Positions 1-64,000 of a stretch of 64,000 bases of DNA are shown here, one piece after another (within the stretch, counting starts at the first letter, position 1; the number at the start of each line of letters is the position of its first letter). The notes under the pieces were generated by a model. It made no database searches and was not told where the DNA came from. It was given only the letters and a program-made list of their open reading frames with translations. Source of the stretch: Henricia sp. BOLD:AAB3569 (lineage: Eukaryota > Echinodermata > Asteroidea > Spinulosida > Echinasteridae); the NCBI GenBank assembly GCA_037783545.1, contig JBBELK010000368.1, positions 434,001-498,000 on the forward strand, in the 5' to 3' direction. The translations under genes were made by a program, and so were the position numbers.

Positions 1-349
1 AAAGCGTTATCAAATTTCAAGTCCGTTGGGTATCGCAGCATGTGGGCAGATTATATATCATGTTTGATACATAGAAAGCTTAATATTCTCCAAAGTTTGA
101 GTGGAAAATTTGTTTTTTCAGGATTTAATCCTTGAAATTTAAGATGTCTTGAAGTTATCTTAAGTACATTTGTTTTGCATTGAATAAAAGCAAAGCTTCG
201 GATAAGTGCCTCTTGAAAAGAAATTATACCGGGGGATGAATTAATTTACGAGTCCGGGGAAATGTGGTCAGGACTTCTGTTCAGTTGATTTTCATAACTC
301 AAGTTTTCAGTCATCTGTTTTGTTATTCTTGTTTATTTGACAAGAATTG

Positions 350-800
350 TAGGCTTTGACATTAACTGAGGCCACCAAGGCCAATGGCCTCACTATGCTC
401 TGCTGAGTTGGTACTGATGCCCCTTCAAGTTATACACTTTCTGAGGCTAACTTAGCCAGCATGCCCTATCCCAGGCCTTGACATTAACCAAGGTCACCAA
501 GGCCAATGGACTCATGCCCTGCTGAGTTGGCTCTGATGCCCCTTCAAGATATACACTTTCTGAGGCCAACTTGGCCAGCATGCCCTATCATGCCCTATCA
601 TGTCCTGCTGAGGTGGCCCTGATGCCCCTTCAATATATACACTTTCTGAGGCTAACTCAACCAGCATGCTCTATCCCAGGCCTTGACATTAACCGAGGCC
701 ACCAAGTCCAATGGCCTCATGTCCTGCTGAGTTGGCGCCGATGCCCCTTCAAGATATACACTTTCTGAGACCAACTTGGCCAGTATGCCCCATCTTCTTA
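350..800. repeat. Tandem repeat, unit about 120-127 bp, about 4 copies
   Basis: The phrase AGGCCTTGACATTAACC...GAGGCCACCAAGGCCAATG...TGCTGAGTTGG...GATGCCCCTTCAAG.TATACACTTTCTGAGGC recurs at about 352, 473 and 678. A shortened copy around 590-660 lacks the first part of the unit. Copies differ by a few percent plus this internal deletion. The array is intronic and no coding role is visible. Confidence 0.9.
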
Positions 801-1104
801 AAAGGCATGAAGCTTGTTAATTAAGGTTTGTTTTTCCTATGCCCAACGCTTGAAAAAAATAGAAAGCTGGTAACTTTGGCCAACCGAGTAAATTATTTTT
901 TAATTCAAATTAATTTTTGATACAGATTTGGACATATGTCCGAGAGATTTGTCCACATTTGTATCGAATTTATTCACCCCGGCGGTCCCTGGGTCATAAT
1001 CCCTATACAAAAATTAATCACTTATTCATACTCAAATTAATTTTGTAATTCAAATTGTCTCTTTAAAATGATAAAGATTTTTGACAATTTTTTTTGTCCA
1101 TCAG

Positions 1105-1224
1105 GTTCATTATGTAGATTTCGGCAACTCTGAAGTCGTGCCACTAGCTAGCGTCCATGCTAAAGCGTTCATGTTGGACATGCCACAACAGAGTAGAGAC
1201 TGCATTCTGATTGGCATTCGACCG
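1105..1224 (+). CDS. Exon A: Tudor core, C-terminal half (eTud 1)
   Basis: The exon is 120 nt (40 codons), phase 0 at both ends, with acceptor ...ccatcag and donor gtaagt. It begins VHYVDFGNSEVVPL, the hallmark beta3-beta4 strand of a Tudor core (V.YVDFGN.E.V), including the aromatic Y and F and the acidic/Asn residues that line the methyl-arginine cage in this family. It ends DCILIGIRP, the usual 'A/C.L.GI.P' strand that follows a Tudor core in extended Tudor domains. The first half of the core (the WYRA strand) must be in an upstream exon outside the window. A repeat copy (R2) starts about 180 bp after the donor. Confidence 0.9.
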
Positions 1225-1401
1225 GTAAGTCTAGCCGTGATTGGCTGTGGGCTAGGGTTCAAAATTATAAAGGGAACTTCGTCCTTGGATTCCATGCAAT
1301 GAAGTGCCTAGGAGCGTTGCTTTCAAAAATCCTCTAATTTTAAGTCTAAGACTGCCCCGGGATCTCTTTACTGACTTTCAGATTTCCCTGACCCTTCGAA
1401 C

Positions 1402-1758
1402 TTAAAGGAGCATGTCCAGATCACATTTTTTAGCCCCCCATTTTCTCCATGGGTGTTGAAATTTTGATACCATATCATTTGTCATATTTTTCTTATTACC
1501 ATTCTGAAATTTTGCACTCTTATCCGTATATTTTCAAGAATACTGTCCAAAAAAGACCCAACGTTTTATAAACTAATTTATCTGGTTCCATAAAGCAGTG
1601 CAGTGATTACACCAACCTTTTTGCTTACACATCCAAATTTGATATTTTGGAAATTTCCTGTTTTCTTCCCATGGTTAGTATTTTGGGGAGGTATTTTATA
1701 TGATTGTTAGGTTAGAACGACATCCATTTTCTGGAAAAATCTGAACAAGCATCTTAAA
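1402..1758. mobile_element. R2 non-autonomous DNA transposon, copy 1
   Basis: The element starts TTAAAGGAGCATGTCCAGAT and ends ...AACAAGCATCTTAAAG, an imperfect terminal inverted repeat. Its body is nearly the same as that at 4034-4396. It is about 357 bp with no open frame of note. Five further copies or fragments in the window define the family. Confidence 0.85.
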
Positions 1759-2385
1759 GTGTTACTCTGTGGTTTGCTTGGATTTTGCAAAGACCCTTCG
1801 CCCTGTGGGAAGACATAAGTTAATGCTTCCGTCAGACTTCTGTTCTTGGATCGTAGACAAAGTACAACATAATGAATGGCAAAGATTCACAAACACATAA
1901 AGCCATGCGTGATCTTTTTGACGAGGCTGGGATAAATAAAATAGGCCTTCACGAAAAGACATTTCGTCTCAAGGGACTGTCTAACCGAAACCTTGGATAG
2001 CTTCAGAGTCATCCTTAGAAATAAAGCAGTGTATATCGGGATGGAACATTTTTTTCTTTGTGTTGCATATTTTTAAATCTTGATTTATTGCCATGAATGT
2101 TAATGAAAAATCAAAGTAAAAATGTAAAATGAAAATGGAGACAATACCCGTACGATAACCTTTTAATTTACTTAGATTGTTATACCGGATTATCAATTAT
2201 TATACCGTGCGTTTTTGATACTGTGCAGCACAGAGCCCCAATCTGATGCGCGTCCACGCTGGGCACACTAAAGCTGACGCGTACTCGCGTGTCGTGCATC
2301 GAGAGAATAGATTGCGCGGGTGTGCAACGCGTGCATGAGTACGGTAAAAAAAAAACGCATGCAGTTGCAAATGTTACAAATAAAC

Positions 2386-2470
2386 TGAGAATATACCGCA
2401 CTCGTCATGAAAATACCGAACTCGCCTTTGGCTCGTTCTGTATTTTCATGACTCGTGCGGTATATTCTCA
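2386..2470. repeat. Long foldback hairpin
   Basis: TGAGAATATACCGCACTCG at the left pairs with CGTGCGGTATATTCTCA at the right, and the stem continues through TCATGAAAATAC/GTATTTTCATGA. This gives about 38 paired positions around a short GCCTTTGGC loop region. It lies about 100 bp upstream of exon B. Confidence 0.85.
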
Positions 2471-2572
2471 TATCACCCTCAAAGCCATCCAATATTATAG
2501 GAATGACCGATACTAGTATAGTCATGAAGGAATATTTAAACGGTATATTTTCTCATTTTTCATGGTTTACAG

Positions 2573-2656
2573 AAACATAACACGTCCTGGTCACCGGAAA
2601 CAATTCAGTTTCTTCTAGAAAACTTGGTGGAGCAGACATGCACAGCACTGATTAAG
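2573..2656 (+). CDS. Exon B: eTud 1, helix and start of SNase-like part
   Basis: The exon is 84 nt (28 codons), phase 0 at both ends, with acceptor tggtttacag and donor gtatag (weaker than consensus). The peptide KHNTSWSPETIQFLLENLVE... has the W(S/T)xEAxxFLxExxxxQ pattern, the amphipathic helix between the Tudor core and the SNase-like beta barrel in extended Tudor domains. The residues after it, QTCTALIK, form the first strand of the barrel. The exon is short and lies between a foldback hairpin (2386-2470) and an inverted-repeat region (from about 2704). It is recognised only because it continues exon A in phase and in domain order. Confidence 0.85.
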
Positions 2657-2703
2657 GTATAGTAAAAAAAACTACATGTACCTTTGATCTTGAATAACTT
2701 TGT

Positions 2704-3607
2704 CATTTTCCAACGGATTTAAACCAAAATTTTTGATCATGTAAACAAGACCTGACAAATTTCCTTAAGTGAGTTTAATCAGTTTTGTCTAAGAGGGTGA
2801 GATTTAAAGTCATACAAAAACCCCTTAAATTTCAGAATTTGCCACTTTTGACTTAACATCCAACATTGTCAAGGAAATTCTTTGTCGTAGGTCCTTTTGC
2901 ACCTCTTGATGAATTGCGCCAAACGATCAAGATGGTTTGCAATAACGGGGGTGATCCTACATTTCTTTAGAAGCTCTTGGCTGCAGCACGCACATTCCAC
3001 CACTGTCTCCAGCGATGCATTGACATTGAAGGAGGCCAAGTCGAAAATGGCGAATTCTGAAATTGACTTCTTTTTTTTCGTATGGCTTTTAAATCTCACC
3101 CTCTTGAACAAAGCTAATAAAACGCCATTAATAAAACATTTTTGAGCCTTGTTATATGTGACCGGCTCCTGCAAAACCCAACACTTGTGATGAAAATTCA
3201 AAATTTAAGTTTTGGTATCAGCTTAGTGTGCATACAAAAAGGTATCTTTTAAAACATGTTTGAGGAAATTCTGATAATTTTTGGCGAAGTTATGACCAAT
3301 TTAAAGTATGACAGATCAGAAAAAGTGAAATGGAGCTATTGGTCTTTAAAGTTTGACAAACTAGTTGATTAATTAATTTTTTGTCAATAATATGAGGGAT
3401 TTTGAGACAGTTCAAACAACAAAACAAATCTTGAATGTATCCCGATGTTGATTCTGCCAAATTTTCAAGTTGGTCCCAGAGGCCATTTTTTTAGGTTGTG
3501 GGCCCATATCACGTAATGGGAAATGCCGAGAAGCGTCGGGTTTTGCCAGAGTCGGTCACATACATGTGTATGATCTGAAATTTTGGTTTAAATCTGTTGG
3601 AAAATAT
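2704..3607. repeat. Nested inverted-repeat region
   Basis: Outer arms are CCAACGGATTTAAACCAAAA at about 2710 and TTTTGGTTTAAATCTGTTGG at about 3583. Inner arms are AAGAGGGTGAGATTTAAA at 2791 and TTTAAATCTCACCCTCTT near 3088. This is probably a foldback-type element, about 0.9 kb. It fills most of the intron between exons B and C. Confidence 0.6.
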
Positions 3608-3677
3608 TATTAGATAAGAATATTTCAAATAAATTGTAGCTGCTTTGAATGATTTAATTTTTCCCATCCATACGCAG

Positions 3678-4007
3678 TCACTTTGCAAGAAAGGCGAACC
3701 GCTAAAAGTCGACCTTCTACTCCCAGCGGGCCAGAGCATTTCAAACCTACTCCTTGGCCAAGGACTTGTGGAGACCGAAGACTCGGAGAACAACGATTCA
3801 AATCACGCGTACCCCGCACAGACAGAGGCGGCAGACGCAAAGTGTGATGACATCACTGTGGTAATGGCCAATCAGAAAGCAGTATCGTCCGATGTGGGCG
3901 TGGTCGTGGCTATGGCGGGACCGGACGTGAAGTACACACCCATGAGGGTACAAGCGAAGGGCTCACTTTTGGCCGTTTCGGTTACACATATTAATCAGCC
4001 GGATTTG
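3678..4007 (+). CDS. Exon C: end of eTud 1, acidic linker, start of eTud 2
   Basis: The exon is 330 nt (110 codons), phase 0 at both ends, with acceptor catacgcag and donor gtgagt. Residues 1-37 (…PLKVDLLLPAGQSISNLLLGQGLVE) are the end of the SNase-like fold: 'V.L.…..I..LL..GLVE' closes every extended Tudor domain. Residues about 38-90 are a low-conservation linker rich in D, E, N, A and T (TEDSENNDSN…), probably disordered. Residues about 93-110 (GSLLAVSVTHINQPDL) start the next eTud: the strand 'V.VTHI..P.L/F.(V)YIQ' that precedes the Tudor core. An R2 transposon copy begins only about 27 bp after the donor. Confidence 0.9.
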
Positions 4008-4033
4008 GTGAGTAGAAAATTTTGTTTTTGTTC

Positions 4034-4396
4034 ATTAAAGGAGCGTGTCCAGATCACATTTTTGAGTCTTCCGTTTTTCCCATGGGTGTTGAGATTTTGA
4101 TACCGTATCATGTGTCATATTTTTCTCATTACCATTCTTAAATTTTGCGTTCTCAATCCATATATTTTCAAGGATTTCGTCCAAAAAACCACCAATGTTT
4201 TATAAACTAATTTATCCGGATCTATAAAGCAATGCAGTGATTACACCAACCTTTTTGCTTCCACATCCAAATTGGAGATTGCAAATTTCCTGTTTTCTTC
4301 CCATGGACAGTATTTTGGGGAGGTACATGTATTTTATATGATTGCTAGGTTAGAATGAAATCCATTTTCTAGAAAAATCCGAACATGCTCCTTTAA
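4034..4396. mobile_element. R2 element, copy 2 (fills intron C-D)
   Basis: This is an intact-looking copy of about 362 bp running from ATTAAAGGAGCGTGTCCAGA to GAACATGCTCCTTTAA. The ends are inverted repeats of each other (TTAAAGGAGC). It makes up over 80% of the 435-bp intron between exons C and D. Confidence 0.9.
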
Positions 4397-4442
4397 TAAT
4401 TCCCATATTTAATGCCAGATCTTGTACCCTGTATCCATATAG

Positions 4443-4590
4443 GTTTACATACAGCCCTGGACAGAGGACTCCTACAGCACCAGTCCAATGCAACAGGAAA
4501 CATACGACCAGTTGATTCAACTTCAGAAAATGTCGGCTGACCTAAACAAGATGGCGGCTGGTCTGCCTAGCGTTGTCAACCCGCAAACCG
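4443..4590 (+). CDS. Exon D: eTud 2, pre-core strand and helix
   Basis: The exon is 148 nt, entering in phase 0 and leaving in phase 1, with acceptor tccatatag and donor gtaagc. It opens VYIQPWTEDS, completing the 'VTHI..P.LVYIQ' strand begun in exon C. A predicted helix follows (QQETYDQLIQLQKMSADLNKM), the segment 'Y..L...M......' usual before the second Tudor core. A linker (AAGLPSVVNPQTG) comes last. The split glycine codon at the end is completed by the first two bases of exon E. The preceding intron is only about 435 bp and consists mostly of one R2 element. An R1 element begins within about 20 bp of the donor. Confidence 0.87.
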
Positions 4591-4608
4591 GTAAGCAAAA
4601 TCTAATCA

Positions 4609-5095
4609 ATCTCATTCACAGAATCAGAAATGTTTACAGATTTACACATAACTTACACAATATAAACATGACGGTAGAAAACTCCCCCTTAAATAGTTTT
4701 ATCTAAAGTGCTACAGTCTTTGAGAAATGAGCAAAACAATTAGTTTTCGTCTCGCGAGACCCAAAATCACCTCGCCCTGGATCACTTTGCCCTGGACCAC
4801 TTTGCCCTGGACCACTTCGCCCTGAACCACTGCACCCAAAGGCCATTTTCCCCCAAAACCACTTCGTCCAAACACTACCTCGCCCAAATGCCACTTCACC
4901 CCAAAACAACTTCGTGCACAGGCCGTGGTTCAGGGCGAAGTGGTTTTGGGGCGAAATGACTGTAAACCATTTTTTTTTTTTTCTGTTTTCTCAAAAAAGT
5001 TACACGAAGTACGAAGCTAATTTTTGCTTGGGTTGGTTTTAATCATGCATACCTTCAATCACACAGGGGGATGAAACTATTTGTAACAGTTTACT
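4609..5095. mobile_element. R1 element, copy A (left end degraded)
   Basis: The body is shared with the other R1 copies: ATCAGAAATGTTTACAGATT..., then a CTTTGAGAAATGAG block, then short GGGCGAAGTGG/CCACTTCGCCC units on both arms, then CACAGGGGGATGAAACTATT. The left TTAAAGGCAGTATACATG end is not recognisable. It starts within about 20 bp of the exon D donor. Confidence 0.8.
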
Positions 5096-5510
5096 AATAG
5101 TTTAGAGCGTGATCCAATTCAAGAGACAAATGCCTTTCCTTTAACAACAAATGAAAACTAAAGTGAACCTGTATGTTTACCTTCTACTGATGTTAATACA
5201 CACCCAGTTTATCACATGTTGAAATTGACTTTACAGTTCTATGCAGAGGTTGTTTTTATGCGGGAGGGACGGACAATCAATAAAATTTACAAAAACTACA
5301 ATTTTTTACATAGTTTCAACTATTTCTTGAAAATGTGATGGCACAGTGTGCCCAGTCAAAATTATTCTGTTAATTTTTGTAATATGATTGTAAAATATGG
5401 ACATTTCTTTACAGATCGAGGCATTATTTTGATTAATTTTAAAAAAATGTTCATCCAGTGTTTACCAGTTTTGGATCACGCTCTGTATACTACATGTACC
5501 TTTAATGTAT

Positions 5511-6006
5511 GGGGCCGTCCATAAAGTACGTACGCATGAAATGCCCACTGTACGCATGTCATACGCAGTGGCTCCAACTCCCCCTGTACGCATACGCATT
5601 CCATGTACCTCAGCATTGGTAATAAAGCATTGGTAGATGGTTCAGTACTACGTGTATATATACTACTAGTACGATTCGCATGTCGCCTCCAAAGTCTGAA
5701 ATAAATTTTAAAATGTATGGATTTCTGTTGCATTTAAAAAAAAACTTAAATCAATCATCAATAAAATAACATAGCTTTAATGAAAAAGAACCTAAATTGA
5801 GGAGTGAGAAAAATGTGTGGCCTCGTTATGTTTTGTACAAGGTCTGAAGCCATGGTCAACTTGTCCATCCTTTCCCGATTTACTAAAAAACAAATTTTCG
5901 GTTTGCGTAAATACGCATTGGCTTGGAACCCCTTCCCCCCTGTACGCGTGGTGTACGCAATGTTGTCAACCCCCTCTCCGTGCCTACGTACTTTATGGAT
6001 GGCCCC
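5511..6006. mobile_element. R17 element with GGGGCCGTCCATAAAGTACG termini
   Basis: The left end GGGGCCGTCCATAAAGTACG matches the right end CGTACTTTATGGATGGCCCC as an inverted repeat. Internal motifs TACGCA(T)/GTACGCAT recur. It is 496 bp with a possible TA or TAT target duplication (TGTAT|...|TATTG). A lone right-end fragment lies at 15516-15594. Similar termini are common in animal DNA transposons, but I do not assign a superfamily. Confidence 0.75.
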
Positions 6007-6744
6007 TATTGTCTTTGATTTGATCTATTTAAAAGAACACTCCAATTTGTTTTCAAGCGATAGAATTTACTATCTCTAATATTCGTTTTTTGGAGCAAAC
6101 CCAACTCTCGGGAAATCAAACTCCCTTTTCAGCCCACACTTCGAAAGATCTCATCTTTTAAAGCAGTTCTGCGTCTGCCTCTTTCAATACTCTGTGCTAC
6201 TCACCCCGCTCGTAGGCTAATCAAGCCTCATCAAATGCGTCCGTGCTTTCACGCCGAAACCATTCATTGCCCGAGCTGGAGCGAGAATTTGATTCTCGTG
6301 TTTTGCCGTCCCTCGAGGTGTGTAAGCCCTGGGATGAAAATTGTCAGTTTTTCCCTCCATGAGGTCTTTCGGGCCAGATCTCGTTACAAAATATCTCCGT
6401 CATTCTATGTGCTACAAGTAATGTTCTTTAGAAGACGGCAAGGGCTTTTAATGTACTCTTGATGAAAACGTAAATCCCCTGAAACCGAACATCTAATTAC
6501 ATTTGTTCGCTCTTGTTATTAGCTACACATTAGTTGATGGCTTATCATGTTTAAACAAGATTTTTAGTCATCGTATTTGGCTGAAACGGTAAAAGTGAAG
6601 GCTTTCAGACACTATTTTTTAAGACATCTTTTTGTTCAGTATTACCAGACTTGATGTTCTTGATGATGCTCTTTGGTTTTAACGTTTAATCTTTTTTATC
6701 TATGTACATGTATATGTATGTTATCGCTTTGGTTTTTGTTTTTA

Positions 6745-6800
6745 TACTGTAAAGTGCCTAGAGGCCCTGGCATTTGGCGCTATATAAGATTGCTATTATT
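6745..6800 (+). repeat. SINE-like 3' tail
   Basis: GTAAAGTGCCTAGAGGCCC...GGCGCTATATAAGATTGCTATTATT resembles the 3' tail common to many invertebrate SINEs (…GGCGCTATATAAAT…(ATT)n). The 5' part of a SINE was not recognised upstream, so this may be a truncated copy. Confidence 0.5.
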
Positions 6801-7097
6801 TCTCTATTTTATCCAATGGGGTGACACTTTTTGTGTAGAGAGCCCTATTAGGTCGACAATTTGGTGTAGCCCCAATATTTTGGTAGTCAAAATCCATTTT
6901 TTAAGGTCAAAATCCATCTTTTTCAAATCGAGAACCATTTTTATTAGGTCTAGAAGCATTTTTATTAGGTGTGGAACCATTTTTGGAAGCTCTGGGTAAC
7001 AGATATTTGGTGTCCAATCGATGTCGTTTAGCCGAAATTTCGGTGGTCGTCTGGCAAAGTCTTACCGGCGTGTCGTCCCTTTGCTGCATTAAGTGAT
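6801..7097 (+). mobile_element. Element inserted between ATT microsatellites, copy 1
   Basis: The body runs from TCTCTATTTTATCCAATGGG, through repeated 'TTTTTATTAGGT' blocks, to GCTGCATTAAGTGAT, flanked on both sides by (ATT)n. A reverse-complement copy is at 25735-26050, again flanked on both sides by (AAT)n. It is about 300 bp without an open frame. Confidence 0.75.
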
Positions 7098-7122
7098 ATT
7101 ATTATTATTATTTAAATATACA

Positions 7123-7980
7123 CAGTCCGTGGTTCTCAGGAAATTAGATTATTTGTTTTTTTTTCTTTTCTCCGAATGAATTTTTAAAGAATTTACTTTA
7201 AACGACAAAACATCATACTTTGTATTTTAGCCATCGGCAACCCTGTAAAAAAAACGGTTTTATACGGCCCAGTGTTCTCCACTGCTAAATATTTTGTCCG
7301 GGCACGAGAGCAGCGCAGGTGAACACTGATTCCCCGCATGAGGGCACTGTTCAAAACACATGCATGCAACTGCCATGGCCGTTATCGACCACGGATTGGG
7401 TCGCCGATGCGATATATTTATGAACGATAATGACACCAGTGGCTAGCGAATCATGTCTGGTGACTTTACACCTAATTTTGTAATGACTTGGCTGTACTTT
7501 CAAAGTGTTTTAGAGGGTAGAATGGATTATTTTCGTCTAGGCGGCCAAGTATTTATCCAGGCGGACAAAACCGGCAGTGGAGAACGCTGCGGCTGTTTTT
7601 ACGCCTTGCCCAGACCTGCCCAGGGGTGACTTCCCGTGTTTGGTCTGTGGTGCGGTGCGTGCAGCATGCCCTCTGGGCTGGTGGCCTGTCAAATCTCTTT
7701 TCTTCTGTCTCGGAAGACTTTCTGAGATGGAGGAAACGGAAGAAAACAGATCAGGCCACTGGTCTGGAGGGCGCACTGCGCGCTACGTATTGCAGACCGA
7801 GCACAGGAGGTTAGACTTGGGCAAGTCTATGCCTTGAATTATTGGTGGACCGCCAATAATTCAAAATATTGACTGTAAGATTACTAAACATTGGTCGATT
7901 TCCATCGTTCATGTCTCATTTGAAAGCGAATAACTTTTGTTTCTAGACATGCTAGAAAAATATCAATTGTAAATTTTTTT
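7123..7980 (+). mobile_element. R6 DNA transposon, long copy
   Basis: It begins CAGTCCGTGGTTCTCAG and carries TTTTATACGGCCCAGTGTTC, GACTTGGGCAAGTCTA and the palindrome ATTATTGGTGGACCGCCAATAATT. It ends in TTTGAAAGCGAATAACTTTT...TATCAATTG. The same order appears at 55579-56122 (minus). The central GC-rich block (about 7570-7810) reads open in several frames but resembles no protein I know. Confidence 0.75.
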
Positions 7981-8624
7981 TTCTTTCTGTACTTGTGCCA
8001 GATTTTTGGTAAAGGAAGGATTTAAATTGTAATTTGAGATACTGGCTCGCACATCCCCAGAGAAAATGGCTTTGCTACGCCTCTGCACAATGTCCTTTTT
8101 CTGTTTTTCTCAACTGATCTGATCTAGAACAAGATTCGAGGACAGATATTTTTCACTTTTCAAACTTCCTTCTTTATAAGTTTCTTGTTCGAAGAGAAAA
8201 CAAAAATGAGGTTAACAACTTTTCATCCCTCGGTGAAAGTGAAGGTTTTGCGGGACAAGTTCCCCGCTGGGGCCATGCGTGGGTTCTTTTCTGTTGCATT
8301 TTCATCTTCTACCTTGCCGATACCCAGAAGCTCAAATTTCAGGCTTTCATATTTCCTGAGAGGCCATTAAATTATTCCACACACCCTCAGTTTCTTTGTG
8401 TTGACATTAATCAGGATGTTTTTCCTGCTTCTCGAGAGGGTGTCGGGTAACCGTTACTGGGGGCTTGCAACATATCAGTGCAGCTATGCCGCGGCTACCC
8501 CTGGATAGTGAACCCTGATTTTTACTTTTTTGTTTTTAAAAGCTGAGGCTTTTTGATGGAATGAAAATATTGAATACTTTTAATACAAGAATACTTTTAG
8601 TTATGTCCACACCATTTTGGCCAG

Positions 8625-9705
8625 AGAGTCGCGCGGCCAGAGTCAAGCAGGAAGACTCGCGTAGCAAAACTCGGGCAGTAAGACTCGCGTGGCACGAGTC
8701 ATGCATCACGAGTTGCAGAGCAAGACCAACGCAGCACGAGTCTCGCATCACGAGCCGCACGGCACGAGTCGCACAGAGTTGAATGGCAAACGTCGTGCGG
8801 CAAGATTCATGCATCAATAATTGCACATCAATCCTTGCGCATCAAGCATTGCGCATCAAGCACTGCGCATCCAGCGTTGCACATCCAGCATTGCGTGTCC
8901 AGCGTTGCGCGTCGAGCGTTGAGCGTCGCGCATCGCGCATCGAGCATCGCGCATCGAGCATCGCGCATAGCGCATAGCGCATAGCGCATCGAGCATCGCG
9001 CATAGCGCATAGCGCATTGCGCATCGAGCATTGCGCATCGAGCATTGCGCATCGAGCATTGCGCATCGAGCATTGCGCATCGAGCATTGCGCATCGAGCA
9101 TTGCGCATCGAGCATTGCGCATCGAGCATCGCGCATCGCGCATCGAGCATCGCGCATCGCGCATCGCGCATCGAGCATCGCGCATCGCGCATCGAGCATC
9201 GCGCATCGAGCATCGCGCATCGAGCATCGCGCATCGCGCATCGAGCATCGCGCATCGAGCATCGCGCATCGAGCATCGCGCATCGCGCATCGCGCATCGC
9301 GCATCGCGCATCGCGCATCGAGCATTGCGCATCGAGCATTGCGCATCGAGCATTGCGCATCGAGCATTGCGCATCGACCATTGCGCATCGACCATTGCGC
9401 ATCGACCATTGCGCATCGACCATTGCGCATCGACCATTGCGCATCGACCATTGCGCATCGACCATTGCGCATCGACCATTGCGCATCGACCATTGCGCAT
9501 CGACCATTGCGCATCGACCATTGCGCATCGACCATTGCGCATCGACCATTGCGCATCGACCATTGCGCATCGACCATTGCGCATCGACCATTGCGCATCG
9601 ACCATTGCGCATCGACCATTGCGCATCGACCATTGCGCATCGACCATTGCGCATCGACCATTGCGCATCGACCATTGTGCATCAACCATCGCGCATGAAG
9701 TATAA
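8625..9705. repeat. 7/14-bp satellite array, homogeneous at its 3' end
   Basis: From about 8625 to 8900 the units are degenerate (AGTCGCG.., GCACGAG..). From about 8900 to 9373 they are GCGCATCGAGCATT/C and GCGCATC 7-mers. From about 9374 to 9690 roughly 22 near-identical 14-mers GCGCATCGACCATT follow. No stop codon occurs in any of the six frames over most of 9017-9700. No gene context, splice site or start makes any of these frames a credible protein. Confidence 0.95.
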
Positions 9706-9843
9706 AAAGTGATGCGTAACATGACTGTCATTAGATTGTAACTTGTTTGACCTTGTGGTATTCATAATTCGGTCATAATTCTGGTCAAAGTCACACATGA
9801 CCATTTTCATTGACTGAGACATTTTCAAAATTCCACGTCACAG

Positions 9844-9979
9844 GTCTGTGTTGCTGCACATTGTATCAAGTCAACCAACAATGGTATCGAACTGTAATCC
9901 ATCAAATCAAAGCCACAGAGAAGCTATGCGAAGTGCAGTTTGTCGACTATGGGACGTCAGAATGGGTACCGACCAAGGG
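9844..9979 (+). CDS. Exon E: eTud 2, Tudor core
   Basis: The exon is 136 nt, entering in phase 1 and leaving in phase 2, with acceptor cacgtcacag and donor gtgagt. After the split glycine it reads LCCCTLYQVNQQWYRTVIHQ and then …LCEVQFVDYGTSEWVPTKG. This is a near-complete Tudor core: strand 1 'C...Y..D..WYR..V', then 'V.FVDYG..E.V'. The aromatic-cage positions look kept (Y of LYQ, W/Y of QWYR, F and Y of FVDYG), as does the acidic/amide residue pattern, so methyl-arginine binding is plausible. That last point is inference. The 14-bp satellite array ends about 140 bp upstream of the acceptor. Confidence 0.93.
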
Positions 9980-10057
9980 GTGAGTTTAAACTTTGTCATT
10001 GAAGACCTCATATAGAACCGTTGCACCAACGGCCATGACAGGGACCAGGTTTTGGTA

Positions 10058-10389
10058 TTTAAAGCCCCAATACATCTTGTGCAGTTACCCAAAATTTTAC
10101 TTCACGAGTTGACAAGAAAAACCTGACTAAAAGTGTTGATAGCAATGGTAACAAACACCACATGGTGTATTTTTTTTTTCGTGTAAAATTGTACTTTTTA
10201 AAAAAAAAAGTTGTCTGCAGACAATGTTTTTACCTTTCATTCAACACAAAAAAAACATGCATGGATTTTTCAGGTTTTCTGAAGTATTACTGCATCTATG
10301 TGGCTGAAATTTCTACAAGGCAGTTTATCAACAAGTATTGCTGTTGTTCGTGTTTTTAAAAGATTTCCAATCGTGTAATCTGTCTTTAA
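10058..10389 (+). mobile_element. R5 element, copy 1
   Basis: It runs TTTAAAGCCCCAATACATCT...GTTGACAAGAAAAACCTGAC...TTGTCTGCAGACAATG...ATGCATGGATTTTTCAGG...CTACAAGGCAGTTTATCAAC...AATCTGTCTTTAA, about 330 bp. Other copies: 12851-13222 (+), 47967-48316 (+), 28080-28350 (-), 41392-42205 (-, interrupted) and 46751-46915 (-, partial). Confidence 0.8.
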
Positions 10390-11396
10390 CACCCTGTTCA
10401 TGCCATCAAATAATAAAGTCCGCCTACGCTGCCGCGCTCCGCGTTCTACATTACCACTGCCGTAGTTAAATTAGCTGATTTTATTGACCCAGAAAACTGG
10501 AGTAATTTTCCACAAGTGCGACCTCTCTTTCCGTGACTTGTGTCCCAGGTGTATAGCTGAGTGGATTAAAATTTCAGAAAGTCCCAAATCGTAATTTTTT
10601 AAAATTCCGTGGAGCTTTATTCTTTAAGGAAACAGAAAGGTTCGCTATATGAAAACCATAACTGCCCCCGCTTCCACCCTTCTCCCTTCCACCCACCCCC
10701 TCCCAAAAATTTCTGCTCCCCTTGAATATACACTACTCACAATAATTTAGGGATATTGTGGGGTGTACATAGATATTTTATTGAGGGTATGCATTCTGCT
10801 TGAATGATTTTGTATTGGACAATTATATCTGCATGACAGACACAGCTTGTCAAGGGAATAGGTGAAAACAGTCGTTGAAAAAAACCCAGCCCCGTCCTCC
10901 CCAAATAATTGTTTGTGTCCGTACAACTAAAGTTCGGTTTATTTATTTATTTATTACTTTTAAGTTTTTGTGACGCAAATTTGCAGAAAGTTTAATTAGT
11001 TTCAACTTACGTGAATAGTCGCTGCAAAATGATTGACGTCAGATTTCACGTTTGCGTTCACTTTCATGTGAAGTGTAAACTGAGGATCACGGGGAAACAG
11101 TTTTGGGGTTTGGGTCCTTTTGGTTCATTGGTTGGGTGTCAAAGTTTCGACACTCAAGTCTTTCAAAAATAATCAAGCCATCTACCTAGCATGTTTCACA
11201 GACTCGTGTATAATTATTTCAAGTCGCAGTCAGTAAATTTGGACACGGGCTAAATTTCGACAATGGGGACCAGTTAAGAAAGGGTGCGCCCTCTGTTTAG
11301 GTATTTTTGTTTTGGACTGGTATCCTATACTGCATAATTAGCAATGCTCTTAGTCACTTTGTGCTACAGAATTCTGGCCAAGTTAAGCTTGTGAAA
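10390..11396. other. Intron sequence, nothing firm
   Basis: No exon-like segment. CACTACTCACAATAATTTAG at about 10729 looks like one end of a Tc1-type element, but no matching right end was found. A long T/ATTT run lies at about 10940. Confidence 0.5.
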
Positions 11397-11826
11397 CAAT
11401 GCATAGTTCCGAGTTTGCCCAGTTAACCCCGCCCCCTTGGATATTGTTGCTATGGCTCTCACGCTATCGTCAAAATGGCGACACAAAACGCACAAAGCAA
11501 TGGGACTTTCAACGGAAAGCACAGATTCATTGGAGAAAACTCAAAGGTATTCATGTTTCAGGGTCAACAGTTATCTTAGAACACACCGAGTAAAGGGCCA
11601 GTAATACAGTACGTGCTTTCGTACCTTTGAACAACAAAACGACCGGCCTTGAAACCAAAAATTCACCCGGATCATCGCATACAACACTGTACAAATTGTA
11701 TGGGGCAGAACATCGCGTGGTGTTGTTGTGAGACCGTGCACTTTGACCTTTGTGGGTGATGTCTGCTAGCTCTGTTGTGATTGGTCAGCGGGTTCGGCTT
11801 CATTGACAGGGCGGAACTATGGATTG
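11397..11826. mobile_element. R7 element, copy 1
   Basis: It has termini CAATGCATAGTTCCG and CGGAACTATGGATTG. It is about 430 bp and close to the copy at 38618-39061 along the whole length, including CGGAAAGCACAGATTCATTG and GTTGTTGTGAGACC. There is no transposase. Confidence 0.85.
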
Positions 11827-12850
11827 CACCTATCTCTTGTAACATTTTTGTCAGTCTTTCTAAAAACTTTTTACTTTTTAAAAACTTTTGAAAATAGACA
11901 AATCGTAACCCTATATCATTCCTGAGATTTGTTTGCCTCATGTTGAACCCAAACCCTGATTAAAACCAGGATTTTCAGCACAGTATCAAAGTCTCCCTTG
12001 GGTTAAAAGCACTAGTGTGAAACAAGCATGGTTAAAGTTACCCCAGGTTAAAGTGTCATGACTTTGTTCACACTTGTTAAGTACTCCCCTTGGTTGAGGC
12101 TGTTTAAATGTCTTTCCCTGGGTTAAATACACCTTGGGTCAAAATGAGCTCGGTTTCCGCTATAAACAAACATGCACTATTAGAAAACCGTGGCCCTTGG
12201 CTGATAATTCTAGTGTTATAAACCTGTAACTGTGTCTGTCTAAACAGTTTTTTTTTCTGAAAATGTTCCATTTCACTAAAGCAAAATAAAACAATTTCAG
12301 CAAGGGATTAGGGAAAAAAAAGAGGTTAGCCCCCTGACAGTAAATTTTCAAGGCGATTATTAAAAGAAATTGAATCCTTGCAGAATCGGTAATCCAGAAC
12401 TGTTTTCAATCAAAACAGTTTTTACTTTTAAAACATGGCTTAATGCTTGGGGATTTACGGTAGTCCAAAATGTCAGATGGGGATTGTAATTTTGTTTGCC
12501 TGTCTGAGAATTATTTTTGGTCAACAATAAGCAATAGTTAGAGCCAATCCCCGTTACTTTTTTCTTTGTATCGAAAAGACGGTGATCCTTAGAAAAGTAG
12601 TCTTTTCAGTGCTCAGTTAAACATGGTTTTCACTCTTATCGTGCCATCACCATTTTTGTCTTGTTCCCCGTATTGTTAGACACGATCTGTGTGATTAGGT
12701 GCCACAATCTCTAAATCTGTTGTTAGTGAAAGATCTGTTTTGTCGCCTTGCACATTTGTTCGATCGCGTAATGCGTACGTAATAGTACATCCAACTGTTT
12801 CGATAAGGGCCAAACTATTTTTGCTCCCGGTCTCAATTTGGTTACCTTGT
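11827..12850. other. Intron sequence with a CCTGGGTTAAA-rich block
   Basis: 11945-12135 has several CCTTGGGTTAAA/CCAGGTTAAAG phrases and mirrored GTGTGAAACAAG/CTTGTT...CACAC, probably an old DNA element of unknown family. The rest is unassigned. Confidence 0.45.
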
Positions 12851-13222
12851 TTTAAAACCCCAATTATACATCAGTTGTATAGCTACCCAAACATTTAATT
12901 CACGTGTTGACAAGAAAAACCTGACTAAAAGTGTTGATAGCAATTAATAGTAACAAACATCACATGATTTTTTTCCCATGTAAAATGGTACCTTTGTAGG
13001 AGAAATTGCCAACTAAAGTGCTTTAAAACAAAATTGTCTGCAGACAATTTTGTTACTATTCATTCAACACAAAAACCATGCATGGATTTTTCAGGTTTTC
13101 TGAAGTATTACTGCATCTATGTGGCTGACATTTATACAAGGCAGTTTATCAACATTATTCAGTTATGTAATGCTGTTGTTCCTGTTTCTAAAAGTTTTCC
13201 AATCATGCAATCTGTTTTTAAA
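12851..13222 (+). mobile_element. R5 element, copy 2
   Basis: It has the same layout as 10058-10389, with GTGTTGATAGCAATTAATAG, TTGTCTGCAGACAATTTTG and GTATTACTGCATCTATGTGG. It contains the GGAGAAATTGCCAACTAAAG segment that copy 1 has lost. Confidence 0.8.
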
Positions 13223-13925
13223 TAATAAGGGAAAAGGAAGATGGCCGCACCATAATAAAGGTCTATATCTAAGATAAAATGTAGCCAGTTAGTTTGGAGT
13301 TCGAATCTAACTTGCACACTTATTGATACAGACAGTCACTCAAAGACTCTCCCACGACGAAAAGCCCCAGGTTCTTCAAGAAATAAAGAGAAATCACCGG
13401 GGAATATGCAAGAGAAGCTCTATACACGAGACTGCCTTTTTGTCATCGTCCGTCCGATACAAACAAATTAGATTGTAGGCTCGTACAGCACGATCTTCAA
13501 ATACAAATCTGAATGTCTAAGGGAAGCTGAACTCGGATCATAATGTGCATTTTCTGTTCTTTTAATCTTTTTCTGGACGGTAATTTGATTTCTGAAAGTG
13601 AAGTCGGAAGGGATAACGTAGTTTAAACTTGATTTCGGTGGGATTGGATTTATCGATAGCAAAGATTCTTGAACATTGGAATTGAGTAAAGATTTGTGCA
13701 TGGAATATTTGCTAGTAACGTGCATTGTGATTCGCATTCATCTTAATACAATGGTGAATGCTCTCGCTTGAATTTATTTTCGAATGTATTGTGACAATAT
13801 TTTGTTTATTTCATTCAAAGCCAAATATCTGAAATTAGTTTTGTGCTGAGAAGGGGAAGGTTTTTCAAAAGGCCAACAATATAAAGCTTCAAGGTCACTT
13901 AGAGGTCAACATGAGTCTAGAAGAT

Positions 13926-14913
13926 GTGTTTACACTGTTCCCAAGCTCGGTATCAAGATTGATCCCCTGATAAGAATGCGTGGCACCCTGTTTAAACTTG
14001 ATCCCAGGATCGAACACCGAGCTCGGGATCAGCCCCGGATCACAAACGAGTGTAAACACTCTCGGAACCAAATTGGCCCCGGATCAGACCCCGAGATTTT
14101 GGTCTCGCATTGGCGGAGGGTTCGATCCCGAGCTCGGGATCAGTTTGCGGTTAGCTAGGCAATAAATCTTCCCCACATCCGCTCCACAGCTGTTGCGGGC
14201 TAAAGCGCGCGAAAATTCCAGAGGAGCCCGCGCTCGAGCGCAGACAAGTATTATGTATACACACACATGTACCACTGGTTCCATGCATTGTGTGCAGGCA
14301 TATGCACATGACAAAATGCATGATACCCCGACCCATGTGATGCAACGCTGAGAATCTCGTTGGTGTCCGTTCCGAAAACACAACGTACGACAAACGTAAT
14401 TGGTATCCTGCATTCAGCAATATCTTTTGCGCGTCTGATACCATGGAGGTACAAACTGATACAAACTTCACACTTTGAGAAAAAGTGTTTCTGTATTTTC
14501 TCAGAGACGTGGAGAAAATATATTTTCTCCACGTCTCTGATTTCCTCTACTTTCTGCAACTTCTAGCGACACTTCGTCATTATCATACAGCCAAGTTTTT
14601 CGATGTTATATCAAAGATTTCGGAGTGTGATTCAACGATTTCCGACATAGCGTAGGTTGACATTATTTCGTCGTGAGGAGAAGTTGACGAAGACGAAGTA
14701 GCCAAGTCGAGTTGTCTTCGTGTAAAAAGATAGCAAACGAAGTTCGCGGGCGCTCGTGGAGCGGATGCGGTAAATAAACTAAAGATTAATTGCTTATCTA
14801 ACCGCAAACTGATCCAAAGCTCGGGGTTCGACCCTCCACCGACGCGAGACCAAAATCTCGGGGGTCTGATCCGAGGCCAATTTGGTCCCAAGCATTGCAA
14901 TTGTGAGAACGTC
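13926..14913. mobile_element. R4 element, copy 1
   Basis: It opens GTGTTTACACTG with GATTGATCCCCTGATAAGAA and carries GAGCTCGGGATCAG palindromes. The mirror block (GTGGAGCGGATGCGGTAAAT…AAACTGATCC..AGCTCGG) at 14755-14890 is in opposite orientation. The centre (about 14170-14750) is unlike the other R4 copies and may be an insertion. It includes a hairpin at about 14500-14540 (GACGTGGAGAAAATATATTTTCTCCACGTC). Confidence 0.65.
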
Positions 14914-15515
14914 ACTCACACTTCAGTCACAAATTTTCAAAGAATGTGTCACAGATAGCTAGGACAGCAGAGGTGCCCACATGATTTTTGCCTTTTCCCC
15001 TAAAAAAATATCACAGGTGTTCTGTTGATCAAAATGACCAACAAATAGACAAGGCTTGTTTAAATTGCTGGTTTTTGCCCTTGAAATTCCTCCAATACCT
15101 TCTAAAACTTCACAGGAGCCAAACCACTGCAAACAGATGCCACCCTTGTGTTTAATTGAGCATAGAATGTCCTGTTGACATTAAGAATGCACCCGTTAAC
15201 ATCTCTTTGTGGAACAAAAATCCCAATTAGGAGTCTCTTGTCCTTGCTGGAAGGGTCTTACATCAACTCAAATGAGTTGAAGCTAGATCAGCTCTGGCCA
15301 TTTTGCATTACCAACAAAATTAACAGTGACGTGTTTACCGTGTCAAGTGACAGAATCTGGCCAATCATGGCAAGTGTTATCCAGCACTGGTGTTGGGTGA
15401 CGTCACGCACGCGCTGCGCAAGATACGTTGTGAAGTTGAGCAGTGATTGGGGCGGACGAACTAGTAGTGGGCGCGCAAACCACTGTGAACGGAGTGTAGT
15501 ATAACTGGTGATGTC

Positions 15516-15594
15516 ACAAATTTTGCGTACAGGGGGCAGGGGAGGGGGATTTAAGAAGTGGGCATTTCGTGCATACGTACTTCATGGACGGCCC
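15516..15594 (-). repeat. R17 end fragment
   Basis: CATACGTACTTCATGGACGGCCC matches the right terminus of the 5511-6006 element. The other end is absent. Confidence 0.6.
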
Positions 15595-15989
15595 GCCTAG
15601 CCTTGGTAAAATTACGTATGAAGACGGAACAAAAATGTGATTATGAATGCACAATAAGATATATATACATGTACACAGACGAGTTTTTCCACAAATTGTG
15701 GTAACTTTCTGTCCAAATAAAATGCAGCTTTACAGCAGGTTAATAAAATCCCAAAAATTCCTTTGAACATACTGGGAGACATGTTTTGGTATCAGTAAAT
15801 CTTAACATGTCTTTAGGGGCTTACATACTATACATTCCACAAAACAACTTCAAGGTAACATGACAAAATGCTGATTGATAGTTTATTTTCTTGGAGACTT
15901 TTACAAAAACTAAGCAGTATGTTGTTTACGACCTAACATCTGTTTGTACTAATTCTATCCATGTGATGAAGATGGGGCACCTCAAGTTC

Positions 15990-16683
15990 CTGTTTACACT
16001 TGTTCCCAACCTCAGTATCAAACACTGAGCTTGGGATCAGCTCTGGATAACAAACTGAGTGTAAACGCTCACGGAATCAAAATTGGCCCCGGATTAGACC
16101 CTTAGATTTGGTCTCGCATCAGCGAAGGGTCGAACCCCAAGCTCGGGATCAGTTTGAGGTTAGATAAGCAATTAAACTTTACCGCATCACTCCACAGCCA
16201 TTGCGTGAGAGGGTAAGGGGGGAAGAACCCGCGAGGGGGGAGCCTGCGAAATTCAAGTGGCCTTGCACACTGTATACAGTTGTAGTCAGAAGTTTACATA
16301 CAACTGGTGTGCTTAAACTTGCGTTGTCACCATTTTTGTAACAGTTTTTACTAAAGTCGTGATTTTGTGGAATTCCTCACGTGCTTGCAGTACTTAAAAC
16401 ATAGCTTGTACACCTTGCAATGGTTCAGGTAGTCCTGTTTACCATTTTGGGTGATGATGGTAGTGGTGTACATGTATGTAAACTTCTGACTTCAACTGTA
16501 CATGCACACATTGATCAGTACATACACACATAGAGCATAGTGGCCTTTGACTGCAACTTCTGGCACCAAGCTCGAGATCAACTACAGAATGCAAACGCGG
16601 CACTCCGAATCATTGCGTTTAATACTGACGCATTCTTATCAGGGGATCAATCTTGATCCCGAGCTCGGGACCAGTGTAAACAC
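15990..16683. mobile_element. R4 element, copy 2 (interrupted)
   Basis: It runs from CTGTTTACACTTGTTCCCAA to TCGGGACCAGTGTAAACA. The interior follows the copy at 39194-39618 closely, except for a Tc1-like MITE inserted at 16277-16498. Confidence 0.8.
16277..16498. mobile_element. Tc1-like MITE with TA duplication
   Basis: The termini CAGTTGTAGTCAGAAGTTTA and TAAACTTCTGACTTCAACTG are inverted repeats flanked by TA on each side. It is 222 bp with no transposase. The termini resemble the CAGTTGAAGTC.GAAGTTTACATAC ends of fish Tc1-like elements of the Sleeping Beauty type. The R4 copy at about 39430-39460 (ACACTGTACATGCACAC) shows the site without the insert. Confidence 0.92.
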
Positions 16684-16865
16684 CGTGAAAGAGCTGAGCT
16701 TGTAGGGTGGAATTGAACAGTTTAATGGGAAAGCAATAAAAACCGAGAACAGAAACGGGCTTCACAAAATTTTTGAAACAAAAGTAAAAAGGTACAACTA
16801 ATGTTCGCAGGAAAGTTTAGGAAAATCAGAAAATGGTAAAAATTTTCACCCACAGATCCAAACGA

Positions 16866-17270
16866 CGGTAAAGGGGGCATTTTGGCAACACAGACATTTG
16901 TTTTACAGAAAATACCTTTGTCTGGTCTCAAAATAAAAGAAATAAGTTTTAGTTGTTCTGAAGAGATATCGTAGGCCCAAAAAAGGGTTACAAATAGTGT
17001 GACAACATGCCTTTCTAAAAACCCTGTGTACAAATTTTCAATATACGCTCGTAACCAGGACGGCCTAAAATGTAATACAAGTGACCGTCCCGGTTACGAG
17101 CATATATTGGAAATTTGTACACGGGGTTTTTAGAAAGGCATGTTATCACACTATTTGTAACCCTTTTTGGGCCGAAGTTATCTCTTCAGAACAACTTAAC
17201 TTATTTTGAGACCAGACAAAGGTATTTCCTAGAAAATATGGTCTGTGTTGCCAAAATTCCCTCTTTACCG
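16866..17270. mobile_element. R8 large palindromic element
   Basis: Two arms of about 195 bp (CGGTAAAGGGGGCATTTTGG… and its mirror …CCAAAATTCCCTCTTTACCG) meet around 17071 near TACGCTCGTAACC/GGTTACGAGC. A single-arm copy is at 33926-34125. Confidence 0.85.
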
Positions 17271-17689
17271 TGGAAAGACCCATTTCTATGAGTGACACAC
17301 CAGGCTATGCCTGCGTACCAACTCGAGGGCACCTTTCTGACACAGAGAGATATTTCAGTTGGTCATGATTAAACGAATATCTAAAGCCTAAAGTGGATTG
17401 CTTTTTCCCTTAAAATGTCACAATCTCTAATTTGTACAAATGGGAATTGAACTTCAACCTAGCGTAGACGCTTCAATTTCAGCCCCAGAATCGCTGATGG
17501 CCTGGGCTTGTTACCTCGACAACGAAGTGGTACTAATATGTGTAATGGATCCTTTTGGCACACACACGACTACCAGTAGTTCAGGGATTAATAATGGATA
17601 ATGGTTGTGATCTCTTGATTAGATGGTATACCGGAAATGCTCCAGATAATGACAGTGTAGCTCTAAGTGTATTGGGGGTTAGGGGAGGT

Positions 17690-17985
17690 AGGGGGTCAGT
17701 TTTGATTTCCCGTCCAATCCTTAACCCTGAGATACCCCGTTCCCACTACCCTTTTTCTACCCCGGGTTAAGACAAAAAATTTGGCTGTTACCCTGGGGTT
17801 CGTTAACCCTACCAGGGTTAAGGATGGCAATCTCAAGGTTAACGGCCAAACCCCAGGGTTAGCATTGTAGTGGGAAACCAAGCGGGGTTAGGTGTTCTGG
17901 TGCAATTTCAGAGGTTAGTGCGCGCTGCGCTGGCACACATCATATACATACATGTACAGTACGTACGTGCACATTTTTGCTCTTG
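17690..17985 (-). mobile_element. R9 element fragment
   Basis: Motifs TTCGTTAACCCTACCAGGG, TTGTAGTGGGAAACC and the GTACGTACGTGCACAT tail match the right part of 30523-31196 in the opposite orientation. Confidence 0.75.
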
Positions 17986-18496
17986 GAAGTGAAATATATG
18001 GTATAAACACGGCTGGGACTTAGCGAAGCCAAACTAAAAACTGTTTGGAACACTAGTCGGGCCTAGTAGGCCTACCACTCTTTTTCACCGGCTTTTTTTA
18101 AGCGCTAGCAGACGAGTTTTGTCGGCGGCAAAGTTTAGCAAATCTGCAAACGTTCACAAAGTTTTTGTTGTCACGTGATTTTCCAGTTCATGACGTCACG
18201 AAGCCGGGCGAAGTTACCTCTTTAGTTGACTTCGTTTTGGAGCCTATTTGGGCCAAAACGAAGCCTCAAAATGAAGCCCGAAGCCAAGCCGAAGTTTGGT
18301 ATGCGGCTTCAAGATGGCGGAATAGAGACGGAGACGGAGACGAAGCCGATATTTGGAAAAAGGCCTAAATCAACCATTTTAATATGTGAATTGGGTCCAT
18401 GTTGCTCAGACCTACAGTCCAGAATGTTTGATCAAAAAAATCGCTTCCAAACTTCACCAAATTTGATTTCAAAGTCTCTGTCTGTCCAAACACCAG

Positions 18497-18689
18497 GTTA
18501 AGACAAATTCCAGAGAAGTTCACGACACTGCCCATGCAAGCACGACTCTGCAAGCTGATTGGACTAAAGCCACCTGCCCTCTCATCACCTAACGAGGGCG
18601 CTACACTGCCGGACTCTGATTGGCCGATGGCGTCCGTCGATAAACTGCTGGAACTGGTGTCCAATAGGAAATTGATTGCTTCAGTTCAG
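18497..18689 (+). CDS. Exon F: eTud 2, end of core and connecting helix
   Basis: The exon is 193 nt, entering in phase 2 and leaving in phase 0, with acceptor aacaccag and donor gtaagt. The first base completes the glycine of exon E, giving VPTKG-LRQIPEKFTTLPMQA, which matches the usual 'L..IP..F..LP.QA..C.L.G..P' continuation of a Tudor core. A loop (ALSSPNEGATLPDSDWP) and a helix (ASVDKLLELVSNRKLIASVQ) follow, equivalent to 'W....…..L..L...K.L.A.V' in extended Tudor domains. An R6 transposon fragment lies about 60 bp past the donor. The following intron is about 25 kb, the longest in the window. Confidence 0.92.
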
Positions 18690-18749
18690 GTAAGTCATTT
18701 TGTTTGAAATTCCTTTAATTTTAATTTTGATATTTCATTTTGTTTGTCG

Positions 18750-19011
18750 TATTGTGGTTCTCAGATGTCCACAGAGCCCAGAGCACCGCGATGCAGACTG
18801 AGCATGGGAGGTCAGACTTGGGCAAGTCTACGCCTTGAATTATTGGCAGATCGCCAATAATTCCGAATATGAACAGTAATTGTTCGATAACTAAACGTTG
18901 GTCGATTTTGTTTCATTTGAAAGCGAATAACTTTTATGTTTCTAAAAAATTATCAATTCAAAAAGGTTTTTATTTTTTGAGGTGCCACACCCAAAACGCA
19001 CGGACTGTACA
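18750..19011 (+). mobile_element. R6 fragment just inside the 5' end of intron 6
   Basis: It carries GTGGTTCTCAG, GACTTGGGCAAGTCTACGCC, the palindrome TTGGCAGATCGCCAA and the terminus CCAAAACGCACGGACTGT. It starts about 60 bp after the exon F donor. Orientation is opposite to the R6 copy before exon G. Confidence 0.8.
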
Positions 19012-19664
19012 TCTTTAAATGATAGAAAACTGCAAATCATACACTTGTGATGTTGCGAAGAATATTGCTTCAGGAAAAATACATCAACTCACGCCAATAT
19101 TATTTAGACATACATGTATCAAAAGTTGAGTTCGTCGCACTTTAGCAAAAACAAAATTTATCTAAAAGCCGTCCGAGACGTGTTTGCACTCTAAATACGC
19201 TTGCCGGACGTTTTGACGAAGATTCATTTTGAGCAAGTCATTTTTGTCGTCAGACAGACGACATTGTCCGTTGAGTACTGTTTTCGTAATTAATGAAATG
19301 GGCGTTTATTTGTCGACGCGTGTCAGTCTTTCTGTATGCCTAGTATTCGCCACCTGTCCGGGCATTTCCTGGGAGCAATTTTGTCTGGCTGGATCAATAT
19401 CGGCGATGTTTCATTCGAAGAGGAAATTGTGGAAAGTTAGTTTCTGTCACGAGCGGAGTTCCCGGAAGATGTTAAGTCATCCATTCGTTAATGAAAATGG
19501 TCCTGGAATTGACCACAAAAAACTGCTTGAATACTTACTTTGCACATGAATAGTTTGATACTTGTATTTACTTCTGTGTGTTGGCAAACATAGGCCACTT
19601 ACTTGACCATTAATTTATAGTAATAAAATAGGATTCAAAACATGATGATAAAGATATTTTTAAC

Positions 19665-20730
19665 TTAAAGGTAGTATACATGATTGGTAAACCGTTACAA
19701 ATGGTTTTATCCCCCTGTGTGATTGAAGATATGCATGATTAAAACCAACCTGAGCAAAAATCAGCTACGTACTTCGTCTAACTTTTGAGAAAACAGTCAA
19801 AAAATGGTTTACAGTCACTTCGCCCTGAACCACTTCGCCCTGAACCACTTCGCCCTGAACCACTTCGCCCTGAACCACTTCGCCCTGAACCACTTCACCC
19901 TGAACCACTTCGCCCTGAACCACTTCGCCCTGAACCACTTCGCCCTGAACCACTTCGCCCTGAACCCTTTGCCCTGAACTCTTTGCCCTGAACCCTTTGC
20001 CCTGAACCCTTTGCCCTGAACCCTTTGCCCTGAACCCTTTGCCCTGAACCCTTTGCCCTGAACCCTTTGCCCTGAACCCTTTGCCCTGAACCCTTTGCCC
20101 TGAACCCTGAACCCTTCGCCCTGAACCCTTCGCCCTGAACCCTTCGCCCTGAACCCTTCGCCCTGAACCCTTCGCCCTGAACCCTTCGCCCTGAACCCTT
20201 CGCCCTGAACCCTTCGCCCTGAACCCTTCGCCCTGAACCACTTCGCCCTGAACCACTTCGCCCTGAACCACTTCGCCCTGAACCACTTTGCCCTGAACCA
20301 CTTTGCCCTGAACCACTTTGCCCTGAACCACTTTGCCCTGAACCACTTTGCCCTGAACCACTTCGCCCTGAACCACTTCGCCCTGAACCACTTCGCCCTG
20401 AACCACTTCGCCCTGAACCACGGCCTGTGCACAAAGTTGTTTTGGGGCGAAGTGGCATTTGGGCGAAGATGTTTTGAGGCAAAATTGCCTTTGGGTGCAG
20501 TGCTTCAGGGCAAAGTGATCCAGGGCGAGGTGGTTTTGGTGCGAAATGAATTTACGTCTCGCGATACGAAAAATCATTGTTTTGCTTATTTCTCAAAGAC
20601 TATAGCACTTCAGACAAAACCATTTTAGGGTAAGTTTTCTACCATCATCGTGTTTATATTGTGTAAGTTATGTGTAAATCTGTGAACATTTCTGATTCCT
20701 CGAGATACCAATCATGTATTCTACCTTTAA
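19665..20730. mobile_element. R1 element, copy B, with expanded minisatellite
   Basis: The left end TTAAAGGTAGTATACATGAT and right end ATCATGTATTCTACCTTTAA are inverted repeats. The body outside the array matches the ~500-bp R1 copies, but the left minisatellite arm is expanded to about 620 bp (19815-20435). Total length is 1066 bp, about twice the family norm. Confidence 0.92.
19815..20435. repeat. Minisatellite of 14/15-bp units in four blocks
   Basis: Block 1 has about 10 units of the 15-mer CTTCGCCCTGAACCA. Block 2 has about 10 units of the 14-mer CTTTGCCCTGAACC. Block 3 has about 9 units of the 14-mer CTTCGCCCTGAACC. Block 4 has about 13 units of the 15-mer, with a run of CTTTG variants in its middle. 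Open frames across it are repeats of RPEPL, QGEVV and similar, and are not credible proteins. Confidence 0.95.
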
Positions 20731-20835
20731 GGGAGCGTGTCTCAGGTCACATTTTTAAACCCCCATTTTTCCCATGCGTATTGAGATTTGTCATATTTTT
20801 TCATTATCATTCTGAAATTTCTTATCTTGAAGTGT
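20727..20835. mobile_element. R2 fragment abutting R1 copy B
   Basis: TTTAAGGGAGCGTGTCTCAG...CACATTTTTAAACCCC...TTCCCATGCG follows the left third of R2. The rest is missing. It shares the CTTTAA junction with the R1 right end. Confidence 0.7.
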
Positions 20836-21404
20836 TCTTAAAAACATTACATGTACATACCCCAAGAAAATTTAATAATATTTGACTGTTGCGATATGTC
20901 GATCATTTCCAAAAGTTTTTTCGTGTCAACAAAAACTGTTATTCCTCCCCAATCAAAACTTCAGTCATTGTTTTTTTTTAATATAAAATAAATCACATTA
21001 CATTACTTGGTACTTCTTGTCAAAACCGTTGCATGCCATAAGTCGGCCACGCTTGGCATACGGAAGTAAGTTTATTTGTGCTTCACAATCAACTGGGCAA
21101 TTTATTTTTACCATCTATGTAATTTGTGCTTTAACTTTGCGACGTGTTTACCCATAAATTAAAATATATGTCAGGATGACAAATATTTGGTATCTGCTGT
21201 CTGGGTAAAAAGGAGGTAACTTTAATTACTCAAATTGTTCCGTGTTTGGCATTCGCAGGATATGAAAATGCTTGTCAAAACTAGTCAGAACACATTGATT
21301 GACATTTAACATGTATTACACAGACTTGCTGTCTTTACCAGTTTTACATTTGTAAAACATTTTACAAAAAAGACCAAGCTATCACACAGCTGAGCTATGT
21401 GGTA
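20836..21404. other. Intron 6, unassigned
   Basis: AT-rich, with no repeat partner in the window and no exon signature seen. Confidence 0.5.
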
Positions 21405-22490
21405 ACTCCCTCAGGTTTCCCCCAAGACCTCTGACACACAGCAGATGCTCTACCAGCTGAGCTATGAGGCACAGTGGTATACTCCCTCAGGTTTCCCCCC
21501 AAGACCTCTGACACACAGCAGATGCTCTTCCAGCTGAGCTATGAGGCACAGTGGTATACTCCCTCAGGTTTTCCCCAAGACCTCTGACACACCGGGCAGA
21601 TGCTCTACCAGCTGAGCTATGAGGCACAGTGGTATACTCCCTTAGGTTTCCCCCCAATACTTCTGACACACCGGGCAGATGCTCTACCAGCTGAGCTATG
21701 AGGCACAGTGATATATTCCCTCGGGTTTTCCTTAAGACCTTCAACACACCAGGCAGATGCTCTACCAGTTAAGCTATGAGGCACAGTGGTATACTCCCTT
21801 AGGTTTCCCCCCCAAGACCTCTGACGCACCAGGCAGATGCTCTACCCCCTGAGCTATGAGGCACAGTGGTATACTCCCTGAGGTTTTCCCCAATACTTCT
21901 GACACACTGGGCAGATGCTCTACCAGCTGAGCTATGAGGCACAGTGGTATACTCCCTTAGGTTTCCCCCCCAATACCTCTGACGCACCAGGCAGATGCTC
22001 TACCCCCTGAGCTATGAGGCACAGTGGTATACTCCCTGAGGTTTTCCCCAATACTTCTGACACACTGGGCAGATGCTCTACCAGCTGAGCTATGAGGCAC
22101 AGTGGTATACTCCCTTAGGTTTCCCCCCCAATACCTCTGACGCACCAGGCAGATGCTCTACCCCCTGAGCTATGAGGCACAGTGGTATGCCCCTCAGGTT
22201 TCCCCCAAGACCTCTGACACACAGCAGATGCTCTACCAGCTGAGCTATGAGGCACAGTGGTATGCCCCTCAGGTTTCCCCCAAGACCTCTGACACACAGC
22301 AGATGCTCTACCAGCTGAGCTATGAGGCACAGTGGTATACTCCCTCAAGTTTTCCCCAATACCTCTGACACACCAGGCAGATGCTCTACCATTTAAGCTA
22401 TGAGGCACAGTGGTATACTCCCTCAGGTTTCCCCCCAAGACCTCTGACATCCCCAGGCAGATGCTCTACCAGCTGAGCTACCGTATTAGG
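21405..22490 (-). repeat. Tandem array of tRNA-like units, about 13-14 copies
   Basis: The unit is about 79 bp. On the minus strand each begins near GCCTCATAGCTCAGCTGGTAG, a good Pol III box A and D-arm. AGCATCTGCC...GTGTCAGAGG follows, able to form an anticodon-like stem (TCTG/CAGA). Where the T-arm and box B (GGTTCGANTCC) should be, the unit has GGTCTTGGGGGAAACCT instead. These are therefore tRNA-like 5' halves in tandem, not functional tRNAs. Subunits differ at a few positions (e.g. AGCTGG versus AGGGGG). Confidence 0.9.
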
Positions 22491-22756
22491 CACAGAAATA
22501 ACTTGCAAATCTCACCGAGTCTTAAAAATATTTGAAACATTCGGTCCGAAAACAGATTGGGGTTATTTTAGAATTCAAAGTTCTTGCTGTTCTCCAGAAA
22601 ATTGTAATTAATTTTTTTCCCCATTATCTCCCACGTAGGTCACTGACTTGAAATCGATCGTACTTTCCCCTAGCTTTTCAATTTGTTGAACTTTCCTATC
22701 ACGGAGAATTATTGCTGCTATTTCCCTAAAGATTTCTTCAAGCAGAAATGTAGTCT

Positions 22757-22790
22757 CCCCCCCCCCCCCCCCCCCCCCCCCCCTCCCCCT
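22757..22790. repeat. Poly-C tract
   Basis: A run of more than 25 C followed by CTCCCCCTCCTC. Other C runs occur at 27542-27597, 35017-35046 and 35283-35318. Confidence 0.95.
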
Positions 22791-23539
22791 CCTCGTACTA
22801 TCTCGCTATGAAATATCTTTTATAATTCATCTTTTTTTCTACTGGTTTTTAATTTTAAAAGCCAAACGCCACTGTTTTGTTCGAGAAAATGGCACTAAAT
22901 GGATTCCTTTTAACACCGGATCATGTTCGTTGTCCATTCAAAATCATTTCTAATTTAGCACATTGTCGCTCAAATCTCGCTTATTTCATCCAACGAAGAT
23001 TCCACTCCATTGCAGTGCATTAGACAAGCAATTCTCATCGGGGAATTTTCGAAAACGAACAATCCACTCAATTACTTAGGAAGTATCCACTCTGAAAGTG
23101 AAATGATCGGACGTAGCTTTCTACAAAATAGCACCTTTATTAAAATGATACGGTGAGGATTGAGTTTCCTTTTTTTTTATCAGGAAAACCTCTTGAGATA
23201 TGGTTTATTGTGAGAGAGACGTTTACATTGCATTTTTTTTATGTGCTGGGGTTTGAGTTGCGAATCTTGTGTTTGTGCAAAATTTGAATTGGCCGTATAG
23301 TTATCGCTAGCCCATAACTAGCGGTCGATTTGACGAGAATGTTTGCATTGCAATAGTCATGTTGTTGGTTTAACCCATTATGCAGTGTTTCCCACCATGT
23401 AGACTTGGGGGAGGGGGATTTAGGATTCGAAAGGAGTTGGAATGAACTCCTTCCCGCCAATAAAGTTTGGATTCGATAGACAAATTTAATAGACAAATGT
23501 ACATGAGCTTAGGAAATCTGCATGCAATGAAATACAACT

Positions 23540-23611
23540 TGGCTCCACCAGGATTCGAACCGCGGACCTTCTGCTTAACCTGCAGATGCCCTACAATTGA
23601 GCTGTGAAGCC
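23540..23611 (-). repeat. tRNA-like pseudogene or SINE head (Asn-like GTT)
   Basis: Read on the minus strand it has a 7-bp acceptor stem GGCTTCA/TGGAGCC with discriminator A, D-arm GCTC/GGGC, and perfect anticodon stem TCTGC/GCAGA with loop AGGTTAA (GTT). Box B GGTTCGAATCC is intact. Position 33 is G instead of T and the T-stem has two mismatches, so it is probably not a working tRNA. No poly-T terminator follows directly. Confidence 0.75.
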
Positions 23612-23698
23612 AACTGGTGACCTTGAATCACGGTAGTGTAGTTGTTCATCACTGATTGGGATTGGCTATGGCGTGAGCTTAGCAAGCCCTGCAGAGGG

Positions 23699-24107
23699 TA
23701 GACTTGAGGTCAAGTCTCTAGACAGTCGTACATGTATTTGGTCCGTCTGACGCCTATAATCCCCACACGCAACAGTCGTTGTTATGAATAGTACCTGTCT
23801 AGAGAAACCTGTATTCGCGCCAATACTAATGCATTCATGGCGCGTAATATATAATCACGCACTGACACGCAGTTGCCATAGAACAAGTCAGAGGAGGAAC
23901 ATGAATATTAATGTCGTCCTGCATTTCGACCAATCGGCTCTCTACATCCAATTCTGGTAGCAAACTCCATAGACCGTGTACAAAACGGAAACCGGTTTCT
24001 CAAGTCTGTAACTAGAGGTCGATTAGACTTGTTTCCAGTCCATTCGCGACTACGCTGCTGCGGTTTACGAACCAACCGGTCTAGTTACAGACTTGACATC
24101 AAGTCTA
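23699..24107. mobile_element. 409-bp element with 9-bp target duplication
   Basis: The ends TAGACTTGAGGTCAAGTCT and AGACTTGACATCAAGTCTA are inverted repeats, each nearly self-palindromic. TGCAGAGGG is duplicated exactly on both sides (23690-23698 and 24108-24116). A 9-bp duplication is usual for Mutator-like elements; superfamily not otherwise shown. Confidence 0.88.
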
Positions 24108-24766
24108 TGCAGAGGGATACACCCTTCAATGAGATAACCACTCCTCCCAGAGATCACTTAAGATACGACCCAAACCCCTGCCCTGCTTTTCCTAATTATT
24201 AAATATAAATAGTGATTTGTGTTAAGGGTAATGACCCAGGGTCTGCTGGGGTGAATTAATTCAATACAAATGTGGACCAGTGTCCATAAGTTTCGGAATC
24301 TGTATGCAGTGAAAAACAACTTGATGTGTAAATGGAAAACGTAACTTTTTTTCTTGGCCCAAAATTCCCAATACACGGTAGTCAATCGCACTTGACTAAC
24401 CATGAGTTGCCCAACGCATCGCAGCGAGAAAAAAAAACGCTCTCGGGGACATGTTATCCCGGGCATGTCATACTTTGTAGCTGGTTCATGCATGGCTAAT
24501 CATAAATTCTGCGCAGATGTTTGTGCGAGATCCCAAAATAAATGCAAATTAAAACTACGGTAATCTCGGTGCTTTAGATTCAATTACGACTCCGGGCAAA
24601 AATTCTGCTGATGTTTTGAGAGAATACTGTTCTTATGCAAACAAGTACTTGTAATTTTGCCTTCAAACGCCTGCAGCTGTGTACGGTCTGTTGCTTTTAA
24701 TGTTTAGAGACACTCGTTTGTTAATTTAAACTGCATGTGACGGATATTTGTAACAGAGAAGCCTTG

Positions 24767-25272
24767 TTAAAGGCAGTATACATCATTGGTAATCTCGAAA
24801 ATCAGAAATGTTCACAGATTTACGCCTAACTTACACAATATAAACATGATGACCGTAGAAAACTTCCCATGAAACAGTTTTGTCTGAAGTTCTATAGTCT
24901 TTGAGAAATAAGCAAAACAATTAGTTTTCGTCTCACGAAAATTCAATTCGCCCCAAGTGCCATTTCGCCCCAAACCACTTCGCCCGAGTGCCATTTCGCC
25001 ACAAATCACTTCGTCCAAACACTACATCGCCAAAATGCTACTTCGCCCCAAAACCACTTTGTGCACAGGCCGTGGTTCAGGGCGAAATGGTTAAGGGCGA
25101 AGTGGTTTTAGGGCGAAATAACTGCAAACCCTTTTTTGACTGTTTTCTCAAAAGTTAGACGAAGTACGGAGCTGGTTTTTGCTCAGGTTGGTTTAAATCA
25201 TACATATCTTCAATCACACAGGGGGATAAAACTATTTGTAACGGTTTACCAATCATGTATACTATCTTTAAA
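24767..25272. mobile_element. R1 element, copy C
   Basis: A complete copy of about 506 bp, running from TTAAAGGCAGTATACATCAT to ATCATGTATACTATCTTTAA. The arms carry 4-6 units related to CCACTTCGCCC and GGGCGAAGTGG around a CACAGGCCGTGG centre. Confidence 0.92.
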
Positions 25273-25346
25273 GGTTTAGTGTGTAATTTTCAGAAAAAAA
25301 TTTTTTTTATGAAGTTCAGGAATAAAGGCATTGCAAATCTAATGTA

Positions 25347-25734
25347 GAATGGCCGAGTGGTTTTGGTCATTGACTCGCAATCATGGGTGAAAACTTGGGG
25401 TTGCAGTTTCAAACCTATTGGCACCCCACCCCCCCCGCGCCCCCTCACCCCGGCTGCGGTACCTGTGCCCTTGAGCAAGGCACTCAACCGCACTTGCTCC
25501 ATCCTTCGGAATGGATGTAAAGCCGTTGGTCCAGTGTGTTAGGTAACGGTAACGCACTTTAAAGATCCCAGAGCATTCCTTCGTGAAGAGCTAGGGGATT
25601 CCCCGGTGTCTCTGGCCATTTCTAAATTCTAATTCTTCATGGGTTTCCTCACGCTTGCGAGTGACAGTGCAATGGGCACTTTAGAGGAATCCTTGGTATG
25701 AATACCAGAAAGAAATAATAATAATAATAATAAT
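25347..25734 (+). repeat. tRNA-Leu/Ser-like SINE with (AAT)n tail
   Basis: The head GAATGGCCGAGTGGTTTTGG is a box A and GGTTGCAGTTTCAAACC is in the box B position. CTTGAGCAAGGCACTCAACC follows, a block seen in many metazoan SINEs. The body then contains CAGTGTGTTAGGTAACGG, CCCAGAGCATTCCTTCGTG and an (AAT)n tail. A poly-C/CCGCGC insert lies near 25430. Confidence 0.85.
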
Positions 25735-26050
25735 ATCACTTAATGCCGCAAAGGGTCGACCCGCCGGTATGACTTTGCCAGACGACCACCGAAATTTCGG
25801 CTAAAAGACATCGATTGGACACCAAATTTCTGTTACCCAGAGCTTCCAAAAATGGTTCTACACCTAATAAAAATGCTTCTAGACCTAATAACAATGATTC
25901 TCGATTTTAAAAAGATGGTTTTGGACCTTAAAAAAATGGTTTTTGACTTCCAAAATATTGGGGCTACGCCAAATTGTCGCCCTAACCGACCCCGTCCCCC
26001 TTATATGACTCTCTACACAAAAAGTGTCGCCCCATTGGATAAAATAGAGA
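25735..26050 (-). mobile_element. Element inserted between ATT microsatellites, copy 2
   Basis: Reverse complement of 6801-7097: ATCACTTAATGCCGCAAAGG to CCATTGGATAAAATAGAGA. It directly follows the (AAT)n tail of the 25347-25734 SINE and is followed by a second (AAT)n run. Confidence 0.8.
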
Positions 26051-26254
26051 AATAATAATAATCAAGCAGAAGAAAACGCAAAAGCAATTGCTTGAACACA
26101 TATTCATAACCCTTTGCTTTGGCCGACGGTATTTTCTTAAGCTTTCTTAGCAATTGCTTGGGGTTGTGAACAATATCGCTATTCATCAAGGGGCACGCGT
26201 ATTATGTATCGGCTTTGTATAGACGCATAGGTTTGCTTTAGGTTTTTAGTCAAA

Positions 26255-26400
26255 ATATTATATTTTGTGTATTACAATTGACTGGTGTTCTGCTATTCTT
26301 GCTAAAAACACAAGTAGACATACAATTTTTTCTATTAACCCATTTTTATAAAGCAAACAAATTTTGGATTAAGCAAATGTTTCTGCTGAAATTAAATTTA
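26255..26400. repeat. R18 fragments (rearranged)
   Basis: TACAATTGACTGGTGTTCTG, ACATACAATTTTTTCT and TTATAAAGCAAACAAATTTT match the interior of 33411-33660, but one part is inverted relative to the other. Confidence 0.6.
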
Positions 26401-26863
26401 ACAGCTTAATTAAATTAGCCCTATATGTTAAAGTAGTGCTTTTAAAGTGGTTGGCATTTTAATACGAAGCAGGATACAAATTTATAGGTTTTTTTCCAGA
26501 TAATATATCTTTCTGTATAATCTAAACCAGTGTAATCTTGCTTTGGAAGTCATTTACTAGTTCAAAGAACTATTATACAAGTAATCACCGTAAATTAAAT
26601 AATTAATGCGCAAAAGCTAAATTCATCAAATAAGAATTGCTAATAATAATTGCTAGAATTTTAATTTAAAATTGGTCTTGTGGAACTGTTTCCCCATTGT
26701 CAAGCCTCGTTATTTAATGCAAATAGTTTAACGATAATCCCATGTTTCATATCAACAATAAGTTTGTTTTAATTGTAAGACTAAACCGGCTTTTTGCACG
26801 TTACAAATTTTGTAATTTTTTTTAAGGCAACCTACAGAGCATTTTTTGTGAAAGATACTTCGT

Positions 26864-27526
26864 TTTAAAAGAGCTTGTGCATGTTTTTTTTCTTCAGAAA
26901 ATGGATTTCATTCTAACCTAAAAATCATATAAAATACCCCTCCCAAAAATACTATCCATTGGGAGAAAACAGGAAATCTGTAATCTCTAATTTGGATGTG
27001 GAAGCAAAAAGGTTGGTGTAATCACTGCACTGCTTTATGATACCTGATAAATTTGTTTACAAAACATCATTTTTTGGGACAATATCCTTGAAAAATACAG
27101 ATTGAGAGTGCGAAATTTCAGAATGGTAATGAGAAAAATATGACCAAAGGTATGGTATCAAAATCTCAACACCCATGGGGAAAATGGAGGGCTCAAAAAT
27201 GTTGTTGTTGTTGTTGTATATTTTAGGGCATCTTCGGCAACTAAGGCCCTTTATGCCATCAACTATACGGTTTTAGCTTTAACTATACTATATTATATTA
27301 TCAACTTGAGATGACGAAGAAGGAGTTGCAGTTTTAGAAGTGGGAGGAAAACCCCCAGAGAAATGCCCCAAGGGAAAACCCACGCGGTCAAGTAGGGACT
27401 GCAAACCCAATCCACATACACGCCCCGGATTCGAACCCGGGACGCCAGAGGTGAAAGGGGAGGAAAGAACCCGTACGCCAACCCGACCGCCCTCTCAAAA
27501 ATGTGATCTGGACACGCTCTTTTAAA
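26864..27526 (-). mobile_element. R2 element, copy 3, split by a SINE
   Basis: The minus-orientation R2 starts TTTTAAAAGAGCTTGTGCAT and resumes after the insert with GTGATCTGGACACGCTCTTT. The insert occupies 27202-27493. Confidence 0.9.
27202..27493 (-). repeat. tRNA-derived SINE inserted in R2, 10-bp duplication
   Basis: CTCAAAAATG occurs at 27192-27201 and again at 27494-27503. On the minus strand the head is GGGCGGTCGGGTTGGCGTAC with box B GGGTTCGAATCC, and the 3' end is an AAC repeat (TTGTTGTTG on +). This is a textbook retroposed insertion into an older DNA transposon. Confidence 0.92.
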
Positions 27527-27539
27527 TGTGGAAAATGCC

Positions 27540-27560
27540 ACCTCCCCCCCCCCCTCTCCT

Positions 27561-27591
<31 letters not shown>

Positions 27592-27597
27592 CCTCCC
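27540..27597. repeat. C/T-rich low-complexity tract
   Basis: Runs of C broken by CTCTCCTCC, directly after the R2 end. It makes glycine-rich open frames on the minus strand, which are artefacts. Confidence 0.95.
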
Positions 27598-28079
27598 AAG
27601 TAGAGTAGGCCGATAGCCCCAAGGTGATTGCTCTGGTGTCCGCAACTTTGCTGTCCTCAACCCTTAGCAGTTGGAGGAAAAAAAAATCCCCTTGAACAAC
27701 TTCCCCCCCTACCAATTCCCTTTCAATTACCAGTAATCTGTTATCACGCAATCGTGCACCGACAGAAAAAACCACAGAGATTGAGACAGTTTCTACTTAA
27801 CAAGCGATCATTGACAGTCGCATGTTTGCCAGAACCAAATCTTTTAAAACGTCACCGTAATAAGCGATAGCCTTTTTTCGTTCTCATTTTTCAAGATTAA
27901 CATCACGAAGCTTAGTCGGGGTGGGGGGATATTTGTTGCCCGTTCGTTGCCCCTGTTCCTTGCAGTATTTTTGAGAATACACGTAGTTAATGCAGTTCAT
28001 TATATTGCTGTAACATAGCTGCATTCGCTAGAGTACATGATTGGTAAAAGGCGTTCTTTCCACTCGTGATTCAAAGCCT

Positions 28080-28350
28080 ACGTTGATAAAAATGCCTTTT
28101 ATAAATTTCAGCTACATAGATGCAGTAATACTTCATGTTTTTAATCGAAACACTAAAAAAAAAAAACATACGCGCACGCTTTTTTAGTGTTTCTGAAGAA
28201 AAAAAGGTTGACGCGCAGGGTTAAAATTTACGTGTACACTAACGCTAAATATAGTGGGTTTTTTTTTCCTTACCATTGCTATCAACACTTTTGTTTTAAC
28301 TCGTGAGGTAAAATTTTGGGTAACTGCAAATAATGTATTAGGCTTCAATC
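28080..28350 (-). mobile_element. R5 element, copy 3
   Basis: Minus orientation, with AAATTTCAGCTACATAGATG, a diverged middle, TTACCATTGCTATCAACAC and GTATTAGGCTT. Confidence 0.7.
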
Positions 28351-29808
28351 GTGTAAATTTTAAATTTTACCCCGTGTTCATATTTGGATTTATTGTGGAA
28401 AGCCATTCACTGTGCAAATACTGCACGGTGTAGATAGTCTTGCGTAAAGGAAGAGAAAATAATTTAGAATATTGCTTAATTCTCCAGAATATCGCGAGCA
28501 TATCAAGTTTTGTTATAAAAGCAGCACATGGGAGTTATATTTTTCAAACTATATCCTTTTCTGACAATTTGAAAAATCACGTATAATCTGCATCTAAATA
28601 CGTTCCACTTTGACTCGAGAGAGCGTGAGTGAGGTCACAATAGATTTTTACATACTTCACGGCATATTAGCGTCGGGAAACAAGTGTCCAATCATCAAGT
28701 CATCCATGCAACTGTTAAAATTTTAAATTGTTTAATATGGCGCAGCACATAACTACATTGGTAGTTGCAAATTAATCTTATCTTATCAAAAATAATCGTA
28801 TCAAAATTAATCTTATGAATGTGATTGACAGAATTCATATCTAAAACCTTTATATTTGCACACTGTATAAAAATTAATGCAACATTTACATTTGTTGGCG
28901 CTAGATCAACACTGCACAAATTATGACACAGTTTCTGATATTCAGCGAGAAATATCAAGCCAGACTCATAATAATGTCAGAAACCAGTTTTTGTTTTGGT
29001 AAAATGATGTTGCCTAGCAACCGAGTGCTCATGCCACGGGCTGCGATATTGCCGTCGTTTCCTTTTTTTAAGGTACCAACCGTAACTACGGGCACGACAT
29101 TTTGATAACCATGTCTCATTGATTTCTTTCCGCCGTCAAGGCGGGGGATACATTTTTTTACTTTAGGGAAATTGGCGGTTCAAAAAATTTAATATATGGC
29201 CGATAAAATGCCTGCCTGATGTGAACAATAGGATGGTAGGGCCCTTTGTTGTTGTAAGTAAAGGCATGCTAGCGAACGTCAATTACGGCTTTTGATTGCT
29301 TGTTGCAGTTTGCCGTAAAAATTGATTTGGGTTATTCTTACGGTAGACCTAGTCATTATTATCGTGAAATAGACTGTGCTTTTAGTGTTTTGAAGGTCTT
29401 TAGAGATGTTTGAATAAGTTTCGGGTAGGCTTTCTATAGCACCATGCAGATTGACATCATTCTAAAGGAAAATACCTGAACATTAAAAGAAACTTATCGA
29501 GATATTTTCCTCTTTTTTTTGTATGCATCTTAAAACGTTTATGACTGATGACAACTATTCCTAAATGTCAATTTTACCAATTGGCAACTCAAAATTTAGC
29601 ATGACATGCTTGGGTGCCTCTCTATTTGTGAACTGTCCATGCAATTTAACCTTTCTGCTAAAAAAACACACACAAAAAAATCTTGGTAAGTTTCTTCTGT
29701 TTTCAGTGTATACAAACAATCCTTTTTTAATGTTTTTTTAATATATACATTTTTTTATTATTTTGTTTTTGTATGTATATATTTTTTTTAGTATGGTACT
29801 CATTTCCA
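28351..29808. other. Intron 6, mostly unique sequence
   Basis: No family member recognised. Contains the X-box-like motif at 29009. No open frame over 90 codons, and no convincing exon. Confidence 0.5.
29009..29021. promoter_or_regulatory. X-box-like motif (RFX site candidate)
   Basis: GTTGCCTAGCAAC fits the RFX X-box consensus (GTNRCC, 0-3 bp, RGYAAC). A related GTTGCTAGGCAAT is at 54922-54934. Both lie in non-repeat intron/flank sequence. Chance occurrence is possible. Confidence 0.35.
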
Positions 29809-29809
29809 T

Positions 29810-29935
29810 GTCGGATTCGAACCACCCATTCAGCATTACAAGCTCAGTGGTTCAGTGTATCTACCACCTTGCCCCAAAAGCAGGACATCTTGGGTTTGAA
29901 TCCCATCTCGCAACACTTTATCATTGCATCATTCA
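29810..29935 (+). repeat. tRNA-derived SINE head
   Basis: CAAGCTCAGTGGTTCAGTG (box A) and TTGGGTTTGAATCCCATCT (box B) are spaced as in a tRNA at 29848-29918. A second box B on the minus strand (GTGGTTCGAATCCGACATG) lies just before it, suggesting two adjoining or inverted heads. Confidence 0.7.
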
Positions 29936-30522
29936 CCAAAAACAGGATGGAAATTGTGACATTTTAAATACTCTTTCCAAAAAAGACTCAGTGCCAACAA
30001 ATTAGTTTAAGCCTTATTTTCTTCCTTACTTACAGAGCAAATATTTTTCTTGTACAAAGGAAATGTCCATTTACCAAATAACCTGATATCTTGCTGTCGC
30101 CAGTAGCCAAATTTCTATTTATGTCGCCCAGGGTAGAATCTCGATATTTTCCCCCTGTCCATTGCTCTCGTGACAGTCGAGCAGAAATCAAAGATCACTC
30201 GCAATTCTCTGTCACGTATGGGTTTTATTCCCTCGAGTCAGACTTCGGCCAAAAGCCCGTCCTAAAAATAAATTAGTTTTCATTCCATTAAGCCCGTCTT
30301 AGTAGACGAGAGCATGTGGGGCTAACAAATGCACGCTCCTGATCCCTTTGTCATGACAAGTGAAAACAAGTTTGTGTTTTCTTATTACCTGGGTGCCTCT
30401 AAAACCGCAACGAAAGACAGGCAATCGGGGGACCGTGTTCTGAGATATATTTTGTATTTTTTTTGGTCGCTGCATTGAGGCGTTCGATGTTGCAGTATGT
30501 GTGAAAAATTTGAGGCGTTTTA

Positions 30523-31196
30523 TACCCTTTTCCCACTACAAACTGCTTAACCCGGAGATTTGCCACCCCAGGTTAAGCTTTTCTTACCCTGGGGTTCGTT
30601 AACCCTGAGTTATGTTCCCATTTGTTTCGTTTACCTGGAGTTTTGCAAAACCCGGGGCGAGCTTGCCCGGGTTAGCACAGTGCGGTTTCCCACTAGACGG
30701 GGCACAATTGGGATTGGAGGAATGGAAATCTGCAAACATCTTATTCCGATTTTCGAGTACTCCCATCGAGTTGTTACTGAACTTGTCCATCAACCAGGCA
30801 TGGATGAGGAGCTTTATTTCGTCTTCTTTCCACACCTTTGTCCTCTTCTTTTCGTTATGAATTGAGATATACGGTGCTTGAGAAGTCATGCCTTAATTGG
30901 GAGAGCAAATATGTGCACGTACGTACGTATGTATATGATGTGTGCCAGAGATTGCTTGTGGAACACTTAACCCCGCTTGGTTTCCCACTACAATGCTAAC
31001 CCCGGGGTTTGGCCGTTAACCCCTAGATTGCCATAGTTAACCCTGGTCGCTGGCAGGGTTAACGAACCCCGGGGTAACAGCCACATTTTTTGTCTTAACC
31101 TGGGGCAGAAAAAGAGTGGGAACACTCGCGCTGCCCGGGATATCTCGGGGTTAAGGATTGCCGTTAATCCGGAGATTTTGTAGTGGGAAAGGGGTA
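30523..31196. mobile_element. R9 element, full copy
   Basis: The left end TACCCTTTTCCCACTACAAA and right end TTTGTAGTGGGAAAGGGGTA are inverted repeats. The interior is rich in CCTGGGGTTCGTTAACCC blocks. It is 674 bp with no transposase. Confidence 0.88.
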
Positions 31197-31361
31197 TTGG
31201 ATTCTTGGATAAACTAGCATCAAAGATTGACCCCAAAATGTTTATTTGTGGGGGAAAAAATTCAATGAAGATCTTTTAAAGTTTGTTTTTCTGGCACAGT
31301 AGTTAATTAGGATTTTGGAAAACATGTTTTGTATGAATAGCATCTAATGTACTGACTGTGT

Positions 31362-31600
31362 CCAATGCAGACACAGCGAGTCAGTAAAAGCGCTCTGGAA
31401 GGTGTACATCTGGGCCGTGAAGGTCATACTGCGAAGGGACCATGCGCATGCTCTCCCACGGTCTCGGTAAATTTTCCCGTGTCGAAAAAAGTCCTCATGC
31501 GGACAGCCGTAAAATTTAGCTATTTTTCATTTTACCATCGTCTCGGTAAAACCTGCCGGGAAAAAACAAGTTCATCGGGACACAGCTTTAAAAACTCCCC
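31362..31600 (+). mobile_element. R10 element, copy 1
   Basis: TGTCCAATGCAGACACAGCG...TCCCACGGTCTCGGTAAA...ATCGTCTCGGTAAAACCTGC...GGACACAGCTTTAAAAA is shared, inverted, with 45858-46120. An internal repeat CTCGGTAAA occurs twice. Confidence 0.8.
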
Positions 31601-33410
31601 CGTCATCTTTCTCCCATAATAACTTCAGTATGCAGTAAGGTCAAAGAATAAATTTATCATCAAGGAAAAGCCTGTTAATAACTCTTTATTCTTATGTCTA
31701 AAAAGACAAATTATACCTGGGTGTTATCCCTCATTTTTGTGTTTAGGTAAAAAGTTCTTTCAAGTCCTCTTAAAAAATTGTCAAGAACTATATTCCTGTC
31801 ATTTCCGCCCGGCCCAAATATCATTTATTCATGCACACCCTGAAATACCATGCCCCCATCACATTTTTCGAAGACGCTCTAAAAAAATATCCCCCTGACA
31901 TGTTTAATATTTCACGTTCAATAATTTATTATGACCGAGAATACGGAAACCACCATTTGTCACAGTTAAATGCCAACAACTGGATATTTCTAGAGAAGAA
32001 AATAAGTAAACGTTGGAACATGAATGATGTTTCTTGCGGGGGGTGCTGGAGGGAGAGGTCTTAATTTATTCATAAAGGTGGGTCAAATCTGTAGCCTTGA
32101 CAGAACTGACAGATTGATTTTCATTCAGGAATTCGTGCTTCATCAATGGTCATTATTGCCACGTGGTTAGCATCAAAAGAATCGTAGCTCTCACGTTTCA
32201 CACGCCTTCCACTCAATACTTATCACAATTTAAAGATGCATTCTGGCCACGATTGGGTGATTCTGAGAGATTTTGGGTATTAAAAAGCAACCCCAGAAAT
32301 GAAAACTGGATGAAAAAATTGTCTTAACGTAGAATACAATGATTAACACAATACCTTAAAAATGTACTTTTTGTCTGTAAATGTTTTTTAGTAAGAGTTG
32401 GGAAGTTGATCAGAAATGGTTTTTTTAAAAATGACTCATCAAGCATCGATATTAAGTGCAGATTTGATGGAAAAACCCAAATTTAGGAGTGAGAAAAAAT
32501 GTTTGGGAGGAAACACTAAGAATTTTTGCATAGCCAGTCTCGTGTGTTTTAGGCATAACGTCTGAACCCATGATCTTCTCAATTCTTTCAAAGATATTTT
32601 TGAGGTTTCGATGATCAAATTTTCATGCTCCATACTCAGGGCTAGTCTAGGTTCAGTACCCTCTATCATGTGATAGAGCTCTTTTGTTTCGTAAACTGCC
32701 AAAATTTGTCCCATCCGAAACTTGTTTATGTTGTGCATGATACTTATTGGTTGAAGTAAAATGTCTTTTTTTTTTTATTAACAATTTTAATACCACAAAA
32801 TCCCACAACAACATTTTGATTTTGGTCGGGACCAAAACCCCACGACAGTCCTCTACAATGCTATTTTTTTGACTATCACTTGATTGTGCCCCATTTTCTG
32901 TCGTGGACCCGTCGTAACGCCGTCCTGCGACGTATGTGACAGAGGCTTTATACTGTCGATTTGTGATTCACACTTGTGCAACCTCGGCTTATCTGATCCT
33001 GATGATGACTTAAGACATATTCCTTCCTGGATGGTTTAATCTAAGATCAAGGATTATTCTTAAGAAGCTTCATTAATTCTTAAAGAGTTGTCATTTGCAA
33101 CAGTGCGACAGAATTGTTAAAGGTTGTAAAAAGGACTCGCCAACGTTTTTATAGCAATAGAGCTTCTGCACCCGCAACCATGACAGGGTTTTCTTATGTA
33201 AATGCTGTAACAATAGAACCACAAAGCACCTACTTATGCATGACGCACGGTGACAACGTGACTGCCCCCTGTCATGGCCGCCGTGCAAAGGCTCTATACC
33301 ATCGAATTATAAGTATTATAAAATGTCTTTTTTGACTAAGTGACAGTGTGCTATTATATTCAACAAAAAGTGGAATTTACCGCATTTGTCAAATTGTTAG
33401 TAATTATCAG
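31601..33410. other. Intron 6, mostly unique sequence
   Basis: No repeats with a partner in the window. Open frames at 31831-32064 (+) and 32439-32738 (-) have ordinary composition but no recognisable domain. Neither has matching splice phases or a gene context. Confidence 0.45.
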
Positions 33411-33660
33411 GGGCCAATTTCATAAAGCTGTTCAGCAGAAAAGTTTGCCTAATCCAAAATTTGTTTGCTTTATAAAAATGGGTTTATACTTATAGTCAAA
33501 ATTGTATGTCAACCTGTGTTCTTACCAAGAATAGCAGAACACCAGTCAATTGTAATACACATCATATAGGATTTTAACTGAAACACCATTTTTATAAAGC
33601 AAACAAATTTTGGATTTAATATCCAAATGTTTCTGCTACACAGCTTTATGAAATTGGCCC
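33411..33660. mobile_element. R18 MITE with GGGCCAATTTCATAAAGCTG ends
   Basis: The left end GGGCCAATTTCATAAAGCTG and right end CAGCTTTATGAAATTGGCCC are inverted repeats, 250 bp. Termini of this kind are widespread in marine invertebrate genomes, as I recall. Confidence 0.9.
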
Positions 33661-33925
33661 AGTTGGCCATCACTAAAAAATAGGGGCATAGCCTGGGGGT
33701 GCGGGGGGTGTGGACGCAACCCCTCCACCGCTAGCATCATGGAGTTTCGTTTTGCATCATAGAGTTCCGTTTTGCAATTTTTTGTTTTGGGGTGATTTTT
33801 TTGTCATGACACCTGCAAGTAACGGATCGCTCCTGTTGTCGAACGCGAAGGCCTGAAACATATGCCAAATAGAAAAGAAAATTTGAGATGGGGGTGAAAA
33901 AGGGCAACTTGTGTTACGTTATAGG

Positions 33926-34125
33926 CCGTCCCGGTTACGAGCGTATATTGGAAATTTGTAGATAGGGTTTTTAGAAAGGCATGTTGTCGCACTATTTGTA
34001 ACCCTTTTTGGGCCTAAGTTATCTCTTCAGAACAACTTAAACTTCTTTTATTTTGAGACCAGACAAAGGTATTTTCTGGAAAATATGGTCTGTGTTGCCA
34101 AAATGCACCCTTTACCGTGGAAAGA
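33926..34125. mobile_element. R8 single arm
   Basis: GCCGTCCCGGTTACGAGCG to ATGCACCCTTTACCGTGG matches the right arm of 16866-17270. Confidence 0.85.
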
Positions 34126-34544
34126 CTCAAATCCTGTGTTTGCTTTAACCAAACGACAAAACAGCTGAACATTGAAGATGTGTTTAGGCTTTCTCTTGTT
34201 ACTCTCCCAAAGGGCACGGACTCTTAAATTGACGTCATCAGCAATAGTTGTTTAAAGTAGGGAGACGTCAACAGAATTGCAATTCTATTATATTGTTAAC
34301 CGTGACCGTGGCAACAGAGTAGTTTTTTTGTTTCCCCTTTCACTTCGTCCAGCCTGGGTGGTTTTCGTGAAGACGTTTTCTTTTGTGAAGAAATTTGAAA
34401 GGAAATTGGCAATTATTTGCTAATAATAGTAGGAAAATATTTGGAAGATGTTTTCCTAGAGTGCCTTGCGGCTTGTCAAAATATCTTTTTAGGAATAAAT
34501 TATCGAATGCATTCATACACAAAATTCTGCCCATTGTTCGACTC

Positions 34545-35285
34545 AATGTCTCTGACACACTGAGCAGATGCTTTACCAGCTGAGCTTTGAGGCACAGTGG
34601 TACATGGTATGCTCCTTTAGGTTTCCCCCAAGACCTCTGACAAACTGGGCAGATGCTCTACCAGCTGAGCTATGAGGCACAGTGGTATACTCCCTCAGGT
34701 TTCCCCCAAGACCTCTGACAAACTGGGCAGATGCTCTACCAGCTGAGCTATGAGGCACAGTGGTATACTCCCTCAGGTTTCCCCCAAGACCTCTGACAAA
34801 CTGGGAAGATGCTCTACCAGCTGAGCTATGAGGCACAGTGGTATACTCCGTCAGGTTTCCCCCAAGACCTCTGACAAACTGGGCAGATGCTCTACCAGAT
34901 GAGCTATGAGGCACAGTGGTATATCACTGGTGTTTTCCCCCAAAGACCTCTGACACCCTAGGCAGATGCTCTACCACCTGAGTTGTGAGGCACAGTGGTA
35001 TACTCTCTCATGTCCCCCCCCCCCCCCCCCACCCCTCCCCCCTTCCCGCCCCCCAAGACCTCTGACACACCAGGCAGATGCTCTACCAGCTGAGCTATAA
35101 GGCACAGTTGTATACTCCCTCAGGTTTTCCCCCAAGAACTCTGACACACCGGGCAGATGCTCTACCATCTGAGCTATAAGGAACAGTGGTATATGCCCTC
35201 AGGTTCCCCCACCCCCAACCCCCAAGACCTCTGACACACTGGGCATATGCTCTACCAGCTGAGCTATGAGGCACAGTGGTATACC
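34545..35285 (-). repeat. Second tandem array of tRNA-like units, about 9-10 copies
   Basis: It has the same 79-bp unit as 21405-22490, on the same strand. Some units carry CAAACTGGGCAG (+ strand), and two have C-tract or other insertions (about 35017, 35205). The array ends in a long C run at 35283. Confidence 0.9.
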
Positions 35286-35319
35286 CCCCCCCCCCCCCCC
35301 CCCCCCCCTCCCCCCCTAA

Positions 35320-36146
35320 GGTCTTCCCCTACGAACCCAACTTTTCTCTCTGCGTTGCATGGATGTGGGCAACTGAGCGAAGTAAAAAACACAATGGTTT
35401 TTTGTGCCCACCCACGCATTTATCTCGCCTGCGATAACAAGCATTAGTTGATTGCAACAAGTACTATCATTTACTGATGAGTGACTACCCTTTGGAAAAG
35501 CAAATGTCATTGGCATTACAGTGCAGTTGTTAACCTGTCGTAACGTCAATAAAGAGATGACTTAGACATTTTGTATAATAAAAGGAAACTTCTTCTCCAT
35601 GTCTGGCTGGCACAAATGCACACCCAAGGGCAGTATTTAGTACACAATTGTAGAAGTAATGTATTCCTGTAATACACGTTTGTGATGCAAATAAGCAAAA
35701 TCTATCTGTCGGAACTCGGCAATCCCTGTTTCGATGTTTTGAAAAATCAAAATTGACTTTTTTCACAAAAACAAAAAGGAAATGCATTCTCCTTTCTCAC
35801 GAAAATAATCTTTCAACAAAATCTAGAAGGGAAGTGGTAAAAAAAATTCTTTTTTGACCCATCTAGATTTAATGATTGTAAAAAACCATGAAACTATTTC
35901 CGAAAGAAGCCCATATTTGACACATAATTTAAAACAATTGTAACGTTTTGGACCAAAAATTTCTATTAATCGCATCACATTATATCACTTTCATTTTTGT
36001 GGTTTTTTTTTTCTTTTTTCTTCTCCTTTTATTTCACTCATTTTTTAACTAAATTGTAATTTTCACTAAATTGTAACATGTATTTTCCAGCTGTAAAAAT
36101 ATCTGTAACTTGTTCAACGCGGAATTTTGTTAAGGTATGTGACATA
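35320..36146. other. Intron 6, unassigned
   Basis: AT-rich sequence with no repeat partner in the window. Nothing coding seen. Confidence 0.45.
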
Positions 36147-37056
36147 TTTAAGGAGCGTGACCTGGGCCCTATTTCATAAACATATTTAGGAACATTCCTA
36201 ATTAATTGTTCCTAAGTCACTTAGGAACAATTAATTAGGAAGATTCCTAACTTTGGCATTATTAATTATCCTAAGTTAGGAACAATTATAAGTTAGGAAC
36301 AATGCATAAACTATACAGACTACACATTGTATGACCGAGTTTGAACACTCTTTCTCTCCGTCTAGCGCACCTATTTTTCCTGTCAAGTAGGCCTAGACCC
36401 ATAAACATAGCAAAATTTACATGTACACAGTTGACAAGCAAGCAAACTGAAGCAGTGTTTAATTTTCCCGCCAAATTGTCATGTGATACCTAACTTTAGG
36501 TCTGATTATGATCAGTCCTAAAGTTAGGAACAATTTCAACCAAGATAGGAACGATTTTTTACCTAAATTGCTTTATGAAATAGAACTTTAGGAATGTTCC
36601 TAAAGTTAGGAACAATTTGGATTTAGGAATGATAAATGTTCCTAAATCCTACTTAGGAATATTCCTAAAGTTTTATGCTATAGGGCCCAGGGCCCTATTT
36701 CATAAAACTATTTAGGAACATTCCTAATTAATTGTTCCTAAGTCACTTAGGAACAATTAATTGGGAAGATTCCTAACTTAGGCATTATTAATTATCCTAA
36801 GTTAGGAACAATTCTAAGTTAGGAACAATTTGGATTTAGGAATGATAAATGTTCCTAAATCCTATTTAGGAATATTCCTAAAGTTTTATGCAATAGGGCC
36901 CAGATCACATTTTAGAACAACCCATTTTTCCCATGGGTGTTGAGATTTTGATACCATATCATTTGTCATATTTTTCTCATTACGATTCTGAAAATTCTCG
37001 TCCTCGATTCGTATATTTTCGTCAAACATCAAACAAATCTTGCCACGCTCCTTTAA
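36147..37056. mobile_element. R2 element, copy 5, split by R19 insertions
   Basis: The left tip TTTAAGGAGCGTGACC and the remainder AGATCACATTTTAGAACAAC...GCCACGCTCCTTTAA are separated by two GGGCCCTATTTCATAAA elements. The R2 body also has an internal deletion after GTATATTTTCGTC. Confidence 0.85.
36166..36903. mobile_element. R19 palindromic element, two direct copies
   Basis: The termini GGGCCCTATTTCATAAA and TTTTATGCTATAGGGCCC bound copy 1 (about 36166-36688) and copy 2 (about 36690-36903), which share a GGGCCCAGGGCCC joint. Both contain many TTAGGAACAATT/AATTGTTCCTAA inverted units. Copy 1 has about 300 bp extra in the middle. Confidence 0.85.
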
Positions 37057-37318
37057 ATGAATGCCAGATTTGCCGCTGGTAGTGGATTTCCGGCTGGAAG
37101 TGGACATTTTCCCAATCGACTGTGAGTGGCATGCTTTAGCAGAGTCGTTGACTAATTTACATATGTCTTAATGAATATAGCAGATTTTGAGCAAAACTTG
37201 AAAAACATCACTAATTCAGGGTTGAAGACATGCTGCTCGCACTTTGTACGCAAACAACTCTACGTAAATGGACATGATCTTCGATTATTTAAAAGCTTTT
37301 TGTGTCAAGAGCACTATT

Positions 37319-37905
37319 GTTAAAGGGCCCCTGAAATGCTCAATAACTTCATGCACAGTTTTTGCTGCATATGAAGGATTACTTGTGTAGAAAGACAATA
37401 CTACTGTTCATTTTGATGCCCCATGAATAAAAAGTGGCATTTTTCAACTTTGAAAATTTCTTCACATAAACTCACAGAAAGAGGGCGCTGTTTAATTGGG
37501 GCATGTCACTTTAGGAACACACAACAAAAAAACAAAGAAAAAAAAATAAGACTTCAAACTGGAATTGTGGAAAAATGCTGCAGTTTCCAGCCTTAGTTTT
37601 TTCATGGTTTGCAACAGGCAACATGTAAAACAAACCAAAACCGTCATGGGTTACAAAAGTTTAAGCAAGTTGGAGAAAATTGTTGAAACTTTTGTGCACA
37701 GTTGAATGAGATTTTCTTGTGTTTTCCTAATGTGACATCACCACTTTGCTCATGCGTATGTAAATTTTCATTAGCATAAAAATCAAAAACCTTGATTTTA
37801 ACCCCCAAACAACTTCCAAGTAGGGTTTTTATGATTGTAAATTAATAGACTAGTTCCATAGCACAGATTTCATTGATAAAAACACCATTTCAGGGGCCCT
37901 TTAAG
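37319..37905. mobile_element. R12 element, full copy
   Basis: The left end TTAAAGGGCCCCTGAAATG and right end CATTTCAGGGGCCCTTTAA are perfect inverted repeats. It is 585 bp with no open frame of note. A left-half copy is at 58396-58590. Confidence 0.92.
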
Positions 37906-37929
37906 GTGAACGATCTGATACTGTTTATC

Positions 37930-38030
37930 TCCTTGCTCCCCCTCCCCCGCTTCCCCTTCCCCCTCCCCCGCTTCCCCTTCCCCCTCCCCCGCTTCTCCCT
38001 CTTCCGCTTCCCCCTCCCCTTCCCTCAAGC
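37930..38030. repeat. Pyrimidine-rich minisatellite
   Basis: Units of CTCCCCCGCTTCCCCTTCCC, about 5 copies, decaying at the right. Confidence 0.9.
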
Positions 38031-38271
38031 TTCAAACCTGTCTGACGCAATCAGATTCTTATTGATATCGAAACAAACTTGACTTGGCTGCTCATCTGCC
38101 CACAAGCTAAAAAAAACCCTGATGTTCTCCCAACAGATTGCCCTCGAGACACAAGCGTCAATGACCTTAGCAGGTGCTGTGACAAAACATCGATAAGAGA
38201 CGTTTACGAGAATATTTTAGCAGTTGTTGAGTGCTTATTTCAACATCTTCAATAGAAACATGCTACAGGTC

Positions 38272-38421
38272 TATAGACCGTATCGAATAGCCGCCATTTC
38301 GTGGGGCAGTTTCTTTGTTCCTTGAGGACATGCACGGTTGCACATATTGTGTTTCCATTGTTGAACAGTTTAAGTAACAAAAGGTGCCCCACGAAATGGC
38401 GGCTATTCGATACGGTCTATA
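38272..38421. mobile_element. 150-bp MITE with 36-bp inverted ends
   Basis: TATAGACCGTATCGAATAGC...ATTTCGTGGGGC at the left is mirrored exactly by GCCCCACGAAATGGCGGCTA...GGTCTATA at the right. Confidence 0.92.
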
Positions 38422-38617
38422 CAAGAAAACCAGTGAACTTATTCTCAGCAATGGACAGTTCAGATAACTGGGGACTTTGGAGGAGTCTAATAAAATGGCA
38501 CATGCGGTATAGTGTTGATCTGTGAAGTTGACGCGGTAGGCGCTTCGTTGCCGTAAAAATTGTTATCAAAAATGCTCCAGAGAGGTTGCTCTAGTGTTAG
38601 GGGCTATTTGCGTCCCA

Positions 38618-39061
38618 ATGCATAGTTCCGAGTTTGCCTAGTTAGCCCTGCCCCATTGGATATTGTTGCTATGGCTCACTCGCTATCGTCAAAATGGCGA
38701 CACACACTGCACAAAGCAATGGGACTTTCAACGGAAAGCACAGATTCATTGGAGAAAACTCAAAGGTATTCATGTTTCAGGGTCGACAGTTATCTTAGAA
38801 CACACCGAGTAAAGGGCCAGTAATACAGGGATGTCATATCATGACATACGTGCTTTCGTACCTTTGAACAACGAAACGACCGGCCTTGAAACCAAAAATT
38901 CACCGGGATCATCGCATACAACACTGTACAAATTGTATGGGGGAGAACATCGCGTGGTGTTGTTGTGAGACATTGCACTTTGACCTTTGTGGATGATGTC
39001 TGCTAGCTCTGTTGTGATTGGTCGGCGGGTTCGGTTGATTGACAGGTCGGAACTATGCATT
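38618..39061. mobile_element. R7 element, copy 2
   Basis: The ends CAATGCATAGTTCCG and CGGAACTATGCATTG are perfect inverted repeats. The body matches 11397-11826, with a small ATGTCATATCATGACAT palindrome added at about 38830. Confidence 0.88.
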
Positions 39062-39193
39062 GGTTGACGAGTGCGATGTAAACTACAGTGCATTTGACGT
39101 ATGTAAACACAAGGATTGTTACGTCATCTCGCTTGTGAGCTATATGACAGTAAAAAAATAAAAGTCTAACAGAGTTGTTGTTCTCACTAACAG

Positions 39194-39618
39194 CCTGTTT
39201 ACACTTTATCCCGAGCTCGGGATCAAACACCGAGCTCGGGATCCGCTCCGGATCACAAACTGAGTGTAAATGCTCTCGGAACCAAAATTGGCCCTGGATC
39301 ATACCCCGAGATTTGGTCTTGCGTCGGCGAAGGAACGAACCCCGAGCTCGGCATCAGTTTGCGGTTAGATAAGCAATTAATCTTTACCGCATCCGCTTCA
39401 CAGCCGTTGCGGGGGAAAGACATTTGAAATTCAAGTGCACACTGTACATGCACACATTTTTATGTACATCCACACGCACAGCATGACCTTTGACTGCAAC
39501 TTCTGGTGCTGCGTTCGGGATGAACTACAGAATGTAAACGCGGCACTGACGCAGTTAATACTGACGCATTGTTATCGGGGGATCAATCTTGATCCCAAGC
39601 TCGGGACCAGTGTAAACA
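39194..39618. mobile_element. R4 element, copy 3 (empty-site copy)
   Basis: It runs from CTGTTTACACTTTATCCCGA to TCGGGACCAGTGTAAACACG. At about 39430-39460 it reads CACACTGTACATGCACAC, the uninterrupted form of the site that holds the 16277-16498 MITE. Confidence 0.85.
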
Positions 39619-39955
39619 CGGTCAAACAAGGTGAAAGTTTTCTGGGTCAGCTTTTGCCATCTCATCTTTGACATTAACAGGTACCTGCCAAGATGAAATA
39701 ATTATGACTGCCCCTTCTTCAAGATGCGCTCACCCTTCTTAATACTAGATAGTTGCTCTGCCAGTCATTCCCTCTCTGGGGAGTAGTGATTTAGACTATC
39801 TTGCAAATCAAAAATGAGGGCGATTCAAGATCATTATGAATGATTGAAAAACTTGGCTATAAAAAGTCCAGTGTCAAGATATTTATTTATAGGCCTACTT
39901 GTTTTTTTGTTTTTTTTGTGTTTCATTTTTCCTTTTCCCCTTTTTCGTTTTGGTA

Positions 39956-40488
39956 TTTAAAGATAGTATACATGATTGGTAAACTGTTACAAATAATGTT
40001 ATCGCCCTGTGTGATTGAAGATATGCATGTTAAAAACCAACCTGAGCAAAAACCAGCTATGTACTTCATGTAACTTTTGAGAAAACAGTCAAAAATGGGT
40101 TTGCAGTCATTTTGCCCCAAAACCACTTCGCCCTGAACCACTTCGCCCTGAACCACGGCCTGTGCACGAAGTTGTTTTGGGGTGAAGTGGCTCTTGGGCG
40201 AGGTAGTGTTTGGACGAAGTGGTTTGGGGCGAAATGGCACTCGGGTGAAGTGGTTCAGGACGAAGTGGATATGGTCCAGGGCGAAATGGTTTTGGGGCGA
40301 ATTTATTTTACGTCTCGCGAGACGAAAAATAATTGTTTTGCTCATTTCTCAAAGACTGTAGCACTTCAGACAAAACCATTTTTTAGGGGAAGTTTTCTGC
40401 TGTTATCATGTTTATATTGTGTATGTTAGGCTTAATATGTGAACATTTCTGATTCTTCGAGATACCAATCATGTGTACTGCCTTTAAA
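39956..40488. mobile_element. R1 element, copy D
   Basis: It runs from TTTAAAGATAGTATACATGA to ATCATGTGTACTGCCTTTAA, about 533 bp, with GGCCTGTGCACGAAGTTG at the centre. Confidence 0.9.
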
Positions 40489-41391
40489 AGTTGAGAAGTT
40501 GATCAGAATTGTTTTCTTTAAAACTACTGTCATCTGAAATTTCAAGAGATATTTGTAAAAATTACGTAACACGTGTCTGGCAGACCCAACAAGGTCACAA
40601 GCCCAGACAATTGGTGCAGATGAAATGTACAATGCTTCACATGAATGGTGTGAAATTTCGCTGCTCGGTGGTGGCTAATTTGCAAAATATTAGCAGTTGG
40701 AAAATTTGCATTTCATTTTTTGTAGAGTGTATTTTCATTGTACCAGCATTTGCATGTACATCGTCATATACTTCCCTTTGAAGAAAGTGCAATGTACATG
40801 TATGTCTTCCAAAATGCAATTACGCATACTTAGGGGAGTCACACGCACTCTGTGGGTCATAAGCACGCAATTTAGTGCCTCCCTTTGTAAATAGGCAAAT
40901 TAAATTGACTTGAAATACAGTTGCAACTGTTATTTTGAGCGTGTCGCAAATTTGACTGACCCAGTAAAACGTGATTGTATTTCACATTTTACATATTTGT
41001 TTAGTCCACGTTTCACATCTCGCCGTTATCGAAAAATAACCAACCGTGCTAATATCGTACCTACATGTACATCCACATCCAAACCAATTGGGCAATATGG
41101 TCCCAAATTAAACCTGATATCCAGTCTATTTTGTCCGTCGTTGATGTATATAAATCTGCTAAATCCATTACTATTTTCGTCGGGTTTTGGCGTCGATGCG
41201 AGTTGAGGTCAAGGAGGCAATATGGAAGTGTTTTTCTCGCATTTTTTGCATCGTCACTTTATCTTCTGAATGAAATCACTTACTGTCTGTCCCGATTTGT
41301 GATAACATCTGTTTGAATACTCGGAATACCGCCTCTTCCCAACGGTTATCAAGAGATGATATTATTCGTTTTGCTTCAACAAGTCGGACAT

Positions 41392-42205
41392 TAAGGACAG
41401 ATTACACGATTGGAAAAGTTTCAAGATCAGAAACAACAGCATTACATAACTGAAGAATAATGTTGATAAACTGCCTTGTAGAAATTTTAGCCACATAAAC
41501 TCCTCAAATAAAGTTCGGAAAGTCAAGTTTGACTTACGATTTCTCTCTCGTTACTGAATCATTTCCCTTGAATTTGGTATCATTGGAAAGCCCTGTTATT
41601 CTTCTTTACGATGATGTGTCATTTGTTATGATTAAACAATTGGGGATGTGAAGCACAGCTGAATACGGGGCGGGTGTAAAGTGAAATGTCACAAAATGCA
41701 TTGCTATTGTTAAAAAGTGCATTGACACATTCCCATCCTCCAAGCAAAAGGGGAATGCACTGCATGACATTAGCAGTGAATTATGTGACATTTCACTTTC
41801 CACCCACCCCTGTATTCCGCTATACTGCACATCCCCCCAATTGATTAATCATAACAAATGACACATCACTGTAAAGAGGAATAACAGGGCTTTCTAATGA
41901 TATCAAATTCAAGGATACAAAATGATTTAGTAACAAGAGAGAAATCGTCGGTCAAACTTGACTTTCCGAACTTTTTTTGAGGAGTTTAGATGCAGTAATG
42001 CTTCAGAAAACCTTAAAAATCAATGCATGGTTTTTGTGTTGAATGAATGTTTTAAAAGCAGACAATTAAAAAAAAAAAACCACCTTCAGTTGCCAATTTC
42101 TCCCACAAAGGTACCATTTTACATAGGAAAAGAATTATGTGGTGTTTGTTACCGTTGCTATCAACAATTTTAGTCAGATTTTTCTTGTCAACTTGTGAAG
42201 TAAGG
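41392..42205 (-). mobile_element. R5 element, copy 4, split by a palindromic MITE
   Basis: It runs from TTAAGGACAGATTACACGAT to GCCACATA, is interrupted at 41499-41986, then resumes with GATGCAGTAATGCTTCAG to TTGTCAACTTGTGAAGTAA. Confidence 0.88.
41499..41986. mobile_element. Palindromic MITE, TA duplication, inside R5
   Basis: AACTCCTCAAA at the left is mirrored by TTTGAGGAGTT at the right, with long arms (GGAAAGTCAAGTTTGACTTA and its mirror). It is 488 bp flanked by TA. Uninterrupted R5 copies read CCACATAGATGCAG or close to it at this point. Confidence 0.92.
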
Positions 42206-42865
42206 TCCTTTTTTGCAGATCTTCTGTGATTTTTCAAATCAAGTAAATTTTTACAAAATAAAATCACTAGCTCTGTACCCTTCTGGGTTTCCTCTTACAC
42301 GTTTTATTGCTATCTTTGGTATTTCTAAAATGCATTTCAAAACTGTTTGAGATAAAATTAATTTGTAAAAAAAATAAAACAATTGACAACTGGTATTTAA
42401 TTTCAGCACTGTTGATAAGGAATATGTTAGTTCACACAAATCATCACTCGGCTCTTAATGTCTCAATAACAGCACCAGCAATTCAAATAAAAATTTATAG
42501 TCGATAAAACATTTGTAATACTCCTGTAAGAATTTAAAGGATTTATTTAAAGAATGTATAGGATAAATATAAAATCTTGTTGTTTGAAAGAAACCCGACA
42601 TTAATTGAAATTTATGGTTTGAGGGGGCATTCATAGGTTAAATCAGCTTGACCTGTGTTGACATGTTTCAGATGTCATGGGATTATGCAGAATTTAATTG
42701 ATTCAATATTTGAGTTAAAATTGTCTGCACCTGTCCGGAAGAAATAAGATTGTCGCAAGGTTATTCAGCTGGTAATGCTGTATGGGTGCAATGGGCAATG
42801 GGTCAGGGTGGAATGCTGAGGTTAAAACATATTATAACCAAAAAAAAACCAAAGCGAGTTAAACA

Positions 42866-43620
42866 TGTTTGGGTGTGGCACCTCGGAAAAAAACATTTTA
42901 ATTGATGTTTTTCTAGAAACAAATGAGACATCACTGAAAAAATAAACCAACGTTTAGTTATCGAACAATTACTGGTACTGTCAATTTTTTTAAAATATTG
43001 GCGGTCCGCCAATAATTATACTCGCGGCAAGGCAAAAAAAACGGCCGTATAAAAACGGCGTTTTCCACTGGGTTGCTGATGTTTAAAGGCAGTATACATG
43101 ATTGGTATCTCGAAAATCAAAATATTTTCGCAGATTTACGCCTAACTTACACAAATATAAACATGATGACCGTAGAAAACTTCCCCTGAAATAGTTTTAA
43201 GTGCTATAGTCTTTGAGAAATGAGTAAAACAATTAGTTTTCTTCTCATGAGACGAAAATTCAATTCGCCCCAAAACCATTTCCCCCAAGTGCCATTTCGC
43301 CCCAAATCACTTCGTCCAAACACTACATCACCCAAATGCTACTTCGCCCAAAACCACGCTGTGGTTCAGGGCGAAGTGGTTTTAGGGTGAAATAACTGCA
43401 AACCCTTTTTTTACTGTTTTCTCAAAAGTTAAACGAAGTACGGAGCTGGTTTTTGCTCAGGTTGGTTTTAATCATGCATATCTTCAATCACACAGGGGGT
43501 GAAAACTATTTGTAACAGTTTACCAATCATGTATACTATCTTTAAAATACAAAGTATGATGATTTTTCATTAAAATAAAATAATAAAAAAATCAAATGTG
43601 CTGAGAACCAAGGACAATAT
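42866..43620 (-). mobile_element. R6 element before exon G, split by R1 copy E
   Basis: It runs from TTTGGGTGTGGCACCTCGG, through the palindrome TTGGCGGTCCGCCAA, to AAAACGGCGTTTTCCACTGG. After R1 it resumes with ATACAAAGTATGATGATTTT and ends ...CTGAGAACCAAGGACAATAT, about 50 bp before exon G. Confidence 0.85.
43082..43546. mobile_element. R1 element, copy E
   Basis: It runs from TTTAAAGGCAGTATACATGA to ATCATGTATACTATCTTTAA, 465 bp, nested in R6. Confidence 0.92.
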
Positions 43621-43667
43621 AACCTTAAAATTACCCAACTCCTTTTGGCGTTTTTTTTTTCCTCCAG

Positions 43668-43802
43668 TACGAAGCTGCAGTTCCGGGCATCATTTTGTAT
43701 GAAACAGCCAAATCCTTAAGCCCCAGCCTAACGGGCAAAGTACAGCCAGGACGACCCATTCACACAGTGCTGATTGAAGCTGGATTAGCTCAAGTGGACA
43801 AG
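43668..43802 (+). CDS. Exon G: eTud 2, SNase-like end
   Basis: The exon is 135 nt (45 codons), phase 0 at both ends, with acceptor tttttcctccag behind a ten-T tract and donor gtaact (weaker). The peptide begins YEAAVPGIILYETA and ends IHTVLIEAGLAQVDK. This matches the last part of an extended Tudor domain: 'G.ILYD......I...LI..GLA..D'. The acceptor polypyrimidine tract lies about 50 bp after the end of an R6 transposon copy that itself contains an R1 insertion. What follows in the protein is unknown: no in-phase continuation was recognised in the remaining 20 kb. Confidence 0.9.
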
Positions 43803-43865
43803 GTAACTTAAAAGTCACGTTCACACATAAATAATCCAAACTGGTCATGATCGACTTTTGAATTA

Positions 43866-43995
43866 GGGGTTAAAAGTAGGTTTGGCCAATCTTAAACACA
43901 GCCCGAGCTGCCAGGCGAGGGCATTATCAGTGCCCAGGACCCCTAGCTGGTTTTAAACGGGTTGTTTAAGATTGGCCAAACCTACTTTTAATCCC
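43866..43995. mobile_element. 130-bp stem-loop MITE after exon G
   Basis: GGGGTTAAAAGTAGGTTTGG...CAATCTTAAACA pairs with TGTTTAAGATTGGCC...CTACTTTTAATCCC. The arms are about 33 bp. It starts about 63 bp past the exon G donor. Confidence 0.88.
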
Positions 43996-45857
43996 ATTCA
44001 TAAATACCTTTTCGTGTAAATCGGTAAAATTCACCAAATTAGCTCGTCGTTTTGCCATGTTTTGCATTCACTTTCCTATGCCTACAGTCTAGTGTCAACA
44101 CGGCGTTCGTACAACTGCGAGCTGTGCATAATGTGGTTCTTGTTCGATTGCGCGCGTTACGAGTAACGCAGGCGTGTTGCTCGCGCACGTACACGACTGG
44201 ATATAAGTGCACAATTTGCTTTCAGGCGGGTGCAGTTTCTTTGTACATGTGCGTGTTCCATATACGCGCTGACTAGGGCACAAACGCGGGACAGCCAGCC
44301 GGGCATTATCACTATTCTTTATCGCTAATTTAAGACTGCCCACGTGACGTGCTCTCAGCCAATAGGGATGTGTAAACTGTCCAAGCTATTTTGATTGCAT
44401 TCATACATATTGTGGCGAAGCGTGACTACATGTATATAAGTCTGTTTTCAATACTTGAGAGACCTTTTCACTACTATCATAACACTGTGCAATGCCAATT
44501 ATCTTCTCTCGAAACAAAAAAATATCATAAGACAGCTACATGTAATGCCTAAAAGCAGTGCTATAAAATTGGCCACATATTGCGTCCTTTCCAACAGTAA
44601 TGCCTCCTTTCCAACAGTAATGCCTCCAACATCCAACAAAATGACTTAACTCCCGCCCCCCACCCAATCTGAAAACCAAACATCCATTAACTGTCACTCA
44701 CAATAAACCCCAGCATTCAAAACTGATCAGTACATGATAACATCTGTATAAAGCGTTCAGCCCCCGAGTCGCATCCCAACTCTCGGACGACGTAAATTTT
44801 GCCGTTTTATTAAAGATGGTTTTCATCAATTGCCCATTGCATCTTTGCCATTTAAGCCAGCGGCCTGATATTTTCATTAAGTTGACGACTCGGATCACTA
44901 TATTGTGTGCTTTACAGTTAAAATCTAATTTAGCCCGGGATACGCAGTTGCAATTCCGTGCCTGTCACTCATTGGCAAAATAGGTTTTTTGCCTGAAAAA
45001 CGAAGAGAATTCAGGTTTTTTTTTTTTTTACTTTTTGTTTACTCGTCAGAATAAATTACAATGTTACCAGCAGTGGCTGGCGCCACTGGTGGGCAAGACT
45101 GGGATGGGCATTTTTCCCATAAGAGGCCGTTTAAAGTTGTCAACATTTTCACAGTTCTACAGAGAGTAGTATTTTATTATTATTATTTATTTGGCTTTTT
45201 TAACACAGTACAAACATACAATTAAAACAAAACAAAAACTCATACATATTTTTACAAAATACAAATGACCAAAAAACGACCCTTTTTCAAGACACCCCTC
45301 CCTCCCCCCGAAATACTACTAATTTTGTTTTCGTCAGTACCGTGAAATGTCAACATTTTACAGTGCATGTAAAGTCGTACGCGGCCCTCGACCCCCCTCC
45401 CCTTCCTATTAAGCAAAGTTAATAGTGTTTGAACGATTTCTAAGACCATGAGAAACAGAAGCCATAAAGCATGGCACTTGTCAAATTGCCACCCTGAATA
45501 GACATGACATTATCTTCGTCATGATACATGTACTTCAAAATTATCTCATGTATGAATTTGGAAAGATATACCCAACGTTAATTGGGAATGGTATGCGCAG
45601 TCTATTAGGACAATTTCCCAGGTATTTGGTTTCAAGGTGCCTGTAATTAGTGGTTTTAAATTGCTGATGTGTATTGCAAATGCTACATTACTCTGACAAG
45701 CGCCAGAACTCGGCTACCTTGAACTGGAATTACTCAGGCAAATTAACTTACGGAGCAGGGTGTGCGTGCATTTGCTCAAGGACAACAGGTTGCACTTGAT
45801 ACATGAACAAGGTACGCTTGGTATTGAATGGCAATTTTACGTCACATTTTGTTTTTA
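43996..45857. other. Sequence after exon G, unassigned
   Basis: This is where the next Tudor-gene exon would be expected. None was recognised. A 17-bp direct duplication CTTTCCAACAGTAATGCCTC occurs at about 44587-44630. Confidence 0.45.
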
Positions 45858-46120
45858 AAGCCGTGTCCGCATTGGACTTGTTTTTCGGGAGGTTTTACCG
45901 AGATGATGGTAAAATGAAAAATGGCTAAATTTTACTGCTGTCCGCATTTGGACCTTTTCGACACGTGAAAATTTTACTGAGACCGTGGGAGAGTATGCGC
46001 AGTGTCCCTTGACAGTATGACCTTCACGGCCCGGATGTACGCTTCCAAAGCGCTTTTACCGACTCGATTGTGTTCGCATTGTACTTATCGTCTCGAAAAG
46101 AGTTACCTGGTCAATTTTCC
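45858..46120 (-). mobile_element. R10 element, copy 2
   Basis: TTTTTAAAGCCGTGTCCGCA...CGAGATGATGGTAAAATG...CGACTCGATTGTGTTCGCAT is the reverse complement of 31362-31600, with about 10-15% differences. Confidence 0.8.
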
Positions 46121-46150
46121 TGGGCAGTATTTAAATTTATTTAAACCGGG

Positions 46151-46723
46151 ATTTATCGATGTTTAATCATACTTTAATCTCAATCTTGAATAATAAATGA
46201 CACATATTTAGAAAGCTTAGTTCCTCAGCTTTCATTTGATACCACTCATATGATACATACTTCACGCATAAATGAATAAAGACAATATGAAGCAGGGCTA
46301 CCAAAAAGTCGTTTGCACAACAATACCTGAATTTCAGGGGTTTTAACACTTCAACTTTTTTAATGACCATCTCCGAATCCATTAATGCGAAAAATTTGTC
46401 AGGTGTAAAAAAAACATGGAAATTCAATCCATATTTAAATGTAGGATATCTCTGTCATCCCTGGCTCATTTTTCCTGACTGAGGTATCATACGAAAGGGC
46501 AGGAAATTAACTTTTTAGAAATATGATTATTTCTTTGAAATTTAGGTATCGTTGTGCAAACGACTTTTTGGTAGCCCTGCTTCATATTGTCTTTATTCAT
46601 TCATGCGTGAAGTATGTATCATATAAGTGGTATCAAATGAAAGATGAGGAACTAAGCTTTCCAAATATGTGTCATTTATTATTCAAGATTGAGATTAAAG
46701 TATGATTAAACATCGATAAATCT
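46151..46723. mobile_element. Large inverted repeat, arms about 185 bp
   Basis: ATTTATCGATGTTTAATCAT...GTCGTTTGCACAACAATACC (46151-46327) is mirrored by GGTATCGTTGTGCAAACGAC...ATGATTAAACATCGATAAAT (46543-46720), around a 210-bp loop. The similar open frames on the two strands come from this symmetry and are not genes. Confidence 0.92.
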
Positions 46724-46750
46724 CGGTTTCGTTTTTTCTGGGACACCCTG

Positions 46751-46915
46751 TATTGTCTGTAGACAATGTTTTTTTTTAAAGCACGTTCAGTTGGCAATTT
46801 CTCCCATTTTACACAGGAAAAAAAATCATGTGGTGTTTGTTACCATTGCAATCAACACTTTCACTCAGGTTTTTCTTGTCAACTCATGAAGTAAAATGAT
46901 GTATTGGGCTTTACA
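46751..46915 (-). mobile_element. R5 fragment, copy 5
   Basis: ATTGTCTGTAGACAATG...GTTGGCAATTTCTCCC...TTGTCAACTCATGAAGTAAA. Confidence 0.75.
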
Positions 46916-47430
46916 ATTTTCCAATTAATTTTACATCTCTTTTTTCACTTTGACAAATTGTTCTAACCCTCCTGTCTCCACGCCTTAGCAGTAAAATTGG
47001 AGTGTTTGCTTCTAGTTCTCCTCGAGTGTTGTACATGCAGCTGATAAAAATCAACATTCACACTTAAAGAAAGCATTCTAAATCAAACAAATCAGGAAAA
47101 ACAACTTCTTTAAAATTCAGTTTCTTCGCTAAATTTAGTTTCCACATCACGAACATGAATGTCGGCCACCCAGTGATAAATTGACAATGCAAACAGAACT
47201 GAAGTGTGCAGAAATTTAAATGTACAAGTTCAGTCCGTCTCCGGGGAACAAGAATTTTAGAAATGCCTGAATGATTTCCATCAATGTTTGCGAAGGAAAT
47301 TCTTAAGATAAAATCGGAAAGCTTGTCTGAGAAGAGTCAACACTTGCTACTAGGAAGTTAAAACTGTTTATTTCTATTGAAAATATTTGTAACCAAAGGC
47401 TTTTTAAAAAGTATGTGGTGATATCGGCTC

Positions 47431-47556
47431 TTAAAGGCACAGGCTCGTCAGCAATGCGAGCCTGCCAAATTATTGCTCGAAACACGCAGCTTCATGCCTT
47501 TGCTATGGAGCTGCGTATTGCGTGGCACACATTTGGCGGGCGCGCATTGCCTTTAA
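47431..47556. mobile_element. R14 palindromic MITE, copy 1
   Basis: TTAAAGGCACAGGCTCGTCA...GCGAGCCTGCCAAAT at the left, mirrored by ATTTGGCGGGCGCGCATTGC at the right. It abuts R1 copy F. Confidence 0.8.
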
Positions 47557-47966
47557 AGGCAGTATACATGATTGGTATCTCGAAAATCAGAAATGTTCAC
47601 AGATTTACGCCTAACTTACACAATATAAACATGATGACCGTAGAAAACTTCCCCTGAAATGGTTTTGTCTAAAGTGCTATAGTCTTTGAAAAATTCCCCC
47701 CAAAACCATTTTGCCCAAGTGCCATTTCGCCCCCAAACCACTTCGCCCGAGTGCCATTTCGCCCCAAATCACTTCGTCCAAACACTACATTGCCCAAATG
47801 CTACTTTGCCCCAAAACCACTTCGTGCACAGGCCGTGGTTCAGGGCGAAATGGTTCAGGGCGAAGTGGTTTTGGTGCGAAATGACTGCAAACCCTCTTTT
47901 GACTGTTTTCTTAAAAGTTAGACGAAGTAAGGAGCTGATTTTTGCTGAGGTTGGTTTTAATCATGC
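47552..47966. mobile_element. R1 element, copy F (right end lost)
   Basis: It runs from CTTTAAAGGCAGTATACATG to GGTTGGTTTTAATCATGC, where it meets R5 copy 6. Confidence 0.88.
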
Positions 47967-48316
47967 TTTAAAGTCCCACTACAACATTCGCAGTTACCCA
48001 AAATTTTACTTCACGAGTTGACAAGAAAAACCTGGTTAAAAGTGTTGATAGCAATGGTAACAAATGCCACATGATTTTACCCCGTGTAAAATGGTACCTT
48101 TGCGGGAGAAATTGCCAACTGAAGGTGCTTTTAAAAAAAAAATTTCATTTGCAAACAATTTGTTTACCATTCATTCAACATAAAAACCATGCATGGATTA
48201 CTGCATCTATGTGGCTGAAATTTCTACAAGGCAGTTTATCAACATTATTCTTTAGTTATGTAATGCTGTTGTTCCTGTTTTTAAAAGTTTTCCAATCAAG
48301 TAATCTGTCTTTAAAA
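47967..48316 (+). mobile_element. R5 element, copy 6
   Basis: TTTAAAGTCCCACTACAACA...GGAGAAATTGCCAACTGAAG...CTACAAGGCAGTTTATCAAC...AATCTGTCTTTAA, about 350 bp. Confidence 0.85.
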
Positions 48317-48683
48317 TTAATTTGAAATACCAGAAATTTCAATGCATCTCATAATTTTATGTGTTCGTTTGTTTTTTTTGTTTTTTTTCAGTGACAAGCA
48401 ATGCAGTGACGAAACATCGGTCTAAGACTCCGCAGATCTGCTCTTGAGCAGTGCATTGTGGGATTGTTTGGTAATTTGTGAGTATATTGGAAGCAGCATT
48501 TTTGTGTACATGTTTATCACCAAAAAAGTGATGTAATGAACATAATTTCATCGCATATGAAAATCTAGTGGTTTAAGCGTTGTTGAGAATGTGGGCAAAA
48601 GTCACATTTTCTTTTTTGCGGTTGCTAACCCAATCAGTGAAAGGTTTTCTTGTGATTCGAGCATACTCATAGACCACTAAGAC

Positions 48684-49090
48684 CGTGTTTACACTGGTCC
48701 CGAGCTCGGGATCAAGATTGATCCCCTGATAAAAATGCGTCAGTGTTAACCGCAATGATCCTAAGTGCCACGTTTACATTCTGTAGTTGATCCCGAGCGC
48801 AGTGCCAGAAGTTGCAGTCAAAGGTCATGCTCTATGTGTGTACATGTATGTACTGATCAAGGCCACTTAGATTTTGTGGGCTTTTTTCCCGCTACGGCTG
48901 TGGAGCGGATGTGGCAGGATGCGGTAAAGATTAATTGCTTATCTAACTGCAAACTGATCCCGAGCTCGGGATCGAACCCTCCGCCAACGCGAGACCTAAA
49001 TCTCCGGGTCTGATCCGGGGCCAATTTGGTCCCGAGAGCGTTTGTGATCCAGGGCTGATCCCGAGCTTGGTGTTCGACCCCGAGCTCGGG
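48684..49090. mobile_element. R4 element, copy 4
   Basis: It runs from GTGTTTACACTGGTCCCGAG, through GTTGATCCCGAGCGCAG, to CGAGCTCGGG, about 407 bp. The right terminal GTAAACAC is lost. Confidence 0.8.
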
Positions 49091-49214
49091 AAAACGTCAC
49101 CCTTTGTGTGTTGCCAAGGTTATTGGGTCTTCACTAAAACCAGTGAACTGTTTCCCTGCACTTTCCCAATGGGCGTTTCAGATTACCAGCTAGTGTTTGG
49201 ACCCAATTACAATG

Positions 49215-49659
49215 CAGGGGTCGAAATTAACCTGAATTTCATGCTGGTCAGAAGGACCAGTAGATTAGAGAACTCTACTGGTCCTGCTGAAAATTTGGTG
49301 GTCCAGCGGTGCTTTTCAAAATATGGCACCGAGATACTGCAACTCTTTTTGGTTTAAGGTCATTGAGTGCAGGATGGATGGGATTGCTTTTTGATCCAAC
49401 ACTGGGGCATGTCTGGAGAGATCAGAGAAATGTATAGTTATCTGAAAATGTCTAAAGCGATCAGGAATTGTTTGTGGTAACCAGGAATTCTTTGCATTGA
49501 GTAAGAAATGTTTACTGTGGATAAGGCATCAGGGAATGTTTCCATGAGTCAGTAAATGTTTTCACTGCTCCACAGGACCAGTGCTTTTGACAGATCTAGT
49601 GGTCCTTCTGATTTTGTATTGGTCTCGGACCACGGGACCAGTGTTAATTTCGACCCCTG
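49215..49659. mobile_element. Element with CAGGGGTCGAAATTAAC ends, 5-bp duplication
   Basis: The left end CAGGGGTCGAAATTAAC and right end GTTAATTTCGACCCCTG are inverted repeats, 445 bp, with CAATG on both sides (49210-49214 and 49660-49664). Internal blocks GGACCAGTAG/CTACTGGTCC form further symmetry. Confidence 0.9.
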
Positions 49660-49697
49660 CAATGGCAACTGACGTCGCACTTTAGTAGTCTATTACT

Positions 49698-49826
49698 GCA
49701 TATTCATGACATATGATGCATATTCATGACATATTATGCATATTCATGACATATTATGCATATTCATGACATATTATGCATATTCATGACATATTATGCA
49801 TATTCATGACATATTATGCATATTCT
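49698..49826. repeat. 20-bp tandem array, about 6.5 units
   Basis: The unit GCATATTCATGACATATTAT is nearly identical throughout; the first unit has ATATGAT. Each unit holds TCATGA and ATATTCAT palindromic cores. Confidence 0.95.
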
Positions 49827-50243
49827 GAAAAATGCATATTTATGATTGTCGTTGTTCTTTTTGGTTTTATAAGTACAAAGATGACGGCACAACTTCAACG
49901 TTCTTGGTTCCAGATTTTTTTGTATTTAAATGATGTAGCATAAAAACACATTGTGTCTACTGTTTGTGACGCATGATGACAAGAATGCTTGAACCTGAAA
50001 ATAACTGCCTTGCAAAGAGTCTGCAGAGATGCTCATTCGTTTTTCTCCAAAATTGCAACAAAATCTGCTCCTTCGGGCATCAGGGTTAAAGTCGAGTCCG
50101 TCACAAGTCTAGAGCCGATAAAATCACAAGTCTGTGACAAGTCCCGCACAGGTCCATCACAAGTCCAGTAACAAGAAGCAAAGGATGAACACGCTCACAA
50201 AAATTCCTTTGTTGGAGTTCATTTGAATAGCTTGTGACTAGAA

Positions 50244-50385
50244 TTAAAGGCACAGGCTTGTCAGCAATGCGCGCGCGCGCCAAATTTGTGCCACGAAATA
50301 CGCAGCTCCATAGCAAAGGCATGAAGCTGCGTATTTCGTGGTACGAATTTGGCGCGCGCGCATTGCTGACGAGCCTGTGCCTTTC
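50244..50385. mobile_element. R14 palindromic MITE, copy 2
   Basis: TTAAAGGCACAGGCTTGTCA...GCGCGCGCGCCAAATT pairs along its length with AATTTGGCGCGCGCGCATTG...GAGCCTGTGCCTTT. This is a near-perfect hairpin of about 65 bp per arm. Confidence 0.92.
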
Positions 50386-51384
50386 AGACTCGGGGACTTG
50401 TGGGGGTCTTGTGGTGGACTTGCGAGGACTTGTGATGGACTCGACTACAACCCTATTGGGCATGTATAAACAAAAGTCGTACCATTTTAGTTGTTACTTG
50501 TCTAAAATTGAGAAATCGTAGTATTTCTTCACTGTTGGCTACTTCTAATCAAAAGCGCTGCAGAATATTAACCTTCAAAGTGCATTTACCCTGTTTGGTA
50601 ATTCGCTTAGTGCTGTCCTATTTGTCCTTGCAAAACCAAGCAATTAAGTGCTCATTTTTTCAGCTAATTTAAAAGTCTATCGACCGTGGATGAAAGATAT
50701 TCTAGGGCAGGATCGGAGAGCTTAATTTTACGACTCGGTCTTGCCTTATTCAATTTTTTTTCTTCTTCAAATACTGAAATTTGGGTTGAGGCGTAACAAA
50801 GCACTTTTTCTTTTTAAGACAGATGGCACACAATTTTCTGACTCCGAAGTTAGGTTGTCAAAAATATGTAAAGTTTCCATTCGGCTCCAGATTCGATTTG
50901 TCGACTTAAAAAAACTGTCTGTTTAATCTTATTTCTTTTTGTTTAATTTCTTTTTCTTAACTCATTTTCGTTTGGTAATCTTGTATTTCTGTTAGGAAAA
51001 TTTAAGCATGTTTAATCGATGCATGCTGCTATATTGTTGACATTTTTGGCTTTTTTTTCTTCAGAAAACACAACTTTGTAAATTCATTTGGTAAAGAAGT
51101 AATTTTATTTTCGTTATATCGTGAGTTGTGACCACCGTTATCGAAGTACAAAGAGTTTTCAGAACATCAAGCAATTGCTTCCCAGATTTAAACGCTTTTC
51201 GTGTCAAACACAAGTCGATGTGATAAACGTTTTTCTCTTTCATGTTTTGTCTGGTTTCATTGTATTATTTATTGTCTATGTTTACAGTATCGTGTTGTTT
51301 TGATAAATGTTGGCAGTTTTCGAATTGTGTTTGTTTGTTTGTGTTTACTCCATTTATTTGTTTGAAGGTGATCTGATGATCCGA

Positions 51385-51490
51385 TTATCCAGTAAATCGC
51401 AAAGGTGTGCGGCGGGCTTAACTCTTCTTCACGAAAGAGTGCTCTGGGATCGTTTAAGTGCATTACCCAACACACTGGACTAACGGCTTT
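51385..51490 (-). repeat. SINE fragment
   Basis: The reverse complement contains GCCGTTAGTCCAGTGTGTTG, GCACTTAAACGATCCCAGAG and CTTTCGTGAAGAAGAG, as in the body of 25347-25734. Head and tail are not visible. Confidence 0.75.
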
Positions 51491-52324
51491 TCATTAACAA
51501 TTTAATCTTTCACGGAAGTAGGACATTTTTTTAAAACTTTGCCAATCCATACGTGTATAATAAGTAGTTATTTATCTTCCTTAAATACGACCTTCGCAGT
51601 GGACAGTAGTTGCTTGGAATTCACCTACACCTTTTCTCCCCTTTTTCTTCATTTTTACCTTTTTATATCAAAAGCGTTCAGCCAGTTTTATTGGAAATGT
51701 TCCACTTTCTTGTGTGTTTACGTGTTAACACTGCGATACCCTATATTTACCCCCATACACACTCACGTTCTCACCCCCACACTTAAACAAATGTAGAAAT
51801 TGCACCCCTTTTCTAGGTATCAATATATTTGATCCAATCTTGGAAATTGAGTCTAGGGTCGCACAGTCATGGCCGAGTTTTCGCGATCATAACTAGAAAT
51901 ACGTTTTTGGCTCAACCAATGGTCAGATTAGTGAAACGTCGGCAACATATCTCTGGTTATTGTCGCGAAAACTTGACACATCCTGTGCAAAATAATCAGT
52001 CTGAGATTCATTTCTTCAGAGAGGGTAACATATTTGGTATCCAGGGCTTTTCAACTTATTAAATGCGCTCTCTAGACAAATCACACGTGTTGCGGACGTG
52101 GGCGACGTTGTTGGAATTGTAAACGCGCTACCGACTGGTGGCGCTGTTTTTCTTGCCCTGTGGCCGCAGCTAGCTCAAAATGTAGCCTTTCTTTAGTCTT
52201 TTAGATGGCAAGTTATCGGGTTGTCATTTAGAATACATTTGGCCAATCAGATTCCGTCAAAATTGACAGTTTGCTGACGGTAAATTCTCGTGGGCCCAAA
52301 ATCACATCGCAACTTACGACGTGA

Positions 52325-52745
52325 GTCATAGCGATACAATATAAGTCACGATATCGCGCGCGTCGTGTCGCGTCGCGCATGACGTTCACGCATCGCTTAG
52401 CGCGTTACGCGTCGCGTCGCGCGTAAAGCTGGCCGTACACCTTGCGTTTCGTCCGTGATCCGATCACGATAGCGCATGTTGTGCAGTCGCATCACAAGGT
52501 GTAATGGTTTTGCGATGCGTTCCGATGGCGATGTGGTCACGATTTTGTATACTTGTCCGTCGCAACGCAATCGCAGAATTTCGAGCATGTTCGAAATTTG
52601 GCGTGTCTGTGCAATCGCATCGCAACGGAGTCAGAACGCAAAGTGTACGGCCGGCTCAATGCGTCGTGCCTAGCGTGGCTTACGTAGCGCGTCTCGCATC
52701 GCATCGCGCCGCATCGCGTCGCGCTGCATCGGTTCGCAAGATCAC
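52325..52745. repeat. CpG-rich GTCGCG/ATCGC simple region
   Basis: Stretches of CGCGTCGCGTCGCGCG (about 52360-52425) and GCATCGCATCGCGCCGCATC (about 52690-52740) flank a MITE. Confidence 0.85.
52428..52655. mobile_element. MITE with AGCTGGCCGTACACCTTGCG ends
   Basis: AGCTGGCCGTACACCTTGCGTT at the left is matched by AACGCAAAGTGTACGGCCGG at the right, 228 bp. The interior is rich in ATCGCA/TGCGAT. It lies inside the CpG-rich simple region. Confidence 0.85.
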
Positions 52746-53070
52746 TCCCATGTAATACATGAATACAAACACACATTGATCATTCAAGCGAGTCTTTAAT
52801 ATATACATATATTTACCATCTCCGATCAGCCTCCAAAACAACACTTCAGCGGAACATCTGTCAGAATGGTTTTTCCCGAGGGGATTTTTCTCCACTCGAA
52901 AAGATACTGGGTACAAGAACATCAATGATTGTATTGACATGAAGTGAAAATACGGCGACGCCGTTCTGGCGAGAGTTTAATTCGTGCGGGTGATACACAG
53001 CTATTTTATGCTAGATAGAGTAAGCGAAAGTTGTAGCACTTTATTCGCATGTTATTGAACTTTCCCGAAG

Positions 53071-53211
53071 TTAAATATAGATTACATGATTCGAAAACTG
53101 TTACAAACGGCGTCGTCTCCACGTGATTGAGGATGTGTGTGATAAAAACCAACCTGTGTATAAGTCAGCTCAGTACCTCATCTACGTTCCGAGAAAACAA
53201 TGAAAAACTGT
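53071..53211. mobile_element. R1 fragment (old)
   Basis: TTAAATATAGATTACATGAT...GTTACAAACGGC...GATAAAAACCAACCTGTGTA...CGAGAAAACAATGAAAAAC. This is a diverged left arm only. Confidence 0.7.
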
Positions 53212-54462
53212 GTCCATGCTTTCAAGAAATTGTGCCAAACCACTGTCCTATTTAGGCTGGTTCCCTGGCTATACTGCACGGAAAACAGACCCATAACACC
53301 AAAGTAGTCAGGGATCTAGATTCGTTCACACGGGGGCGTCATTGTAATAAAATACGTGCGCACAAGCATTTATATACATTTATTTTCAGTTAGTCGTTTC
53401 GAATAAAAATATATCTCGGGCAGAATCATTGCATTGGAAAGTTGGAACCAATTCTATCTTCCATTTGAGCGGGGTTTTTCGGTCAATGGTTGATGAATAT
53501 TTTGAGACATTGGAAATTGTATACTCGGCTTTATTTCCCAGCCAATCTCAGTTTGTGCCAAAATTCGTGCAGCGTTCGAGTCTAAGTAAATATTTTTGCC
53601 GTGGTCCTGGGAAGAGCAATGATATCCCACCAAAATGTATTCCTTTTCCAAACCACGACACGTTTGATGGAAAAAAAACTTGTTCGTCAACACACATCCA
53701 TATTCGCTCTTTAATAAGCTCCGACAGTTCCGTGCTAACTTGCACAAACATCAATCATTGTGCAGTGTTCAATGTAGGACATCTAAAGGTATCAATCATG
53801 CTAAGATCGCTAATACCCACACCGCGGCACTTCAATTATTAAGAACTAATTTCGGGTGCGCGGCGGGCCGCGGAAATATAGCGCTAATCAGATAGGATTT
53901 TGACGCGTGTGATTAAGCAGAGCTAGCGCTGCGGCGAGCTTTTTTAGTTTCGGAGTTGGATGGTGTTCGATTTTTGTGTTTTGTATAAACTGGACTTATG
54001 CTGGGTTAATATATGCATTTGGTTTGACCAATAGACTGCCGAAGTGTGACGTGTTCCTGCACGGTAATTGGCTGTAAACATCATGGCCGTCGGAAAAAGT
54101 ACCATTGCAAAAGCACAGGGACACGGTTTAGTGATGTTTAGTGTAGAGCCATTTCCAATTAGCAAAAGATGACGTATTCACTTCGGCAGTCTTTTCGCTG
54201 GTAGAGTCGTGACGTCACATTGCGGGCGCTGGACATTAACTATGGTTACTGGTTCACGCTCAAGTTTTACATCCATTGTGTTTGACTTGCAATGGTTTGC
54301 TCATGATCATACCTACTTACCATACTGTGCAAAACGAATAGAGAAACGCGTTGCCATGCAAGTAGCGTGAACCGTTGTCAAAGAAATGAGCGCGTCCGCG
54401 CGGAAATTGACGTCACACTCTGCCAGCGAATTGAAAGGTGTTACATACTGCCGAGTTGGATG
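53212..54462. other. Mostly unique sequence with unassigned open frames
   Basis: The frame at 53429-53842 (+, 137 codons) is the longest non-repeat open frame in the window. It has no domain I recognise, and the minus strand is open over part of the same interval, which argues for chance. Confidence 0.4.
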
Positions 54463-54592
54463 GCAAGATATGGCAAGATGCGGCGAGATATGGCAAGATG
54501 CGGCAAGATGCGGCCGGATGCGGCGAGATATGGCGAGATGCGGCGAGATGTGGCGAGATGTGGCGAGATATGGCAAAATGCGGCGAGATGCA
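54463..54592. repeat. 10/20-bp purine-rich array
   Basis: Units of GGCGAGATATGGCAAGATGC, about 12-13 decamers alternating ATATGG and ATGCGG. Confidence 0.92.
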
Positions 54593-55578
54593 AATTGCCG
54601 AAAAATAGCAAATCGTCGTAAATCGTGGTAGGTCTTCGATATGGATCGTAGCTATTCGGTGCAAATCGGCAGCTTTTCGGGGAAGCCGACATGTGTACGA
54701 CTTGCGTACGGTACGCGTTTGACATACGTACAAAATGCTTATGGGTGCATAAATAAGCCCTTTGCGTGTTTGACATAGCGTACTTCCTTTCACATGCACA
54801 CTTGTATCTACTTGACCAGACTAATTTGTTATTGCTATGTGGTGAACGTGGCAGGTGTGAAGTACAGAATCAATACCGTGCTCATCGTAGAGGAGAATGG
54901 CATAAAGCAACCAGACTGTTGGTTGCTAGGCAATGGCGTGCACCACGTAGCAACAACAGCATAGTATGTGACTTTTTAAACTGCACCTTCATTTGCAAGT
55001 AAAGAATTTTGGCGCCAGATTGGGAATTTTTAAAAAATCTTTTACCGTTTAAAATCCTCGTAGGCATCTCGCGACACATGGCGGACCGTTAATATTTCGT
55101 GTTCGACAATTATACGAAATATGGCGGTTTTTTATTTCATATTCTCTCAAAATGGAGCGATTACTTTTCCGTATAAAATGACGCTTTACCACGCTCGACA
55201 AAAATCCACATACGGGCTTGCGGAGCGCGCGTCCCGGCCAAAAACACCTGCTGCATACGATCTCAACAACCTATCAGCTTTTTTTTGCCCGGAAAACACT
55301 GTCACTGCATGCACGGCGCGAGAAAATTAGAAGAAGCACCGCTTTGGCTTTTGGTCATGTCGTGGGCGCTTGACGGAAATCCATCTGGCAATATAGGATC
55401 AATAACTTAGGAAAAGACAAAATACGATCCTTGTTTATGATCAAAGGTTGTCCGGCCGGACGAACGGGGCTTGATGGGGGCGTATTGACTGGGGCCAGCG
55501 GGCGTGTATGCCGTCTTTTGTCGGTTCGAAGCCCCACGGCGTTTTGGGGCATAAACATTCCTAAACGCATTAAAGATG

Positions 55579-56122
55579 TACAGTCCGTGCGTTTTGGGTG
55601 TGACACCTCGAAAAATAAAATGTTTTTGAATTGATATTTTTTTTAGAAACATAACAGTTATTCGCTTTCAAATGAGACATCAACGGAACAATTCGACCAA
55701 TGTTTAGTTATCAAACAATTGCTGTTAATATTTTGAATTATTGGCAGTCCGCCAATAATTCAAGGCGTAGACTTGCCCAAGTCTGACCTCTTGTGCTCGG
55801 TCTGCAACGCGCAGCGCACAGTGCGCCCTCCGGACCAGTGGCCTGTCTTCCGTTTCCTCTGTCTCAGAAAGTAAGAGATTTGACAGGCCACCAGTCCAGA
55901 GGGCGCGCTGCACACACCGCGTCACAGACCAAACACGGGAATTCAGACCTGGCAAGTCTAGGCAAGGCGCTAAAATAGCCGTATAAAAACGGCGTTATTC
56001 ACAGGGTTTTCGATGTCTCAAAAACAAAGCATGATGTTTTTTTCGTTAAAATAAAGTAAATGCTTTAAAAATTCGTTCGGAGAAAAAAATCGACTTTGCT
56101 GAAAACCACGGACAATATAACG
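55579..56122 (-). mobile_element. R6 element, full-length copy
   Basis: It runs from ACAGTCCGTGCGTTTTGGGT to GCTGAAAACCACGGACAATA, about 544 bp. An internal pair of inverted GC-rich blocks (GCGCCCTCCGGACCAGTGGC and GCCACCAGTCCAGAGGGCGC) meets at about 55865. Confidence 0.85.
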
Positions 56123-57016
56123 TTTAGCACGTTTTTAAAAGTACATCTACATTTATAGGATATATTTGCGTTTATATCTCAAACGCTGTTTTTACATTGA
56201 AACAAAATTGCAACTTTTAAGCCAATTTAACTTTTCAATCCATAACCTGCATTGCAAGTGTAAAATGATAAATGAACGAGTCTGTTACTAGACTAGTCAG
56301 TGCTTGGTACCCAGACGTACATATGTAAAAAGAAGTGTTGTTAGCATGCATTCGCGTAGACTGGGTCCCGTCCCAATATATACCTATACAATCGACAAGA
56401 CGTCTGGATACTACGTAGGGAACGGGATCCAGTCTAGCATTCGCGATGGGCCTTAAGTTGGCCAAGTTAATTGCCTATACTGCTTACAATTACGTACGAG
56501 ACCATGGTAGCCGGCTATGTCATTGGTCAAAGAACTATTCATTATTTTCGGACGGTATAGCTATTAGTTCAGACGCAACCTTACAAAAATAGTTCGGAAA
56601 TGCAAACTATGCGGCCCAATGTTGCCTATCCCCTCATACTGTCACGTTAAATTAGCGGCATATCAAAGTTAACGTCCCAAATTTAGCCTCCGATATTGAG
56701 GATAGCGAAAGACTTATCGCTCAGTAGTCCTACTACGATGTAAAGTATTTGGTTTGCCTTGCCGCGCTCGGAGATCAATGTTTTAATGGATTCCTTTACG
56801 GGAAAACTCACCGAGGCGTTAGCTTTAAGCAACCGAATCTAAACGCTAAATGCCCCGGGATGTTTTATGAAGGACACGCGACCTCAGTTACGAACATTCA
56901 CATGGCCTTTTTGCAATTTCATTGCAAATTTAAGGTCAAGTGTCACGAGAGTACAGTCGTCACAAATTCAACTAATGGCTTGCACTGGTGTTACTGACCA
57001 AAACCGCTCATTGGTG

Positions 57017-57515
57017 AAAGATAGTATACATGATTGGTAAACCGTTACAACTAGTTTCATCTCGCTGTGTGATTGAAGATATGCATGATTAAAACCAACC
57101 TGAGCAAAAACCAGCTTCGTACTTTTGAGAAAACAGTCAAAAACTGGTTTACAGTCAATTCGCCCCAAAACCACTTCGCCCTGAACCACTTCGCCCTGAA
57201 CCACGGCCCGTGCACGAAGTTGTTTTGGGGCGAAGTGACATTTGGGCGAGGTAGTGTTTGGACGAAGTGGCCTTTGGGTGAAGTGCTTCAGTGCGAAGTG
57301 GTCCAGGGCGAGGTGGTTTTGGAACTAAACGAATTTACGTCTCGCGAGACGAAAATTATTGTTTTGCTCATTTCTCAAAAACTATAGCACTTCAGACAAA
57401 ACCATTTCAGGGGAAGTTTTCTAATGTCATCATGTTGATATTGTGTAAGTTATAGGCGTAAATCTGTGAACATTTCTAATTTTCGAGATTACCAATGATG
57501 TGTTCTAACTTTAAA
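57017..57515. mobile_element. R1 element, copy G
   Basis: It runs from GAAAGATAGTATACATGATT to ACCAATGATGTGTTCTAACT, about 499 bp, with both minisatellite arms short. Confidence 0.9.
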
Positions 57516-58395
57516 TTTACGACTACGTCACAAACATATTTCGCGAAAACGGCCGAATGTTTTCATACGAAGCCAGCAAATTTAAAGGAAATTGCTGTTT
57601 TAATTTTACTCAGCAAAAAAAGTGCACTATGCTTTCGAGCGTCTTATAAGTTTCTTCGAGTCCCAAATCTGCCGCGTGCACCCGGTCAAATTACATAGCA
57701 ACAACAATTTAGTGTGGTAATTTTGATACTAAGTGTGCATGTAAATGTACGTCAGACACTATTTACTAGGAAACATGCAAAAGCTTTTTGCTCACTTTGT
57801 TATCCAATCCCCAAATATCCATCGCGAATGTATCGTTTGCCGGTATATATACAGACAGACGGACCTACATCCACTAATATTTGATCTATATCAGTTTCAC
57901 AATCCCCCAAATTGGAACTGCCGTTTTCCTAACAGCTTTCGCGTGATCTCCTCTTGCGCATGCTCCATTGACGATAACCATCTAGCGTTGCCATGCCAAC
58001 GCAATTCAATCTTGTAAAAGACCACGCGCCTTGCTGTAAACTCTGATGTTGCCAATTTGCGCGAACTTTGAGGGGACTTTTTGAGCGGACAAAATCGATA
58101 ACAAATCTAATTTACTACAGTCCATGGATCTTGTTACGCGCGCTTCTGCTTTTTAGCGCGTCTGTTTTGTGCATAGTACTGTGACTGGCATGTTGTGGCA
58201 ATGTTCAGAATCACAGTGTGTTCGAATACTCTTCCGAAAAGGTTTTCTCTAAAACTGAACAGAGCTTTTTTTCGATTACGGAAGAAAATTACGAACCAGG
58301 AAAGTAGTCGCGATCTATTTTTTATAAAAAGAAAAATCATAATTTATTAAGTTACTTGTGTGTGCACTTGGGGACGATTTGTCCTGAAATTTGAT

Positions 58396-58590
58396 TTAAA
58401 GGGCCCGGAAATACTAAGTAACCTAACGCACAATTTTGCTGCATATGAGGGATTGTTTAGGAGGAAATACTGCATGTTTATTTTGATGTAAAATGAATAA
58501 AAGGTAGCGTTCTTTCAACTGTGAAATTTCTTCACAAAAACCGTCGGAAAAACTGGGCATGTCAGTTCAGGAACACACAGGAGAATTAGA
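58396..58590. mobile_element. R12 fragment
   Basis: TTTAAAGGGCCCGGAAATAC...GCTGCATATGAGGGATTG...CTGGGCATGTCAGTTCAGG matches the left part of 37319-37905. The right end is missing. Confidence 0.8.
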
Positions 58591-58876
58591 CAATTATAAA
58601 GATTTTTACCTGTGTACACAGCCAAATATCCGTGTTTACCTTTTTAACCCTCGGAGCTGCAAAGGGGAGCTTCTGGAAGGCACATTATTGTATTTTTGTT
58701 TAACTAAAAAACCTTTGGCCCAATTCCGCTCAAACTTCATGTAATCCTCAACTGATTACCCTAGTCTGTGCCCCTGTAGTCACCTTTACTGTTGAGTTCA
58801 CTTAACGGTCAGGCCTACACTGGGTAATCTTGACCTCAGGCCTAGGCCCATTGATCTGTGTACAACCGTACATGTA

Positions 58877-59503
58877 CTGAAACGCAAAAGAAACTTACCA
58901 CCTTTTTAGTCCTTTAAATAGCAACAATAACACTGCGTGTAGTAATGTGTGAACTTATTTGTGGACAATAGTGTCCTCACTGTCGGACCAAACGGTGTCT
59001 GAAGGTCACTTGAACCTTCAATGGTCACTTCATGGCACAGCTGTTGAACAGCTGTTTTGACTGTCGGTGATTAGCCAAGGGGTATGGGATGATTGTAATG
59101 AGCTGCACGTGGTGTCTTGATGTTGGCTTTAAAAAGGCCAGTGCAAAATGGGTATTTCAAGCAACATGCCACGATTGTCGGGGGATCAACGGCAGCGTGC
59201 CCTGGGCATGCTGCAGACATTGAGGACTGAGTGGGACAGAATCCAGCAGCAATCCATCCAAAGACTGGTAGGCAGTATGCTCCGACGATGCACTGCCTGT
59301 ATCCAAATCAATGGTGGCCACACACGCTTTTGAAAGGGGACTGACATTGCACCCTCTTCTGTTCTTTACTGTAGAACAAACTGATGAAATGGTGTATCAA
59401 TAAAATGCCAATGTTTCAATTAGCAATTGTTGGTTTGTTTTATTTTGAACTGTTACAATTTCATTACATTTTAAACAAGTGGTAAGTTTCTTTTGCGTTT
59501 CAG
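58877..59503 (+). mobile_element. Tc1/mariner-like element, internally deleted
   Basis: CTGAAACGCAAAAGAAACTT at the left and AAGTTTCTTTTGCGTTTCAG at the right are perfect inverted repeats, extended by ACCAC/GTGGT and flanked by TA. It is 627 bp, about 1 kb shorter than a normal Tc1-type element. It keeps a short in-frame transposase remnant (59148-59333) and an AATAAA-like signal (CAATAAAATG) at about 59397. Confidence 0.93.
59148..59333 (+). pseudogene. Tc1-like transposase, N- and C-terminal ends joined
   Basis: A 61-codon open frame. Residues 9-22 (MPRLSGDQRQRALG) look like the start of the N-terminal helix-turn-helix DNA-binding region of Tc1-like transposases. Residues 28-61 (EWDRIQQQSIQRLVGSMLRR..., ending NGGHTRF) match the usual C-terminus 'W..IP...I..LV.SM.RR..A.I...GGHT.Y'. 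The whole DDE/D catalytic core and most of the DNA-binding region, about 280 residues, are gone. Yet the junction keeps the frame and ends on a normal stop. It cannot be an active transposase. It may be a defective copy carried along by relatives. Whether it is transcribed is unknown. Confidence 0.85.
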
Positions 59504-59505
59504 TA

Positions 59506-61636
59506 TATATGTTCTTTGAGTAAGGCCGTGCCTTAAGCAGCTATCAATCATCCGACTGCGGGCCCAGTAAACAGCTGTGTCTTGAGGGGATCTCTGTTTA
59601 TCTATTTAGGCCATTATAGAAAGGATTGTGTCTGCCAAACAGTGTTATTTACGCGTTATACAAAGTGCCTTCCGGAGTCTCCCCTTGGAGCCTCCGTTCA
59701 ATTTTTGGGCGGTGCTTCTCCGAGGGTTAAGACTTGCTTAATAATTATGCTGAACGCTTTTTCGTTCTTAAACCTGTGAAAATGGGTGCAAAGACGTCTT
59801 TAAGTGCATTTTGGCAGAACAGTTTTCAAAATCCACATTAATTTAACATTATTTTCATTATATCCCCGAAGTCCATTTCATGCAGATATACTTAGATGTA
59901 ATTTAATTATAGACCAGAAAAGAGGTTTTCAATATTGCAAGTATCTCCGAAATGGGAATAGATTAGATCGAAAGTGCGTATCCGATATTCAGCTGGGGAT
60001 CATTGATACTCATTCGGTGTTCTAAGACACGTGCGTTTAGCATCTCCGCTCAGATTACAATCTTGAAAGTCCATTTCGACTGGATATTAATGGAGCGCGC
60101 AAACACGAGCCCGTACGCGCGCTGTTTACGCGAATTGTCAAGTGTCCATATCTGGACCCCAAAAATAGCGCACGGCTTCAATTTTGATCAGAAAAAAAAC
60201 TCTTTCATGTTCGCCGCGGTTTGACGCCCCTACATTTGCATTATCGTGTGTGAGATGGATGGGCTTGATTGGGCCGCAAAAATGGCGGTGTCCGTTCATA
60301 ACCGGACTCCCGCCGAATTAGGAAATAGGCGGGAAGTTTGTTCCTTTCGATCATTGTCAAGCATATTCACGACATAGAACACCATTTCCCCAGGCGAAAA
60401 CCTCGACAAGACATTATTTTATGCGCAAAGCATTCCGGCCATAATTGTACCAAATAGGGCCTAAGCCATCCGCCGACAAGGAAACCAGAATTTAGTCATT
60501 TCAAATAAATTAGACAAATTTATTTCAAATAATATATTTCGTACTCTTTAAGGATGCCGTTATTTTTCTTTCCAACAAACACAAATATGCACATGATAAC
60601 AAAGACTGGAAAACCTTTAGGCGCACTGGGCAACAAGCGATTTTCGTATAATATATGACGTAAACCACTTTGACGACAAACTGTCGAACATAGAACTCTT
60701 TCTCAAATTTATCTTTTTTTTTAAAGAATATTTTTAATATTTTCTTTGAAATCTGACCTTTGTATCTGATCTACAACACTAATGGCGCCCACAGTCGAAC
60801 TACATTAATCTTGTCTAGTTCCGTCCCGAGTTCCGTTTCAAGACACGGCGATAATCTCGCCGTGTAAAGTTTGCTTCATAACCAGGCTACATTCACACCA
60901 TCGTGTCTCCCCTAAAATCTCGTTAAAAATGACTGGAGCCAAAAACACTCGTGACGATCTCCAAATACAAGAAACTGAGGAATAAATATTAATTAGGATT
61001 TCAACGCCTTCAATGCCTGGTTATTCTGAGCGGTATCGGATGAAGAAATCGAAACCTGGGCTTCGCGGGAATAATCAGGGTTTCTAGACAGACGAGCGAG
61101 AACACGGTGCGTCAGAATCTATAAATTTTGCTTCGTGACGCGAGTGGAGACCGTTAGTTGACGGGAGTTTTCGGCAGTTTGGACGAACGCGTGCTTATAC
61201 GGTTGTTGAACAACTGAAGACGTCAGATACGGTATCAAACAAGAAACACAGTTTTATTCAACTATCAATTCTTGATCAGAACAAAGGTTTGTTAAATACA
61301 AGCTAGGCACTGATCGACGTATCACTTTGGAATAGACCATTTGCTTGATAGATTTGCATAAGTCTGGAGTCACGCCTTATATTTACATAAATGCTGGAGT
61401 GACTCAAGCACCATACTATATCTGGCAAATCGGGCCCGTTTCAAGGGAGTGCACGCTGGCACATGGTAACCGTGCGGTACCTGAAATACCTCGCACATTA
61501 CTCTATGTATTTCTAAGCTAGACCTTGTTGAATGAAGATGTTGATCAGCAACTTCAAACCAGTCACATAACCCAAAATCGTTTCTCTACTTTTAAAGTTG
61601 ACATCGATTTCAACGGCTTTAATTCCCTTCCAAAGG
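59506..61636. other. Long stretch with few repeats; CpG and NRF/YY1/E2F-like words
   Basis: No repeat partners in the window. 60265-60340 holds AAAAATGGCGG (YY1-like) and GGCGGGAAG (E2F-like) around an inverted CGGTGTCCG/CGGACTCCCG. This could be a promoter or regulatory segment of a neighbouring gene. No exon was recognised to go with it. Confidence 0.35.
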
Positions 61637-61805
61637 ACGGAGCAATTGTTATAAAGTACCTTGCCAAGGGCACAGATACCACGACCGGGTTTCAAACCCG
61701 CAACCCCAAGTTGCCCCTCAACCCTAACACTTCTCAATCCTCCCAAATTAATATGATTTTACATACACCCTAGAGTCAACGACCTAAACCACTCGGCCAC
61801 GATGC
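61637..61805 (-). repeat. tRNA-Leu/Ser-like SINE
   Basis: On the minus strand: head GTGGCCGAGTGGTTTAGGTC (box A), TTGCGGGTTTGAAACCCGG (box B), then TGTGCCCTTGGCAAGGTACT. Same family as 25347-25734, with a different interval between box A and box B (about 75 bp, longer than in a tRNA). Confidence 0.85.
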
Positions 61806-61837
61806 ACCTATGAACGTAATTGTACAAATTAGCCTAT

Positions 61838-62090
61838 TACGGACGCGGGGCATATAAATCAACCTATTGCGGACACGATATAGACAAATCGGTCAATTGC
61901 GGACGCGGGACACACAAACCAGCCCATTGCGGACGCGGGACACACAAACCAGCCCATTGCGGACGCGGGACACACAAACCAGCCCATTGCGGACGCCGAA
62001 CAGACAAACCACCCCATTGCGGACGCACGCGGGGCTCGCAAACCAGTCAATTGCGGACCCGCTACACACAAACCACCCCATGGCGGACCC
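61838..62090. repeat. 30-bp tandem array, about 8 units
   Basis: The unit CATTGCGGACGCGGGACACACAAACCAGCC has three identical units in the middle and diverged ones at the edges. Because 30 is a multiple of three, one frame reads as decapeptide repeats (CGRGTHKPAH, 61820-62128), and another reads as TRDTQTSPLR. No splice or start context supports coding. Confidence 0.93.
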
Positions 62091-62404
62091 GCGACAGATT
62101 ACGTTTGACATCTGCTACGTGCCACTGAAAGAAATCCTCGCATTATTGATTTCAATCTTTTTTCTCACTAAGATGCATGCACGAGCTCGTGCTTTCATGA
62201 GGTAGTTTGCATTTTTATCACTAGAGTGTCTCAAGAAGCGAAGAGAAGTCGAGTGAAAATAACCGCGAAGAAATCGATTGAAATAAGTATCACGTTTTGT
62301 ACTACATTATGTATGAGTGGACTTGGCAATGGCTGTATAGGCTGTATACACAAGAGGCAATCATTTATACGTATGTCTATCAAATTCAGTTCGTTCACAT
62401 TCAT

Positions 62405-62730
62405 CTTAAAGAAGCGTGTTGAGATTTTAACCTAACAATGATATAATATACCATCCGTATAAAATACTATCCATGAGAAGAAAACGGGAAATTTGCAATC
62501 TCCAATTTCGATGTGAAAGCAAAAAGGTTGGTGTAACTACTGCACTGCTTTATGGAACGGATAAATTAGTGTACAAAACATCGGCGTTTTTGGACGATAT
62601 CCTTAGAAAATATATGGATTGAGAACACGAAATATCAGAAATATGGTAATGAAAAAAATATGATAAATTATATGATTCAAAATCTCAACACTTGGGTGAT
62701 CATGAAGTGACATGGACACGCTCCTTTAAA
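62405..62730 (-). mobile_element. R2 element, copy 6
   Basis: It runs from TTAAAGAAGCGTGTTGAGAT to CATGGACACGCTCCTTTAAA, about 326 bp. Confidence 0.88.
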
Positions 62731-63713
62731 TGTAGATTGCAGGCTTAAACCGCATATTGTACATATTTTGAGTTGAAATCTTCTAAAAATCGAATGTTTG
62801 AAATGTACTTTAGCACAAGTATGACGTCATAATGACGTCAAACTTTAAGCTTATTTCGGGTTTAAGTTTGTTTAGGCCTATACATTTGGCATCAGTTTAT
62901 GAAAATACAAATTTCCGATAATTCAATCACAAAACAGAGAGCTTGTGAATTATATGTACACCTACAGGAAACAAAAATAGTGTTTATACTTTGCAAACGG
63001 GGATTATAGGCCTAATGCTTTCATCATTTATCGATCTGTGTATTATATTACATTTATTAATTGCTGATAATTTATATTTTAAAAATTTTTTAAATGTATG
63101 TGTCTTCAGAATTACACAAGGCATAATCTTTCCACGCCTTCCAAATAGCCACTTAAAAATCGCAGGGCGCTGCCCACGTTTTGCCCGATCGCCTCTTTCA
63201 GTTCACTGAAGCTATAATCCCCATGGGAATCGATTCCACGTGATCGATTTCATTCGCATCCGGTAACCCATGCATGTATTATGCGCGCACTTCAGCGAGT
63301 ACTCGACACCAGGAAATGATCGACTTTCAAAACGCCTCGGGTATCGATTATGCTCCTATAATATATCTTATACGCGCAGTTTGCGTTCTTCCACGAAATC
63401 AGATAAATCCCGCGGATAACTTCTCGCTTGGGACTTGCTAAATGCACTTGTTTCTTGTTACTGGCGCAGTCTTCGCTGTTGCTCGATTTTACCTAAGGGT
63501 GCTTAGAAATGTAGAAATCTTTTTGTTATAACACGAATCTTCTATTATCAGTATGCACAGGGAATTAGGGCTTGGGAAGTTGCCCTTTTTAAAATAATTA
63601 TCTTAATGTTAAATTTGTTTTAAATATCGATTGTTGAATGCAGTGAACTTGTGGATAACAATGCACGGATATTGATCAATCACTTTGGAGTAACTTTCAA
63701 GACTGTTCCCTTT

Positions 63714-63927
63714 CAAAGCGGAAATAATTCAACACTGATAATTTTGCCATCAACCCTGAAAAACAAGTCTCAACATTTTTAAAAACTTGCCAACAAAAGC
63801 ACGGTATGCCAGTTTCAAACAGTCTATCAACATGTAAAAGTCATGCCAACCTTTTTTTTCTTGCGCAACATTTGCGAAAATATGCGTCAACATTAAATTA
63901 TCAGTGTTGAATTATTTTTTCGCTTTG
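63714..63927. mobile_element. 214-bp MITE at the window end
   Basis: CAAAGCGGAAATAATTCAAC...ACTGATAATTTT is mirrored by AAATTATCAGTGTTGAATTA...TTCGCTTTG. The inverted ends are about 32 bp. Confidence 0.9.
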
Positions 63928-64000
63928 GCGTGCCATAGTATGGACACAGTAATGGCGGATAGCAACCGGTTGTCAAGCCAAGTGAAACCCAAGAATTGAA

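Follow-up and report, generated by a model that had tools for sequence, protein, structure and literature searches.

A MITE-like element of Henricia that inserts at TTAA, and the probable growth in place of its short repeat units into a minisatellite

The window, by which we mean the whole stretch of 64,000 nucleotides of Henricia contig C368 that was analysed, contains at 19665..20730 (plus strand) copy B of a repeat family named R1, a whole element with TTAA at both ends and a long array of short tandem units in one of its two arms. Does R1 carry this repeat as a mobile seed, and did the array of copy B grow where it stands, or did the other copies shrink, or was an independent minisatellite captured by the element?

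The R1 element and its insertion site

R1 terminates in inverted repeats of about 25 bp, and its consensus has TTAAAGRYAGTATACATGATTGGTA at either end, with a tendency towards GGCAG on one side and GATAG on the other. Allowing up to three mismatches, the end TTAAAGGYAGTATACATGAT has 10 matches in the window as against 0.01 expected by shuffling, and in the searched genome (740.7 Mb in 2,104 contigs) an exact 20-base end is found 2,880 times (1476 + 1404), its reversed control 0 times. Both arms are measurable in seven copies of the window, in agreement with the initial annotation, which had described a family of at least seven copies with common inverted ends. Our sample comprised 48 loci (L001-L048), a non-random set made up of the first-listed exact ends on contigs C1-C6, and a further 30 loci around arrays. 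The length of the element is 440-570 bp in 29 of the 46 entries with both ends.

R1 inserts at TTAA. This sequence stands at both outer edges in 39 of 43 distinct both-ended copies, a figure that leans towards TTAA because the pattern used to find the ends itself includes it. Direct repeats beyond TTAA are rare (4 bp in 0/43 copies, 8 bp in 1/43); the single 8-bp candidate, accgaact flanking TTAA at L034, was rejected as a target duplication, as it belongs to a locally repeated ACCGAAC stretch and such matches occur in only one copy of the 43. Joined flanks gave matches spanning the insertion point for ten queries, of which five were inspected (L012, L013, L014, L015 and the copy at 43083) and five were left out of the inspection (L039, L040, L059, L060 and L068). 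An empty site with a single TTAA is present at L016 relative to the insertions L013-L015, which are probably one insertion event in duplicated flanks, and another is present at 26250-26390 of the window relative to the insertion L012. As the empty sites at these two insertion sites carry a single TTAA, the target is probably duplicated upon insertion. A second relative of the L012 site, at 33406-33575, reads TTAG, and at the third site, that of the 43083 copy, TTAA is found in none of the four relatives shown, two of which read CTAA and two differ further.

R1 is short and abundant, with terminal inverted repeats and a target duplication judged from empty sites, all of which are properties of MITEs. 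Open frames run through the array of copy B, one of them 275 aa long, and occur in the copy at 39957 (141 aa) and in two long copies, L038 and L021 (81-120 aa). Six such frames were scanned, and these, from two copies in the window (B and 39957) and the two long copies, gave no Pfam family at E 0.01 and no transposase was seen in them. R1 is apparently a MITE-like, non-autonomous DNA transposon. Kolobok elements have TTAA as their target site. TTAA is likewise the target of piggyBac in the part of the published account used here (PMC5199201), and the target of R1 is therefore that of either superfamily; the element would have been moved by the transposase of a TTAA-type partner, piggyBac- or Kolobok-like. 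A single strand of the 39957 copy folds on itself strongly (z = -7.9, none of 100 shuffles being as good), which is expected because the arms are inverted.

Repeat units in ordinary and expanded copies

The left arm of copy B (19665..19814), which starts with the inverted end of about 25 bp, matches a consensus built from 33 other copies at 96% over 138 bp, and at 19815 it passes into the array. This array has six blocks with 41 full units in all, plus a stub of 7 bp, and the units of a block are nearly all identical. Ten 15-mers with TTCG, one of which has TTCA (as TTCACCC), form the first block (19815..19964), and ten 14-mers with TTTG, including one CTC variant, form the second (19965..20104). 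Behind the partial unit CCCTGAA (20105..20111) follow nine 14-mers with TTCG (20112..20237), three 15-mers with TTCG (20238..20282), five 15-mers with TTTG (20283..20357) and four 15-mers with TTCG (20358..20417). The central turn CCACGGCCTGTGCACAA (20418..20434) separates the array from the right arm (20435..20730), which holds G-type units and the right inverted end; all of these features read on the plus strand. The right flank, from 20731 (GGGAGCGTGTC...), resembles a repeat that starts at or near the shared TTAA and recurs near 1399, 4035, 27202 and 36901 of the window.

The span of copy B and the large size of its array are as initially annotated, and the estimate of about 42 units in four blocks becomes 41 units with a stub in six. 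The same annotation proposed that a 1-bp deletion and a C/T change arose within the array and were then amplified, and here the history is more complex. Both TTTG and TTCA differ from TTCG at its CpG, one affecting each strand, which would fit deamination. TTTG is found in one block of 14-mers and in one of 15-mers, and it therefore arose twice or was copied between units of the two lengths. An exact dimer of the 14-mer TTTG unit occurs at seven positions in the genome, all of them inside copy B, and this unit looks local to the copy.

Ordinary copies of R1 are quite different in their unit numbers from copy B. At up to three mismatches per 11-base unit, 34 of the 48 sampled loci yielded 35 measured cores (L021 gave two), and the other 14, some of which show both ends, gave no core at the match thresholds and were dropped; the counts shift a little with the mismatch rule, L104 for instance having 13 or 10 units. 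All but one of the 35 cores have 0-4 units in the C-type arm; the exception has 7, in a length of 2,073 bp that probably includes further inserts. In the G-type arm all 35 have 1-10 units. Every measured core thus contains units in one arm or in both, and their number varies between conserved ends, as in MITEs that contain tandem repeats. The range of 2-6 units per arm given earlier was accordingly too high for the C-type arm and too low for many G-type arms. In the window, the six other two-armed copies are at 4622..5098 (minus strand, ends approximate; 2 C-units and 10 G-units), 24767..25271 (minus; 3 and 8), 39957..40487 (plus; 3 and 9), 43083..43545 (minus; 1 and 6), 47553..47964 (minus, one end diverged or truncated; 3 and 8) and 57015..57515 (plus; 3 and 7). 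Since 34 of 35 cores have at most four C-units, copy B most likely grew rather than the others having shrunk, and the alternative of shrinkage elsewhere, which had been raised together with the first description, is not favoured.

Longer runs are found elsewhere in the genome. A search for three exact 15-mers in a row gave 86 positions, which we grouped by hand into 44 places, all of them then read; these represent at most 42 sites, as C368/C705 and C281/C783 are homologous pairs, and the exact pattern passes over arrays built of other units, that on C1072 being an example. R1 arm sequence adjoins 43 of the 44 places, the C-arm in 40 and the G-arm in three (L074, L104 and L114), once L055, L058 and L102 are reassigned to the C-arm from the scripted labels of 37/6/1 because their match to the left arm is long and has the C-arm orientation, the opposite match being only short. 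The match to the arm is weak in a few places, the weakest being L105 (35 and 26 bp). Array lengths are 41, 16, 13, 12, 12, 11, 11, 10, 10, 10 and 8 units, and then 7 to 3. As 11 of the 44 places hold at least eight units, copy B stands at the far end of a tail and is not the one expanded copy that it was taken to be; the 11 places correspond to nine R1 sites, since the arrays of 41 and 16 units both represent the copy B site, on different contigs, and L111, one of the two with 12, is outside R1.

The L111 array (C607:30650-31600) has 12 units of the same motif, several with AAAAA-like spacers, in flanks that contain no recognisable R1 arm, indicating that the tie of the unit to R1 is not absolute. 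It is perhaps part of a second element family that shares the repeat module. By eye, L111 lies near a different inverted repeat. The initial annotation had named arrays without R1 ends as evidence against a mobile element that carries repeat seeds; one place in 44 is of that kind, and the arrays beside R1 arms at the other 43 support such an element.

Versions of the copy B site on homologous contigs

The left flank of copy B matches two more places in the assembly, one on C1072 (615 bp, printed as 100%) and one on C705 (95%). Stretches of both contigs run collinear, in reversed order, with the window: the best matches of six stretches of C1072 and seven of C705 (BLAST identity 85-96%) keep their sequence along it. 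The collinearity is imperfect, in that indels displace matches by some 1 kb or more and some stretches match only in part. R1 is inserted at the same place in all three contigs, and its array differs among them: C368 has 41 units, C705 has 16, in which 15-mers are mixed with 17-mers, and C1072 has 15, namely one 15-mer and fourteen 17-mers. The 17-mer type stands in place of the 14-mers of copy B, and the central CCACGGCCTGTG is missing in both C1072 and C705. The units of 14, 15 and 17 bp are all within the size of about 10-60 bp that defines tandem minisatellite units.

These are three homologous contigs of one assembly. As three exceed what a diploid needs, duplication or pooled individuals are possible, and the contigs may represent a duplication, pooled individuals or extra haplotigs. 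Local identity among them ranges from about 92 to >99%, and for this region the assembly is very polymorphic, duplicated or multi-haplotype. A second homologous pair at an R1 array, L100 and L116 on C281 and C783, is 99.9% identical over 933 bp and has four units in both.

Neighbouring R1 copies were compared in the same contigs, and at 5/5 sites their C-units differ by at most one. The numbers in C368, C1072 and C705 are 2/1/2 and 3/3/3 at two of the sites, and those in C368 and C705 are 3/4, 1/2 and 3/3 at the others. The copy at 47.6k was not measurable in C705; for the copy at 40.0k we used the collinear C705 core (202 bp, 4 C-units) and left out another that is R1-like but not the collinear one (575 bp, 6 C-units and 12 G-units), and for that at 43.1k a core of 205 bp was used and one of 64 bp set aside. 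Between contigs the neighbouring cores vary in length, by as much as 78 bp, showing that deletions occur. As the neighbours differ by no more than one C-unit, strong variation in unit number is visible at the expanded site but at none of these five.

Divergence between C368 and C1072 changes at the array. To its left 1/284 sites differ (283/284 identical), in the R1 arm to its right 25/302 (277/302 identical), and farther right 9/620; elsewhere the two contigs differ at 26/787 and 48/811 sites. C1072 and C705 are not especially close in the right arm (280/299 identical). The right arm together with about the first 110 bp of flank (20435-20840 of the window) forms a patch in which the contigs diverge far more from one another than they do to its left or right. 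That C368 and C1072 cease to be nearly identical at the array fits a conversion or crossover at that point, but this is a single case, and the distance of C1072 from C705 in the right arm and the reach of the diverged patch into the flank weaken the reading. It is conceivable, if unlikely, that the R1 core is a portable recombination-prone site and that homologous exchange or conversion breaks at the expanded array. If true, the thousands of R1 seeds would spread potential exchange hot spots and hypervariable loci throughout the genome.

Growth of the array, its alternatives and related systems

Based on these data we propose, with a probability of roughly 0.85, that R1 is a MITE-like element inserting at TTAA that carries CCACTTCGCCC units, and that the run in its C-type arm grows in place, copy B having become a 41-unit minisatellite. 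R1 would arrive at a TTAA by means of the transposase of its partner, bringing short inverted runs of the unit in its two arms. After insertion, the near-identical units of 14-17 bp in the C-type arm would lengthen and re-sort in place, presumably by repeated local duplication through replication slippage or through unequal exchange within or between homologues. New variants, several of them at the CpG of the unit, would then be amplified as blocks, and the outcome at copy B would be the 41 units in homogeneous blocks. As the same insertion exists in 16- and 15-unit versions and the neighbours differ by at most one C-unit, copy B is best interpreted as a hypervariable minisatellite that originated within a MITE-like element, the contigs being possibly duplicates rather than alleles.

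The repeat could instead have been an independent minisatellite captured by R1, with arrays elsewhere as its source. L111, with its 12 units of the same motif between flanks unlike R1 arms, speaks for such a capture, yet the other 43 of the 44 places with three exact units, including the weakly matching L105 with its 35 and 26 bp, adjoin an R1 arm and each of the 35 measured cores has units in one arm or in both, making capture very unlikely. The constant presence of units in the cores would also suit a reading by analogy with what has been proposed for Galileo and Tetris, in which the arms would be sites bound by the transposase, a longer array would have raised transposition and expansion would have been selected for mobility instead of being neutral; in the part of the Tetris paper that we draw on, this is argued for foldback elements (PMC4079207). 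Against this, the 14-mer dimer of copy B is found nowhere else, hence there is no sign that the expanded form of copy B spread, and runs of at least three exact 15-mers are rare, at 44 places as compared to 2,880 exact ends. We consider selection for mobility to be quite unlikely.

The long array and its versions could, on the other hand, be products of assembly, by haplotype switching or by mis-assembly of the repeat. That three contigs cover one region, and that the near-identity of C368 and C1072 stops at the array (283/284 to the left, 277/302 in the right arm), would be in keeping with this. However, homogeneous blocks with unit types of their own, 14-mers in C368 and 17-mers in C1072 and C705, are unexpected from joining errors, and the array of C705 differs as well, although C705 is an ordinary diverged version on both sides. 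An artefact is therefore highly improbable.

Growth in place of a seed carried by R1 is of a kind known already from the bivalve tandem-repeat MITEs, Xmix/Xstir, miDNA4, Tetris and BrickBuilt, and the seeding of longer arrays by repeats inside a MITE or foldback element has been published. What seems less usual, in comparison with these few reports, is to find seed, intermediate and expanded loci together with three versions of one site in a single assembly. The assembly documents a series that begins with a seed of few units, includes R1 loci of 8-13 units and ends with the array of 41, and the three versions of the expanded site stand beside stable neighbouring copies. With mobile seed, intermediates, the 41-unit array and three versions of its site at hand, the step from seed to minisatellite becomes measurable, in a genome with thousands of near-identical R1 seeds of which few have grown. 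A literature search by topic, without an element name or sequence, did not find R1 named and is a weak guide to novelty.

The repeats of the bivalve elements are about 160-170 bp long. In the portions of the bivalve report used here (PMC5139131), DTC84 of Donax and CvA of oyster are, like R1, short non-autonomous inverted-repeat elements with internal tandem repeats, the internal arrays of the pearl-family or tandem-repeat MITEs reach up to six monomers, and DTC84 has a palindrome near the repeat junction; their repeats resemble satellite monomers, unlike the 14-17 bp unit of R1, which is inverted in two arms. Xmix/Xstir and miDNA4 of Xenopus, as presented in sections of PMC9659126, are cases of a tandem repeat internal to a MITE that multiplies where it stands and can turn into satellite DNA, but Xstir lies in the TIR and miDNA4 is a Tc1-mariner MITE, in contrast to the TTAA ends of R1. 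The same sections describe the lepidopteran mobile microsatellites, (GTCY)n MITEs that carry a repeat tract through the genome, with a 4-bp unit and in a different element (PMC9659126). Tetris, a foldback element of Drosophila virilis, has inverted arms and internal tandem repeats that seed longer arrays, according to the sections of its report used here (PMC4079207); it differs in its unit of about 220 bp and its long TIRs, and 39/69 of its contigs are repeat-only, whereas R1 arms are missing at 1/44 places, though fibre-FISH in the same sections shows no Tetris array without a flanking part. BrickBuilt of Porphyromonas gingivalis, in the excerpted description (PMC4596501), is a MITE that has leader and tail pieces and encloses a minisatellite of 23-bp units; it is bacterial, and its likeness to R1 is one of organisation.

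Other repeats are visible in the window. Arrays of a unit of about 78 bp at 21399-22480 and 34550-35306 resemble a reversed tRNA gene (GCTCTACCAGCTGAGCTATGAGGC); ARAGORN found no tRNA in the window, and Rfam gave one, at 23540-23611 on the minus strand. About 63 copies of a 14-mer occupy 8811-9696, with higher-order periods of 28 and 42 bp and long open frames on both strands, and shorter arrays lie at 49691-49825 (a 20-mer, 6.7 copies) and at 61824-62096 (a 30-mer, 9 copies).
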